A stretch of DNA of 64,000 nucleotides from Fragum whitleyi (lineage: Eukaryota > Mollusca > Bivalvia > Cardiida > Cardiidae): the NCBI GenBank assembly GCA_948146395.1, contig OX411543.1:31081058-31145057 (forward strand). Reading direction: 5' to 3'. A model generated the notes under the pieces. It was not told the origin of the DNA and searched no databases. It worked only from the letters and a program-made list of their open reading frames with translations. Below are positions 1 to 64,000 of this stretch, in pieces. The first letter of the stretch is position 1, and each line of letters starts with the position of its first letter. Made by a program: the position numbers and the translations under genes.

Positions 1-290
1 ATTTTCTACTCATAGAAAGTAGGGGGGATTAGAATTAACTTTATTGTTATATATGTCCGTCTGTCTGTCCATCCGTCTGTCCGCCCATCTTTCCGTAAAC
101 TTAACCAAACTTAACCTTTGCCTTTTCTCCAAAAGTATTTGACCAACAAAGCTGTACACCAAAGTCAAGGTCATGTGACAAGGTCATGGTCATCTGTCAA
201 GGTCATGTGACAGGTTAAGGTTATCTGTCAAAGTCAAACTTAAAAAAAAAATGCTGTTACGGGGGCATTCGTGTTTCACAAACACATCTT
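1..290 (+). mobile_element. Family I-like element, 3' part
   Basis: A GTCCGTCTGTCTGTCC stretch, body CAAAGTCAAGGTCATGTGAC repeated, and the 3' end ACGGGGGCATTCGTGTTTCACAAAC-type hairpin (GTGTTT/AAACAC) followed by ATCTTGTTT. CTACTCATAGAAAGTAG near the left edge recurs at 307-323, just after the element. Confidence 0.6.
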
Positions 291-900
291 GTTTCTATTT
301 TGTTTTCTACTCATAGAAAGTAGAGGGGATTAGAATTAACTTTATTTTTATACTTTGCAGAATATCTTAAAACCAAAAAGTAAACTGAAGCAATTGCTTA
401 TCCTTTGATACTTATGAATTCTCGTCATTTCTCAGATTGTAGAGTGTACAGTCAGAGATTGGGAACAAATTACTTATTGAGACAAAAAGCATCCTCCTCC
501 TGCTGATGGTCTGTAAGCAAATTCAAAGATCAGCACACACACACATGAATGCACCCAAGCAGATCTTCATGTGTATATAGAAGGGTCAGCACAATACCAT
601 TGTATGTGCCTATAATAGTATTGCACTGACCCCTCGATATACAGGCTGATGGTTTATCTATGCAAAAATCTAATTAAGATATATTCTTGTCAAAAATATT
701 ATTTTCAATATGCTTTCAGAATATATTGAAGAATTAGATTTTTAGATCTCATTAGATGTGGTCATTGACTCCGAAACAAAATTCTTCGAAAGACGAGATC
801 CAGAAAATGCTGACATAAAACCTATCTGTTTAGTGGGGGTCAATTTCACCTTTAAAGGTCAAATTTATTTATCAGGATTAAAACATGAAATAGTCTCTAT
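291..900. other. FUBP intron, unassigned
   Basis: AT-rich intron sequence upstream of the family A element. Apart from the small palindrome at 586-639 and an ACACAC tract near 538, nothing recognised. Confidence 0.5.
586..639. repeat. Family W small palindrome, copy 1
   Basis: GGTCAGCACAATACCATTGT and AATAGTATTGCACTGACC form a hairpin. Related palindromes are at 21541-21613 and 22726-22787. Confidence 0.5.
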
Positions 901-3591
901 TTTTAGCTCACCTGAGCACGAAGTGCTCAAGGTGAGCTTTTGTGGTTAGGTGGATGTCCGTCGTCCGTCGTCAGTCGTGCGTCGTCCGTCGTCCGTCGTC
1001 AACATTTGCCTTGTATGCACTCTAGAGGCCACATTTTTTGCCCAATCGACTTAAAATTTGGTCAGAATGATTGTCTTGATAAAATCTCGGACGAGTTCGA
1101 AATTGGGTCAACTGGGGTCAAAAACTAGGTCACAGGGTCAAATCTTAGAAAAACCTTGTATGCACTCTAGAGGCCACATTTTTTGCCCCATCAACCTGAA
1201 ATTTGGTCAGAATGATTGTCTTGATGAAATCTCAGACAAGTTCAAAATTGGGTCAACTGGGGTCAAAAACTAGGTCACAGGGTCAAATCTTAGAAAAACC
1301 TTGTATGCACTCTAGAGGCCAAAATTTTTGCCCAATCAACCTGAAAATTGGTCAGAATGAATGTCTTGATGAAATCTCGGACGAGTTCGAAATTGGGTCA
1401 ACTGGGGTCAAAAACTAGGTCACAGGGTCAAATCTTAGAAAAACCTTGTATGCACTCTAGAGGCCACATTTTTTGCCCAATCAACCTGAATTTTGGTCAG
1501 AATGAATGTCTTGATGAAATCTCGGACGAGTTTGAAATTGGGTCAACTTGGGTCAAAAACTAGGTCACGGGGTCAAATCATAGTAAAACCTTGTATGCAC
1601 ACTAGAAGCCACATTTTTTGCCCAATCAACCTGATTTTTGGTCAGAATGATTGTCTTGATAAAATCTCGGACGAGTTTCAAATTGGGTCAACTGGGGTCA
1701 AAAACTAGGTCACAGGGTTAAATCTTAGAAAAACCTTGTATGCACTCTAGAGGCCACATTTTTTGCCCAATCAACCTGAATTTTGGTCAGAATGAATGTC
1801 TTGATGAATTCTCGAATGAGTTCGAAATTGGGTCAACTGGGGTCAAAAACTAGGTCACAGGGTCAAATCTTAGAAAAACCTTGTATGCACTCTAGAGGCC
1901 ACATTTTTTGCCCAATCAACCTGAATTTTGGTCAGAATGATTGTCTTGATCAAATCTCGGACAAGTTTGAAATTGGGTCAACTGGGGTCAAAAACTAGGT
2001 CACAGGGTCAAATCTTAGAAAAACATTGTATGCACTCTAGAGGCCACATTTTTTGGCCCAATCAACCTGAATTTTGGTCAGAATGATTGTCTTGATAAAA
2101 TCTCGGACGAGTTCGAAATTGGGTCAACTGGGGTCAAAAACTAGGTCACAGGGTCAAATCTTAGAAAAACCTTGTATGCACTCTAGAGGCCACATTTTTT
2201 GCCCCATCAACCTGAAATTTGGTCAGAATGATTGTCTTGATGAAATCTCAGACAAGTTCAAAATTGGGTCAACTGGGGTCAAAAACTAGGTCACAGGGTC
2301 AAATCTTAGAAAAACCTTGTATGCACTCTAGAGGCCACAATTTTTGCCCAATCAACCTGAAAATTGGTCAGAATGAATGTCTTGATGAAATCTCGGACGA
2401 GTTCGAAATTGGGTCAACTGGGGTCAAAAACTAGGTCACAGGGTCAAATCTTAGAAAAACCTTGTATGCACTCTAGAGGCCACATTTTTTGCCCAATCAA
2501 CCTGAATTTTGGTCAGAATGAATGTCTTGATGAAATCTCGGACGAGTTTGAAATTGGGTCAACTTGGGTCAAAAACTAGGTCACGGGGTCAAATCATAGT
2601 AAAACCTTGTATGCACACTAGAAGCCACATTTTTTGCCCAATCAACCTGATTTTTGGTCAGAATGATTGTCTTGATAAAATCTCGGACGAGTTTCAAATT
2701 GGGTCAACTGGGGTCAAAAACTAGGTCACAGGGTTAAATCTTAGAAAAACCTTGTATGCACTCTAGAGGCCACATTTTTTGCCCAATCAACCTGAATTTT
2801 GGTCAGAATGAATGTCTTGATGAAATCTCGAATGAGTTCGAAATTGGGTCAACTGGGGTCAAAAACTAGGTCACAGGGTCAAATCTTAGAAAAACCTTGT
2901 ATGCACTCTAGAGGCCACATTTTTTGCCCAATCGACTTAAAATTTGGTCAGAATGATTGTCTTGATCAAATCTCGGACAAGTTTGAAATTGGGTCAACTG
3001 GGGTCAAAAACTAGGTCACAGGGTCAAATCTTAGAAAAACATTGTATGCACTCTAGAGGCCACATTTTTTGGCCCAATCAACCTGAATTTTGGTCAGAAT
3101 GATTGTCTTGATAAAATCTCGGACAAGTTTGAAATTTGGTCAACTGGGGTCAAAAACTAGGTCACAGGGTCAAATCATAGTAAAACCTTGTATGCACACT
3201 AGAAGCCACATTTTTTGCCCAATCAACCTGAATTTTGGTCAGAATGATTGTCTTGATAAAATCTCGGACAAGTTTCAAATTGGGTCAACTGGGGTCAAAA
3301 ACTAGGTCACATAGTAAAATCTTAGAAAAACCTTGTATGCACTCTAGAGGCCACTTTTTTTGCCCAATCAACTTGAATTTGGTCAGAATGATTGTCTTGG
3401 TGAAATCTCAGATGATTTCGAAATTGGGTCAACTGGGGTCAAAAACTAGGTCACAGGGTCAAATCTTAGAAAAACCGTGTATGCACTCTAGAGGCCACAT
3501 TTTTTGCCCAATCAACCTGAAATTTGGTCAGAATGAATGTCTCGACAGTTCATTCAGGTGAGCGATTAAGGGCCACTATGGCCCTCTTGTT
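901..3591 (+). mobile_element. Family A tandem-bodied element (Helentron-like, pearl-like)
   Basis: The 5' end is TTTTAGCTCACCTGAG, followed by a hairpin (CTGAGCACGAAGTGCTCAAGG) and a GTCCGTC-rich stretch. The body is about 17 tandem units of 145 bp. The 3' end has CAGGTGAGC, an inverted match to the 5' end, then hairpin GGGCCACTATGGCCC and TCTTGTT. This is the layout of non-autonomous Helentrons and of bivalve pearl-type elements. No transposase or helicase frame is present. It sits in an FUBP intron, 52 bp from an acceptor. Confidence 0.8.
1020..3560. repeat. 145-bp tandem array with 1016-bp higher-order period
   Basis: Each unit contains TTGTATGCACTCTAGAGGCC, GGTCAGAATG and CTAGGTCACAGGGTCAAAT. 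Unit starts recur every 145 bp. The variants then repeat as a block: the units at 1058, 1203, 1348, 1493 and 1783 reappear nearly unchanged at 2074, 2219, 2364, 2509 and 2799, a 1016-bp shift (seven units plus one base). A third block from 3090 is internally deleted. Confidence 0.9.
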
Positions 3592-3643
3592 GATGTTCAA
3601 TGTTTGAATTATTGCCTGATTCATGTAACCAAACATTTTGCAG

Positions 3644-3810
3644 GAGGGGAAACTATAAAACATATCAACTCCACGTCAGGAGCTTATGTAGAATTACAGA
3701 GAAACCCAGGTCCGAACCCAAATGAGAAAATCTTTAATTTGCGGGGTGAACCTCAACAGATACAGACGGCTATTCAGATGATCTGTGAAAAGGCTGGCCT
3801 TCCCTATCAG
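3644..3810 (+). CDS. FUBP1/KHSRP: FUBP/KHSRP exon: C-terminal half of last KH domain
   Basis: The exon follows a CAG acceptor (3641-3643) and ends at CAG|GTAAAG. It starts with two bases that complete a Gly codon and ends in phase 0. The translation begins at the GxxG loop side of the KH fold (GGETIKHINSTSGAYVELQR) and continues through NPGPNPNEKIFNLRG to EKAGLPYQ. This is the standard second half of KH4 in the FUBP family: helix after the GxxG loop, the variable loop rich in Pro/Asn, beta3 and the C-terminal helix. The upstream half must come from an exon outside the window. The acceptor lies only 52 bp downstream of the 3' end of a 2.7-kb transposable element, so the element sits almost against the branch-point region. 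Confidence 0.92.
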
Positions 3811-3827
3811 GTAAAGTCTGGCAGTAT

Positions 3828-3925
3828 TAACCCTTGTCACGCTGAATAAATACCTTGGCAAAAATTGAGGTAAAATCAAAGGGCTCAAAGCCTTGGAGTC
3901 CCTTATTGTAAATCGGTAATTATAT
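3828..3925. mobile_element. MITE family T end fragment
   Basis: TTAACCCTTGTCACGCTGAA, ATACCTTGGCAAAAATTGAG and AAAGGGCTCAAAGCC match the end of family T, just after the FUBP donor. Confidence 0.45.
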
Positions 3926-3934
3926 ACCACAAAA

Positions 3935-4186
3935 CTATGTTTGGGAGGGTATATTGGAATTGGCTTGTCGGTCGGTAGCTTTTTTTTTGTCCAGTAGTTT
4001 TCTCAACAACTAATAGGTGGATTTGAATTTTCATTGAAACTTTACACGTTATCAATATCGGGCAGAGATGTGCAAGAGATATTTTGGTAATGATCCATTG
4101 TCAATTGGCAATTATGTCTCTTTGATGCAAAATTGCTTTTCAAGCATTTTTAAGGGGATATTAGTATGCTTTGTAACTGTATAGTT
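3935..4186 (+). mobile_element. Family S head fragment plus unit
   Basis: GGGAGGGTATATTGGAATTG with GTCGGTCGG and one body segment (GGGCAGAGATGTGCAAGAGA). A similar body segment is at 34440-34500. The right end is replaced by family D. Confidence 0.45.
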
Positions 4187-5166
4187 TATTAGTCCCCTAC
4201 CGGTGTTCACACCGGAGGGGACTATAGGTTTGCCCTCCGTCTGTCCGTCCGTCCGTCTGTCCGTCCGTCCGTCCGTCCGTCCGTCTGTCCGCTCAAATCT
4301 GGATCCCGCGATAACTTAAAAACTAAGCAAGCGTTTTTGATGAAAGTTGGTATATGACTAGATGGCAATGTGTAGATTATGCACATCATTTTATTTTTGT
4401 TTTTCGACTTAAATTGAGGTTGCTATGGTTACGGAAATAGTGAAAATATGGCAAAAAATGGGATCCTGCGATAAGTTAATAAGTAAGCAAGCTAATTTGA
4501 TGAGACTTGGTATATGACTAGATGGCAATGTGTAGATTATGCACATCATTTTATTTTTGTTTTTAGACTAAAATTGTTGTTGCTATGGTTACGGAAATAG
4601 TGAAAATATGGCAAAAAATATTGGATCCTGCGATAAGTTAATAAGTAAACAAGCTAATTTGATGAGACTTGGTATATGACTAGATGGCAATGTGTAGATT
4701 ATGCACATCATTTTATCTTTGTTCTTTGACAAAAAGTGTGGTTGCTATGGTTACGGAAATAGTGAAAATATGGCAAAAAATGGATCCTGCAATAACTTAA
4801 TAACTAAGCAAGCTAACTTGATGAAACCTGTTTTAAAATGTAAAAAAAATTATAAGCCATGTTAGTCAGGGTGGTGATGCAGCAGTATTAATCACCTCCA
4901 GTGAAAGTTCTCATTTCTTACCAACAAGACTGAAGAAAAACATCTTGGATCAGACAAGGTAACTGTTATTGATACTATTTCTTGCATCTGTCTATTGCTT
5001 CCATGAATTGTATAGTGGGCACAGCAGAGACAACAACTCATGTAAGTCTTGTTTAACCCTTTAACAAGACCTGGTTTTGACGTCCCTGATAGAATTGGCG
5101 TGGGAAAACATTGAGACAAACAAAGCCGGTAGGGGACTTATGCCCATGTCCAACATGGCTCTTGTT
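4187..5166 (+). mobile_element. Family D tandem-bodied element
   Basis: The 5' palindrome AGTCCCCTACCGG...CCGGAGGGGACT is followed by a TCCG-rich stretch. Three body units of about 155 bp follow (GCGATAAGTTAATAAGTAAG...GGTTACGGAAATAGTG). Near the 3' end CCGGTAGGGGACT (5126-5138) is the exact reverse complement of the first 13 bases, followed by hairpin CCATGT/ACATGG and CTCTTGTTT. It is in an FUBP intron. Confidence 0.75.
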
Positions 5167-5396
5167 TAAGAATAGAATTTTGAAAACTTTCTGGTTAAAG
5201 AAGGCAAAAAAGGTGGTGTTGGAAAATATCAGTCTGCACATATGCACAGGCATGTTTTCTTTTTTACCTCTCACACTTTGTTGTAATCTGTTAGAAGATA
5301 ATGAAATGTTTCCATGACAAGATAAATATTCATTTGTATTATGATTCTCAGAAGTTCCAAATTCCAATTTTGAATGTACATCACATCCAAGTAAAA

Positions 5397-5737
5397 TACA
5401 GTAAAACTTGTATTGAGGGACCACTTACGGGACCACCAAAAAGCTGTGATTAAGAATGGTTGCTTAATACACATTTTGTTTACAAATAGGAACCATAAAT
5501 TTTTTGAGTATGTATATTTTTTAGAATTTCTCAATAATCCTGTGTTGTAAAACACTAATCAGAATCATCTCAATGAGATGTTTTATTGAGTTTTAATAAC
5601 ATAGGATTAATTTATGATCAAGTTTGGACCAATGATATCCATTTTGTCAGATACTTTGAACTAAGAAAGGGGATTCTGAAAAAGGTCACTTAATTGGTTG
5701 TTTAAGAGGCGTGGTCGCTCGAGCAAGATTGACTGTA
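5397..5737. mobile_element. MITE family X, copy 1 (FUBP intron)
   Basis: Starts TACAGTAAAACTTGTATTGA and ends GCTCGAGCAAGATTGACTGT, A. Terminal TACAGT/ACTGTA resembles Tc1/mariner-type ends. Diverged inverted similarity continues inside (GGACCAC versus GTGGTCG). It ends 19 bp before the first snoRNA copy. Confidence 0.6.
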
Positions 5738-5755
5738 TCTGCAAATATTTTGAAG

Positions 5756-5887
5756 AAGCACATTAGTAGAACCCTTTCTCCATTCATGAAGATAAGGGTG
5801 GGAAAAAGTGTGCAAAATGAAGTCAGTCAAGGATTCGCTAACACTATTTTACATGAATAGCGTTTGATAGTAGACCTTGATACATAT
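5756..5887 (+). ncRNA. H/ACA box snoRNA candidate, copy 1 (intronic)
   Basis: Two-hairpin H/ACA architecture in a host-gene intron, sense to the host. Hairpin 1: lower stem GCACA (5758-5762) with TGTGC (5809-5813), internal loop, upper stem ACCCTT (5771-5776) with AAGGGT (5794-5799). H box AAATGA (5815-5820) fits ANANNA. Hairpin 2: lower stem TCAAGG (5827-5832) with CCTTGA (5875-5880); upper stem AACACTATT with AATAGCGTT (5840-5848 / 5856-5864, one A-C mismatch). ACA is at 5882-5884, three bases before the end. The hairpin-2 pocket arms are TTCGC on the left and GATAGTAGA on the right. They pair with GCGAA and UCUACUAUC, leaving UA unpaired as the pseudouridine site. Pocket-to-ACA distance is 16 nt and the hairpin-1 pocket-to-H distance is 15 nt, both canonical. 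Family membership is inferred from structure only. Confidence 0.8.
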
Positions 5888-6653
5888 TCAGAGCTCAAGA
5901 GTAAGTATAATTCTTGCTCAGAATATCATGTGCAAAAATATCTCATTTAGCAAAATTAATTGAGAATTTTTGCCAAAAAAATTAACCAATGCCTTCTCAA
6001 AATTACAATTTGCATTGATATTTTTCTATCCTTCAGCCAGTTTCAATGAGATTTATGGCAGAAAATGAGAGAATTTCTCTACCCAAAATGTGCCCTGCAA
6101 GAGTAGGGTGTAAATTTGTTTTAAAAATGACTTATTTTACTATTGGTTATTCATAACACTATTTTGAGAAAGCAAAATTGAATCAAGACAAATCCAATGA
6201 GTAATTCACATCATTGATTTTAGATGAGAGTTGACAGGTTATGATTGTCAATCACTCTCTTTTGTATAGATCACTGTAGGATCTAGGGTCTGTCATCATA
6301 TTTTCTTTGAGACAGCTAATCTAGAATAAAAATGTAATTGAGAGAACCTTGGTGAGTTTTACATATTTTCTTTTCTAGACCAGATTAAGATAATCTTGTT
6401 TCAAAGAAAAATCTAGTGCTTTTTGTTACATATGAAAGAAAATTTCACTCTCCAAATTTATTTCTAAAACAAGGAAACAAAGGAATACATAACTATTTTG
6501 CATTAAGTTTAAACTTGTTGAGTGATACTGTATATGTATAAGCCAAATATATTTGTGAGGACTTTATGCTAGAGGAAATAAGGATAACCGAGAGAAAGTA
6601 ATTTTTGGTGCCTAATTGGGTTGTTACATAAAAAACTTTCAAGAGGATGAAAT
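5888..6653. repeat. Flanking sequence of the snoRNA duplication unit
   Basis: Intron sequence between snoRNA copies 1 and 2. The part around 6110-6235 (CATTGATTTTAGATGAG and preceding bases) recurs in diverged form at about 6810-6945 after copy 2. This shows that more than the RNA itself was duplicated. No coding signal is seen. Confidence 0.5.
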
Positions 6654-6787
6654 TAGCACAACATAGTAGAACCTTTTCTCCTTCAATGGAAACAAGGGTG
6701 GGATAAAGTGTGCAAAATTAAATAGATCAAGGATTCGCTAACACTATTTTACATGAATAGCGTTTGATAGTAGACCTTGATACATAT
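6654..6787 (+). ncRNA. H/ACA box snoRNA candidate, copy 2 (intronic)
   Basis: Second copy with all elements kept: GCACA (6656-6660) pairing with TGTGC, upper stem of hairpin 1 around ACC/GGT, H box AAATTA, hairpin 2 with a 7-bp lower stem ATCAAGG/CCTTGAT, ACA at 6782-6784. The roughly 58-bp hairpin-2 stretch is identical in the three copies, while the hairpin-1 loop and the H-box surroundings have diverged. In this copy the hairpin-1 right arm GGGATA and left arm ATAGTAGA can pair with UGUCCC and UCUACUAU on either side of UA, better than in copy 1. Confidence 0.8.
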
Positions 6788-6964
6788 TCAGAGCTCCGAA
6801 TGTAAGGAGTATTTTTGTTTTGAAAAATTATGACATATTTTTACTGTTTACTTATAACCCTATGTTTAGAAAACTCAATGGAATTGTCTCATCAAGATGA
6901 TTCCAATGATTAATTTACAACATTGATTTTGGATGAAAATAATTTATTTATAAGAGCATAAAAT

Positions 6965-7104
6965 AAGCACAACATAGTAGAACCCTTTCTCCTTCAATGG
7001 AAACAAGGGTGGGATAAAGTGTGCAAAATTATTATTAAATAGATCAAGGATTCGCTAACACTATTTTACATGAATAGCGTTTGATAGTAGACCTTGATAC
7101 ATGA
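6965..7104 (+). ncRNA. H/ACA box snoRNA candidate, copy 3 (intronic)
   Basis: Third copy: GCACA (6967-6971) with TGTGC, upper stem ACCCTT/AAGGGT, H box AAATTA followed by a short ATT expansion, hairpin 2 identical to the other copies, ACA at 7099-7101. The two guide pockets are intact. Copies 2 and 3 are more alike than either is to copy 1. The segment between copies 2 and 3 resembles part of that between copies 1 and 2, so the unit duplicated locally with its flanks. Confidence 0.8.
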
Positions 7105-7171
7105 AACTTATCTCTTTTTACATCATTTATGAAGTTGCAAGGAACCCTTCACCAGTGTCTGACAAAAGCTG

Positions 7172-7448
7172 AGGCCGCCGTCAAAGGGCAGTTTTTTAGT
7201 GCGTCAGCCTGTCAATCTAGAGGTCCCGGGTTAGATCCTCAACAGGGCACTCATTCTTTCTGACTTTTTGTCTTTCGCCAATGGGCTGATAATGGTAGAC
7301 CTATGTGAAATAGCAACTGGAGGCTAGGAAAAGATGTGGTTGTACTGGTGAGAGAAATATCAGGAAACCATTGTTAAGCACTCCAGCTGTGATATAACTG
7401 AAAAAAAGATTGAAAGTGGCATAAAACTCCATTCCATTGATCAATTCA
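7172..7448 (+). mobile_element. tRNA-derived SINE, copy 2 (FUBP intron)
   Basis: GTGCGTCAGCCTGTCAATCT, AGAGGTCCCGGGTTAGATCC (B-box remnant), CACTCATTCTTTCTGACTTT, GTACTGGTGAGAGAAATATC, CACTCCAGCTGTGATATAAC. The A box is degraded. Confidence 0.7.
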
Positions 7449-7684
7449 CCAGTGTCTGAGATTATTAAACATCTTCCTTACTCAACTGGCAATCAAATAT
7501 TAAATTTGAATAAATGGTTTTATCACTTGACTGTACATTAAATGTTGTTAGTTTTAATTTAGAAGTTATTATTTTCACACAGTTATCCTATAATTTCAGA
7601 CAAAATGCAGCACTTATCTTGGAATGAATTTTAGTAAAAATTCTCAATTCAGTTTCAAAATAAAAATATAATTTCTGTCCCAGT

Positions 7685-7926
7685 GGCCCGTTTTACTAAA
7701 CATCTTACGCAAAATCTAATCGTAAGTCAAAATGACAAATAGTACCTGGTGTTTTCATTCATCGTTAGATTCTGCTTTGCAATATCTCATCGGAATTGTC
7801 TTTAGAAGACGATTCCAATGAGATGATGCAAGGCAGAAATTTATATTTAGTTACTAATCTAGAAGCAACTTAAATTTTAGACTTGCGCAAAAAATGATCG
7901 TAAGATGTTTAGTAAAAACGGGCCCC
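7685..7926. mobile_element. MITE family N, copy 1 (FUBP intron)
   Basis: Inverted ends GGCCCGTTTTACTAAACATC and GATGTTTAGTAAAAACGGGC. The core has TTGTCTTTAGAAGACGATTC and CAATGAGATGATGCAAGGCA. About 240 bp. Confidence 0.75.
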
Positions 7927-8365
7927 AGGTCTGTAGATCTGGTGAGTGCACTTTTCGAGGCCCACTACTTCATGTAAAGTGGTGAACGATATGTGCTAGA
8001 TAAATATCCAAGGTATCGGTCATCCTTGATTGATTGAAGGAATGAACGCTGTACTTGGAACATTTTATATGCTACTTTAGGAATACTGTGATTTTCATAT
8101 TGCCGTATGAAAAAATATGCCCCTGTCAACCAATATAGCAATTTATCAGCTCCTCCACAAAATTGTGTTCAATCTATTTGAATTTCAACCTGTCTTAAAT
8201 TTTGGAAAATATGCTTGCAGTAGAGGTCATCAAGGGAATCTTTGAAAAAAGAAATCAAATGCCGTGGAATAATTATCATACTTAAAGGTTGTTTGTGACC
8301 ATTCATACTGTGTAAAAAGTAGGCAGTCTAGTGTGGAATATGCATGTTTATTGTTTTTATTTCAG

Positions 8366-8529
8366 CAAAATGATGACATGTTCCAAGGGCCTGGAGGTCC
8401 AGGGGGTCCTGGAGGACCTGGGGGTCCAGGTGGCCCTCCACCAGGGGGCCCAGGTGGTCCCTACGGTGGCCCCAGTCCCCCTGGTCCAGGAGGGTTTGAC
8501 CAGTATGGTGTACCGCAAGGTGGGCCAGG
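8366..8529 (+). CDS. FUBP1/KHSRP: FUBP/KHSRP exon: Gly/Pro-rich linker
   Basis: The acceptor TTTATTTCAG precedes it and the donor is GG|GTAAGT. It starts in phase 0 and ends with two bases of a Gly codon. It encodes QNDDMFQGPGGPGGPGG followed by more GGP/GPP repeats and FDQYGVPQGGPG. FUBP proteins have a Gly/Pro-rich low-complexity linker between the KH domains and the C-terminal YM region, and this exon is that linker. The repetitive GC-rich sequence leaves open shadow frames on both strands; only the frame that joins its neighbours is real. Confidence 0.9.
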
Positions 8530-8579
8530 GTAAGTGACCTGTTTCTGTACCTCTACCAGGGCTTAAGCAAATCATCAGC

Positions 8580-8858
8580 CAAGCCTGACTAGCTCAATCA
8601 GAAATACATTGGTCTGTTGATCCTGGGAATAAGAGTTCAAATCCATCCTCAGCATAGTGTCATAGTGTGATAGGTTTCATTTGTCTCCCATCAATGGGCA
8701 AATGATAAGTAATATGCCTAAGTGGGAGAGGCAGCTGGTGGCTCTGATTAATTTTGTTGTACTGGTATGAGAAACAACAGGAAGCCATGAATAGGTATAG
8801 CAGCTGGGGTATAACTGCAATAATGTGGAAAGGAGCACTAAAACTCCAAAACCAATCG
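8580..8858 (+). mobile_element. Diverged SINE, copy 3 (FUBP intron)
   Basis: CCTGACTAGCTCAATCAGAA and GAGTTCAAATCC resemble A and B boxes. The body keeps CATCAATGGGCAAATGATAA, GTACTGGTATGAGAAACAAC and GGGGTATAACTG, but is much more diverged. Confidence 0.5.
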
Positions 8859-9477
8859 TTTTGGAGTCCTTGCTTTTAAATAGACTATATCTTTTTAGCT
8901 AAATTTTATAGTGTAAATATTAAAATAGATAAGTACCTTTTGAGATCAACTAAAAAGAATTGAATTCTTTTCAGAGGTTGATCGCTCTTTCAAGAGCGTC
9001 TTAGGGACTCGCATTGCAGAGTTTTGAAAACCCTACTTTGCTGACTTTTGAATAAAGATCTCAGGGCTGGCTAATGTTTGCCGCTTTCTAGTGAAGACAA
9101 ATGTTTCTGAAAATTAAGCTAAAAAGTATCCTGAGTTTGTTACATGTTGCTACAGAAATCCAAAATTGAAATCAAATGAATTAATAAATGAAATTAAAAA
9201 AATCAACTCTTGTATCATTCTGTTACCTTAACTCAGTAGCAGTAAATCAAAATGATTTTTAAACAAAAATGGATCTAGTCGCAGAATTCAAAAGGAGGTT
9301 TTTGTTTCCAATAAAGAAATATAGAAAGGTAAAAAGATGCCCAGAAAATTGAGATTTAAAGAGAAAATTGTCTACGCCAATTGGCCTTTTGACTACTGTG
9401 TAGTCAGGGTCGGTAGACTTGCTTGCCAGGTGTAATCTGTTTTATCACATATTTATATGGGATACCACTTTTTTCAG
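8859..9477. other. FUBP intron, unassigned
   Basis: AT-rich. A short perfect palindrome CGCTCTTTCAAGAGCG near 8982 is the only structure noted. Confidence 0.5.
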
Positions 9478-9599
9478 GCCTAACCAACAGGGAGGTTTCC
9501 AGGGCGCTCCACAGGGTTGGGGCGGTGGTAACAACTACAATCAACAGTTTCCCCCACAACAACAACAACAGCCAGCTGCTCCAGGGGGAAGTGATCCTA
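9478..9599 (+). CDS. FUBP1/KHSRP: FUBP/KHSRP exon: Gly/Asn/Gln-rich segment
   Basis: The acceptor TTTTTTCAG precedes it and the donor is CCTA|GTAAGT. One base completes the split Gly codon and one base is carried on. It encodes PNQQGGFQGAPQGWGGGN, NYNQQFPP, a run of Gln, and PAAPGGSDPS. The PQGWG and DPSK motifs are shared with KHSRP-type C-terminal regions. The segment is low-complexity and probably disordered. It links the Gly/Pro linker to the first YM motif. Confidence 0.88.
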
Positions 9600-9794
9600 G
9601 TAAGTACATGTGACACTCTCACAGGAACACAAACCTTATAATTTGGCAAAAATGATGGTTATCCAAATTGAATAAAGCTGTAGTCGGTACATTTTGCTCT
9701 CCCACTGACAGTGTTCCTATGGTCTAAAATAACAGGGTTTATGTAATTTTTGGTGGTAAATGGTGCAAAAAAGCAGCCTTGGCACATCACTGTC

Positions 9795-9975
9795 AGCACA
9801 TCCATATTTTGTAACTCCTCCTTCATTTATGATTGGATTTTGATGAAATTTTCATTTCACAGAATATTCCTAGTCACCTGACCTTGCACACATTCACATA
9901 TTCACAGGGTTTGATGATATTCTGCTAGGCATTTATGTTGCAGAGTCTATTGCGGCTCTGGAACTCTTATTCTGT
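9795..9975 (+). mobile_element. Family F-like single unit and end
   Basis: GTAACTCCTCCTTCATTTAT, GATGAAATTTTCATTTCACA and TTCCTAGTCACCTGACC, followed by TTGCGGCTCTGGAACTCTTA. It is a fragment in the FUBP intron. Confidence 0.45.
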
Positions 9976-10029
9976 AAACTTATGATATAATAGAGAATTG
10001 TATATTATTTAATGCTTTTTGGTTAGTTA

Positions 10030-10410
10030 TCCAAAAATAATGGTAGATTATCACTTCATAATTTCACCACCTTACCAGTGAAATTGTCATAAACTTATGT
10101 CCTGCTTTTGGTAATATCACTATCCAACATTATCTAGGCGGAGAAGGTAAGTGACGTTTAATGAATGTTGCATAGCAGTCACATGCAAAATGGCAAACTT
10201 TAAGAAATTTTTTCGCATTTTGTCTCGTATTTGCATTAAAGAAATAGAAAAATCATTCGTTTTGGAGTAAGATCGATTTATATTTAGTTTCGTGAACAAC
10301 ATAAGCTATCTTTTTACTTGTGGCTCTGCCTCTTGTAAAAATATAGCTTTGCAACTCACTCAATGAATAAAAATCAATCTTTCACTGAAACTAACGATTA
10401 TCCCCTAGGC
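10030..10410 (+). repeat. Family O repeat, copy 1 (FUBP intron)
   Basis: GGTAGATTATCACTTCATAA through GAGTAAGATCGATTTATATT, GTTTCGTGAACAACATAAGC and GGCTCTGCC to CACTGAAACTAACGATTATC. It matches the second copy at 62.5 kb over about 380 bp with many differences. Confidence 0.6.
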
Positions 10411-10580
10411 AGTGTCTATTCTAGGAGGGGGGATTGCGCATATTTTCACATACTTTTGAAAATTTCCCCTTTTTTTTGTAGATGACGGATTTTTTTACAG
10501 AGAGAAATAGCAAAAATTTTTTAACTTAGTTGGAATATTAGTGATTTTCAGCCAAATTCCTCCCCCCCCCCTTCCCCACT

Positions 10581-11850
10581 TTTTATACGCCCCCGGAGGC
10601 GGACGTATATTGGCGTCATCTTCTCCATCCGTCCATCCATCCGTCCATACGTACGTCCACTTTTCTTGTCAACGCAACTCCTCCTAAGTTTCTGGCTGGA
10701 TCTTCTTGAAACTTGGTCAATGTAATCATCTCAATTGGTAGATGTGCATGAAGGAAGGATTTTACGGTTCGCTGATTTTTGCCGGAGTAATGCCCCTTGA
10801 TAACTTAGTCTCTCAGTCCACTTTTCTTGTCAACACAACTCCTCCTAAGTTTATGGCTGGATCTTCTTGAAACTTGGTCAATGTAATCACCTCAAGTGGT
10901 AGATGTGCATGAAGGAAGGAACTTACGGTTCGTTGATTTTTGCCCGAGTTATGCCCCTTGATAACTTAGTCTCTGGGTCCACTTTTCTTGTCAACGCAAC
11001 TCCTCCTAAGTTTCTGGCTGGATCTTCTTGAAATTTGGTCAATGTTATCACCTCAATTGGTAGATGTGCATGAAGGAATGATTTTATGGTCGTTAATTTT
11101 TGCCTGAGTTATGCCCCTTGATAACTTAGTCTCTGGGTCCACTTTTCTTGTCAACGCAACTCCTCCTAAGTTTCTGGCTGGATCTTCTTGAAACTTGGTC
11201 AATGTTATTACCTCAATTGGTAGATGTGCATGAAGGAAGGATTTTATGGTTCGTTGATTTTTGCCTAAGTAATGCCCCTTAAAAACTTAGTCTCTGGGGC
11301 TTATTGCCTCAGTTATGCCCCCTTAAAATTTAGTCTCTGGGGCTTATTGAAATTGCAGCCTTGTGAATGCAACTCTTCCTAAGTTTCTGGCTGGATCTAA
11401 ATGAAACTTGGTGGATGTTATAACCGAAATTGGTAGATGAGCATGAAGTAAGGATTTTATGGTTCATTAATTTTACCCTAAATTATGCCCCCTTAAAACT
11501 TAGTATCTAGGGCTTATTGAAATTGCAGCCTTTTGAACACAACTCCTCCTTACTTTTTGTCTTTATTTAAATGAAACTTGGTCAATGTCATCACCATAAT
11601 TTGTAGATGTACATGGATCAAGGATTTTATGGCTCATTTATTTCCCTGAATTATGCCCCCTTAAAACTTAGTGCCTAGGGCTTATTGAAATTGCAGCCTT
11701 GTGAGGCAACTCCTCCTAACTTTTTGTCTTGATTTAAATGAAACTTGGTCATTTTCAATTTGGTTCTGTCAAAATAAGTAGTGTCTACAATTATTTTTCG
11801 TGAAACCGCAGCAAAGTGGCGGCGTATTTTGTGACGATGGCACTCTTGTT
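10581..11850 (+). mobile_element. Family E tandem-bodied element
   Basis: The head TTTTATACGCCCCCGGAGGC is followed by the palindromic partner GGCGGACGTAT and CCGTCCATCC-type repeats. Body units of about 160 bp start at 10658, 10817, 10978 and 11138 and are more diverged further right. Close to the 3' end GGCGTAT mirrors ATACGCC of the head, and the terminus is CACTCTTGTT. It ends 72 bp before an FUBP exon. Confidence 0.7.
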
Positions 11851-11922
11851 CAATCTTAAAATAGACACTGCCTACGTAATTCAAAACCTATCTGATAAAC
11901 AAAATTTTCATCTGATCTGTAG

Positions 11923-12075
11923 GCAAAGCCCAGGACCCAAATGCTGCAGCATGGGCCGCATATTATGCGCAATACTATGCGCAGTATGGTCAACAGTATG
12001 GACAACAACCCACACCCCAGCCACAACAACCACAACAACAAATACAACAACAACCTGCACAGACTCCACAACCAA
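11923..12075 (+). CDS. FUBP1/KHSRP: FUBP/KHSRP exon: first YM (tyrosine-rich) motif
   Basis: The exon lies between GATCTGTAG and the donor A|GTGAGT. It completes an AGC Ser codon and carries one base on. It encodes KAQDPNAAAWAAYYAQYY, AQYGQQYGQQ and a Pro/Gln-rich tail. The AWxxYY core is the YM motif that acts as the transactivation element in FUBP proteins. The exon starts 72 bp after the 3' end of a tandem-bodied element (10581-11850). A decayed second copy of its 3' portion lies about 250 bp downstream (12321-12376). Confidence 0.92.
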
Positions 12076-12183
12076 GTGAGTACACAGTTATACAGTACAT
12101 TAGGATTGATGAATAAATTTGGGATTTTAGGCTTACCTCTTAAAAACTGCAATAGAACCCTTTTCCAAGGACTTATTAATTTG

Positions 12184-12290
12184 GAGGTAGTGAAAGGTAC
12201 CCGAAATAGTTCTGCAAATTTTTGGAAGTAATGAACTTTTACAGTATTAACCAAAGTTTCCTGATGAAATCATTACGGCCTAAATGTTAA
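12184..12290. mobile_element. MITE family J, left-half fragment in FUBP intron
   Basis: GGTAGTGAAAGGTACCCGAA, AGTTCTGCAAATTTTTGGAA and GTAATGAACTTTTACAGTAT match the left arm and centre of the J family; the right arm is missing. Confidence 0.55.
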
Positions 12291-12320
12291 GGTGTAATGT
12301 TTCCCTCTGGGTGACCTGTC

Positions 12321-12382
12321 CCACAGCCACAACAATAAATACAACATTAACCTGCACAGACTCCAAAACCAAGCCAGTTATA
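12321..12382 (+). pseudogene. Relic duplicate of the YM-exon 3' end
   Basis: This segment aligns closely with the end of the preceding FUBP exon (about 12018-12080). It shows the same CAGCCACAACAA, AAATACAAC and CCTGCACAGACTCC blocks, with a 9-base deletion and several substitutions. Two CAA codons have become TAA, and the donor GTGAGT has become GCCAGT, so it can be neither translated nor spliced like its parent. It is read as a decayed partial exon duplication inside the intron. Confidence 0.7.
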
Positions 12383-12447
12383 ATTACCAGTGCTACAAAT
12401 GCAGATGGTATTTTTATGCCCTGCATCTTCAATTCTTTGCTGAAGTT

Positions 12448-12665
12448 CAATCTCCGACGGTGGTACTCATTCTTTCCGCCTATTTGACTCTCACTAATGG
12501 GTTGATAATCGTAGACCTATTTGAGATAGCAGCTGGAGGCTAGGAAAGGATGTTGTGGTTGTACTGGTCAAAGATATACCAGGAAACCATTGTTAGGTGC
12601 TCCAGCTGTTGCGATATAACTTGGAAGATATTGAAAGTGGCATTGAACTCCAATCAATCAATTGA
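12448..12665 (+). mobile_element. tRNA-derived SINE, copy 4, 5'-truncated (FUBP intron)
   Basis: GGTGGTACTCATTCTTTCCG, CACTAATGGGTTGATAATCG, ACCAGGAAACCATTGTTAGG, GCTCCAGCTGTTGCGATATA and the tail CAATCAATCAA. The tRNA head is missing. Confidence 0.65.
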
Positions 12666-13134
12666 CTATACATGCCTGTATTTGATATGTTCAATGGAAT
12701 CTACTTGTCGAGACAATTTAAACAAGTACAAACAACATAGGGTTTCAATGAGAAATTAAGACTGGCTTAGACTGGCTCTGCCCCCTCTTATCTGTAACTC
12801 TGTTAAGATTGAATGATTTATTGATGCTGAACACTACTGTTCAGAGCATAATTTAGTATTACCTTTGTGGCTTGGTTACCTGATTATAGTTTCTCAAGGG
12901 GTTTGGAATTCCCATGTCTGGCTTGTCCGAAACTGTCTTTTCTACCCAAGCAAGTTCATTTTTCTAGACTACTTGTCTGTAATAGCTTTATTTATTAATG
13001 AAAGTTCTTATTTCTTAGAGAATTATCTCGTTTACTTTTCCTGTTACTCCATCTGTTATGTCTAAATAACCATTTAATCAATGCTGAACAGGGGCCTATA
13101 ACCCCTTATCTTTAAGGTATGACTTCTACTTCAG

Positions 13135-13298
13135 CTGTGAACCCACAGACAGGGCAGCCAGACTACTCCCAGGCCTGGGCCGAGTACTACAGACAGCAGG
13201 GATATGTACAACAAGCTAATGCCATCCTGGCCCAGTACCAGCAACAACAACAACAGACCCCTGGGGGACAACAGCCCGGTCAGCCACCACAACAGTGA
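13135..13298 (+). CDS. FUBP1/KHSRP: FUBP/KHSRP terminal exon: second YM motif and stop
   Basis: The acceptor is TACTTCAG. Two bases complete a Thr codon, then VNPQTGQPDYSQAWAEYYRQ, QGYVQQANAILAQYQ, a Gln run and PGGQQPGQPPQQ lead to TGA at 13296-13298. YSQAWAEYYRQQ is the last YM motif of the FUBP/KHSRP family, and the Gln/Pro-rich end matches the usual C-terminus. The start in this frame is fixed by splicing rather than by an ATG. Confidence 0.93.
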
Positions 13299-13660
13299 AT
13301 AGTCTAGTTCTTATGTGTTTATGAGGTAATGCTTGACAATTTCTCGTGTCCAGTGTCAGATAGCTTGAAAGTGAAAAGACTGTTTGCCAGATGATGAAAA
13401 AACATGCTTAGTGAGGATTGAAACATTTTCTCGAACCCTTTTTACCTTTAACATGTATCATTGAATTTCTTATCTTCCTTGAAATGTTGCCTATTTTGTC
13501 GTTTTTTGAATGGATAGTTATATATGCATGTTTTATAGTATATGCCATTCATTGCATTAGGCAGTATTACTTTCTTGTGGTATATTTTAATGAAATTATC
13601 AAATTTTTGATCATGATATAATGAAATAAAATCTCAGTGCAATAAACACAATTACAATGA
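13299..13660 (+). other. FUBP/KHSRP 3'UTR with candidate poly(A) signals
   Basis: AT-rich sequence directly after the stop codon. AATAAA hexamers at 13625-13630 and 13641-13646 are the first good polyadenylation signals. The transcript may continue further, because similar AT-rich sequence goes on for kilobases and a long 3'UTR cannot be excluded. Confidence 0.5.
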
Positions 13661-15076
13661 GACATAATCAAAGATAATGCTATGTTACTTGGTTTTAAAA
13701 TTGCCATTAAAAATTTTGTGTTTTTGAGAAATTATGATTTACATATAAATGACATGTACTTTATAAATATGACCTATATTCTTAATTGATTTGGTCTGTA
13801 TTCTGATATGATGAGTTATATACTGTATTACTTGTAAACTCTTATTTTAAATGCATACGAGAACAATCTTGATTCACCATTTGACCTCAAATATATTTGA
13901 CTTACTTCAAATGCATACTACAATAGATGATGCTCATTTCATGCATGTACAGTGTTGCAAAATAGTTTATCAATCATCATGATATAATAGAGATTTATGC
14001 ATTACATTGATCTGTGAACATTCATCTAATGTTATGATAATGACAGATTTTATACAGAGTATTTTCTTTATCTTCTTGATTTTGTATTATTATGCATTAT
14101 ATCTTGAAAATATGATTTGTTCTTGATATATACATGAAATACGTTTGTTGTGGTTTTAATGAATTGAATATACATGCTAAATACCCTTTTCTTTAACATA
14201 TTGTCACTTTTATATCATAAATTGAAGTAAAATGATGGAATTTGTGAATTTTATAATGATGAAAATGAATGTCATGTTGTTTTAATATGCTCTGAAAACA
14301 GGTTATTTCCACTATATGCATATGATGAGTCATGCTTATTTTTACTTCAAAAATATAATTTGATTTGTATATTTTAGAATTTAATAGTAAATATGACAAA
14401 ATAACAGCAACTGTCATTATAAATGAAAATGTTTACCATTCATGTCATTTACCTATTGTTTTGATTGAAAATTTCGTAATGATTACATTGAACAGTATGC
14501 ATAATGCTCACAATATGAATGTTTTCATTGATGTAAATAGAATACTGTGCATTTTTACCGAATATATCAAGATTGTGATCAGTTATTGATATGTTGAAAT
14601 ATCCTTGATCGAGTATTGCTTTTGAAAATTAAGTGCTAGAGTACATGCTTCAATCCTCAAACAAGATACTGGTTAGATAGACATCATCCAAAGGTGAGTG
14701 AATTTGTCCATGTCTGACCTAAACAAATGGCAACCAGCCCTGTGTCAAAGATGACAAAACAATCCTTACTGTTTACAAATTATACCCTCTTGCATGCATG
14801 TGCACATTAGAATTTGGGTATATTTGATACTGATATTCTTCTAGCAATGAATTACTTTTATCAGCAATAAGAGTTAAAAGATTCCACTGCATTAAGTTGC
14901 AGTTAAACTACAAACCACAAGTTCAGATGCTAGATATATCATCATGTACTTAAGATTTAAAAGGTAAGTTCTATCTGTTTATGTACTAGATTGGAAGGGG
15001 TTGACACTAACTTCCATGAGTATAGAATTCAGGAGAATCCCAAACTTTTTCAAACCCTGTTCATTTGCTTGCTAGC
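13661..15076. other. AT-rich sequence after FUBP, possible long 3'UTR
   Basis: Low GC, many short open frames, no splice-bounded coding signal. It may belong to a long FUBP 3'UTR or be intergenic. Confidence 0.4.
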
Positions 15077-15346
15077 TGTTATAGCACAGTTGGTAAAGCA
15101 CCGGACTGTCAATCTAGAGGTCCCAGGTTTGATCCCTGACGGTGGCACTCATTCTTTCCGACTATTTGTCTCTCACCAATTGGTTGATAGTCGTAGACCT
15201 TGCCAGATAGTAGCTTAAGGCTACGAAAGGATGTGATGGTGGTACTGGTGAGAGAAATACCAGGAATCCATTGTTAGGTGCTCCAGCCGCCGCAAAATAA
15301 CTGAAAAAATGTTGAAAGCGGCGCTTAACTCCATTCAATCAATCAA
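15077..15346 (+). mobile_element. tRNA-derived SINE, copy 1 (most complete)
   Basis: The tRNA-like head has an A box (TAGCACAGTTGGTAAAGC) and a B box (GGTTTGATCCC) around 15083-15137. The body has CACTCATTCTTTCCGACTAT, CTCACCAATTGGTTGATAGT, GTACTGGTGAGAGAAATACC and TTGTTAGGTGCTCCAGCCGC. The tail is CAATCAATCAATCA. Transcription would be by RNA polymerase III. Confidence 0.75.
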
Positions 15347-15442
15347 TCATTTGCTTACTGAAAAAGTCTTGTAGTACTTTCTTGATAAAAGGACTCCTGG
15401 ACTGCCTTGTGTCAAACCTTGAAAGCAATATGAAGAATGAAT

Positions 15443-15703
15443 TGTGACCCGTTGCAGGGAAAGTGACAATCTTGATAGTGTTGAAAGTGTCGACCTAGTC
15501 AGACTGTGTGGACTGCAGAGACTGACTTCGGAGGAAACTTTTCTCACTATGCTAATTTTCTGAATCCAGAATGATCAATCTAGCTTCACATGCAAGAATT
15601 TTTGAAATGCAACCTCTGGTTGACATGTACTAGGACCATTCTCTTGTACAAGTATTTATTTAGCGTAGTTCCTAGATGGTCCCTTTTTGTGTGACGGGTC
15701 ACA
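15443..15703. mobile_element. MITE family M, copy 1
   Basis: Inverted ends TGTGACCCGTTGCAGGGAAA and GTGTGACGGGTCACA. The core contains TAGTCAGACTG and the conserved block GCAACCTCTGGTTGAC. About 260 bp. Confidence 0.7.
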
Positions 15704-16130
15704 TTTCTTTGACCAGATCAAGGTGTCACCAGCCTCTTGCCATTGCCTGGTGAGTACATGAATGCTCTTTTAAAACTAAGGAAGAGATTTGATTTGGATA
15801 TAGTGAAAAGATGAAGACAATATTTTTCTAATTCATTAGTGTATGAAATTAAACAACTAATCACCTTATGACTGCAAACATGCAAAATTTTGGTATAATT
15901 AATCCAACAGAACAAGTGAATATTAGGCCAGATTGAGAAAATTTATAATGGAACTATTTTGTATGCTAAGCTAGAGATAGCTTATTCTTCAAATCTTTGT
16001 TAGAAATGAATAGTTTTCTTGCTAACCAAGTTATTACAAAATGAAGGGTTAATAGGTAGCATTATTATTTTAGAAATTACATGTTTGGTTACTTTCTCTT
16101 ATATCATTAGCAAAATTACTTGGCAAAATT

Positions 16131-16376
16131 TAACACTTGTCATGCTGATCCCGGAATATTCCAGCTTTGGCAGGAGGTATGGACAAAGATCAGTCTGCAC
16201 ATATGTGCAGTCTGATCTAAGTCTATACCACCTGATTTTCCTTTTCAAACCAGAGAAGTTTCAAAATCATATTTTCATAATCAAATACTGACTCACAATT
16301 AGGAAATCAAAGCTTTCAGCCCTTTGATTTTAATATTATTTTGGCAAGGTCTTTTATTTAGCATTACAAGGGTTAA
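16131..16376. mobile_element. MITE family T, copy 1
   Basis: TTAACACTTGTCATGCTGAT at the left and TAGCATTACAAGGGTTAA at the right. The internal palindrome is GATCAGTCTGCACATATGTG / CAGTCTGATC. Confidence 0.55.
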
Positions 16377-16907
16377 AACAAGAATGTTTGAGAACACAAA
16401 AGCTGTAGAAAATGAAATAAAAGGAAAGACAAAAAAGAAAAGGAAGACACTGATTGGACATATTTTGTTGTTTTATATTTTCTAACAGGCTATTGAGGGG
16501 CGATCAGGACACTATGGCGAAGAAGATATTTGATATTGTTTGCTGTAAAATGTTTGTTACAGATCTTACCTAGTGGTGGAGTAGAGATTCAATACTATGT
16601 ATTCATTTGTAGTTTGTAAATATTGCGTAAGATCACTTGGAGTCATTGATTGCACAGTGTATTATTTTGTCTTATCTCACTAACATTACTTAATCACTTA
16701 AAGGCTTTCAAGATATTGTTTCCTTTAAATCATTCAAATGCCTGTCTAAGTTCCAGAGATTATGTAAAGAAGTCATTCATGAAAAGCCTTAAAGGTGAAT
16801 ATCAGTTTACCTTTTGGAGAAAGTCACTTTTCTTGTTAAAGCTCATGACTATTTTCTTTGATTTGTTTCATGTGTGTCACATTGCCATGATAACATAACC
16901 CGAGGGC

Positions 16908-17073
16908 TTAAGGTAGTGGACCCGTAATAGTTTTGCAACGTCTCAGAAGTAATGAACTATAACAGTATAAACCGAGGTTTCCTAATGATTTTCATTAGGA
17001 AACCTTGGTTAACATCGTGAAAGAATATGTGGTCCGAAATATTGCGGAAGTATTATGGGTCCACTACCTTTAA
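16908..17073. mobile_element. Palindromic MITE family J, copy 1
   Basis: The 166-bp near-palindrome begins TTAAGGTAGTGGACCCGTAA and ends GGTCCACTACCTTTAA. The centre is CTAATGATTTTCATTAG. Inverted arms run the full length. No reading frame. Confidence 0.75.
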
Positions 17074-17354
17074 GAAAAAAACTGCTATATGTCTATACAC
17101 TTTATGTACACTTACTAGGCTTTTACTCTAAGAGCTTGAATTATTTAGGATAGATTTATTTTATCAATTGAGGTACAATTTGTTTCATGATGAAGCCAAA
17201 TACTTAGGTCTAGTCATAATGTTTTGAATATGCTGGAAACCCTTTAATGTGGAAGAAAAGAACTTCAATCAGGGAAAAATAGCTACATTGGCTTGAAACT
17301 GTTTGTCTCTGGCAGTATATGATTTATTCTTTTGCAGGTAGTTTCCATTACTCT

Positions 17355-17465
17355 ACCCTTGCCATGCTGAACCTGAAATATACTTGCTTTATCAGGGGTA
17401 TAGACAAAGATCAACAGGCACATATGTGCAGTACAATCTTCGTCCACACCACTTGATATTCCTTT
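17355..17465. mobile_element. MITE family T fragment
   Basis: ACCCTTGCCATGCTGAACCT, GGGGTATAGACAAAGATCAA and GGCACATATGTGCAGTAC match one half of family T. Confidence 0.45.
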
Positions 17466-19250
17466 ATAATATTTTGGTGAAAAGAAGTTATAGTTTTATC
17501 TAGAATTGCAAAAAAAGTTATTGTGAAATTAGTTATCATGAAATCACCAGAATACTGTATTATGTTAAAACAGTTTGTTAAACATTTATATATGATTGTT
17601 CATTGACATTATAGAAAAGTATATTCTTGTCATAAATTCCTTACTACTGATATATCATCAAAAATTGTCATTTAATGTTAATCAAGTATAAAATTGTGCT
17701 TTCTAAATTTTATGATATTCATTATGTATGGAAAAAGTTAAATGTATTAATGCTAGTTTTGCTTTTTTTGCCCATTAATGCTTTAACGGAACACTTGTCT
17801 ATGATACTGTGTTATATTGTATGAATGTTACTTATTCAAGGTATCAGAATGTTGATAAAACTGGGGTGTTGGATAACTTTTGTCCATTTATCAGAGAAAT
17901 TCCCTATTGCAAGTTGATTATCTTTGTCTTCATACAGGAATGACTACAAACTCGGGATTTAGTACAAAAACTTTTGCAAGAGTTATATAGGAATTTACAC
18001 TAGTCTTTAACTCTTTGAGTGTAAAATGCCAAGTAACTTTGATTTACCTAGGAAAATGAACAAGTTCTACTCTTAAATGAATTTTTGATTGTCACTTCAT
18101 TTGAGTTAGTGAATGCTTTGATTTAGTCATGCAGAAGTTTTAATGTAAGACATTTCATTGATGTTAAAAAAAAAAGTGTACAGTAAATAAATGTTAACTT
18201 AAAAAAATGCATATTTAGCGTGGAAAAATATAGGGTTTTAAGGATTAGAAATGACCGAGATTAGGAAATCAAAATGAAAATGGCATCAAAACAGTAAGGG
18301 ATTAAAACATTTACATGAATAAATCTAAATTGATTATCATATGATTTGTCTAAAATATTTTAAAAAAAGAGGATCTATGTGGTATACTATGGGCTTGAAT
18401 AAGTGACTGGATAAGCAATGCAAAATCTTGAAATCAACAAGACTTGCGGTCATCTCTAACAACACCTTCTAATCTCTTAGTTTGATAGCACTCTGCTTGG
18501 TTGGTATATAGGAGTCAACTAGTCAGTGGTTCAGTCCATCTGTTTGTCGGTCTGTCTAGCTTCTTTATCCACTCAATTTCTCTGCAATTAATGGGCAGAT
18601 TTCATTCAAACTTTGCAGATGAGATCAGTATCAAGCTGAGATTAGCAAGTGTTAGTTTGGTTATGATCCACGGACTTTTGGGTTCACATATTCAAAGTGT
18701 TATTAGGTTTTTAGTTTTATGCCTCAATGAAATTAAAAAATACTCTCTTCATCTCTTAAATATTTGTGACCAGTCATTCAAAAAAGGACAAACTGGAAAC
18801 TTTGTAAACTGAATATTTGTAAATTTTTAACAATTTTTATTTTGTATCTGGAATCTATTTGTTGTAATTTGGGAATTCTTTTTTGAATAATAACCCTGCT
18901 TGCTATAAGTATTTTATGATTAAACATTTCTTGTGTCTAAATTAAAGTGTGATGTTAAAAGGAAGGTCATATTGAGGATTTTCTTTCAAAACCTTGTGAC
19001 TGTAGAAGTTATGAGTTTTAGAAGAAAACTGATTATATACTTCCATTAAGTGTGAATTACATGAACATTATTAAAAATAATTTCATTAAGCATTGCTTTC
19101 TTTATTTCTTCTTCCAAGTGAGTTGTATTACTGATATACCTACTACATAGGTAACATTTCTAAGAAAGATATTGAATTTATCAATAATCTAAAACAGATT
19201 GCTGTAGAAAGGTTATGCTGTAAGAATCTAATAAGGTATTGGACCTGTAA
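17466..19250. other. Intergenic, mostly unassigned
   Basis: AT-rich sequence with only one decayed element fragment (18500-18700). No gene seen. Confidence 0.5.
18500..18700 (+). mobile_element. Decayed tandem-bodied element fragment
   Basis: CATCTGTTTGTCGGTCTGTC followed by CTCAATTTCTCTGCAATTAA and TTCATTCAAACTTTGCAGAT resembles the start and first body unit of the S-like elements. There are no ends. Confidence 0.35.
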
Positions 19251-19568
19251 TACAGTCAATCTTGCTCAAGCAACCACGTCTATTAAATGACCGTTTTAAA
19301 AATCCCCTTCTTTAAATCAAAATATCTGAAAAAAGTAGATATTGGTATAAAAATTATAGTAAATGAATCCTATGTTGTAACTCACCAGAATCCTCTCAAT
19401 GTGTCAATTCTAATGAGTTTTCACAGCTTAGGATTATTGAGAATTTTGCAATAATAAGCATATTCAATTAATTCTTTTGGAAACAAAACATGTACTAAGG
19501 GACAATTTTAAGTAACGACTGCTTTTTGGTTGTCCTATTTGTGGTTGCTTATAACAAGTTTTACTGTA
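19251..19568. mobile_element. MITE family X, copy 2, inverted relative to copy 1
   Basis: TACAGTCAATCTTGCTCAAG to ATAACAAGTTTTACTGTA. The interior matches copy 1 on the opposite strand (CTTAGGATTATTGAGAATTT and the CTCAATG/TCTAATGAG centre). Confidence 0.6.
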
Positions 19569-21540
19569 GTTTCCAAGCATGTTGGAACTCATGATCTTTC
19601 ACAATGTTAACTGATGTCTCCTAAATGAAATCATTTGGAAAACTCGGTTAATAAAAATCATGACTTATGAAACATAGCAGTACGTAACCATTACCTAAAT
19701 GATCCTGAAAGTTTGTACTCCAGATAGAATGAATGATTCAATTTCCAAATATGATACTATAATTTTCCAATCTTGTATAACCATATGTTTTGGGTATTCA
19801 TTATATTTCTTTAGCGCAGATGACTGGATTAATACTGCAACATAGGATTTAGATTCAAATTTACAAATTAACCCTTTCCTGTTTTACAAAATTTTGGACC
19901 TGTCCAAATTCAAAGGTTTTGCAGACAAAAATTTAAAGTGGATTTAATTTGGAAAATAACCATTCAGTAGGGTAGAAAATGGTGTGGAAAAAGAAGAAAT
20001 TGCTTGTCAGAAGCAATTTCTTCTGTTTTCAGTGTTTTCTCAATCATAAAATCACAGGCACGTGAAAAGCAGGGATTAAACAGCAAAGGGTTAAGGTTGT
20101 CGTGAACCCATCTTATAAAGTACCAGTAAAAAATTTACTAATACCAAAATGTGGCTTGGTACTTTTCTCTGTTTTAGTATAGTGATTTGTTCATTTTACA
20201 AGTAGGTATTGTTCATTATCATGAATAAAGGGTGTGTGGCTTATGGGAATATATTCAGATTTGAGTTTGTGCATGGCATTTTCAACAAATTTATATAACT
20301 TAATATTTGTTTCCAGCAATTTTTGTGCATTCTGATTGGCTGAAAAATTTGTTTTATTCCTCAATGAAAACAATTTTGAGTATGCAGCTACTTTTTAAGC
20401 TTGCCTGCAGAGCCCCTCAAGAAATCTGTCTTATGATGGAAAAATTCCTCTCTTTTTGCTTTAAGATATCAAATTATGAGATGAAGATTTTTTTTTTCAT
20501 TTCAATTGAGGTATACCTTGGTTTATTTGACCGGAAATTATCTGTGCAAGCAATTACAGGCCTATTTTATCATTTAACAAAATATATATTACATTCAATA
20601 CTGTTTGTTTTTCATTCCTATGAAAACACATGCAAAGCCAAGAAGGAATAATCAGGTTTTTATGCATCTAAATAACAGGGGGCAGATTCGGGTCAATAAA
20701 ACCACGCTATATGAATTTAAAAACCTAATCACACTTTATGAATTTGCTTTGCTTATTCATTCAGTGTGATGAGGTTTTTAGTTTCATTCCACAATGAAAG
20801 TAAAAAAAAAAATACTCTCTTCATCTCTTATTTCTTAGGTACTCATGATGGACAAACAGTGAGTAGACTTGACAACCACAAAATGCAATAAGAATGTTCA
20901 CCTACTTCAGGGAAAGAAATAGACCTTACAGAAAGCATAGTGAATTGTCTGGTCAGGCTTTCCAGTTGAACTGACTGGCCAGAGGCTTTGTTTATGGCTA
21001 ATATAAAATAGTTGGAAACATCATACACGGACTTGTTCATTGTTTCAGCTTTTATTGGTTTGGACTTCACTTAAATGGGTTGATGTTGTATCTGCAGTTT
21101 AAGTATTATTCCACAATGTTTCCCTTGTAGTAATTGTGTATATAATGTTGACTATATCTTGGCTTTATATTGACTAGCATTTTTCTCTCTTAATAATGGT
21201 TAATATGTGTGTTTTTTGTATTCAGTGTTTCTTTAATATTTAGATTGTGGGACCCTTAATATGATATAAATGTAAAAAATGAATATGTTTCAGAAATATG
21301 CTCCATTTTTTTTCTTGTCATGTTTGTATAATGTTTTAAATATGTATAAGAAAGATCTCTTACAGTTAAAAAATGTATATCATTCATTAAGTTTATTTTT
21401 TTTATACAAAATTACAATATTCATGACTGTGCATCTATTAATGAATTGAAATTGAAAAGTATTTTTTAATTAATATGAAAGCTACAGCTGTTAATTTCAT
21501 GTTGTTTACTTTGAATATGCCTCAATTTTCTTAGAAAGGT
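19569..21540. other. Intergenic, mostly unassigned
   Basis: AT-rich. The 114-codon frame at 20307-20651 is hydrophobic and low-complexity with no family resemblance or splice support. Nothing else beyond a small palindrome. Confidence 0.5.
20715..20785. repeat. Small palindrome
   Basis: AAAACCTAATCACACT pairs with AGTGTGATGAGGTTTT around GAATTTGCTTTGCTTATTCA. A diverged relative (ACCTTATTACACTGTATGAA) is at 55789. Confidence 0.45.
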
Positions 21541-21613
21541 CAGCCCTCAACTATCATGGACAGTGCCTATATATTCATAAGCACTTAAAAAAAGTTTTGT
21601 GCTGACCCCTTTA
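21541..21613. repeat. Family W small palindrome, copy 2
   Basis: GGTCAGCCCTCAACTATCAT at the left and GTTTTGTGCTGACC at the right, with TATATATTCATAAGC in the centre. Diverged copy. Confidence 0.4.
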
Positions 21614-21946
21614 AGATGTAAGAATTATTGTTTAAGTAATGTATAAGTTGTGTGCCATCTAAAAATATTTTCTGTATAGGATTAGATTTAAGTTATTGTT
21701 TTTGTTGTACAGTCACTTGCAAATAGTTATAGTTCAAAAACATAACAGCATTGATTTCAAGTGACTTCGGTATTGTACAGATCATATTCATAAGTGACTG
21801 TACAATAAAATCAAATCTTACTTCTGGTCTTTCCTGGTATTATTATATGTTAACAATTTTGTTCTTCTGGTTTTTGCCATAGTTTATTAGATGTTAAAAT
21901 TAATCTGTGCCTAGAACCGTTTTAGAAAAATAATTGCTCTGTTTGG

Positions 21947-22170
21947 TTTAACTCCCTCAGAATGCTCTTGACATGTGTCTTGTTCTTGACATGTATCTTC
22001 TCCACGAAAATCTTTGGCAGACAATGTAAGCTATGATCAGTCTGCAAAGACATGTAGTCTGATCTTTGCCTACACTGCTTGCTTTCTTCTTCACTATGGT
22101 GGGAAAACTTTGTCCGAGTAGGTAAATCTGAAAAATGGACAATTTGTTTTTCTGAGGGATAAGGGTTAAA
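21947..22170. mobile_element. MITE family U
   Basis: TTAACTCCCTCAGAATGCTC to TTCTGAGGGATAAGGGTTAA form inverted ends. Inside is the palindrome ATGATCAGTCTGCAAAGACA / GTAGTCTGATC, related to family T. Confidence 0.55.
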
Positions 22171-22725
22171 CCTAAAATCCTTTCAACATAATGAAAGTTT
22201 TGATGAGCCCTTAGGACAGTATTTTAGTCCTTGGAGTCAAAAAGAATAAATGAGGGTGTGCGTGAGATTTCTGACAATTTCAAATTTGCACAAAGCAAAA
22301 ACTCTGGCCAGCCTGTGCATTGGCACAGTCTGACCAGAGAATTCACTATGCGTTTAGTAGATAGATAAGGTCTCAGAGTATCTGTAGACCATCAGGTAGC
22401 TATATATTTACAGTTTGTGGCTGTCTGCTACCTAATGTTTGCACCTCATGCACATTTTAAATTGTTGGAAATGTCAAGCATGCACAGGCTTTTCAATGCT
22501 TTTTACTGTCCAAGGTCATCATTTTCATTCAAAGTCCATTCTATGCAGCATGTTATGTTGTTGATTCCTTTCTCTAGTCCAGCTGTAGACTTAAACAGTT
22601 TGTCATCATATGATTATGCAGGTGAATAAAAAAGAAAACTGGTCAGTTGCCTTTGCCATTAGATTATTACTGAATTGATGACGGAGGTTTCTATGCTCTG
22701 TTTTGTGAATCTTGAAATCAAGTGG

Positions 22726-22787
22726 TTAGTGCAACACTATTGTAAGTGTCTATTTATAAATGGACACTAACAATAGTGTTGCACTGA
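22726..22787. repeat. Family W small palindrome, copy 3
   Basis: TTAGTGCAACACTATTGTAA with AACAATAGTGTTGCACTGAC; inner pair AGTGTC/GACACT. The best-preserved hairpin of the three. Confidence 0.5.
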
Positions 22788-22851
22788 CCTATCGTTTACT
22801 GCCTTATCACTACTTCTTCATTATTACAACTAATAGACCTCTTCTATAATT

Positions 22852-23066
22852 TCTTCCCGAGTTCAATCCCCGACAGTGGCACTTATTCTTTCTTACTATT
22901 TGTCTTCCACCAATGGGTTGATAATCATAGACCTATGTGGGATAGCAGCTGGAGGCTAGGAAAGGGTGGAACTGGTGTGAGAAATACTAGGAATTTGTTG
23001 TTAGGTGCTTCAGCTGCGTGATATAACAAAGATTGTTGAAAGTGATGTTAAACCCCATTCAAACAA
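22852..23066 (+). mobile_element. tRNA-derived SINE, copy 5, 5'-truncated
   Basis: Starts within the B box (GAGTTCAATCCCCGACAGTG) and continues with the shared body and TGTTAAACCCCATTCAAACA. Confidence 0.65.
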
Positions 23067-23107
23067 AACCAATTTTTTGTGTTAAATTAATAGTACTTTA
23101 TTCATTA

Positions 23108-23200
23108 TCAGCTCTGTGTTTAGGATGATGAAACATTGCAAACTTTTGCCAATTATACCACACTTTGCATGCATGGTTTTGTCATCCTGAACACAGGGCA
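23108..23200. mobile_element. MITE family K, copy 2
   Basis: CTCTGTGTTTAGGATGATGA and TTTTGTCATCCTGAACACAG form the inverted ends. The core has TTTTGCCAATTATACCACAC. It is shorter than copy 1. Confidence 0.6.
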
Positions 23201-24000
23201 AGTAAAAGTTTGTAAGTACCTTAACTGGTCTAATGGAACCCATGGATCTAATGGAATCATCGTATTTCCATTAGAAAGGGATGGTCTTTTCTTAGAAGCT
23301 ACGAAACATATCTATGGCTCAATGACAAACAGTTATAACTATTTCGCGCTGAGCCATTGATTTTTGTTAAGACAGTAAAAAATTGGCCAAATATAAACAT
23401 AAGCCACACAAAATATTAAAATTTGATGGGCGAAAAGGTGCTTAAAACCTCTTTAGAATTTAAGTGACCGTGGTTTTGTGGGTATGCATTTATTAAAATC
23501 TTCAAGAGCTTTTAAAATCACATCAAAAATAGTCAATTTCAACTTCTGTAAAGGAGGATGGGGTTTTATTTGAGCATAGGGCTCTGTTAGAATTTTTACG
23601 GAAATTAAAATATTTTTTTATCAAAGTTTGTATGTCTTGTTAAAATACATTTAAGTCAGAGATCAAAAGTCTTTTCTCTGGCCTGGGATTAGAATATATT
23701 GATAATACAATGATAATAGAAATATCTAGCTTCTTATTTAGATATGCAAGTACAAACAATTTACTTTCTTTTGTTTTTGAGGGGTGTAAACATAATACTG
23801 AACATAATTTATGTATGAATCTAGTGCTTCATTGAAATGTTATAGTCATGTATTGATATGTTATGTCTTCAATTAATGACCATGAATCTTTTTTCAAACG
23901 TTATATGCATCAATGTTATTTTTGAAAATATTTTATTAGTGCAAAATTATCTTTTTGGGTGATGATTCTAGTATTGTTCAGGTTATGTAAATTTTGTATG
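23201..24000. other. Intergenic, unassigned
   Basis: No gene or repeat recognised. Confidence 0.45.
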
Positions 24001-24328
24001 TTAAAGGTAGTGGATCCGTAAAGATCTGCAACAGTTTGGAAGTAATGAACTTAAACAGTATTAACCCAGCCCTGTGTTCAGGATCACAAAACAGTGCCAA
24101 CAGTTTTCCAATTCTGCCCCGCTTTGCACATGCACTTGTGCATGGGGGAGTATAATTGGAAAACTGCACTTGCACTTGCAAAGGGGAGTATAATTGGAAA
24201 ACTGTTCGCACCCTTTTGTGATCCTGACCTCAGGGTAGGTTTCCTAATGATTTTCATTAGGAAATATCGGTCAACATTGTCAAAGATCATTAGTTCCAAT
24301 ATGTTGCAGAACAGTTCTACTACCTTAA
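24001..24328. mobile_element. MITE family J, copy 2, split by a nested MITE
   Basis: Left arm TTAAAGGTAGTGGATCCGTA to CAGTATTAACC. The right part resumes with GGTTTCCTAATGATTTTCAT and ends CTACTACCTTAAG. About 170 bp of another palindromic element sit between them. Confidence 0.75.
24067..24238. mobile_element. MITE family K, copy 1 (nested in J)
   Basis: Inverted ends CCCTGTGTTCAGGATCACAA and TTGTGATCCTGACCTCAGGG. The core has several AGTATAATTGGAAAACTG repeats and GCACATGCACTTGTGCATG. It disrupts a family J copy. Confidence 0.7.
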
Positions 24329-24589
24329 GGCAGATAAATCAAAGGTTTGCAGCACTTGTGAAAATTGCCAGTATTACTTAAAACTATTGATGAATTACTT
24401 CTGATATCATCATTTGTCAAAATGTTCACTTTGGGAAACTAATTGCTGTCATTTTATTGATTGTATATGTGACTCGGTATTTCTTCATATTTCTAAAGTA
24501 GGGCTTAGATCACACTGCGATTGAAAGGACTTTTCCCTTTAATTGTACTGCCACAAACATTTTTTCATGTGAACAAATAAAGGTAAAGT

Positions 24590-24665
24590 GAATGGACCTG
24601 TAATAGACCAGCAACATTTTGGACGCTTCCTTAATTGATTACTAATTCCTTGAAGGTTACTGCAT
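24590..24665. mobile_element. MITE family J, decayed fragment
   Basis: GTGAATGGACCTGTAATAGA and CAGCAACATTTTGGACGC resemble the left end of family J; the rest is lost. Confidence 0.35.
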
Positions 24666-25836
24666 GAAATCACAATTTAACTGTTTAGGTAATACAGGAT
24701 ATTTGTTTTGGTGTTGTGGGTCAATTTATCTTTCATTGAACAACAAGAGTTATTTTCATGAGTTGCAAAGCTATGTTTGATAATGTGGTTTTTGTTGTTC
24801 ACTAAATAAAAGATTTATTAAAATGCACCAAAAGCAACAACATTCTATTTCTTAATGCAAAAGTGAAAATTTTAGGAAGGAAAATTTAGAGCATACACTT
24901 TAACCATTTTGTATATGATTAGTAGGCAATGTTGCTTGTAAGATAACATCAAACAGAAGGAATAGAATGAAAGCAGTATTTTACCTTTGTAATTTCCCTG
25001 GTTTTGCAGTGAGATTACGAAATGATGATTTATATTAAATTTTTCGATTACCTACCAAAAAATATTTGAAAGTTTCATTTTCTTTCATCTCCAACACAGA
25101 GCTGTAACAGGCCTGAGCTATCCAATTCAATGATAAGTTAAATATTCATTCATGACTAAGTTGTTGAATGCTTCTACCTCGAAGTAAATTTACATGGATA
25201 TTTCTACTAACTGTACAGTGTTGTTGTAAATAGCTTCAGTGCAGGTTTTTAACAGCTTTAGTAGCTTCAAACATACCGAAAAGAAATTATCATTCTGAAA
25301 ATAGTCATCAAAATACCTTTGCATCATTTCAAGGCATTCACACCAAAATTTTTCTTTTGTCTCCTGTTTAAAACCTATTCAATTCTCTACAAATGTACTA
25401 ATTTTCAAGTTTATATTTTATGCTATGTACAAGACTTGGAGGAAAACATTCCTAAAAAATAATGTATCTTATTGATAAATACTATTTTAATTGTTTAAGT
25501 TAATTGAAGTTGGTAGGTTTTCAACATACATGTTTTACAACTTATTCAATCTGTTATTTGGAAACCTTATGACTTGAGTTCCAGTACAATTTATTGATAT
25601 TTTTGACCTGTGAACACCAAGTTCAATTTCTAAATGCATTTTGAGCAGTTAGGGCTAAACTAATGTAAGTGACTTTATATTTACAGTTACTTGCAATAGT
25701 TTTTCATTCACCTCTCGATTTCTGTACTATGAACTCCAATTGCTTTGGATGAAAAAATGAATAAATCTTAAAACATACTTAATACAGCTTCAATATACAA
25801 GTAATATCAACATTATATTTCTAAATATTGGAAAGA
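24666..25836. other. Intergenic, unassigned
   Basis: AT-rich, no coding signal or repeat recognised. Confidence 0.45.
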
Positions 25837-26001
25837 TTAAGGTAGTGGATCCGTAATAGTTCCACAACATTTTAGAACTTGTGAACTGTCACAATGTTGA
25901 CCGAGGTTTCCCAATGAAATCATTAGGAAACCTCGGTAAACACTGTTGAAGTTCATTACTTCCAAGACGTCGTGGAATTAATACAGGTCCCCTTCCTTTA
26001 A
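25837..26001. mobile_element. MITE family J, copy 3
   Basis: TTAAGGTAGTGGATCCGTAA to TACAGGTCCCCTTCCTTTAA, with the central palindrome GAGGTTTCCCAATGAAATCA / TTAGGAAACCTC. Confidence 0.75.
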
Positions 26002-26428
26002 TGCTTCTACATCGCATCTCATTATGTTTTCCTTTCAGTAGTATAGTTTACTTTTGTATTTCTTGTAATGCAATTGCTATGATAATGCCAACTGTTTGTG
26101 AATTAACATGCTTTATTAATGTCATATTTTCATTGAACTGTAAATTAACAAATCCTGTTAACATGTATTGGTCAAATACTGATGTTTTTTTCATAAATAC
26201 TACATATATTATGCTTTGAACTTTGATGAAATAATGTAATAGCCATGTAACTGTCTTTTTTTAAATGATGAAAAAAATGTTACTATTGTTTTAGAAAACA
26301 TCTTCCATAAAATGGATTTATCATGCTGTAAATAAGTCTAAAAAGTATCTTTTTAAGTTACAAAGGAGCGAAATTAAAGAAACATATTCCATAAAAAAAC
26401 ATGTTTGTCATATTTTTGTAACCATTAT

Positions 26429-27639
26429 CAGAGCTGAATCTAGGGCGCGGGATTGCGGGATTCCCGCTTTAAAATTGTTCATGCCGCAAAAAACACAAGG
26501 CCGTGCGGCACAGGTCACGCGCATTTTAAATGGTTGGCGCATTATTAAATAAGCTGTGCGTTAATCGTGAATACATTTAGAGACTGTTGAGAAAACCCCT
26601 AATTTATATCGTATTGTGTAAAGCTGTTTATATCTACCCTGGAATAATCGTAACTATAAATAGAATCCCCAGTCAGCTTCCTCGATAAAAGTAACGCTTC
26701 AGTGAAGATAGCCTACAGTTATTGTGTAGTATTATTCTAAGGTAATAGAGTCGTAAGTGATACCAATACACCTTATGGATAAAGCTTTATGCAATCAATT
26801 TTCACATATCCTCTCAACACAAGACAGGGGACCCAGCTTCCGAAAGTTGTTATTTTAGATAACAATTTTCTATTGGGACATAAGAAAGATAATTGTCGGA
26901 AAATGAATAAATAAGAATCAGGTACGAAAACCAGATTAATTATTCCATTGTCTATGTCTGAATGGATTAGCGTCGCGTAATTGGAATGATACAACAAGAT
27001 TTTGATTGTTTAATTTTGAAACTTTGGTTATCCTCTCGGGAAATTCCTTCATCCATACTCTATTAAAAATGCATCAATCAAAACTTTGATTTTCAAAAAC
27101 ATCTATCAGGAATAACTATCATCGATACGTGGTCGAGTCCATGTGAGTGCAACTTCACTGAAGTTGTACTTACGACGTTTTGGTTGCACATTTTCAGTAG
27201 AGTGAAGTGATTGTAAAACACGACTACACATTTCGTTCTCTTCTAATGGGCAATAAATACAGCGGCTGGTGTATATAATTGGGGGAGGGTTTGGACCATA
27301 TTGAAAGCCTCAAGTACCAAAATGAATTAAAATTGATTACCTTAATAAGATTTATAAAGAAAATGAAAGGACATAAAGAAAAAGTTGCTACCAAAAATAT
27401 CTCAACAACATAATTATCTTTAGCAAATAAATGGATATAAAGGAATGATTGTTACAAAATGATCCTTCACATCTCACTGTCTTTTGTGTCTCTCTTTTTA
27501 AGATAATAAGTCATAACTTTAAATTTTGTGAGTAAAAGAGAATGCCTGCTTTGGGCCCAATCCTTAAACATGTTGGCCCACATTTTGAAATGTGATGGGG
27601 GAGTTGGCCCACTTTAGTGAAAACCTAGATTCAGCCCTG
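26429..27639. mobile_element. hAT-like non-autonomous element, 1.2 kb
   Basis: Terminal inverted repeats CAGAGCTGAATCTAGG and CCTAGATTCAGCCCTG, of the CAG-type seen in hAT transposons. CATTAT is duplicated directly on both sides (26423-26428 and 27640-27645); hAT elements normally make 8-bp duplications, so the match is partial. No long reading frame is inside. Confidence 0.6.
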
Positions 27640-27760
27640 CATTATTCTGCATAATTATTCACCTGGTAGGGCATGGCTTATCCTTGACATAATTTGGCGA
27701 GTTAACTTTCCATTGGCTTTTGGTCTTAACTTTGTCCGGAACATAGCCCACATAATAATG

Positions 27761-27891
27761 AAATAATTTCATTTTCCAATTGATGTGTCCATGAATAAAG
27801 TCTGTTAGAGAAGGAGTTATATGCCAACCCCCCCTCGAACATTAGACTATCCATGGACACATCAATGCGAAAATGAAATTATTTCCAATGT
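27761..27891. repeat. Fold-back hairpin, ~34-bp arms
   Basis: GAAATAATTTCATTTTCCAA, TTGATGTGTCCATG on the left pair with CATGGACACATCAATGCGAA, AATGAAATTATTTC on the right, around a 60-bp loop. It follows the hAT-like element. Confidence 0.7.
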
Positions 27892-28199
27892 AACACAATA
27901 TTAATTCTGAAATTAGTTTTGTTACCATTCGGTAGGTGTAAAAAAGTTTTATTACATTTTTCTAGATGTAAAATAATTGAAAAATAAATGATATCGATGT
28001 TGGGAGAATTTCACAGAAAATGAGGTGCGTCATTAAACACATGGGTTATATGGCATCAAAAGCATCAACATTCCAGTAAAAAATAAACGTTGATAAATGG
28101 AAAGAGTTATCTGTACACAGTAAGACACATGACACCAATTTTATTGCAAAATAAGAGGTTATTTAACATAATTGGGTACAATACAAAATTCTATTGGAT

Positions 28200-28284
28200 G
28201 AGTACCCTGCAGAACCAGTCTATATTTGACGAGGCTATAGCCGAGTCAAAATATAGACTGGCTCTGCAGGGTACAAATCCAGTG
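28200..28284. repeat. Fold-back hairpin, ~29-bp arms
   Basis: GTACCCTGCAGAACCAGTCT, ATATTTGAC pair with GTCAAAATATAGACTGGCTC, TGCAGGGTAC across a short loop. An open frame crosses it by chance. Confidence 0.7.
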
Positions 28285-28318
28285 ATTTTAGGACTCGATC
28301 ATGTTAAATGTAATCTTT

Positions 28319-29218
28319 TTAGCTCACCTGAGAGCTTTTGTGATCATTGAATGTCTGTCGTCCAGCGTGAAACCATTCTAACAAACGCCTACTTCTGGTC
28401 GGATAATCTTGAGCCCAAATTGAATGAACAACTTAGCTCGGAGACCTTTCAGTGAATGTACAAGAATGAAAATAAAGGAACCCTTGGTTAGGTGCTCTAA
28501 CCCCTGAAATCTGACTAAATACTTTCAAAGGTGGTGTTGAACCCTGTTCAAGCAAAACTTGCAAAGACCATAAGTTAGCTCATCTGAGCAGGAAGTGCTC
28601 ATCGTGAGCTTTAGTGATAGTGCGACGTGCATCATCCCTTTGTGTATCAACATCTAGTACGCACTCTAGAGACAACATTTTTGGCTCAAATGTCTTTGAA
28701 ACTGAGTCAAAATGTTTGTCTCCATGATATCTCAGATGAGTTTGAACTTTGGTCAAGTGGGGACAAAATGATCATAAGGGTTCGTATCTTAGAAAACCTT
28801 GTTTGCACTCCAGGTATCAAATATACCTCAAATATCTTGAAACTTAGTCATAATGTTTGTCGCTATCAAATCCCGGCCAAGTTTGGGTAAAGTTACTTAA
28901 AAAATGGGGTCAAGGGGTAAAATCTTAGAAAAACCTGCTTCATTTTTTGTTAAAATGTCTTGAAACTTGCAGAATGTTCGTCCCTATCAAAGATTGGTTA
29001 AGTTTTTAAAATGTGTCAAGGGGTATAATCTTAGAAAAATCTTGTGTGCACCCTAGATGCCTCATTTTTGGCTCCAATGTCTTGAAACTGCTAGAATGTT
29101 TTTTCTACATGACACCTCAGTTCGAATTTGAGTCAAGTGGGGTCAAAATAGGTTCAAGAAGACAAATCTTAGAAAACCCTTATGTGCACTACAGAGGCCA
29201 CATTTTTAGCTCAGCTGT
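28319..29218 (+). mobile_element. Family A, older diverged copies
   Basis: A head TTTTTAGCTCACCTGAGAGC at 28319 is soon interrupted. A second head TTAGCTCATCTGAGCAGGAA at 28574 is followed by 4-5 diverged body units (GCACTCTAGAGACAACATTT, ATCTTAGAAAA...) up to 29210. A family B element begins immediately after. The 3' hairpin is missing. Confidence 0.65.
28476..28556 (+). mobile_element. SINE 3' end fragment
   Basis: GGAACCCTTGGTTAGGTGCT, CTAACCCCTGAAATCTGAC and GGTGGTGTTGAACCCTGTTC match the 3' third of the SINE. Confidence 0.45.
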
Positions 29219-30142
29219 TTTTAGCTCCACTGGCTGAAAGCCACTGGGGCTATTGTCATGGCGTTGTGTCCGTCGTGCGTCCGTCCGTCCGTCCGTCTGT
29301 GCGTGCGTCCGTCCGGTCGTAAACTTTTCTTTAAAAATCTTCTCCTCAGAAACTACTGGATGGATTTCAACCAAACTTCACAGGAATGATCCTTGGGTGA
29401 CCCTCTTTCAAAGTTGTTCAAGAAATTTTGATCCAATGAAAAACATGGATTTAATGGGCGTGGCTAATTTCCAAATATGGTAAAAAGTGAGTTTTCTCAG
29501 ATTCTAATCAATGGATACCAATTAAATTTTACATGAATGATCCTTGGGTGACCCTTTATCAGTCTACAAAAAATCATTGTGATCAGATGGAAAATATGCA
29601 TTTTATGGGCGGAGGTCATTTCTCTATATGTTATATAATGGAAACTTTGAAAATCATTTTCTCAGAATGTAACTGATGGATATCAACTAAATTTTAACTG
29701 GAATGATCCTTGAATGAACCTTTATCAGTCTACAAAAAATCATTGTGATTGGATGAAAAATATGCATTTTATAGTTGGAGGTCATTTCTCTTTATGTTAT
29801 ATAGTGGAAACTTTGAAAATCATTTTCTCAGAACGTAAGTGATGGATATCAACCAAATTTCACTGGAATGATCCTTTGGTGACCCTATATCAGTGTACCA
29901 AAAATTATTTTGATTGGATGAAAAATATGCATTTTATGGGCAGAGGTCATTTCTCTATATGTTATATAGTGGAAAATTTGAAAATCATTTTCTCAGAATC
30001 TGATTTTTGGATATTAACTAAATTTCACTGGAATGATCCTTGAGTGACCCTTAATCAGTGTACCAAAAATTTTTGATTTGATTGAAAATATGCATTGTAT
30101 GGGTGGAGGTCAATTCTCAATATGTTATATGGCTTTCTAGTT
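29219..30142 (+). mobile_element. Family B tandem-bodied element, copy 1
   Basis: The head TTTTAGCTCCACTGGCTG is followed by AAAGCCACTGGGGCTATTGT and a CGTCCGTCCG stretch. Five body units of about 155 bp are built on GGAATGATCCTTGGGTGACC...GGGCGGAGGTCATTTCTC. It ends GGCTTTCTAGTT with most of the terminal hairpin lost. Confidence 0.75.
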
Positions 30143-30230
30143 TAGATATCAAGCTATAGTTGATCTATTTCAGTCAGGACTTTATTTCAGATAAAGGTTT
30201 AATTAATCTTTAAACATGTATATTTCATAT

Positions 30231-31755
30231 AACAAGAGTTGTCCGCGGACAACGTAGCTCGCCCAAACGGCTGCTTGTCACAAACAGCGCTTGACCGAAG
30301 ACCCAAGTTCAAAGTGGTTTCTTTCAATGTTAAAGTCCATGATCTAATATATTTCTGTTTGAGTAGTAATTAAGAAATATAAATTTTTTTTTTTTTTAAT
30401 TGCATGTATAAGGTTAGGGTAAAGTGAAAGCCTACAAGCAGTTGAGGTTACCAATGGAATTTATTTGTATCAAACATGAAGTTTTTCTTTAAAATCTTTC
30501 TAAGTCCGCAAAAGGTCAAGATCAAGGTCAAATTGTGAAGGACCTTGGTCTATGTAGAAGCCTATCACCTAGTGAGTATGGGTATGAAGTAATAATGTTC
30601 CTGAGTAAAGCATTTAGAAAATATAAGCAAGGTTAAATTTTTGGATAAAGTTTTTCAGTTAAAGTTTTTCCAAGTCCATAAAAGGTCAAGGTCAAATTGT
30701 CAAGGCCCTTGGTTTCTGGTGAAAGCCTTTCATCTGGTGACTATGTATATGAAGTAATGATGTCCCTTGGTTAAAGCATTCAGATAATATAAGCAAGGTT
30801 AAAGTTTTTGGTAAAAGAATTTCGGTTAAAGTATTTCTAAGTTCATAAAAGGTCAAGGTCAAATTATCAAGGACCTTGATCTCTCACAAAAGCCTATCAC
30901 CTAATGAGTATGTATATGAAGTAATGATGTCCCTAGGTTAAAGCATTCAGAAAATATAAGCAAAGTTAAAGTTTTTGGTAAAAGAATTTCGGTTAAAGTA
31001 TTTCTAAGTTCATAAAAGGTCAAGGTCAAATTATCAAGGACCTTGATCTCTCACAAAAGCCTATCACCTAATGAGTATGTATATGAAGTAATGATGTCCC
31101 TAGGTTAAAGCATTCAGAAAATATAAGCAAAGTTAAAGTTTTTGGTTAAAGTTTACAGTTAAAGTTTTTCTAAGTCCACAAATGGTGAAGGTCAAGGTCA
31201 AAATGTGAAGGTCCTTGGTCTCTGGTGAAAGCCTATCACCTGGTGAGTATATATATGAAGCTATGATGTCCCTAGGTTAGAGCATTAAAAAAATATATGC
31301 AAGGTTAAAGTTTTCGGTTAAAGTTTTTTGGTTAAAGTTTTTCAAAGTCCAAGGGTCAAGGTCTAGGTCAAATTGTCAAGGACATTTGTCTACGGTGAAA
31401 GCCTATGACCTAATGAGTGTGCATATGAAGTAATGATGTCTCTAGTTTAAAGCTTACAGAAAATATAAGCAAGGTTAAAGTTTTTTTGGTTAAAGTTTTT
31501 GGTTAAAGTTTTTGGTTAAAGTTTTTTTGAAAGGGTCAAGGTCACAGTCTAAAGGTCATTTTGACATGGATGTTGGTCTCAAATGAAAACCTATGCCCCA
31601 ATGAGTGTTTCTGTAAAAAATAAAGCCTCTAGGATAAATATTGATAGAAATAAAAAACTTTAACCTAATGCGGACGCCGACGCTGACACCGACGCCGACA
31701 TCCGAGGGTATGACAATAGCTCTTCCGAGACTTTCGTCCCGGGCGAGCTAAAAAA
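30231..31755 (-). mobile_element. Family H tandem-bodied element, reverse orientation
   Basis: Read on the minus strand it begins TTTTTAGCTCGCCC at 31755. It ends at 30231 with GGGCGAGCTACG, hairpin GTTGTCC/GGACAAC and TCTTGTT. TAGCTCGCCC and GGGCGAGCTA are exact inverted matches. The body has units of about 167-175 bp with the motif AAAGCCTATCACCTAATGAG; two adjacent units (from 30841 and 31008) are almost identical. Confidence 0.75.
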
Positions 31756-32378
31756 TGATATATTCGTAAAAGTTTACTTCTCATAAAGAAGTAGCTTCAG
31801 TAAGAGAAGATAAAACGGAGTTCCACTTATGGCGCAAAGCAAACGGCGAGTAATAATCAAGCAACGTTATAGTACTTAACGATTGCCGGCAGTAATACGT
31901 GTCGCAAATTATGCCGTCATCACACCATGCCATTCTTCTCCGCGTTCTTTGGCATTTGAGGAAACATTCGTTATTACCCATCGTCATGGTACTGTCGTTA
32001 GAAGAGCTGCTAAATGTCTGTGATCAATAGAAATTATCAATAATAATGGTTTTAAAATTGTGATTCGGATACGTACACGATTTTCCCATAGAGACTAGCG
32101 TATTCAACGTTTAATTTTACACGTAAAACCGCTCATTAAATCTTTCACTAATTTCGTAGAGAGTCCCCCACCCCCCACCCCCCCCAGTTTACTCGTGTGG
32201 TGTTAACATAATGTTTAGATATGTAAATGTGCAACTTAAGTGTGCAAGACTGATTTCACTGACGTGGTGAAAGACGTTGATTTAAAAAAAAAAAATCTGT
32301 CTTGGTTGCCAAAATAAAATACAGAACAATAAACACTGTTGAATTGAAAAAAAAAATAAAATGATTTTCCTAGTATTG
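31756..32378. other. Intergenic, unassigned
   Basis: More balanced composition than its surroundings. A minus-strand 68-codon frame (31781-31987) with several Cys is unsupported. C-rich tract near 32166-32187. Confidence 0.4.
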
Positions 32379-32448
32379 TCAGGTGGGATTCGAACCCTGC
32401 CCTCCCGCGTGGAAGGCAGCGATCGTTACCACCACACTATTCCGCCGC
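32379..32448 (-). pseudogene. tRNA-Gly(UCC)-like sequence, probably pseudogene
   Basis: On the minus strand it reads GTGTGGTGGTAACGATC, anticodon arm CTGCCTTCCACGCGG with UCC at the anticodon, and T arm CAGGGTTCGAATCCCAC. The TTCGAAT loop and the D-arm GTGGTGGTAA are typical. The T stem pairs only in its inner three bases and the acceptor ends do not pair, so a functional tRNA is unlikely. Confidence 0.4.
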
Positions 32449-32761
32449 ACGATGTTGATAGCGTAACTTTATTTTATAGATAAAAGATTTGCACTGTGCT
32501 AATATTAGTAAATTCGATGCCGTCTTTTTACGCATAAAATACAAAACTTTAATTCATCTCGCACATTACTTAATCCTTAAAATCATTTAAAGATGTAATT
32601 TCATGAAAACTTTCCAAAATTTGGCAATGAAAGCCTGGATTTAACTGGGTTTTTGGTCGATGACAACATTTGCCGACCGACTGGCAACCGTCCGACAGAC
32701 CTGATAAACCGTGATCTCAAAGGAGAGAAAGAAAATAAAAAAAAATCACAAATTATTGTTC

Positions 32762-33955
32762 TTTTATTGATTTTTGTGCGTCGTCCACAATTTCTTTAAA
32801 CATCTTCTCCTCCTAAACCAGTGGGCCAATCTTGATGAAACTTGGCAGGGATGTTCCTTGGGTCAAGCTCTACCAAAGTTGTTCAAATAAATGAAATCCA
32901 CCCTTAACTTTCCCTTTACCCTTAACAAAAAGGGTGAAAATATGAAAATCTTTAAAAATCTTCTTCTCTGAAACCAGAAGGCAGACAGCTTTCATATTTG
33001 GTATGTAGCATCATCTAGTAGACCTCTACCAAGTTTGTTCATATCAAGACCCTGGGGTCATACTTGGGCTTTGCCCGGGCCCAACCCTTTTTACGTAGAA
33101 TCAAAGAGCGAAAATCTTTAAAAATCTTCTTCTCTGTAACCAGATAGCACACAGCTTAAATATTTGGTGTGTAGCATCACCTAGTGGGCCTCTTCCAAGT
33201 TTGTTCATAACAAGACCCTTGGGTCATATTTGGGCTTTTCACGGGTGCATCCCTTTATCTCTTTTGAGCACGAAGGGTAAAAAAATAAAAATCTTCAAAA
33301 ATTTTCTTCTCTGAAACCAGAAGGCAGACAGCTTTCATATTTTGTATGTAGCATCATCTAGTGGACCTCTACCAAGTTTGTTCATATCAAGACCCTTGGG
33401 TCATGTTTGGGCTTTGCCCGGGCGCAACCCTGTTTACATAGAATCAAAGAGCGAAAATCTTTTAAAATCTTCTTTAATCGAAACCAGAGGGCACACTGCT
33501 TTCATTTTCGGTATATAGCATCATCTTGTGGGCCCCTACCAAGTTTGTTCATGTCAAGACCCTTGGGTCATATTTGGGCTCCACCCGGGCGCCTCCCTTT
33601 CAGCTCATCTAAGCATGATTGGAGAAAATGGGAAAACCTTCAAAAATCTTCTTCTATGAAACCATAAGGCAGACAGCTTTCATATTTAGAATGTAGCATC
33701 ATCTTATGGACCTCTTCCAAGTTTGTTCATATCAAGACCCTGGGGTCAGTTTTGGGGTCCACACCTTGTGCATCCCTTTTTACATAGAATCAAAGAGCAA
33801 AAAGGCATATCTGTCTTGCTCTTCGCTGAAAACGTTCCATGGTATTGATCTTAGGCAATTATTTTCTTTTTGACATCTGCCTATCTTATTAATGTGATGT
33901 CCCAGGGGTCATAGAAAGTCAGGTGAGCGATCTAGGACCATCTTGGTCCTCTTGT
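32762..33955 (+). mobile_element. Family C tandem-bodied element, 5'-truncated
   Basis: The body has units of about 160-180 bp with CTCTGAAACCAGAAGGCAGA and AAGTTTGTTCATATCAAGAC. The 3' end is intact: TCAGGTGAGCGATCTA, hairpin AGGACCATCTTGGTCCT, CTTGTA. This end is like family A. No head palindrome is visible at the left, where only GTGCGTCGTCCAC remains. It ends about 210 bp before the exonuclease exon. Confidence 0.7.
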
Positions 33956-34163
33956 ACTTAAATTGGTCGTGAAATTTTGATGGGCTGATAAAAATGATCA
34001 TTATAACAATTCTTTAATTATAGTGAGTAGATTTAGGCATTGGGAGCAATTTATCAGACAATCAAGCAACCTGTCTTGCTATTTTTGTTATGAGCTGATT
34101 TCAAAGACAATTGCCATCTTGGTATAGGATATAAGTTTTTCAATTATTTTGATTTCTTTTCAG

Positions 34164-34339
34164 TTATTCCAAACAGGTTACCCAGGAAGTTAGAGAAGGA
34201 CCAACATATGCCCCAAACATTGCAGTGGAGGAAATGGACCTCAGCACAATACCCCCACCTCTATCTCAACCAGGCTCTATTGGTCTTGATACTAGTGGAT
34301 CTGAATTAGTGTTCTTTGATCTTGAAACAACAGGCTTAG
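34164..34339 (+). CDS. DEDDh exonuclease exon with Exo I motif
   Basis: The exon follows TTCTTTTCAG (acceptor ending 34163) and ends at TTAG|GTACAT. The donor is weaker than usual, but the join is in frame. One base completes a codon from an earlier exon. It encodes YSKQVTQEVREGPTYAPN, a Pro/Ser-rich spacer (STIPPPLSQPGS) and the Exo I motif LVFFDLETTG. Asp and Glu of this motif are the first two metal ligands of DEDD nucleases. The first 45 residues show no domain and look like a linker. An in-frame ATG at 34234 could serve as an alternative start, but the open frame upstream and the clean acceptor favour an internal exon. Confidence 0.85.
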
Positions 34340-34376
34340 GTACATTTTTTAACTGATCTTACCACTACATACTCAA

Positions 34377-34522
34377 TGAGTCTGTCTGTCCGTCTGAAGC
34401 TTTATCAAATCTACTCAATTTCTCAGCATTTAATTTGCAGTATCAGGCAGAGATGTGCAAGTGATATTTTGATAACAATCCATTTACTTTTGACAGAGTT
34501 ATGGCACTTTGGTGGCAAATGA
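34377..34522 (+). mobile_element. Family S-like body fragment in exonuclease intron
   Basis: GTCTGTCTGTCCGTCTG followed by CTCAATTTCTCAGC and GGCAGAGATGTGCAAGTGAT, as in the 3935-4186 fragment. It is cut off by the family I head at 34523. Confidence 0.4.
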
Positions 34523-35200
34523 CTGTTTATGCCCCCGTGTCAAACATTCGAGGGCATCAAACGATCCTGGGCGTATTGTTTTACTGTTGTCCGTCTTTCT
34601 GTCCATCTGCCCATCTGTCTGTCTGTCTGCAAAACTCAACCAAAACACTCAACATTACCAATATGTTCAAGCCTATTCAAGATACAAGCCTAATATTTTG
34701 CATGATGATAAATATATAATACATACATAGTGTATTATATGAAAAATAAAATATTTAACAAGGTTTGGAGAATTGATAATTGTCGAGGCTCTGCCGAGAC
34801 ATTTATCAATTCTCACAACCGAGTTAGATATTTTTTTCATACAATTCATTAAGTACGTATTATATTTATCTTATAACCTTTATTTGTCTTGTTCTCGTCG
34901 ATTTTTCTGACTGAAATACAAGTTTCTAAAAATAACCGCATTACTTCTTTGTTCTAAAAATAACTATGTGATATCATAAAAAATATCATATGGGATGTTA
35001 TCATACGAATAGTTGTATAGTTATAAGATAATTCTCAATGATACCCATCTGCTGATACCAAAGTCAAGGTCATGTGACAAGGTCAATGTCATCTGTCAAG
35101 GTCAAATAACTCAAAAACATAACCCAAAAACTTAGAATTGCCATCCATCGAGGTCAAACTTCTCAAAAACTATATGTTAAAACTTGTTCAGTGAAGCAGA
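34523..35200 (+). mobile_element. Family I element in exonuclease intron, interrupted
   Basis: The head TTATGCCCCCGTGTCAAACA continues with TATTGTTTTACTG and a GTCCGTC stretch. The body CCTATTCAAGATACAAGCC continues up to about 34712, is broken by a nested insertion, and resumes at about 35033 with TCTCAATGATACCC...AAGTCAAGGTCATGTGAC. The same body sequence is uninterrupted in the copy at 39771-40436. Confidence 0.65.
34713..35032. mobile_element. Nested ~320-bp palindromic insertion
   Basis: This sequence splits a family I body at GATGATA|ATCTCAATG. Its outer parts are inversely similar (TATTATATGAAAAATAAAA versus TTTTTTTCATACAATTC). It holds the hairpin GAGAATTGATAA/TTATCAATTCTC (about 34769-34816). 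Partial GATAA(A)T repeats flank it as a possible target duplication. Borders are estimated by comparison with the intact copy. Confidence 0.55.
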
Positions 35201-35387
35201 CTTAAAATTTGATAAAGGAGGCTGAAAAGGAAACTGTTTGTAAAATGTTCATATATGATCAAGCAGGCTATTATTAGACTCCAAACATTCCTTCTTCAAA
35301 AATTGAAGATACTTTGACCCTTGGACTCCCTTTAGTATCAAACCTTATGTCCTGGTAACTTCTTATTCAATGGTTTTTATTTTTCAG

Positions 35388-36190
35388 ATAGAACAGCACA
35401 TGTCATACAAATAGCAGCATCCCATAACCATAACCAATTTTCTGCGTTTGTTATACCAAAAAAGAAGATATCAACAAAGGCAGCAGATGTAACTGGGGTA
35501 TCTATGGTGGGCGAGACCATGATTGTAAAAGGCAAAGAAGTGGAAGCCATCTACATTAGAAATGCTATAGAAAAATTTATTGAATTCCTTAAAACCTGTC
35601 AAAATAATAGAAAATTAATATTAGCTGGCCATAACATTGAGTCCTTTGATTGTAAAGTTTTATTGAATTTATTGAAAAATTGTGGTAAACTTACAGATTT
35701 CAAAAACAATGTTACTGGTTTCATGGACACAATGAAATTGTTCAAGAAAATTGTCCCTGGAATGTCGTCATATAGACAAGAATACTTGTTTAATGAACTT
35801 TTAGGTGAAACATATACAGCTCACTCTGCACTAGAAGATGCAATTGCCCTACAGAAACTTTATCATTCTTTAAGAACAGAAACTACAGCCATAAACCTAT
35901 GTGCATTCTCATTTGCTTATGCTGAGAAGGCTTTCAATATCTCTTGTGAAGTAAAGTTAAATCTGCCAAGTCTTCAGAAAATGATTGAGGAAAAAGTTGT
36001 TAGTGTAGGTTTAGCTAGGACTATTGCAGGAAGTGGTTTAAATTTAAATCATTTGATAATTGTTTGGAAAAGGGATGGTGCGGATGGCTTGCGCCACCTT
36101 TTATCGGAGGTCCATGAGGGGCACATTAGGGTAACGAAATCTGACAAAATTATAACAGCCATAACAAATTACATATCTCAATTAAATTGA
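35388..36190 (+). CDS. DEDDh exonuclease terminal exon (Exo II, Exo III, C-tail)
   Basis: The acceptor TTTTTCAG ends at 35387. Two bases complete Asp, then RTAHVIQIAASHNHNQFSAF follows and the frame stays open to TGA at 36188-36190. Exo II is AGHNIESFD and Exo III is AHSALEDAIALQKLY, the H-x4-D form typical of DEDDh enzymes. After the nuclease fold come about 100 residues with no recognised domain, ending in KSDKIITAITNYISQLN. They contain a conserved-looking helical segment around LARTIAGSGLNLNHL. A translation from the ATG at 35504 alone would miss Exo I, so that ATG is not the true start. A transposable element begins 41 bp after the stop. Confidence 0.88.
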
Positions 36191-36800
36191 TGTGGTTACA
36201 GGTATCACCAGTGATTGTTTCATTCTCAATTTTTAGCTCCACTGGCTGAGAGCCACTGAGGCTATTGTCGTGGCGCTGTGTCCATCGTGCATCCATCTGT
36301 CAGTGCATCAGTGGGTCCGGTCTTTAAAAATCTTCTCCTCAGAAACTACTGATTGAATTACATCCAAACTTCACAGAAATGATCCTTGGGCGACCCTCTT
36401 TCAAAGTTGTTCAAAAAATGTTGATCCATTGAATCATGGATTTAATGGGTGTGGCTAATTTCAAAATATGGAAAACTGACGTTTCTCAGAACATAATAGA
36501 TGGATCTAATTAAATTTTACATGAATGGTCCTTGGATGACCTTTTATCAGTCTGAAAAAAATTATTGTGATTAGATGAAAAGTATGCATTTTATGGGCAC
36601 AGGTCATTTCTTTATATGTTATATAGTAGAAACTTTAAAAATCATTTTCTCAGAATCTAAGGGATGGACATCAACCAAATTTCACTTGAATGATCCTTAA
36701 ATGACCCTCTATCAGGCTACAATAAATTATTGTGATCAGATGAAAAATATGTATTTGATGGGCGGAGGTCATCTCTCTATATGTTATATAGTAGAAAAGG
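36191..36800 (+). mobile_element. Tandem-bodied element, family B copy in exonuclease 3'UTR
   Basis: The head TTTTAGCTCCACTGGCTGAG starts at 36231. The body shows about three units of roughly 155 bp built around ATGATCCTTGG...GGTCATTTCT. The typical 3' hairpin/CTAGTT terminus is missing, so the right end is truncated. It begins 41 bp after the exonuclease stop. An AATAAA at 36721-36726 inside it may be the gene's poly(A) signal. Confidence 0.7.
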
Positions 36801-37142
36801 TAGAACCAGTAACCTTTTCTTTCTAAAAAACAAGGGATTCATATTTCAAATTTTGATTAGAGAAATGTTATTCAGCGCCCTTTACACATTTTTTATTATC
36901 TTTAATCAAATTGTGTTGTTTGGATTTTTCATAAAAGACAGGTATCAAGAAGAAAATGTAAGAAAAACCATAGAAAGAGAGAAGAAAAAAAGAGAAAATA
37001 TCAAAAATAACCAAGTTTAATTGATTACTTTAAGAAAATTCAACAAATGACAATGAATTGAAAAGCTTATTAAAAGCTTTAGATCGAAATATCTAAATTA
37101 ACTTGTTGCTTTTACTTACAGGTGTAGAAATTGAAAAACAAG

Positions 37143-37384
37143 ATTAAACCTTGTCATGATGAATAAAAACCTTGGCAAAATTGCACCTAGATCTTAAATG
37201 CACTGGATAAACTAAAATGGAGCCTGTTATTTATTTGTATTAACAATTCTTTTTAAACTTTTCTAACTTGAAAAGGAAACTCATGTGGTATAGATGAATA
37301 TCAAATTGCACAAATGTGCAGGCTGATCTTTATCAATAACCCTTGTCAAAGCAGAAATATTTTAGGCACTGTTTGACAAGGATT
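37143..37384. mobile_element. MITE family T, copy 2
   Basis: TTAAACCTTGTCATGATGAA to CACTGTTTGACAAGGATTAA. It contains GCACAAATGTGCAGGCTGAT. Its AATAAA (about 37162) is another possible poly(A) signal for the upstream exonuclease gene. Confidence 0.55.
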
Positions 37385-37596
37385 AATACATGGTATCTGT
37401 TCGAGATTATATAATATAAGTATAGTCTGTAACTGTCATGTTATATAGCAGAAAACTTTGATTTGAAAAATCACCTCTTTACCTTTAATACATCTATTTT
37501 GCTGCAGTGGCACACTGAAAAGACTGTTCTGGTTAGTGCCATCTGATAAGACTCTTTTATGTTTTTCCATGAAAATTGTTGTTCAATATGTCTGGT

Positions 37597-38299
37597 TTTT
37601 AACTCAACTGGCCGCAGGCTGTCATTGCGTTGTGTCGGTTGTGCATCTGTCTGTCCATGCGTCCGGTCGTAAACTTTTCCTTAAAAAACTTCTCCTCAGA
37701 AATTGATGGATGATTTTCAACCCAAACTTCACAGGAATAATCTTAAGGTGACCCTTTATCAGTCTACAAATAATTATTGTGATCGGATGAAAAATATGTA
37801 TTTATCGGCGAAGGTCATTTCTCTTTAAAAGTGTTATATCGTGGAAACTTTCAAAATCATTTTCTCAGAATTTAAGTGATTGGTATCAACCAAATTTGAC
37901 AGGAATGATACTTGAGTGACCCTTAATCAGTGTACAAAAAATATTGTGATCTAATGAAAAATATGTATTTTATGGGCGGAGGTCATTTCTCTCAATGTTA
38001 TATAGTGGAAACTCTGAATCATTTTCTCAGAATGTAAATGATGGGTATCAATCAAACTTCATTGGTATGGTCCTTGGATGACCCATTATCATGCAGCCAA
38101 AAATTATTATCATTTGATCAAAAATATATATTTCATTGGCAGAAATCATTTCTCTATATGTTATACAGTAGAAACTTTGAAAATCACTTTCAACATCAGT
38201 GGAACCCAAAATATCTAAAAATCTAGTCAAAACATTGATTTGCTATTACAAGAATTTCAAGTCTATAGAGCGACTAAAGCCATTTATGGTTTTCTAGTT
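37597..38299 (+). mobile_element. Family B tandem-bodied element, copy 3
   Basis: Diverged head TTTTTAACTCAACTGGCCGC, four body units, and an intact end AGAGCGACTAAAGCCATTTA followed by TGGTTTTCTAGTT. It lies downstream of the exonuclease gene. Confidence 0.7.
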
Positions 38300-38370
38300 T
38301 ATCTCTTTCCAACATACAATTAGGCAGACAATGGTATTGTCTTGATATGTGGTATTTAGATAAAATACTT

Positions 38371-38709
38371 ATTATACCCCCACCTAAGTAGTAGAGGGGA
38401 GTATATTGGTTTCACCATGTCTGCCTGTCCATTTGTCAATCCATCTGCCTGTCTGTCCATCCATCCAATTGTCCATCCATCCTTCTGTCCATCCATAGAC
38501 CTTGGTCATGGTCACAGTCATTTTTGTCAATTTTCTGTAAGACTTTTTTGTTTCCAGACTCTTACTTAAGAACCTAGTCACCTAGAATCAATCCCAGGCA
38601 CATAACTTGAATTCTCAATATTGGTTACAAACACATCCTGCACTAATAACACTTGTATTTGGATAAAGCCCTGATGGGGGTATTAGTCTGCTTTGAGACA
38701 GTTCTAGTT
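38371..38709 (+). mobile_element. Family S short element
   Basis: The head palindrome ATACCCCCACC...AGGGGAGTATATTGG is followed by TGTCTGCCTGTCC repeats. Near the right end GATGGGGGTATTAG is an inverted match to the head, then a weak hairpin and TTCTAGTTTT. It has no tandem body. Confidence 0.55.
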
Positions 38710-39366
38710 TTTACTACCATTTGTTTTCAAACTAGGTCCTGATGTCCTAAACTGCCCTTTTCTAGGCTTCCACAGTTTTATAAACACCTGAAGTTCAAGC
38801 TTCTACAAACCATCTCCTGAAGCCATTACTCTTTATTAATATGATAAAGGGTAATAGTATCTTCATAAGAATTTGTTATGATAAAAGTGAGAAAAAAATA
38901 CAATTTGTGTTCACCTTGAACAATTTGAAAGTAAATAGAGTAAAAATGAAAATTTACAAAAAAAAGTGTTTGGTTCTTGTTTTTCGTGACCCTCAGTGTT
39001 CTAGTGACAATAAACTGGATGATGATACCTGGTATGGTTGTTCTCCATTACAAGAGTCGTTCCGATATTGCTGTTATGATTTTCACGTTTTCTTGAAACT
39101 AGGCATATATTCTGATTACCACAAGAGAAATTCATACTGTAAAGGGAGATAAATCTCTAAAAGCATATTTTGAGAATCATGCCCCCTTTTCAATTAAGAA
39201 TTTTTCATTATCCAGTACTTGCAGTAGAGTGTGCCATCCACTTATGAATACCTGGCAGAATTTATGTCTAAACATAACATATGGTATTTTCAAGGGCGTA
39301 ATTACCATTGCACAAGTGCATAACAGAAATAGATTCTCTTACCAAAAATGTCCTTGATGAATGATC

Positions 39367-39424
39367 ATAACATCGTCACTACAGCTTATTCAAGCTTATT
39401 CAAGCTGTAGTTACGATGTTTTAA
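39367..39424. repeat. Fold-back hairpin
   Basis: AACATCGTCACTACAGCTT pairs with AAGCTGTAGTTACGATGTT across two ATTCAAGCTT-type loop repeats. A related half-site GCTGTAGTTACGATGTTTAG is at 45933. Confidence 0.6.
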
Positions 39425-39658
39425 TTATTCATGGACGCTCGGATTATGGAAAAGGGAAGCAGACAGAGGACATTCATCTTTTGTCACATTCCACAAATTG
39501 TCTTCAGTCTGTATATTCAGAATTGGTCACCTGAGCGCGTATTAATTTCAAAATCTTACATAAACGCCTATGATTTTAGCTGCCAGTCTGCCAGTAAGTC
39601 TGCCTTTCAATCTGTCAGTCTGTAAATCTGGCCATTGGCTCATTTTTTCATTTCCTTT

Positions 39659-39770
39659 TTGTACTTACTGGACAAAGTCCTATGGGGCTATTGCCATGGC
39701 AATGTGTCTGTCATTGTCTATTTTTCTGTAAACTGGGCAGAATTTCAATAGGGTGATTTCTCAGAATTCT
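39659..39770 (+). mobile_element. Family B head fragment
   Basis: ACTGGACAAAGTCCTATGGG followed by GCTATTGCCATGGCAATGTG resembles a decayed family B head. It is interrupted by the two-headed element at 39771. Confidence 0.45.
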
Positions 39771-40436
39771 TTTTTATGCCCCCGTATCGAGAGATCGGGG
39801 GCATATTGTTTTACTCATGTCTGTCTGTCTGTCCATCTGTCCGTCCATCTTGACAGATGACCTTGACCTTGTCACATGACCTTGACTTTGGTACCAGCGG
39901 ATGCGGATCATTGAGATCTATCATCATGCCAAATATTAGCTTTGTATCTTGAATAGGCTTGAAGATATTGGCAAGGTTAAGTTTTCGGGTTAAGTTTTTT
40001 CAAAGTTTGACCTTGACAGATGACCTTGACCTTGTCACATGACCTTGACTTTGGTACCAGCGGATGCAGATCATTGAGATCTATCATCATGCCAAATATT
40101 AGCTTTGTATCTTGAATAGGCTTGAAGATATTGGCAAGGTTAAGTTTTCGGGTTAAGTTTTTTCAAAGTTTGACCTTGATAGATGACCTTGACCTTGTCA
40201 CATGACCTTGACTTTGGTACCAGCTGATGCGGATCATTGAGATCTATCATCATGCCAAATATTAGCTTTGTATCTTGAATAGGCTTGAAGATATTGGCAA
40301 GGTTAAGTTTTCGGGTTAAGTTTTCGGACAGACGGGCGTACGGACAGCGGGCGGACGGACAGACGGACGGACAGACAGACAGACAGACGGACATGAGTAA
40401 AACAATATGCCCCCGATCTCTCGATACGGGGGCATA
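39771..40436. mobile_element. Two-headed family I element with long inverted ends
   Basis: Both ends carry the same head in opposite directions: TTTTTATGCCCCCGTATCGA then GAGATCGGGGGCATATTG and TTTTACTCATGTC, matching over more than 50 bp. Between them are three nearly identical units of 161 bp (GACCTTGACAGATGACCTTG...TTGGCAAGGTTAAGTTTTCG). The usual 3' hairpin/TCTTGTT end is absent. The body reads in the same sense as the minus-strand head. Confidence 0.75.
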
Positions 40437-41959
40437 AAAACGCTTCCTGGTAATGCTTAATGTTTTTATATTCACTTTAAATTTACCCATGAATGGATTG
40501 ATTATATATATAAAAAAAAACACATTTCAATTATAATGTAATATAAGTGGGTGGGGTAATGTCATTTAATCACAAATTTGAAAATAGAAAAGAATGTATG
40601 TGGAAAATTTAGTAAATTGTATGAGATTTAGTGGTTATCTTCATGATTTAACATTTTCAACTGATTTGGAATTCGAATTACTCACTGCATTTAATCATTA
40701 TGACAAATTGCCATGATATTGTTTTTTTCTGTTAGATGGCAACACTTCAAATGCCTATAGCAAAAAATAATCCACGGTGACCTTTCTATTTCTTTTCGTC
40801 AAAAGTTTGCCTATTCCATTTTCTTACTCCAGAAAAAAAAGTTATCAGAATATATTTTATATGAGGGACACAAAATACATTTGAGTGAAGTGTGTTCCAT
40901 TTCTTAGATTTTGACCCTTTCTCTTGAGTTTTAGCAATTGTTTGCTAAAAGAAATTTGTCCAATTTTCAATATTTTCTTACTGCTACAACACAAAATTGC
41001 AAATTATCATTAGTGCATCACCGTTCTGAGTAAGTAAATTAATTTTTTTTTATCAAAGTTGATATTTTCCCATTATTTTACCTTTTTATAGAACCCCTGC
41101 TTCTTAATTTCGCCCTCATATAACAATTTTGTTATGGAATATACCTGGGTTGCTTTGTGGCCATTTATCTAAAAATAATCCACAGTGACCCCAAGGTTTC
41201 TTCATATTTTATAAAGTATTATAGAGATATCTAACAGGAAACACTATAAGTTTACTCCTAGGAAGCTTTTGAAAATTCCATGCAAACGCTTCTACCTCCT
41301 TAACTTGAACTTAGTCTCTGGTTGTAAAATATCTGTTGTTTTTCACGTCAATGATTGCGTCGGCTGAATTGTTTACATTGGCAACGAGCCTGTTCGTACG
41401 CTGGAAGATTCGTACCTTTCAATTAGTTTCCTTTGTCTAACGCATTATTTTTTTTAAAAGAAATCTCTTATATTTTTGGTTGCTTACTGTTATGGATTAA
41501 TAGGGAAAACGTTTAGACTTTTTTAAAGAAAGATTTCAGCCAATACACCATAAGGCTTATCAGACTGGATGGGTGTTTCTGATAAAAGCCGAAATATGGC
41601 TGTCACACGATCCATGTATTTTTTTTTTAAAATTCGACATGAACGCGTGCAAGGGTCAAGTGAACTAAGCTATTGTTCAAATTGCACTTGCATGTAGAAT
41701 CGACCATCGTCGAGCGTTGAATGGGCGTTCACGCATCTGTGTTTATTTCATAATCTTAACAGGCTGAAAATAGCGATTTTTCGCTATTTTCCGTAAACTC
41801 GACCATTTGATAAGGTCATATTTCTAGTCTAGAAATGGTCTTAATTTTCAAAAATGGTTATATCTCGTAGATTAAAGTTGGAATTGACCAAAAAATATAA
41901 AAATGTCTATTTCTGTCTAATTTTGATATTTTCAAAATTTTTGGGCGGAATATAGGGGT
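40437..41959. other. Intergenic, unassigned
   Basis: Mostly unique sequence. AATCCAC(G/A)GTGACC occurs twice (40768 and 41176), a weak repeat. No gene recognised. Confidence 0.4.
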
Positions 41960-42144
41960 TAGTGAACCAAGCTCTTTGAAAATCATTTTCTAAGAATCTA
42001 ATGGCTATCAACCATTTCACTGGAATGATCCTTAAGTGACCCTTTATCAGTGTACCAAAAATTATTTTGATTGGATGAAAAATATGCATTTTATGGGCGG
42101 AGGTCAATCCTCAATATGTTAAATAGTGGAAACTATGAAAATCA
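41960..42144 (+). mobile_element. Family B body fragment
   Basis: A single family B unit with TGGAATGATCCTTAAGTGAC and GGGCGGAGGTCAATCC and no ends. It directly precedes the next full copy, suggesting that the later copy inserted into an older one. Confidence 0.6.
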
Positions 42145-43019
42145 TTTTTAGCTCCACTGGCTGAAAGCCAATGGGGCTATTGTCATGGCGTTGTGTCCGT
42201 CGTGCGTCCGTCCGTACGTGCGTCCGTGCGTCCAGTCGTAAACTTTTTCTTTAAAAATCTTCTCCTCAGAAACTACTGGATGGATTTCAACCAAACTTCA
42301 CAGGAATGATCCTTGGGTGACCCTCTTTCAAAGTTGTTCAAGAAATTTTGATCCAATGAAAATCATGGATTTAATGGGTGTGGTTAATTTCCAAATATGG
42401 TAAAAAGTGACTTTTCTCAGGTTCTAAGTGATGGATATCAACCAAATTTTACATGAATGATCCTTTGCTGACCCTTTATCAGTCTACAAAAAATCAATGT
42501 GAACGGATGAAAAATATGTATTTTATGGGCGGAGGTCATTTCTCTATATGTTATATAGTGGAAACTTTGAAAATCATTTTCTCAGAATCTAAATGATAGA
42601 TATCAACCAAATTTTATATGAATGATCCTTGGCTGACCCTTTATCAGTCTACCAAAATTTTTTGTGATCAGATGGAAAATATGTATTTTATGGGCGGAGG
42701 TCATTTCTCTAAATGTTATATAGTGCAAACTTTGAAAATCATTTTCTCAGAATGCTACTGATGGACATCAAGCAATATTCAGTAGTATGATATTTGGGTG
42801 ATCCATTATCATTCAGCCAAAAATAATTGTGATTTGAAGAAAAATATGTCTTTTATGGGCGGAGGTCATTTCTCTATATGTTAAAATAGTGGAAACTTTG
42901 AAAATCTTTTCAACATCAGAAGAAGCCAAAATATCTAAAAATCCAGTCAAAACTTAGATTTGCTATTACAAGAAATTCAAGCCTGTGGAGCGACACAAGC
43001 CATTCATGGCTTTCTAGTT
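42145..43019 (+). mobile_element. Family B tandem-bodied element, copy 5
   Basis: Full-length: head TTTTTAGCTCCACTGGCTG, CGTCCGTACGTGCGTCCG stretch, four body units, GTGGAGCGAC (inverted match to GCTCCAC of the head), hairpin AAGCCATTCATGGCTT and TCTAGTT. The next head (43020) abuts its end. Confidence 0.78.
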
Positions 43020-43265
43020 GGAGTAATACCCGAGGTATTACTATAGCATTGGCGTCGTCGTCGTGCGAAAACTGACATTTTGTGATATCTACTGAAGGTA
43101 TTCGCTGGAAACTTGGCACACATGTTAACTTTCAAAGAGAAACCTATACTATCAAGGGGGATAACTAGATACATTTTGTAAATTATGCCACTTTTTCGAC
43201 AAAGATTTTGGGTCGGAAGTTTCAGTCCCTGCCTACGCACTGATATATACCTGATCAGACCCACA
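43020..43265 (+). mobile_element. Family R element head, truncated
   Basis: The head palindrome AGTAATACCCGAGGTATTACT is followed by GGCGTCGTCGTCGTGCG and a short body (GGAAACTTGGCACACATG). There is no recognisable 3' end. It starts exactly where the preceding family B element stops, consistent with insertion at TT or with a composite. Confidence 0.5.
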
Positions 43266-43425
43266 AACTTTATTCGATTCAGAAAAATCTGCTTTACCGA
43301 TACACCGAGGTTTTGTGAACTTATTTGGTGTACAGCGCATTCAAACTATGTAGCATAAATAGTCTATTTAATAAGTTTGTATGTTTTCTGCATGAAGCTG
43401 TATGAGGAATTGATCACACCAGAAA

Positions 43426-43530
43426 GAAGTGTAACCTCTTGCTGGCCTGTACTAGAACCAATCTCTTTTTCAAATATATATTCTATAGAATTCCCAGATG
43501 GTCTCTTTTCGCGTGACGAGTCACATATAT
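43426..43530. mobile_element. MITE family M, right-half fragment
   Basis: GTACTAGAACCAATCTCTTT to CTCTTTTCGCGTGACGAGTC, then ACA. The left half is absent. Confidence 0.55.
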
Positions 43531-43588
43531 GAAAGCGGTTAATTCATATACAGCTTTCCCAGTAAAAATCACACACTGACGAGTCCCG

Positions 43589-44625
43589 TTTTTAGCGTCA
43601 CTGGCTGAAAGCCACTGGGGCTATTGTCATGGCGTTGTGTCCATCGTGCGTCCGTCCGTACGTGCGTCCATGCGTCCGTGCGTCCGGTCGTAAACTTTTT
43701 CTTTAAAAATCTTCTCCTCAGAAACTACCGGATGAATTTCAACCAAACTACACAGGAATGATCCTTGGGTGACCCTCTTTCAAAGTTGTTCAAGAATTTT
43801 TGATCCAATGAAAAACATGGATTAAATGGGCGTGGCTAATTTCCAAATATGGTAAAAAGTGATTTTTCTCAGAATGTAAGTAATCGATACCAATGAAATT
43901 TTACATGAATGATCCTTGTGTGACCCTTTATCAGTCTACAAAAGATTATTGAGATCGGATGAAAAATATGCATTTTATGGGCAGAGGTCATTTCTCTTTA
44001 TGTTATATAGTGGAAACTTTTAAAATCATTTTCTCAGAATGTAAGTGATGGATATCAACCAAATTTCACTGGAATGATTTTTGGGTGACCCTTTATCAGT
44101 CTACCAAATATTATAGTGATCGAATGAAAATTATGTATTTTATGGGCGGAGGTCATTTCTCTATATGTTATATAGTGGAAACTTTGGAAATCATTTTCTC
44201 AGGATCTAACCAATGGATATCAACCAAATTTTACTGGAATAATCCTTGAGTGACCCTGATCAGTCTACCAAAGATTTTAGTGATTGGATGAAAATTATGT
44301 ATTTTATTGGCAGAGGTCATTTCTCTATATGTTATATAGTGGAAACTTTGGAAATCATTTTCTCAGAATCTAACCAATGGATATCAACCAAATTTTACTG
44401 GAATGATCCTTGAGTGACCCTTAACCAGTCCACAGAAAATTATTGTGGTCAGATGAAAATATGCATTTTATGGGCGGAGGTCATTTCTCTATTTGTTATA
44501 GAGTGGTCACTTTGAAAATCATTTTCAAAATCAGTAGAATCCAAAATATCTAAAAGTCTAGTCAAAAATTTTATCAAAAATGTCAAGCCTGTGGAGCGAC
44601 TCAAGCCATTCATGGCTTTCTAGTT
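43589..44625 (+). mobile_element. Family B tandem-bodied element, copy 6
   Basis: Full-length: head TTTTTAGCGTCACTGGCTG, CGTCCGTGCGTCCG stretch, five units of about 155 bp, GTGGAGCGACTCAAGCCATT and CATGGCTTTCTAGTT. Two adjacent units share CTAACCAATGGATATCAACC, a recent unit duplication. Confidence 0.78.
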
Positions 44626-45003
44626 AAAAAGATAACTGTATGTTAGTAGGGCAAATAATAAGTTTTTAACACGCTTTCAAGAAGCGTTTTCATTTTGAAA
44701 GGTTTCGTTACGAAATCAAGCTAAATTCCTGGAACCATTTGTTTTATTTTACGCACGACAAATGTTGTTTGTTTAAAAGGCGTCAAACTAGGATTCGAAT
44801 GCTAAAGATCCATACAATCGAAGTCCTGAAAGTACCTTCCTGTAAGAAAACGCACAACCTTCCCTGTGCGATATTATGTCAATGCATGTAAATAAGATTT
44901 AAAAAAATGATTTCCAAAACACACTTTGGTTATAAACGGCTGATTTACACATAATTTGCCTTTTATTGGTCTCGTTTATAAGGAACAACATTACAACACC
45001 AGA

Positions 45004-45244
45004 GGCCCGTTTTACTAAACATCTTACGATCATTTTTTGCGTAAGTCAAAAATTAAAGTTATTTCTACAGAAATAACTTAAAATAGAATTCTGCCATGCA
45101 CAATCTCAATGGAATCGTCTTTTGAAGACGATTCCAATGAGATATTGCAAGGCAGTATATAAGAATGAATGAAAACACTAGGTACGATTTGTGATTTTGA
45201 CTTACGATCAAATTTTGCGTAAGATGATTAGTAAAACGGGTCCC
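45004..45244. mobile_element. MITE family N, copy 2
   Basis: GGCCCGTTTTACTAAACATC to GATGATTAGTAAAACGGGTC. The central palindrome is ATCGTCTTTTGAAGACGATT. Confidence 0.75.
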
Positions 45245-45431
45245 AGTTAACTTAGCGCCAACACCCTTTAGACATTTTCAGAAGCGAATGCCAATCATTA
45301 TGTGATGACGCAACGCTCTTGCCATTCGGGGCCTTGATACAATTCTAGGACAGATACTACTTTTTAAGGGGTGATGTAAATTTGCGCAGCCATCCTTGGT
45401 CGCCCAGCGTCGGTCAAGTCTGTGAACTACA

Positions 45432-45594
45432 TTAAGGTAGTGGACCCGCAATAGTTCCGCAACATTTTTGACAGCATAATCTTTAACACTGTAAGCGGAT
45501 GTTTCCTAATGATTTCATTAGAAACCCTCGGTGAACATTGTGAAAGATCATGAGTTCCGAAATGTTGAAAACTATTACGGGCCCACTACTTTAA
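45432..45594. mobile_element. MITE family J, copy 4
   Basis: TTAAGGTAGTGGACCCGCAA to ACGGGCCCACTACTTTAA, with the central TTTCCTAATGATTTCATTAG. Confidence 0.75.
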
Positions 45595-46140
45595 ATGAAT
45601 GGAGAGCAAGGCAATGCTTTGCGACTGAGCTCCGAGGATATTCCATAATATTCTTCATAGAAGTATCAATATGATAAACTAAATTTCATTCCGATTTGTC
45701 CGATTTGTAGTCCCGTACAGATTCGTTGGAGGGAGTAATGACATATAAGACCTAACAGAAAATAAACCTGGTTAAGTAGAATTGATTTATGGCTGGCCTC
45801 GCTCCCTGATCTTCATCCTGACACCCCCGCCCCCTCCCTTCTCCACAAACCACTAAATACATTTCATTTGCAAAAGTTTAGTAATGGACATGAAACGACA
45901 GCAAATAGTCGGAGGGCGACCTAAGCTTCGTAGCTGCTGTAGTTACGATGTTTAGGTCATATATCCACGATTATATAAAAAACGTCGGAAAATATCAGAG
46001 ATAAATTGTAATCTTATTTTCTTAAAGGGGTGTTTTGATTGTTCAATCGATATTTGATTGACAACAGCGATCTTTTAATTACAATCCCAGATGAATAAAA
46101 TCGCCAAAACGTGTTGTTGTATCCAGCTAGTGTAGACTGC

Positions 46141-46275
46141 CCTGGTTTCAGGATAACAATGCATTGACAGTTGTTTGCAAATTATACCCCGCTTTGCACG
46201 CCGTGCACGTGCAAAGCGGGGTATAATTTGCAAATAATTTCCCCCGTTTTATCATTCTAAACGCGGGAGTATCCT
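46141..46275. mobile_element. MITE family K, copy 3
   Basis: CCCTGGTTTCAGGATAACAA at the left. The core is TTGCAAATTATACCCCGCTT with its inverted copy AAGCGGGGTATAATTTGCAA around GCACGTGC. Imperfect right end TTATCATTCTAAACGCGGG. Confidence 0.6.
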
Positions 46276-48234
46276 ATACTCCGCACTTCATAGACGTTCC
46301 ATCTTACTGACAGTCATATTTATTTTCATTTGCTGATTTTGGTTTGCTTCAAATTACGATTTATCACGTGATAAGTCGATTGGCAAACATTACAGTACTT
46401 TGATAACGACGTGGCAATAAAGTTTATAGAAACCACTTCTTGAAGTAAATATCAAATCTTGACTTCTTGTGTCAGATAGTTCAAGTCAGCTAGATTCGAA
46501 ATTCCAAAGTAATCATTTCGTTTCTAATAAAATCGTCGTTTTGGAATAGGAAATCCTGAAAATCTTGCAGTCAGATTTTAAACGTTACATTCATTCAAAG
46601 TTAAGTATGTTGATTTTCAAGCATTATAGTGACGAATAACGACTCTTAAGTAATGATTTCTAGAATGGACATTTCTCGTTGTTGTTGTATTTCAGTACAA
46701 TTTTGTAATCACATGTCCCGTTCACTTGTAGAACTTCACAGGCGTTATGCACGGCCAGTGGTCCTGCCTTTATTCCAAATCTGAAAAGGAATGAAAAAGA
46801 AAAGCAATGGAACTGGGAGGCTACGCAGGAAAAAATAGTTCAGCACTCGTCACCAATATTGGTAGTAACTCATTCGAAACATCACTCGGTCATTTCCGTA
46901 AACTGCAACAGACCTTGGATGTAAGTAAGGCGGATGGGTATGTAACAAAATTGTGCGGCGGAAACTGTGTAAGAAAAACTAGCGCGGTAACAACCGGCAC
47001 TATCTTTAGATTTATATCTTTTAAAGTAAATAACGGCTGAAAAATCTTATTTTTTTGAGAATGACGAACCATTCTCAAATATTAAGATTTTCAGCCGTAA
47101 TTTAAGAATCTAAAGATATTTATATAAGGATACGATGGTTTCACGTCAGTGACTTAAACGAGTAGCATTGGCGACGTCGGATGTTTTCACTCAAAGTTTC
47201 GAGGGATAACGCTCTTTTAATTGACGTCATCGAGTTTTTCCAAGGTTTTCCCGTAATTTTTTTAAAAAAATAGGCCGTCTATGTTCATCCGAGGTTGATC
47301 GTGAAAATGGCCGAGTGGTGTTCCGAATGGGTAGTAACTCTCATTCAACCAATATTGACGTATCTTTACACTTAACTGAAACCAACTTCTAATCGGTCAC
47401 TGGATGTTTCTCTATTTTCAACATACTTACAAGAAAATAATTGAACAAAACATTACTTTCTTGCAAAGACAAATCACTTTCAATGATTTTGGTAAAAGAA
47501 TTGTTTGAAAGGGACAGAGAGAACGATTGTAGCAGACACCAAGCCACCAACCCTACCTTGTAAAAGTCACAAAACTCGCAAAATGCGGGGAATTTTTCAA
47601 ATTTCTGTCGAGGAAATACCGTTATGTTATTTAAAAATCATTATCCTTTAGATGCCCTTGAAGGTAGCAGTTTGGAAAAACGCAAAGAAAACATTATTTG
47701 ATACATTCATTTGCAGAACCGAGGCGAATTTGTTACATTTATCCCACCCACCAATGCTAATTTTGAAATTGGGGGTACGGATGTTCTTATGCAAGTTGAA
47801 TTGCTTTTCAAGAGAGAATTTTTCGTTGAATTGGGTTTCGCTATCTACAAAGAGAACGGGCTATCATATCTCATTACTCTTGTATCTTGAACTTTATTAA
47901 GCCATACTTTACGTGCATTATTTAAGTGACCGAATTGAAGTTAGCTTAAGTCTATATAGAAGTTACGCGGGAAATATTGTTAACTTTTAAATGTTTGTGG
48001 CGTGAATTAACACTTAATAATAGAGAAAAACGTTGCATCGATTTTGGTGACAGACGAAATGTCAAGGTTGATCTCCTCATCGTTTTAATGTAAGTTGTTA
48101 ATACGACTCGGGCTTTATTAAGTCACCCTTATGGATGTGCACCCATATAAAACTTTTATTTCCTATTTTCAATGTGCCTAAAGTTAACCCACACGGAGAG
48201 ACATGCGACGGTCGCGGCTCAACCCTTTCTTTAA
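46276..48234. other. Intergenic, unassigned
   Basis: Relatively unique sequence with open frames of 77 and 82 codons (46807-47040, 47652-47900) that show no family resemblance or splice context. One fold-back at 47030-47100. Confidence 0.4.
47030..47100. repeat. Fold-back hairpin
   Basis: AACGGCTGAAAAATCTTATT pairs with AATATTAAGATTTTCAGCCG around TGAGAATGACGAACCATTCTC. Confidence 0.6.
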
Positions 48235-48465
48235 AACCGGAGGTCGCATTTAAAGATACAATTAAAAGGATTAGTTTGAATGGGGTTTCACATCGCTCTC
48301 AACAATCTTTCAGCTATATCGCGGCGACTGGAGTACTTAATAATGGATTCCTGATATTTCTCACACCAGTACTGCCATTACACCCTTTCCTAGCCTCCAG
48401 CTGCTATCCCACATAGGCCCACGATTTATCGACCCATTGATGACAATTAAATGGAAGGAAGAATA
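48235..48465 (-). mobile_element. tRNA-derived SINE, copy 6, minus strand
   Basis: Reverse complement shows CAATGGGTCGATAAATCG, GGGATAGCAGCTGGAGGCTA and GGAAAGGGTGTAATGGC, followed by the usual body and TTTGAATGGGGTTTCACATC in reverse. Head absent. Confidence 0.6.
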
Positions 48466-48512
48466 ATCAATCATTCTAGAATCAGAAAGTCAGAAAAGGG
48501 ATTAATGTTTCA

Positions 48513-48650
48513 ACCCTAGTCAGACTGCGCAATCCTCGCAGTCTGACTAGGGTCGACACATTACGCTCTACACAGAGTCCCTTGTCGCGTGATGGGTCAA
48601 TTTTATGTTACGGAGTTCCAAGATGGTCCATTTCGCGTTACGGATTACAA
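48513..48650. mobile_element. MITE family M, fragment
   Basis: CTAGTCAGACTGCGCAATCC hairpin with CTCGCAGTCTGACTAGGG, followed by CTTGTCGCGTGATGGGTCA and a second tip CCAAGATGGTCCATTTCGCG. Two overlapping partial copies. Confidence 0.5.
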
Positions 48651-48832
48651 ATGATAAACTTACAGACAGCATTGCAATGTCCCTTCCAAACAACGACATC
48701 TGTTACAGTCAGGAAACGGTGTCTGAAACCTCATTCCATTACTAAATATGTAATCATTGGTGTGCTTACACGAATGAGGCGGAATAGGATCGTCACCTGG
48801 AACTATGTGTAGAAAAGAAAGTTTACTTTCAG

Positions 48833-48915
48833 GAAATAGACCCCTAATTATTCCGCAACATTTCGGGACTCATGATTTATCACAACGTTTACTGAGGTTT
48901 CCTAATGACAGGGCC
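48833..48915. mobile_element. MITE family J, fragment
   Basis: ATTCCGCAACATTTCGGGAC, ACAACGTTTACTGAGGTTTC and CTAATGA correspond to one arm of family J. Confidence 0.5.
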
Positions 48916-48924
48916 CTTAATTTC

Positions 48925-49965
48925 ACTATAATTATATTTTAAAATCTTTTCCTACAAAACCTTTGGTCTGATTTCAACAACTTGGTATGCACGACCCTTG
49001 GTTGACGTTCTTCTAAAATTCCTCAAGAAATTTGGACTCCCCCCCCCCCCCTCCCCCCCAATATGGAAATATCAGCGTGGCAGGGCTGGGCTAATTTTAT
49101 TAAATAAATGTATAAAAATCTTCTCGTCCCAAGCCATTTGCCCGATTTCAATGTAACTTAGCATAAATGAATCATAGATGACCCTCTTCTAAAGGTGTTC
49201 ATGAACTTTGGATTGTCCCCCAAATATGGGTGAGGCAAGGGGATGGGGGCTTATTTTCAATATAAAATCTTTAAAAATATTCTCCTCCCAAACAGTTTGC
49301 CCGATTTCAACGAATTTGTCATAAATAGTCCTTCGATTACCATCATCTAAACTTCTTCAAGAAATTGGGCGTGGCAGGGCGGGGCTTACTATATAAAGCT
49401 TAAAAAATTTCTCCCAAACTATTTGCCATTGAAACTTCGCATGAATGATCCTTGGTTGAAGTTCTTCTAACGTTCTTCAAGAGATTTGGATAGGCTCCGA
49501 AAAAATTGGCGTGACAGGGCGGGGCTTATTTCATTTGGATTGAACCCCATATATTGGCGTGACAGGGCTGGGATTATTTTCAATATTTAAACTTAAAGGA
49601 ACCTACTCTCAATCCATTGCCCAATTTTCAAAGAAACTTGGCATAAATGATTCTTAGGTGACCCTCTTCTAAAGCTGTTCAAGAATTTTGGTTCCCCCCC
49701 CCCCCCCCCCCCCAAACATGGGCGTGGTAGGGCGGGGTTTGTATTCCCTTTAAATGTTCTCCTTCGAAACTATTCGACCAATTTCAACAAAACTTCGCAG
49801 TATAAATTTTCTTGGGCAAATCTCCCCCAGCAGAATTTTGATTCGCCAATGTAGGCCTATGGGTGGTTGTGCTTATGTTCTCAAAATAATTGTCGCTTTC
49901 CCATGCTATATATGGTTAAAGATCCTTCAAGACATATCTATCTTTAAAAAAAACTTTTTCCATTT
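48925..49965 (+). repeat. Family G tandem array, no clear ends
   Basis: Six or so diverged units of about 160 bp with CCCGATTTCAA, ATGATCCTTGGTTGA, CTTCTAAA.TTCTTCAAGAA and GGCGTGGCAGGGCGGGGCTT. Two long C-runs (about 49030-49057 and 49697-49713) interrupt it. The style matches the bodies of the other families, but no head or 3' hairpin is seen. Confidence 0.65.
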
Positions 49966-50592
49966 AGAATCAATATTGATATATATATCATGGGCATATT
50001 CTGGGCATGACTACTAGTATATGAAATTTCACAAAAAATTTAAAAAAAAAAATGTTAGAAGCATATTATAAATTCACCAGGATACGGACTAAATATTAAA
50101 ACAAGCCATAACATACCGTTGTAGTCTGTATAGATGAAGTGACATCTTGGTATCATATAGCCGCTACTTATTCCCAATATTAAAACCCATAGTAAAACGA
50201 ACAACATATTTCGATTTTTTCGCGTATAGGTTTATATACAAAATATTAATACGTGATGGTAACGTTGCATATATACAGAAATACGATGTGTTTGTTGGTA
50301 TTTAAAGTAAAATGTCATTTGTGTGTGAGGACAAGATAATCGCAAAGTTCCTATCATTAAAGTAATTTAGTCAATTTCATCACGAAAATCGTGCATCAAT
50401 TTGTTCATACTCAAAATAAGTAACAAAAAATTTCATTTCAATAACATTTTTACCCAAAAGTTGAGTATTTTTATATAAAAATATTGTAGTTACAATACAA
50501 AAACATTTGCATACGTGTAGGAAGTAAGCGTAAAAGTTGAGTACATAGCTTAAGAATCAGAACAGTGATTAACGAAGCAAACGAATATAAAT

Positions 50593-50752
50593 TTAAGGTA
50601 GTGGACCCGTTATAGTTCCGCAACGTTTCGGGAGTAATGAACTTTAACATTATTTCCTAATGATTTTCATTAGGAAACCTCGGTTAACACTGTGAAAGAG
50701 CTCCTGGTCCGAAATGTTGCGGAACTATTACGGTTCCATAAGTGAGTCTTAA
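50593..50752. mobile_element. MITE family J, copy 5
   Basis: TTAAGGTAGTGGACCCGTTA at the left, centre CCTAATGATTTTCATTAGG, right arm GAAATGTTGCGGAACTATTA. The last bases before TTAA are diverged. A short deletion is present in the left arm. Confidence 0.7.
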
Positions 50753-51388
50753 AGGAATTGGTCCGGTTCCGACATTTTCCTACGCAAATTAGGAATTTGT
50801 AGATTACTGAGTCCGCCCATTTACCTCCGTCATAAATAGCCCTATATATGTAAATGTTATTTTTCTGCAAAAATAAAGTATAAAACAAAGAGCAAGTCGT
50901 CAGAGAGCGATATTAGCGTCGTAATTACAGCTGCTTCGACGTTTAACGCGCCAAATGCACGAAAATGACTGAAACAAAGTTCCAGGGAGCTCAATAGTCG
51001 TCTTCTTAGAAATTAGTAGTGTTGATAGTCAATCGAATTTTTCATATTGGCAGCAGCAATTTGTTAATTCTCACATTGTCGGGATTAAACCTTCCTTTTT
51101 AAAACCTTTTATAATACGACCAACGTCGCGGGAGTGAAATAATCCCGTTGAATATTTGTGATATTACACGGGTGTTATTACACTAGTGGTATAACTATGC
51201 AAATAAGGTCAAAGCGAATATCAACGCTATTTTGTAACCGCGAAAATGACATCATAATGTATATAGTGACGTCAGTTTTAAACGGCGTTATGAGTTTTGC
51301 GGAATATTGAAATGTTTAATTTCAAGAATTTTGACGATTTTTTGTCATATTTTAAATAGAATATCAAATTTGTGCTCATAAAATACTG

Positions 51389-51476
51389 AATTTATTAAAC
51401 TCGTCATCCATAAACAGATAAAAACTCGGCGTAACCTCGTTTTCATCTGTTTATAGATTACTCGTTTAATAAATCG
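51389..51476. repeat. Fold-back hairpin
   Basis: TTTATTAAACTCGTCATCCA, TAAACAGATAAAAAC pair with GTTTTCATCTGTTTATAGAT, TACTCGTTTAATAAA. Confidence 0.65.
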
Positions 51477-52029
51477 GTATTCCATGATTACTCATTCAAT
51501 ATCCTCTATATTATAGATTTTTAATGCCTTTTTTATCACGTACTTGCGTAAAATGTGTCGTTCAATGGTATATCCAAGATAGCTTTCTTGGGGATCGAGA
51601 TATTAAAAAACGTGAAGTCAACTATGTATCCCTCCACCACGGAGAACCTTCATATGATTTTAGACCACGCTTGAAGCGAATCGGCCAATCAGAGAGCAGT
51701 ATTTCAAAAATATAAATCACAGATACAACTCTTAGCATTGTATTTACAGATATACACTGAAAGTGAGTCGTGCACGTGAATCTTGACAGATTTTGTGTGC
51801 CGTGTCATTTTAAGAAGGTGTCGAGAATATTGTATTATCGCTTTTTCCAAAAGACTTTCTTCAGTTGTATACATGCAAAAGGACTGCAATAAGTAAAGAT
51901 TATATATTCATAAGTATAGTTTCGGTATAATTACACATAAAATCAGTAAAATCAAAGCGAATTTTACTCGTTTTTCGTTGTCCAGATGTTGGGGTAAAAA
52001 TTACAGACAATGATAAAAAGCGTGGTCTA

Positions 52030-52131
52030 AGTCAGATAGAAAATCTCGTGCCGCGGTATACGGGAAATAGACACTCGCTGTCGCTCGTGTCTATTTCCCA
52101 TATACCACGGCACTCGTTTTCTATCCTATAC
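52030..52131. repeat. Fold-back hairpin, ~40-bp arms
   Basis: ATAGAAAATCTCGTGCCGCG, GTATACGGGAAATAGACACT pair with GTGTCTATTTCCCATATACC, ACGGCACTCGTTTTCTAT. It lies about 680 bp upstream of the SLC5 start codon. Confidence 0.7.
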
Positions 52132-52783
52132 ACAGGCAACAACTGTATATTTTTTTCGTTAACGAAAGCAATAAGTCGAAGGCTAGCTACAAGAATAACA
52201 AAAACTCTTGAATTGTCACCTTCTACGATTATTTGGTGAACTGTCCTCTTTGTCCAAACGTATTCCTTTCATTCTCAAATAAAATGCTTGTATGCTTTTC
52301 AGATTTGTCCAGTTAAATTCAGGAATTGTCGGACAATGTTAACAGAATTTCCTCTTTTTGCCGGAAGCAAGGGAATTGAATTGATTTCTATTCACTTTAC
52401 CATGGCATATAGAGACGAAATAGGAAAATACTTAAAATTGTCCATGAAATGGTCTTTATGGAATGGTGTATATATTGCATAACTTGACCATTTATGCATT
52501 TATTTGCTCGCCTTTTAGGCTATATATTTTTTATGTAATCGCTAAAAAAATGATCATTACTTTTTAAAAATTAGATATTGCATTTTGAAAAAGAAGAAGA
52601 TAAGCAGTTTTGGAAATACAAAATGTATTTGGACTGAATGACCATCAAGGTTAACTGATAACAGAGAACGATAAGGAACTCATTGTGCGACTCTTTGTCT
52701 TCGATTAGCATATGATAAGATTATTTGCTAATATAAGCTCATTCTTCATTTTATGGAATATGCAATAATATTTTCTGTTCTAG

Positions 52784-52809
52784 GTTAGGGCTCGTATACT
52801 ATAGAGAAA
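52784..52809 (+). other. SLC5 5'UTR end after probable acceptor
   Basis: TTCTGTTCTAG ending at 52783 looks like a splice acceptor 26 bp before the start codon, suggesting a non-coding first exon further upstream. The start context GAGAAAATGG has A at -3 and G at +4, a good eukaryotic initiation context. Confidence 0.5.
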
Positions 52810-53151
52810 ATGGCGACCTTCCAAGTTTTGGATTACTGTTTATTTGTATCAGTGTTACTTATTTCTGCGCTTGTTGGAATTTACTACATCGTGAAAGAGA
52901 AATGGGCGCCCAAAACTGCAACATCGGAGGATATTTTGATGGGTGGTCGCGAAATGGCGGCATTTCCGGTTGCCATGTCGTTGATTGCCAGTTATATGTC
53001 AGCCATAACTGTTCTCGGTATCCCAACGGAAATGTACGCATTTGGTTCCCAGTACTGGCTAGTCTGTTTGTCGGGTCTCCTAACCTACCCGGTCACGTGT
53101 CATATTTTCTTGCCCTTCTTCCACAACATGCAGCTGAACAGTGCTTATCAG
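52810..53151 (+). CDS. SLC5 transporter exon 1 (N-terminus, first membrane helices)
   Basis: It starts with ATGGCGACC in a good context and ends at TATCAG|GTATGT, phase 0, 114 residues. The first helix is LDYCLFVSVLLISALVGIYY, followed by a short loop and the family signature SEDILMGGREMAAFPVAMSL, then IASYMSAITVLGIPTEMYAF and a long hydrophobic helix LVCLSGLLTYPVTCHIFLP. ILMGGREM is the conserved SLC5 loop, and SYMSAITVLG corresponds to the unwound helix that contributes to sodium and substrate binding. The open reading frame continues only two codons past the donor, which supports the splice site. Confidence 0.93.
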
Positions 53152-53209
53152 GTATGTTAAATAAATTGACTGTAGGAATATACAGAGACCAAATTAAATC
53201 ATTGATAAA

Positions 53210-53470
53210 TGTGACCCGTCGCGCGAAAAGGGACCACCTGGAAAATCTGTAAAATAAATACTTAAAAAAGAGATTGGGTCCAGCATAGGTCAACCAGAGG
53301 TCACAAATCAAAATTCTTTCACTGGAAGGTAGATTGAACATTCTAGATGCGGAAAATAAGCTGAGAGCGAAAAGTTGATTCTCTAGTCAGTCTGCGCAAT
53401 CCGCGCAGTCTGACTGGGATCGATACTTTACGCACTACCCGGATGGTCCCTTTTCACGTGACAGGTCACA
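53210..53470. mobile_element. MITE family M, copy 2 (SLC5 intron 1)
   Basis: TGTGACCCGTCGCGCGAAAA to TTTTCACGTGACAGGTCACA. The internal block GGTCAACCAGAGGTC and hairpin CAGTCTGCGCAATCCGCGCA are reversed relative to the other copies, i.e. opposite insertion orientation. Confidence 0.7.
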
Positions 53471-54747
53471 AATATGTAAATATAGTTTACCTAAGGGATG
53501 CAAAATCATTCAGAGAATCCAAAGACTATCTTTTCATATTGAGAAAATTTCCTGTGGCGGTACAGAGGATATCGGATATTATACGCATATGAAAAACTAA
53601 CATTATTTCTCGCTATGCCGGAGGGTTTGGGACTAAGATACGAACGGGAGAGACTCTCTGTCGTAATGAAGATGGTTCCCTTCGATCCAAAAATCATAAC
53701 GATTTTTGGAGAATAAACTACCATCACATCAGATAACACAGGCCAAAACAGAAGACCGAGGGAGTCATGGTAGCACAGAAATGAATCAGTTTTTTTTTTC
53801 ACTGAGGGTTCGAATCGAATTCAAGGAATGGTTCTGAATTTCAACTTGATACCGAATGTACAATGTGAACAATGTGAACAATGTGAAAATGGTAGAATCA
53901 GAGAAAATGGCAATAGTAATTATTCTTGAAAGATCAAAACAATCTCCCATTCAAATGGACTATGGCCGAAATAAATTACAATTGGTACAAAAACAAAACA
54001 AAACAAAAAAAAAAAACAAAAAAAACAGAATGTTGTCCCGGCATTATTGCTGTGTCAAGTCTGCACAATTTTGATCACCATTTCAAACTTAAATCACAGA
54101 TACTAGAGAATAATTGTGAAATACAAATTGAAATCCTTTCTTAAATTTGAAATTCTAAGGGTAAGCTGAATATTAACTTTGACCTTGACTTTTGGAGAAT
54201 ATGAAAACCTATTTTAGATGGCAAATTAACTCAATATAGAAAAAAATAGCTGTTGTATTAATGTTATGATGACCCATGACTATAAAAAATCTTATTACGA
54301 AATTGGGCTTTTTATCAATCACTTGCATTGTATGTGTAATTGGAAGTTGCAAATTTGCTTTTACAGTCATTTTTTGTGTTGGTCAACATCGGTTACGAAT
54401 TGCTAAGTTAAGTTCTGTTTTTACAAAGACTCAAATCATTAATAAAGGGAGAAGAAGTTAAAAACAAAACAAAACAACAACAACAAAAACATATCAGTCT
54501 ATTTCTTTAGGCATTTCACTGATATTTTTTGTAATATGATTTTTGGAAAGACACGAAAACGAAGTAAAAACTTTATTTCGCTTAAAAATTTGCAGGCTTG
54601 AGAGCAGTAATGCCGGGTGGTGCCTTTTTTTTTCTTTTTTCAAACATGTAAGCATGTTTTTATGCTCGTGCCATTCAAAGGTATACTTGTAATATTATGT
54701 TCAGTAAATAACTAATTGATTTACTTTCTTAATTTTTCTGATTTCAG

Positions 54748-54813
54748 TATCTGGAGCTTCGTTTCAATCGTACAACAAGATTTCTTGCCTCAGCCATCTT
54801 TTCAATAGAAATG
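54748..54813 (+). CDS. SLC5 transporter exon 2
   Basis: The acceptor GATTTCAG and donor ATG|GTAAGT bound a 66-bp phase-0 exon. It encodes YLELRFNRTTRFLASAIFSI plus EM. YLELRF followed by a basic turn and a new helix is highly conserved in SLC5 proteins. A MITE begins about 115 bp downstream. Confidence 0.92.
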
Positions 54814-54928
54814 GTAAGTGTAACAAATGGTCACTATTTATTAGATTATTTAAGTATTCTCCATTTTTTCAGTTTATGCTTAAGAAGAGTCAAGCGAAAG
54901 GGACCATCTGGTAACTCCGTTAAATATA

Positions 54929-55199
54929 TGTGACCCGTCACGCGAAAAGGGACCATCTGGGAAGTGCGTAAAGTGTCGATCCTAGTCAGACTGCGCGGAT
55001 TGCGCAGACTGACTTGGGTCGAAACTTTTCGCAATGTGCTTATTTTCTGAATGATCAATCTACCCCCCCCCCCCACCCCACCCCAATAAAAGAATTTTTG
55101 AAATGCGACCTCTGGTTGACTTATGCTAGACCCAATCTCTTTTTCAAATATCGGTTTTACAGATTTCCGAGATGGTCCCGTTTCGCGTGACGGGTCACA
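54929..55199. mobile_element. MITE family M, copy 3 (SLC5 intron 2)
   Basis: TGTGACCCGTCACGCGAAAA and TTTCGCGTGACGGGTCACA are near-perfect ends with ATAT on both sides. A C-run (55064-55075) sits in the core. A broken tip of another copy (GCGAAAGGGACCATCTGG) precedes it at 54893. Confidence 0.75.
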
Positions 55200-55297
55200 T
55201 ATGTATAAAATACAGATACAACCAGGAACCACATGTTAATATCGTTACGCCTAAAATTAGCACTATCCTTCTTAAATAAAAAAAAGCCTTACATCAA

Positions 55298-55391
55298 TAA
55301 TCGTCGACTATAGTCCGCGCAAGCCACATAGTCTGACCAGGTTAGATATTTGTCGCACTTTGCAGATGGCCCCTTTTCGGCTAACGGGTCA
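55298..55391. mobile_element. MITE family M, right-half fragment (SLC5 intron 2)
   Basis: GTCCGCGCAAGCCACATAGT, CTGACCAGG and GATGGCCCCTTTTCGGCTAA, CGGGTCACA. Lies 100 bp after the full copy. Confidence 0.5.
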
Positions 55392-55425
55392 CAAATTTAT
55401 TTCTAACAGAGACCCGTGTAAATTT

Positions 55426-55463
55426 GAATTTGAATTTGAATTGAATTTGAATTTGAATTTGAC
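55426..55463. repeat. AATTTG microsatellite (SLC5 intron 2)
   Basis: Six to seven copies of the hexamer AATTTG, one shortened by a base. Confidence 0.7.
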
Positions 55464-55657
55464 TGTAAGGTCTTTTATAAATTCTATAAATTATACGAAT
55501 TAAGAAAAAAAATCTTGTCTATGATAGCTCTACGAGCTTATTATATTTTTATCATTGATTGTTATTAAACATACAAGAACACGTTTGATCCATATTTTAT
55601 TTTGAAAAGAATAAATGGTTTAGTAAAAATTAATCACTTTGTCTTTATATATATCAG

Positions 55658-55709
55658 ATATTATACATGGCAGTAGTGCTGTATGCACCATCGCTGGCAT
55701 TAAACCAAG
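55658..55709 (+). CDS. SLC5 transporter exon 3
   Basis: The acceptor TATATATCAG and donor CAAG|GTAAGT bound a 52-bp exon encoding ILYMAVVLYAPSLALNQ plus one base. The VLYAPSLALNQ segment and the following VTG match the family (YAPALALNQVTG-type motif). Confidence 0.9.
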
Positions 55710-57084
55710 GTAAGTTTCGAATTATTTATATCGTTATTCTGTGAGAGATAAATATATAATTTGATGATTTCATGGAGGTCTGATCTAAAAACCTTATTAC
55801 ACTGTATGAATTTGCGAAGTGAATAAGTTTCATACACTTAGTTTCATGGCATCAAATCCTCTTTTTTAAGTTGGAATGCGGAGCAATTCCAACTTAGATT
55901 TAACAAAACCGCAAAATGAACACAAGATAATTCCATTTCGGGTTTTCTGATAACACATATCACGTGAACAGGATGTGAATACACTTCGGCCTATTTTGTA
56001 TATTTCAACTTGACATAGACTTGCAGTTTATTTCACCAAGAAGTAATAATGTTGAACAATTACACAACTATCACTTCATGTAAAATATTACGAGCTAATT
56101 TATGTTTTAAACGATATAAATTGAAACTTGCGTACGAATTTACTAGTATCACATATTTGCATTACTATATTTGGAAATCATGTGATAAGTCAAGTCCAAT
56201 AAAGTCAGCTATTGACAATAGCGCTGGCCAATCACGTGATCTGCTTATTTGGTAATGTCGCGACCTGTTTTTCGTAGAATTGTGGAAATAGCATAAGCCA
56301 ATCACGTGATCTGCTTATATGGTAATGTCGCGAGCGGCTTTTCGTAGAATTATGTTGTAGCTTCTTTTAGAGGTCTAGTTTCTCTTTCTGAACGAACTTC
56401 TTACACACTTTTACAAAATAGTTCAAATGTTTTTGTATCTAAGTAAAGCATCATTAGAAACGCGCAACACCTGCAGATTATTTATCTGTATTAAAATCCG
56501 ATCCTGCAAATATTCTCTTTCTAATTCTTCTCTAAAACAAAAACAAAAGAAACGGAACCCCATTTTAAAATCACGCGATAATTTCTCTGGTGGTGGACGC
56601 AGCAAGGATCGACGAAGGTATAGATCCACAAGTTTAAGTGAGTGATAAAAGGTCAATTTTGTCTCCACCTGTATAGACAAAATCTACGTTTGATCACTCA
56701 CCCTAAATTGCGGGTCTATAGGCAAATATTTATCTTCTCTTTCTGCTTTTGTCCATTTTCTTTAAAATTGCTTAGACATAAATTCACTTGTGCAAATATA
56801 CGCATGTGCGTAATCCTTCAATTATCATTGAAGATAATGACAGGTTTACTACAGCCTTGTTTTTTTTATCAAATATCTGAACGAGTTTACCAACCCCACG
56901 TGTTTTGTCTTCAGGGGCCTCTTTTAAGAAAGGTCCTACGACCGAAATATGATCGTATCACAATCGTACGATTAAAATTGGCTTTCAAGAAACATTTTTG
57001 GCTTTCAAGAAACATGTCGTATTGTTGAATTTACTCATAAATTTGCAACACCAAGAGGCTAGTCGTGAATTTTGCGATTTTGAC

Positions 57085-57790
57085 TGTGCAAGCATACGTA
57101 CGCATGTACGCCCACTTTTCTTGTAAAGCACAACTCCTCCAAAGTTCCTTGTTGGATTTGGATGAAACTTTAACAGAATGTTCCTAGTCACCTCTGACCT
57201 TGCGCATTAAATCACGGTTTGGTGAATTTCAGCCGCGTCTTGAAAAAAAATGGCCTTCATGTAAAAAAATCTTGTGAACACAACTCCTCCTCCATTTATG
57301 GACCGATTTTGATGATACTTTCACAAAACATTCCTAGTCACCTGACCTATCGCATATTCTAACACAGTTTGGTGAATTTTAGCCGTGCCATGGAAAAGGG
57401 GGGGGGGGCTTCTTGAAAAAAAATATGTGAACGCAATTCCTCCTCCATTTATGGAATGATTTGGATGAAACTTTCACAAAATGTTCCTTGTCACCTGACT
57501 TTGCCTATATAGTCGCGGTTTGGTGGATTACAATTACTTCATGGAAAAAGGGACCTTCTTGTAAAATGCTTGTGAACGCAACTCTTTCTTTATTTATGGA
57601 CTTATTTTAAAGATTTTTTTACGAAATGTACATTGTTACCTGAATTTTTGCATGTTGTTGCAGTAAAGTGAATCTCAGTCGCGTCATGGGAAAAGGGGCC
57701 TTCATGTCAAAATTCTTTTGAATACAACTCTTCCTTTATGGAAAAAATGTCCGTATTGTGAATTTTCTTATAATACAATTGTACTTTTTA
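57085..57790 (+). repeat. Family F tandem array
   Basis: Four to five units of about 140 bp with CTTGTGAACACAACTCCTCC, CCATTTATGGA, GATGATACTTTCACAAAA and TTCCTAGTCACCTGACC. It starts after ACGTACGCATGTACGCCC. One isolated unit of the same kind is at about 9800-9900. It lies inside the left copy of the 55.87-58.27 kb repeat. Confidence 0.6.
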
Positions 57791-57814
57791 CAAGATGAAA
57801 GTTAACAGCTCTTT

Positions 57815-57905
57815 TATCCCCCGCCGTTTTAGGCGAGGGGATAAAGAAATGGTCTCCGTCCGTCATTCCGTCGTTCCATGACACCAGGTCCCACTGGAAT
57901 GCCTA
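57815..57905 (+). mobile_element. Family Q head, truncated
   Basis: The palindrome TTATCCCCCGCCGTTTTAGG continuing CGAGGGGATAA is followed by CTCCGTCCGTCATTCCGTC. This is the usual head design, but no body or 3' end follows. Confidence 0.45.
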
Positions 57906-58718
57906 CAATACCCATGAACAATTATGCTCTTTTCTCCTCGATTCGCGCATGGTAATCATATTATCTGCGTGTACATTGATTTAAAGTAACTACGAATATA
58001 TTTTCTTGGTTTTTCTAATACATAATTATTTTCTCTCATTTCTTCTTTTTTATTGTTTTTCTTTTATCAGATGCAGGCATGTATAGCGATTCAGGGAATT
58101 AAGCGTATCTCGTTGTTGAAATACATTGGTTAATATACTCCCGTCAAAAGACGAGACGTATTATGTGATCACCTCGGCGGTGGGCGGGAGGCGTCAGCTT
58201 CGTTAGTGGCTTGATGTTACCGTCTCTTGAACGCATTCCAACTTATCAGTACTTTCAGTACTTTGATTTTATATCTTGTAATTTACATCTACCTTGAGCA
58301 GAAGCTTACAAAATGTCTGCATACTCAAAATTGTTTTCTTTGAGAAATAAAAACCAATTTTCAGCCAATCATTATTCACGAAAAATTGACAGAATCATCT
58401 AAAATTAAATCATTGTCAATTAATTAGATTACACACCAATATCCGATCATGAATCTTGATGCTAAATCTTGATGCTTAAACCAAAGCCGTTTTGTTCACA
58501 AAATAATTTCAATCTCGTTGTTGCAATTTTATGCATGGTTCTTTTTTTTATCGCAATACCTAGCATTGTAATCTCAAACATTTTATAAGCTTAACTTTGT
58601 TCCAATAGTAATTGATGTTATGTCAATTATTTTAACAAAAGGAACCACACAATAATAGTTTTTGCAACTGCCCAATACTTTATTTGGTCGTTTTTACACA
58701 TTTTGAAAATGTTTTCAG

Positions 58719-58786
58719 TAACTGGACTATCACTTTGGGGTTCCATATTGAGTGTGGGTATCGTGGTCACGTTCTACACGTCGATG
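58719..58786 (+). CDS. SLC5 transporter exon 4
   Basis: The acceptor GTTTTCAG and donor ATG|GTAAGA bound it. Two bases complete Val, then TGLSLWGSILSVGIVVTFYT plus SM. This is a membrane helix followed by the start of the conserved GGL(R/K)AV loop carried on the next exon. The exon lies between two inverted copies of one repeat (about 55.87-58.27 and 60.65-62.05 kb). Confidence 0.9.
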
Positions 58787-59206
58787 GTAAGATGATAAAG
58801 TTAATATTTTATTTTAAAAAAAAGTGTCTGTTCAAAATTTAGTATAGCGCCGTGTATTGACCAAATCTGACCCCTGTTTTTTTATGGATAAAAATCAGAT
58901 TAATCCTACTCGGCTTTGCACGGGCTTCAATAGGAATGAATAACAATCGGTATTGAATGTAATATGTATTTTGTGAATGAAAAAAAAATATGTCTAATTG
59001 TTATTTAAGCACTTTTTCCACAAAGGTCAAATTTGTGTCAAATAAACCAAGGTATATATAAGCATTATTTTCATAGAGTTGAAATTCGGGTCAAATAAAC
59101 CAAGGTATAAAGAACAACAAGCACAAAAAGACGTAAGGTTTTTCTGGTAGTTGATGGATTGCGGGCCCCTCCTCTTGACACCCTCCATGACACACCCCTC
59201 ATATCA

Positions 59207-59459
59207 TGTGACCCGTCACGCGAAATGGACCATCTAGGTAGTGCGTTAAGTGTCGATCCCTGTCAGATTGCGCGGATCGCGCAGTCTGACTAGGGTCGAA
59301 ACTTCTCGCACTTTGCTTATTTTCTGAATCTAGAATGATCAATCATCTACATTCCTGTGAAAGAATTTTGAAATGCGACCTCTGGTTGACCTATACTGAA
59401 ACTAATCTCTTTTTCGAATATTTATTTTATAGAACTCCCTTTTCGCGCGAATAGCCACA
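59207..59459. mobile_element. MITE family M, copy 4 (SLC5 intron 4)
   Basis: TGTGACCCGTCACGCGAAAT at the left; degraded right end CCTTTTCGCGCGAATAGCCA. The core hairpin CAGATTGCGCGGATCGCGCA and GCGACCTCTGGTTGACC are intact. Confidence 0.7.
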
Positions 59460-59777
59460 TACTGGAACGCTATTTATTTGCAAATTTACAAACAGTTTTC
59501 GACATGATACAAAGTGCTATTCGTCAGAGGGAGTCGTTCACAATTTTGAAAAATTGTTTTATAGTTATACTGAAACATGTCTTCCCACATAATTTACCAG
59601 TTTTCGATAGCCTTTAATATTTTTCGTATACATATGTAGAACCACGTTTGAAAGACAATGGTTCAGGTGTCGGAACCCTACGATTGTGATCATTTATTTT
59701 CAAATAATGTTTACAGGACAGAATCGTTGTTTTTTCGGAAAATAGCCTCTAATAAAAATTCATGTCTCTTTCATTAG

Positions 59778-59932
59778 GGTGGATTAAGAGCCGTGTTGTG
59801 GACGGATACATTTCAAACATGTGTCGTCATTTCCGGATTGATAGCGATTATTGTGATTGGCTCAAATCATCTAGGGGGTGTTTCAAAAGTTTGGGAAATA
59901 GCTGAAGCTGGTGGCAGGATCAATTTTTGGAA
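59778..59932 (+). CDS. SLC5 transporter exon 5
   Basis: The acceptor TTTCATTAG and donor GGAA|GTAAGT bound a 155-bp exon. It encodes GGLRAVLWTDTFQTCVVISG, LIAIIVIGSNHLGGVSKVW and EIAEAGGRINFW. GGLRAVLWTDTFQ is the most recognisable SLC5 signature. The following hydrophobic stretch is a membrane helix, and EAGGRINFW leads to the extracellular loop. Confidence 0.94.
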
Positions 59933-60426
59933 GTAAGTCAGTTTCCCTCAAGGTTCATGTAAAGTGTTTGAGACCCAATTTTTAGGGCATTTCATTTGCC
60001 AAGAATAAGTAGTATGTCCAGTTATATTATATATCAAAATGAAGCCATTTATGAGCACAATCAGTTACGCAACATAAGACTGCCATAGCTACAGCGGTAT
60101 TTTGGAAAAGTCATTTTGTACAGAACAAGCAACTTCATGACTGTTGGATAAAATTGGCTCATATCTTAATAAAGTACAGTCTAAAGTTCTACCCAGGTAG
60201 CCAGGTACAACCGTTGGTATAAAACTCGAGCCCAAAAGGTAGTTATGCAAACATTTTATTTTGACTTATTTTAAAAACAAATATGTCATATATGTCATTC
60301 TAATTTTGTAAACGTTTATAGACCCGCAAGAAATAGTGAGGTTCGAGAAACCGTTATTTCCTATCATTTTCAATATAAAATTGATCTTTGATCACTCACT
60401 TGAAATTGCAGGTCTATAGATCTTTG

Positions 60427-60644
60427 TAAGGTATGGTGTGTTATCACAACATATTTTTTTTATAGGCATTGATAGTTTATATGTATGTAAGGTTGTTAAG
60501 CAATAAATCAATTTCAATTTCACAAAATAGTAATTATGTAGCAATTTATTATAGATCATTGAATTAAGAAAAATAATAATTTGAAATAAATCGCTGAAAA
60601 TATTTCACAATATTACGGTGTGATGTTGCACCATACCTAACATC
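60427..60644. mobile_element. MITE family Y (SLC5 intron 5)
   Basis: AAGGTATGGTGTGTTATCAC at the left and TGATGTTGCACCATACCTAA at the right; about 218 bp, AT-rich core. A further TTAAAGGTATGGTGGCAAGG tip is at 61369. Confidence 0.5.
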
Positions 60645-60654
60645 TATTTTAATC

Positions 60655-62055
60655 AAAGTACTGAAAGTACTGATAAGTTGGAATGCGTTCGAGAGACGGT
60701 GACCTCAAACTTCGCAGGGAAGTCTTTTATTTAATGAGTTGGAATCTCAAGATAATTTTTGGACGAAGTTCAATTGTGATTTCGACCTTTGTGACTCCAA
60801 AATTGGGCACTCTCTTGGGTCATTGACAACATTTGTGTTAAGTTTTATGATTTGGGTCAATTGGTTGTTCAGTTAGATTGGAAACTGTTGACTGTTAAAT
60901 TTACTAATGGCCGTGACATGTATGGTCCGGAACAATAGGGCATTTCTTTGGGTCATGGGCATTATTTGTGTAAAGTATCGTTTTTGCAGGTCAATTTCTT
61001 CTCCGTTTATCTAGCGGAAAGCCAAATGTCAATGGACTGAGAGACAGACTTGATGAAATCAATATATGCTTCTCTACTTCCGAGTTGGAGGTGCAGTTAA
61101 TAACATCGTGAAATTGTAAAGGTGAACGATTTTTGAATGATTTAGGCATGATGTTGAATAAGTGAGCGGTGCGAGTTTTGAGTGAAATTTAAGGGAAGGA
61201 ATCCAATTTTCGCTTATTTTGTTCAGGATGAACAGTGCTTTTAAACGTGTTGATGATTAAGAATGTGAAGAAAACAAGTTGAACTAGTTGGTTTGGTTCA
61301 AATGGCAAATTGTCTTGGTGATTAATAAAATTGGGCAAAGATATTCATAATTCAATTAAAGGTATGGTGGCAAGGTTATGACAGAAAAAAAAAACGACAA
61401 TATGTAGCAAAAATATTTATTAACTTTAAAAATGTATCATCACTTTAAGAAAAGATTTTTATTTCGTAGCTTAGACAGAAATTACAATATAACACCTTGT
61501 CAAAAGTTAAATGTGTAATAAGGTCGTTCAAAAAGAGAAACTATACCTTTAAAAGAAGCTATAACATCATTCTACGAAAAACAGGTCGCGACCATGCCAA
61601 ATAAGGAGATCACGTGATTGGTCTGTGCTATTGTCACAATACTGAGAAAACAGATCACGACAGTACCAAATAAACAGATCACGTGATTGGCTAGTGCTAT
61701 TATCAAATGCTGACCTTATTGGACTTGACTTATCACATGATTTCCAAATATAGTAATGTAAACATGTGATACTAATATAACCGTACGCAACTTTCAATAA
61801 ATATCGTTTAAAACATAAATTAGCGTGTTAATAATATACGTGAATTGATAGTTGTGTAATTGTATAGCATTATTACTTTTTGATGAAATAAACTGTATGT
61901 CTCTGTCAAGTTGAGATATACAAAATAGGCCGAAGTGTATTCACATCCTGTTCACGTGATATGTGTTCTCAAAAAACCCGAAATGAAATTATCTTGTGTT
62001 CATTTTGCGGTTTTGTTAAATCTAAGTTGGAATTGCTCCGCATTCCAACTTAAAA
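60655..62055 (-). mobile_element. Family P element, right inverted copy
   Basis: Reading leftwards it begins TTTAAGTTGGAATGCGGAGC at 62053 and ends at about 60655 in GCATTCCAACTTATCAGTAC. It matches the left copy at both ends over about 500 and 60 bp but has a different, shorter centre (two GGGTCATTGACAACATTTG-type units). It lies between SLC5 exons 5 and 6. Confidence 0.6.
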
Positions 62056-62507
62056 ACAGACCAAACCGGTTTGACATGTATTTTGACAAAATGAGAGTAT
62101 TTATTGTTTCAAAAGTCTGAGCCTTTTTAGTCTGCGTTTTATATCTAAGGATGTTGTAGTACCTAGTAGGAACATTTTCTACATTCAGATCAAAAGGTAA
62201 ATTTTATCCAGCCGTAATGAAGTTGTTGGTTTGAACAAAAATATCACCTTTCCATAATGGTTTTGCTATTCTGTTATGAGATGGTGTTTCTAATGTTGTG
62301 CAACTGCCTATTCCCATCCACAGCTTCAATTTGATGCATTGTTTAGCTAGGATAACTGGTTTCTTTTTTTACATTTACCAATGTCTTCAGGGGCGTGGCC
62401 TTCCTAAAATTAAAGCGTATGTATAAGCAAGAAGATACCGAAGGCTATATATCGGAGTGTAAGAGGGTGTAACTTAGCTTCTTTAATGTTTCGGTAGTTT
62501 ATCGAGA

Positions 62508-62893
62508 ACTAACGGTAGATTATCACTTGATATTTTCACCACAAAAGCAGTGAAATTATCAAAAACTTACACCCTGCTTTTGTGAATTTCATCATTATCT
62601 AACGTCATCTATGCGGGGCGAAAGAAGTGACGTCACAATGGACGGTGCACAATCACGTGCAAAATGACGCGCAAAATTTGTCCTAGAAATTTCACATTTT
62701 CTCTCATTTTTATTTCATTATTTCATAAAGAAATAGAATAATCGTTTGTTTTCCGAGTAAGATCGATTTCATTTCGTGAACAACAAGAGCTATATTTTCA
62801 CTCATGGCTCTGCCACTCGTGAAAATATCGCCTTTGATGTTCACTCAATGAAATATAAATCGAGCTTACACTGAAACAAACGATTATCCTTTA
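62508..62893 (+). repeat. Family O repeat, copy 2 (SLC5 intron 5)
   Basis: Same segment order as copy 1: GGTAGATTATCACTTGATAT, GCAGTGAAATTATCAAAAAC, GAGTAAGATCGATTTCATTT, GTGAACAACAAGAGCTATAT, CTGAAACAAACGATTATCC. Ends are not sharply defined. Confidence 0.6.
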
Positions 62894-62902
62894 TTTCTTT
62901 AA

Positions 62903-62973
62903 CGTAGCCCCCTCTTTGATTAGCTGATTGAGCGTCTCTCTAAATCAGCTAAACAGAGTGAGGGCTACGTCAT
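62903..62973. repeat. Fold-back hairpin (SLC5 intron 5)
   Basis: ACGTAGCCCCCTCTTTGATT, AGCTGATT pair with AAATCAGCT, AGAGTGAGGGCTACGT. Confidence 0.55.
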
Positions 62974-63009
62974 CACAGTTTACAGTTATTTCATGGTGTT
63001 TTGTTTAAA

Positions 63010-63120
63010 AGTGAGAACCATTGTCCCTTGGTGGAGGGGTTGACATTCTGAACTGTTGCCCAAAAAGGGAAATAGTTCATAGTGTCGTCTCCTCCACCGA
63101 GGGCAATAGTTTTTCACTGT
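63010..63120. repeat. Fold-back hairpin (SLC5 intron 5)
   Basis: AGTGAGAACCATTGTCCCTT, GGTGGAGG pair with CCTCCACCGAGGGCAATAGT, TTTTCACT. Confidence 0.55.
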
Positions 63121-63751
63121 TACACAAATATCTATGCAATTACCGTTTTATTTCCTGATCATTATTGTGTGAATTTGTTTTCATCATAAAAAGATATTTC
63201 AAACAGAGACGTACAGAGAAGAAACATCAATTTTTGGATGGAATTCTAAGAGCGCGTCACTCCACACGTTTAGGCAATTACACGTCATTTTTGCAAGCGA
63301 ACAACAGTTCCGTGCTTACTGCGCACGGATGAAACAGTTCTTACTGTTGACCGATCACGTGACGGATATTGTAATAAACAATGAAACAGCCCTAAATGGT
63401 TCACTACTACAACCAGAACTTGTGTTTTTACTCAGAAAATTTCCTTTTCCCCCAATCAAAACTCACTAGTTCAACTCTTATGGGCCAACATGTTCATGGA
63501 TTCCCGTACCCATCTTAGGGTTTTGCTCTCTATCACAATCTGTAGTCAACAGCGTTAAAAATCACGTACCGCTTGCTTCGCTTATGGTCATTGCAAATTA
63601 TTATGCACGAAAATTGATGGAATCATACGCAAATTGGTGCTGTTTTTATAAACAGTGGGTTCAAGACTTTCATTATAAGGCATCATTATAATTTTTGTAT
63701 ATAAAGAAGGATTAATCAATGTCCACCAGATATTTTTTTTATATTTTAAAG

Positions 63752-63910
63752 ATCAGTTTTATGTACCAGTTTCAGCCTTGATCCATTCATTCGATGCACA
63801 TTTTGGGGCCTGACAGTGGGTAGTTTTATCGGCCAGTTGACCATATATGGGGCCAACCAGACGATGCTACAGCGATATATGAGTATTAAAGATGTCAAGA
63901 AATCGCAACT
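63752..63910 (+). CDS. SLC5 transporter exon 6
   Basis: The exon runs from the acceptor ATATTTTAAAG to the donor CT|GTAAGT. One base completes Lys, then SVLCTSFSLDPFIRCTFWGL, TVGSFIGQLTIYGANQTM and LQRYMSIKDVKKSQ. DPxxRxTFW, IYGxNQ and QRY are conserved SLC5 positions. The acceptor pyrimidine tract is T/A-rich and the exon carries two bases on to the next exon outside the window. Confidence 0.92.
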
Positions 63911-64000
63911 GTAAGTATTTCTTAAACGAGATAACTTCATTAGAAAACATTTCGCAGGATTCAATAAATGACATATTTTGCACGCTGATTTGGTTAAAAG

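Follow-up and report, generated by a model that had tools for sequence, protein, structure and literature searches.

Among the closest described relatives of the RNAs analysed here are H/ACA guides listed for neighbouring uridines of the large-subunit rRNA. In yeast 25S rRNA, position 2340 is assigned to snR9, and positions 2349 and 2351 are assigned to snR82, in the excerpted site lists of PMC8307265 and PMC7814045. Human 28S pseudouridines appear at 3823, 3830 and 3832 in the excerpt of PMC6182160. SNORA58 (ACA58) is listed for human 28S 3823 in the corresponding part of PMC12931454, and SNORA62 (E2) is given as a predicted guide for U3830 and U3832 in that of PMC4515611. The latter excerpt places SNORA62 in the host gene RPSA in human and FAU in sponge, and reports it from FAU introns of three Suberites species and as absent from the same intron in a fourth. 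A table for chicken, as excerpted, pairs snR9 with ACA58 for 28S-3333 and lists E2, from RPSA intron 4, for 28S-3340 through its first hairpin (PMC2653536). In the part of the Neurospora survey used here, the snR82-type site stands under the second (ACA) pocket of Nc ACA2 (PMC2780460).

Here, we describe a cluster of RNAs of this kind in a bivalve, Fragum whitleyi. The window, a 64-kb stretch of its genome, holds three copies of an RNA that, judged by its sequence, is of a known kind: a SNORA62/E2-like guide whose first hairpin (HP1) resembles SNORA58. The copies differ from described SNORA62 RNAs in their host gene, in their number within one intron, and in the predicted use of the two hairpins.

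Results

Three H/ACA RNA copies in one intron

By its Pfam domains, the host is a FUBP-type gene. Its KH-domain exon is bounded by the splice signals TTTTGCAG/GAGG and CAG/GTAAAG (the slash marks the junction) and ends in phase 0. Across the predicted intron, the 3' junction CAG/CAAAAT is followed in frame by QNDDMFQGPGG, also in phase 0, and the next exon is Gly/Pro-rich (Table 1). Further downstream, an open frame at 13116-13298 on the same strand as the KH exon encodes a FUBP_C domain (Pfam E 6e-13). The sequence-only reading had placed the cluster in sense orientation within an intron of such a gene, and the placement holds: the two domains flank the cluster on one strand, the copies lie on the plus strand like the host, and the splice signals fit. 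Among the literature matches listed, none by its title presents FUBP as a snoRNA host, which is a weak negative. A FUBP-type host gene may be new for a snoRNA.

Table 1. Features of the predicted host intron and its neighbourhood in the 64-kb window
Feature	Position	Strand	Elements or basis
FUBP host-gene exon with KH domain	3644..3810	+	Pfam KH_1 E 2e-9; upstream of host intron
Predicted host intron, 4,555 nt	3811..8365	+	GTAAAG...TTTCAG; splice signals and frame continuity
Predicted H/ACA snoRNA, copy 1	5756..5887	+	HP1 5758-5813, H box AAATGA 5815-5820, HP2 5827-5880, ACA 5882-5884
Block X	6103..6227		Duplicated with copies 1 and 2; partner 6802-6936; blastn E 2.6e-15
Predicted H/ACA snoRNA, copy 2	6654..6787	+	HP1 6656-6713, H box AAATTA 6715-6720, HP2 6727-6780, ACA 6782-6784
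Block X'	6802..6936		Counterpart of block X (6103-6227), directly behind copy 2
Predicted H/ACA snoRNA, copy 3	6965..7104	+	HP1 6967-7024, H box AAATTA 7026-7031, HP2 7044-7097, ACA 7099-7101
Fourth H/ACA RNA candidate	7946..8065	+	HP1 7948-7996, H box AGATAA 7998-8003, HP2 8007-8059, ACA 8060-8062, end TTT
Next FUBP exon, Gly/Pro-rich	8366..8529	+	Open frame and splice signals

The three copies measure 132, 134 and 140 nt, within the range first given for them. As had been described from the letters, HP1 has GCACA/TGTGC as its lower stem in every copy, the H box is of the form ANANNA, the second hairpin (HP2) has a TCAAGG/CCTTGA stem, and an ACA stands three bases before the 3' end. The identity of HP2 among the copies was also borne out: the 54-nt HP2 has exactly three matches in the 64 kb when both strands are searched with up to 3 mismatches, and none in 100 shuffles. 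The copies fold more stably than their shuffled counterparts, with z-scores of -3.80, -3.21 and -3.40 for copies 1, 2 and 3; 0, 0 and 1 of 200 shuffles, respectively, fold equally well.

We scanned the window with a descriptor for hairpin, H box, hairpin and ACA. The plus strand gave 40 raw matches, five of which have two clean hairpins, all three copies among them, with two-hairpin energies of -28.9 to -32.1 kcal/mol. In 300 shuffles, the same scan gave 525 two-hairpin matches. Of these, 15 lie at or below -28 kcal/mol, which amounts to some 0.05 per 64-kb strand, and the lowest reaches -35.8 kcal/mol. The minus strand gave two weak matches (-19.5 and -11.9). The other two clean matches on the plus strand are a fourth candidate at 7948-8065, treated below, and 28112-28278, whose hairpin reaches -47.8 kcal/mol. 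The latter is a long near-perfect inverted repeat, probably not a snoRNA and probably a hairpin-forming mobile element.

The surroundings contain other repeats and coding sequence. A tandem array at 1009-3542, with 17.5 copies of a 145-bp unit, adjoins the KH exon on its upstream side, and several further arrays in the window have units of 160-170 bp. Four stretches, 7209-7300, 15106-15198, 22855-22932 and 12462-12516, resemble each other, the first lying just downstream of copy 3. One of them overlaps an Rfam tRNA match at 15075-15147, and this family is therefore probably a tRNA-derived SINE. On the plus strand, an open frame of 284 aa at 35336-36190 carries two domains, the exonuclease domain RNase_T (1.3e-9) and PML_C, the C-terminal domain of PML (6.5e-22), and another at 52789-53160 matches the sodium:solute symporter family SSF (2e-9). 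Weak Rfam microRNA matches occur elsewhere in the window. The HP2 DNA pattern had no match in viral contigs.

Similarity to SNORA62, ceN58 and SNORA58

The Rfam comparison that the sequence-only reading had proposed gave a divided answer. Similarity to SNORA62, ceN58 and SNORA58 is present below threshold in the cluster, and no snoRNA family reaches its gathering score anywhere in the window. For SNORA62 (RF00091; cut-off 80), copies 1, 2 and 3 score 49.2, 42.1 and 34.7 bits, with E-values of 3.4e-6, 1.5e-4 and 0.0077 in a 64-kb search space, and the match of copy 1 spans the full length of the model. For ceN58 (RF01645; cut-off 60), the scores are 40.1, 42.3 and 34.2 bits; copies 1 and 2 align over the full length, and the score of copy 3 comes from the HP2 part. 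For SNORA58 (RF00418; cut-off 75), the scores are 32.1, 23.8 and 24.5 bits, and the alignment falls on HP1, where the two RNAs agree in the stem ends and in guide letters, with GUAGA on one side of the pocket and GGGA on the other. Since all of these scores lie below the gathering cut-offs, we describe the RNA, by sequence similarity, as SNORA62-like, its hairpin 1 being SNORA58-like, and as a formal member of neither family.

The likeness to SNORA62 (E2)/SNORA6 consists of most of the HP2 pocket letters (UUCGCUAACAC...GUUUGAUAGUA), the layout, and the predicted target region. The RNA differs from SNORA62 in its best score, which stays below the cut-off, in its FUBP-type host as opposed to RPSA and FAU, in having three copies in one intron, in hairpin 1 guides that resemble SNORA58, and in the best-paired U, which is the equivalent of yeast 2351 and not one of the two predicted for human SNORA62. 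The nematode ceN58, to which copies 1 and 2 align over the full length, also shares the HP2 pocket; its HP1 is shown aligned only through the lower stem. With SNORA58 (ACA58), the RNA shares the HP1 stem ends, the guide letters and the predicted target U, whereas hairpin 2 barely aligns.

Tandem duplication and probable constraint

The copies are arranged head-to-tail, and both blast and alignment show that their similarity extends beyond the ends of the RNA. Copies 1 and 2 share the RNA, the 9 nt directly 3' of it, which are identical, and then block X (Table 1), with about 200 nt behind copy 1 and before block X that have no counterpart behind copy 2. For copies 2 and 3, the shared sequence starts at 6641 and 6952. 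As read from these alignments, the copies arose by tandem DNA duplication.

Blocks X and X' are identical at 102 of 123 aligned positions (83%), with 14 gap columns. HP2 with its tail, in contrast, shows no difference between copies 1 and 2 over all 61 positions (Fisher 1.4e-4 against block X), and copy 3 departs from them in the last 2 positions. The earlier suggestion that HP2 is identical through either constraint or recent copying therefore stands in its first part: recent copying alone does not explain the identity, because the sequence duplicated along with it has diverged. Because the 9-nt 3' flank does not differ between these two copies either, some of the HP2 identity could stem from gene conversion. 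Unless conversion homogenised HP2, the constraint on it appears clear from these comparisons. HP1 is identical at 47 of 56 positions between copies 1 and 2, a level indistinguishable from block X (Fisher 1.0) and lower than HP2 (Fisher 9e-4). Divided by element, the stems and guides of HP1 are kept at 32 of 33 positions and the rest at 17 of 22 (p 0.033), in one weak test on a slightly different alignment. Constraint on HP1 is suggested by this distribution.

Predicted target sites in 28S rRNA

A pattern search of genome contigs with 28S letters led to three contigs, L001, L002 and L003, and two such searches of viral contigs gave no match. L001 is 3,101 nt long, scores 1779 bits as a eukaryotic LSU, and belongs to a record whose title names a bacterial MAG; the 28S used comes from a eukaryote other than the host. 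L002 and L003 hold the target stretch with G, not A, after the HP1 target U. In L001, 822 of 827 U's were scored by pairing with the pocket on both sides of each U, with 1000 dinucleotide shuffles as controls. With the HP2 stem boundary placed wrongly and less slack allowed, a first scan had failed to pick out the HP2 target (157 of 300 shuffles did as well). In the final scan, the boundary of the HP2 upper stem and the slack were reset, arms had to be at least 3 long, and one setting served for all sites.

Both pockets find complementarity on both sides of a U in this 28S fragment. HP2 pairs best at U2720, with a score of 37 that none of the 1000 shuffles equals. With the other stem choice, 1 of 1000 shuffles is as good, and U2718 comes second at 27. 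At U2718, which corresponds by spacing to human 3832, HP2 scores 8 or 27 depending on the stem choice, and at U2716, corresponding to human 3830, it scores 5. For HP1, U2709 is the best of the 822 U's in all copies, and this U corresponds by spacing to the SNORA58 site (28S 3823/yeast 2340). The score in copies 2 and 3 is 32, matched by 6 of 1000 shuffles; in copy 1 it is 27, matched by 71 of 1000 and not significant alone. The HP1 and HP2 sites are 11 nt apart. Only 6 U's, U2720 included, lie within 12 nt of U2720, so it is unlikely that both hairpins point there by chance.

We infer the equivalence of sites in L001, yeast and human from spacing and from published site lists. U2718 and U2720 lie at +9 and +11 from U2709, the spacing of yeast 25S 2340 to 2349 and 2351, and +9 is also the spacing of human 3823 to 3832. 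By these offsets, the target U's equal those of yeast snR9 (25S 2340) and of snR82 at 2349 and 2351 (snR82 is also listed for 25S 1110). These are two separate RNAs in yeast where there is one here, and the likeness to them is one of target sites. The Neurospora assignment of the snR82-type site to the second pocket of Nc ACA2, as excerpted, matches HP2. The chicken table, as excerpted, agrees with the present reading in pairing snR9 with ACA58, but it does not match the roles proposed here for the two hairpins: it gives the first hairpin of E2 to 28S-3340, a position 7 nt away from 3333, where the snR9/ACA58 site lies.

A fourth candidate in the same intron

Downstream of copy 3, a further sequence has two hairpins, an ANANNA box and ACA three bases from its end (Table 1). 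Its stems are GCAC/GTGC and TCCAAG/CTTGGA, and its 3' end is ACATTT. It ranks fourth on the plus strand in the descriptor scan, at -30.7 kcal/mol, an energy like those of the three copies, but folding 7940-8070 gives a z-score of only -1.84, and 11 of 200 shuffles fold equally well. Its Rfam similarity is weak: SCARNA24 scores 31.8 bits (cut-off 70; E 0.0019 in 221 nt, 0.56 in 64 kb), and further H/ACA-type matches are SNORA58 at 20.1 and SNORA19 at 19.1. Its best target in the 28S fragment L001 is no better than in shuffles, a scan run without shuffles gave no clear target in the part of 18S available (L004/L005, contigs from a viral collection), and the candidate itself had no match in plasmid records. 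We consider it quite likely that 7946-8065 is a real H/ACA RNA. It is unrelated in sequence to the three copies, and the cluster is probably larger than three.

Discussion

Rfam similarity, structure and guide-target matches all support the H/ACA identity first read from the letters. We are highly confident that the three copies are intron-encoded box H/ACA snoRNAs of the SNORA62-like guide class. By analogy with this class, the RNAs would be released from the spliced FUBP-type intron and would assemble with the dyskerin complex. HP2, the SNORA62/E2-like part, would then direct pseudouridylation of the 28S U equivalent to yeast 2351 or, less likely, 2349 (human 3832), and HP1, the SNORA58-like part, would direct that of the U equivalent to yeast 2340 (human 3823). 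The rRNA stretch UCUACUA(U) would be read by the 5' guide strand of HP1 and also by the 3' guide strand of HP2. Because the stretch UCUACUA is shared, one RNA could act at only one of the two sites at a time. Tandem duplication inside the intron would have produced the three copies and may raise dosage. Taken as a whole, with both target assignments, tandem copies and a probable fourth RNA, this explanation is the one we favour, with moderate confidence.

The part played by HP1 may be smaller. The RNA could be a SNORA62-like snoRNA that uses HP2 only, its HP1 being a structural arm and the match at the 2340/3823 site a product of chance or a decayed remnant. The divergence of HP1 as a whole at the rate of the flank would fit such an arm, and so would the 71 of 1000 shuffles that equal the match of copy 1. 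The match of copies 2 and 3 fits it less well, being rarely equalled by shuffles, best of all the U's scored, and so close to the HP2 target. Moreover, the stems and guides of HP1 are spared, and SNORA58, listed for 28S-3823 in the excerpt cited above, aligns to HP1 at its guide letters. We regard an HP2-only guide as rather improbable. A separate question is how many of the copies work. In copy 2, the upper stem of HP1 has a G-U pair where copies 1 and 3 have G-C, 6 nt are inserted in the H linker of copy 3, and the SNORA62 scores drop from copy 1 to copy 3, though the ceN58 score is highest for copy 2. These differences would suit a single working gene with two copies drifting to pseudogenes, a reading compatible with our favoured explanation for whichever copy works. 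Nevertheless, no copy has lost HP2, either box, the ACA tail or the main guide letters, and we lean against such decay while giving it some weight.

The copies might also be a spreading snoRNA-derived repeat, a snoRNA retroposon that landed in the intron, with some or all copies lacking function. Mobility of snoRNAs by retrotransposition is described in the excerpt of PMC4515611, and repeats lie nearby, such as the probable tRNA-like element. The sequence shared by the copies is not confined to the RNA, however, but passes its ends and takes in block X, and we reject a retroposon origin because the duplication exceeds the RNA. The head-to-tail order within one intron, the want of a further copy in the 64 kb at up to 3 mismatches, and hairpins, boxes and pockets intact in all three copies speak against it as well. 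No A-tail of the retroposon type is visible by eye in the sequence. We judge this origin very improbable.

The dual-guide explanation that we favour would place two guides in a single RNA, each of them inferred to read UCUACUA. This pairing of two guide functions in one RNA may be new. The combination is not of a new kind, since the excerpt of PMC2653536 describes guiding functions recombined or separated between RNAs in chicken versus human. The RNA could even represent the ancestral animal form of two vertebrate guides: a dual-pocket RNA serving two nearby 28S pseudouridines, its pockets approaching a common rRNA stretch from opposite sides and hence acting alternately. Vertebrates would later have divided these tasks between SNORA58 and SNORA62. 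We think that this tentative idea is more probably wrong than right. A sponge SNORA62 primer carries TTAGTAG near its 3' end in the excerpt of PMC4515611, which hints that the HP1 guide is old.

The cluster adds to an animal genome a probable set of guide-RNA genes, in a gene that may be a new host for snoRNAs. Should both pockets work, the functions of SNORA58 and SNORA62 would be linked in one molecule, and whether the two were split or fused would become testable. In addition, the overlapping target stretches would make the two modifications by one RNA mutually exclusive, which would raise the question of their order in ribosome assembly.
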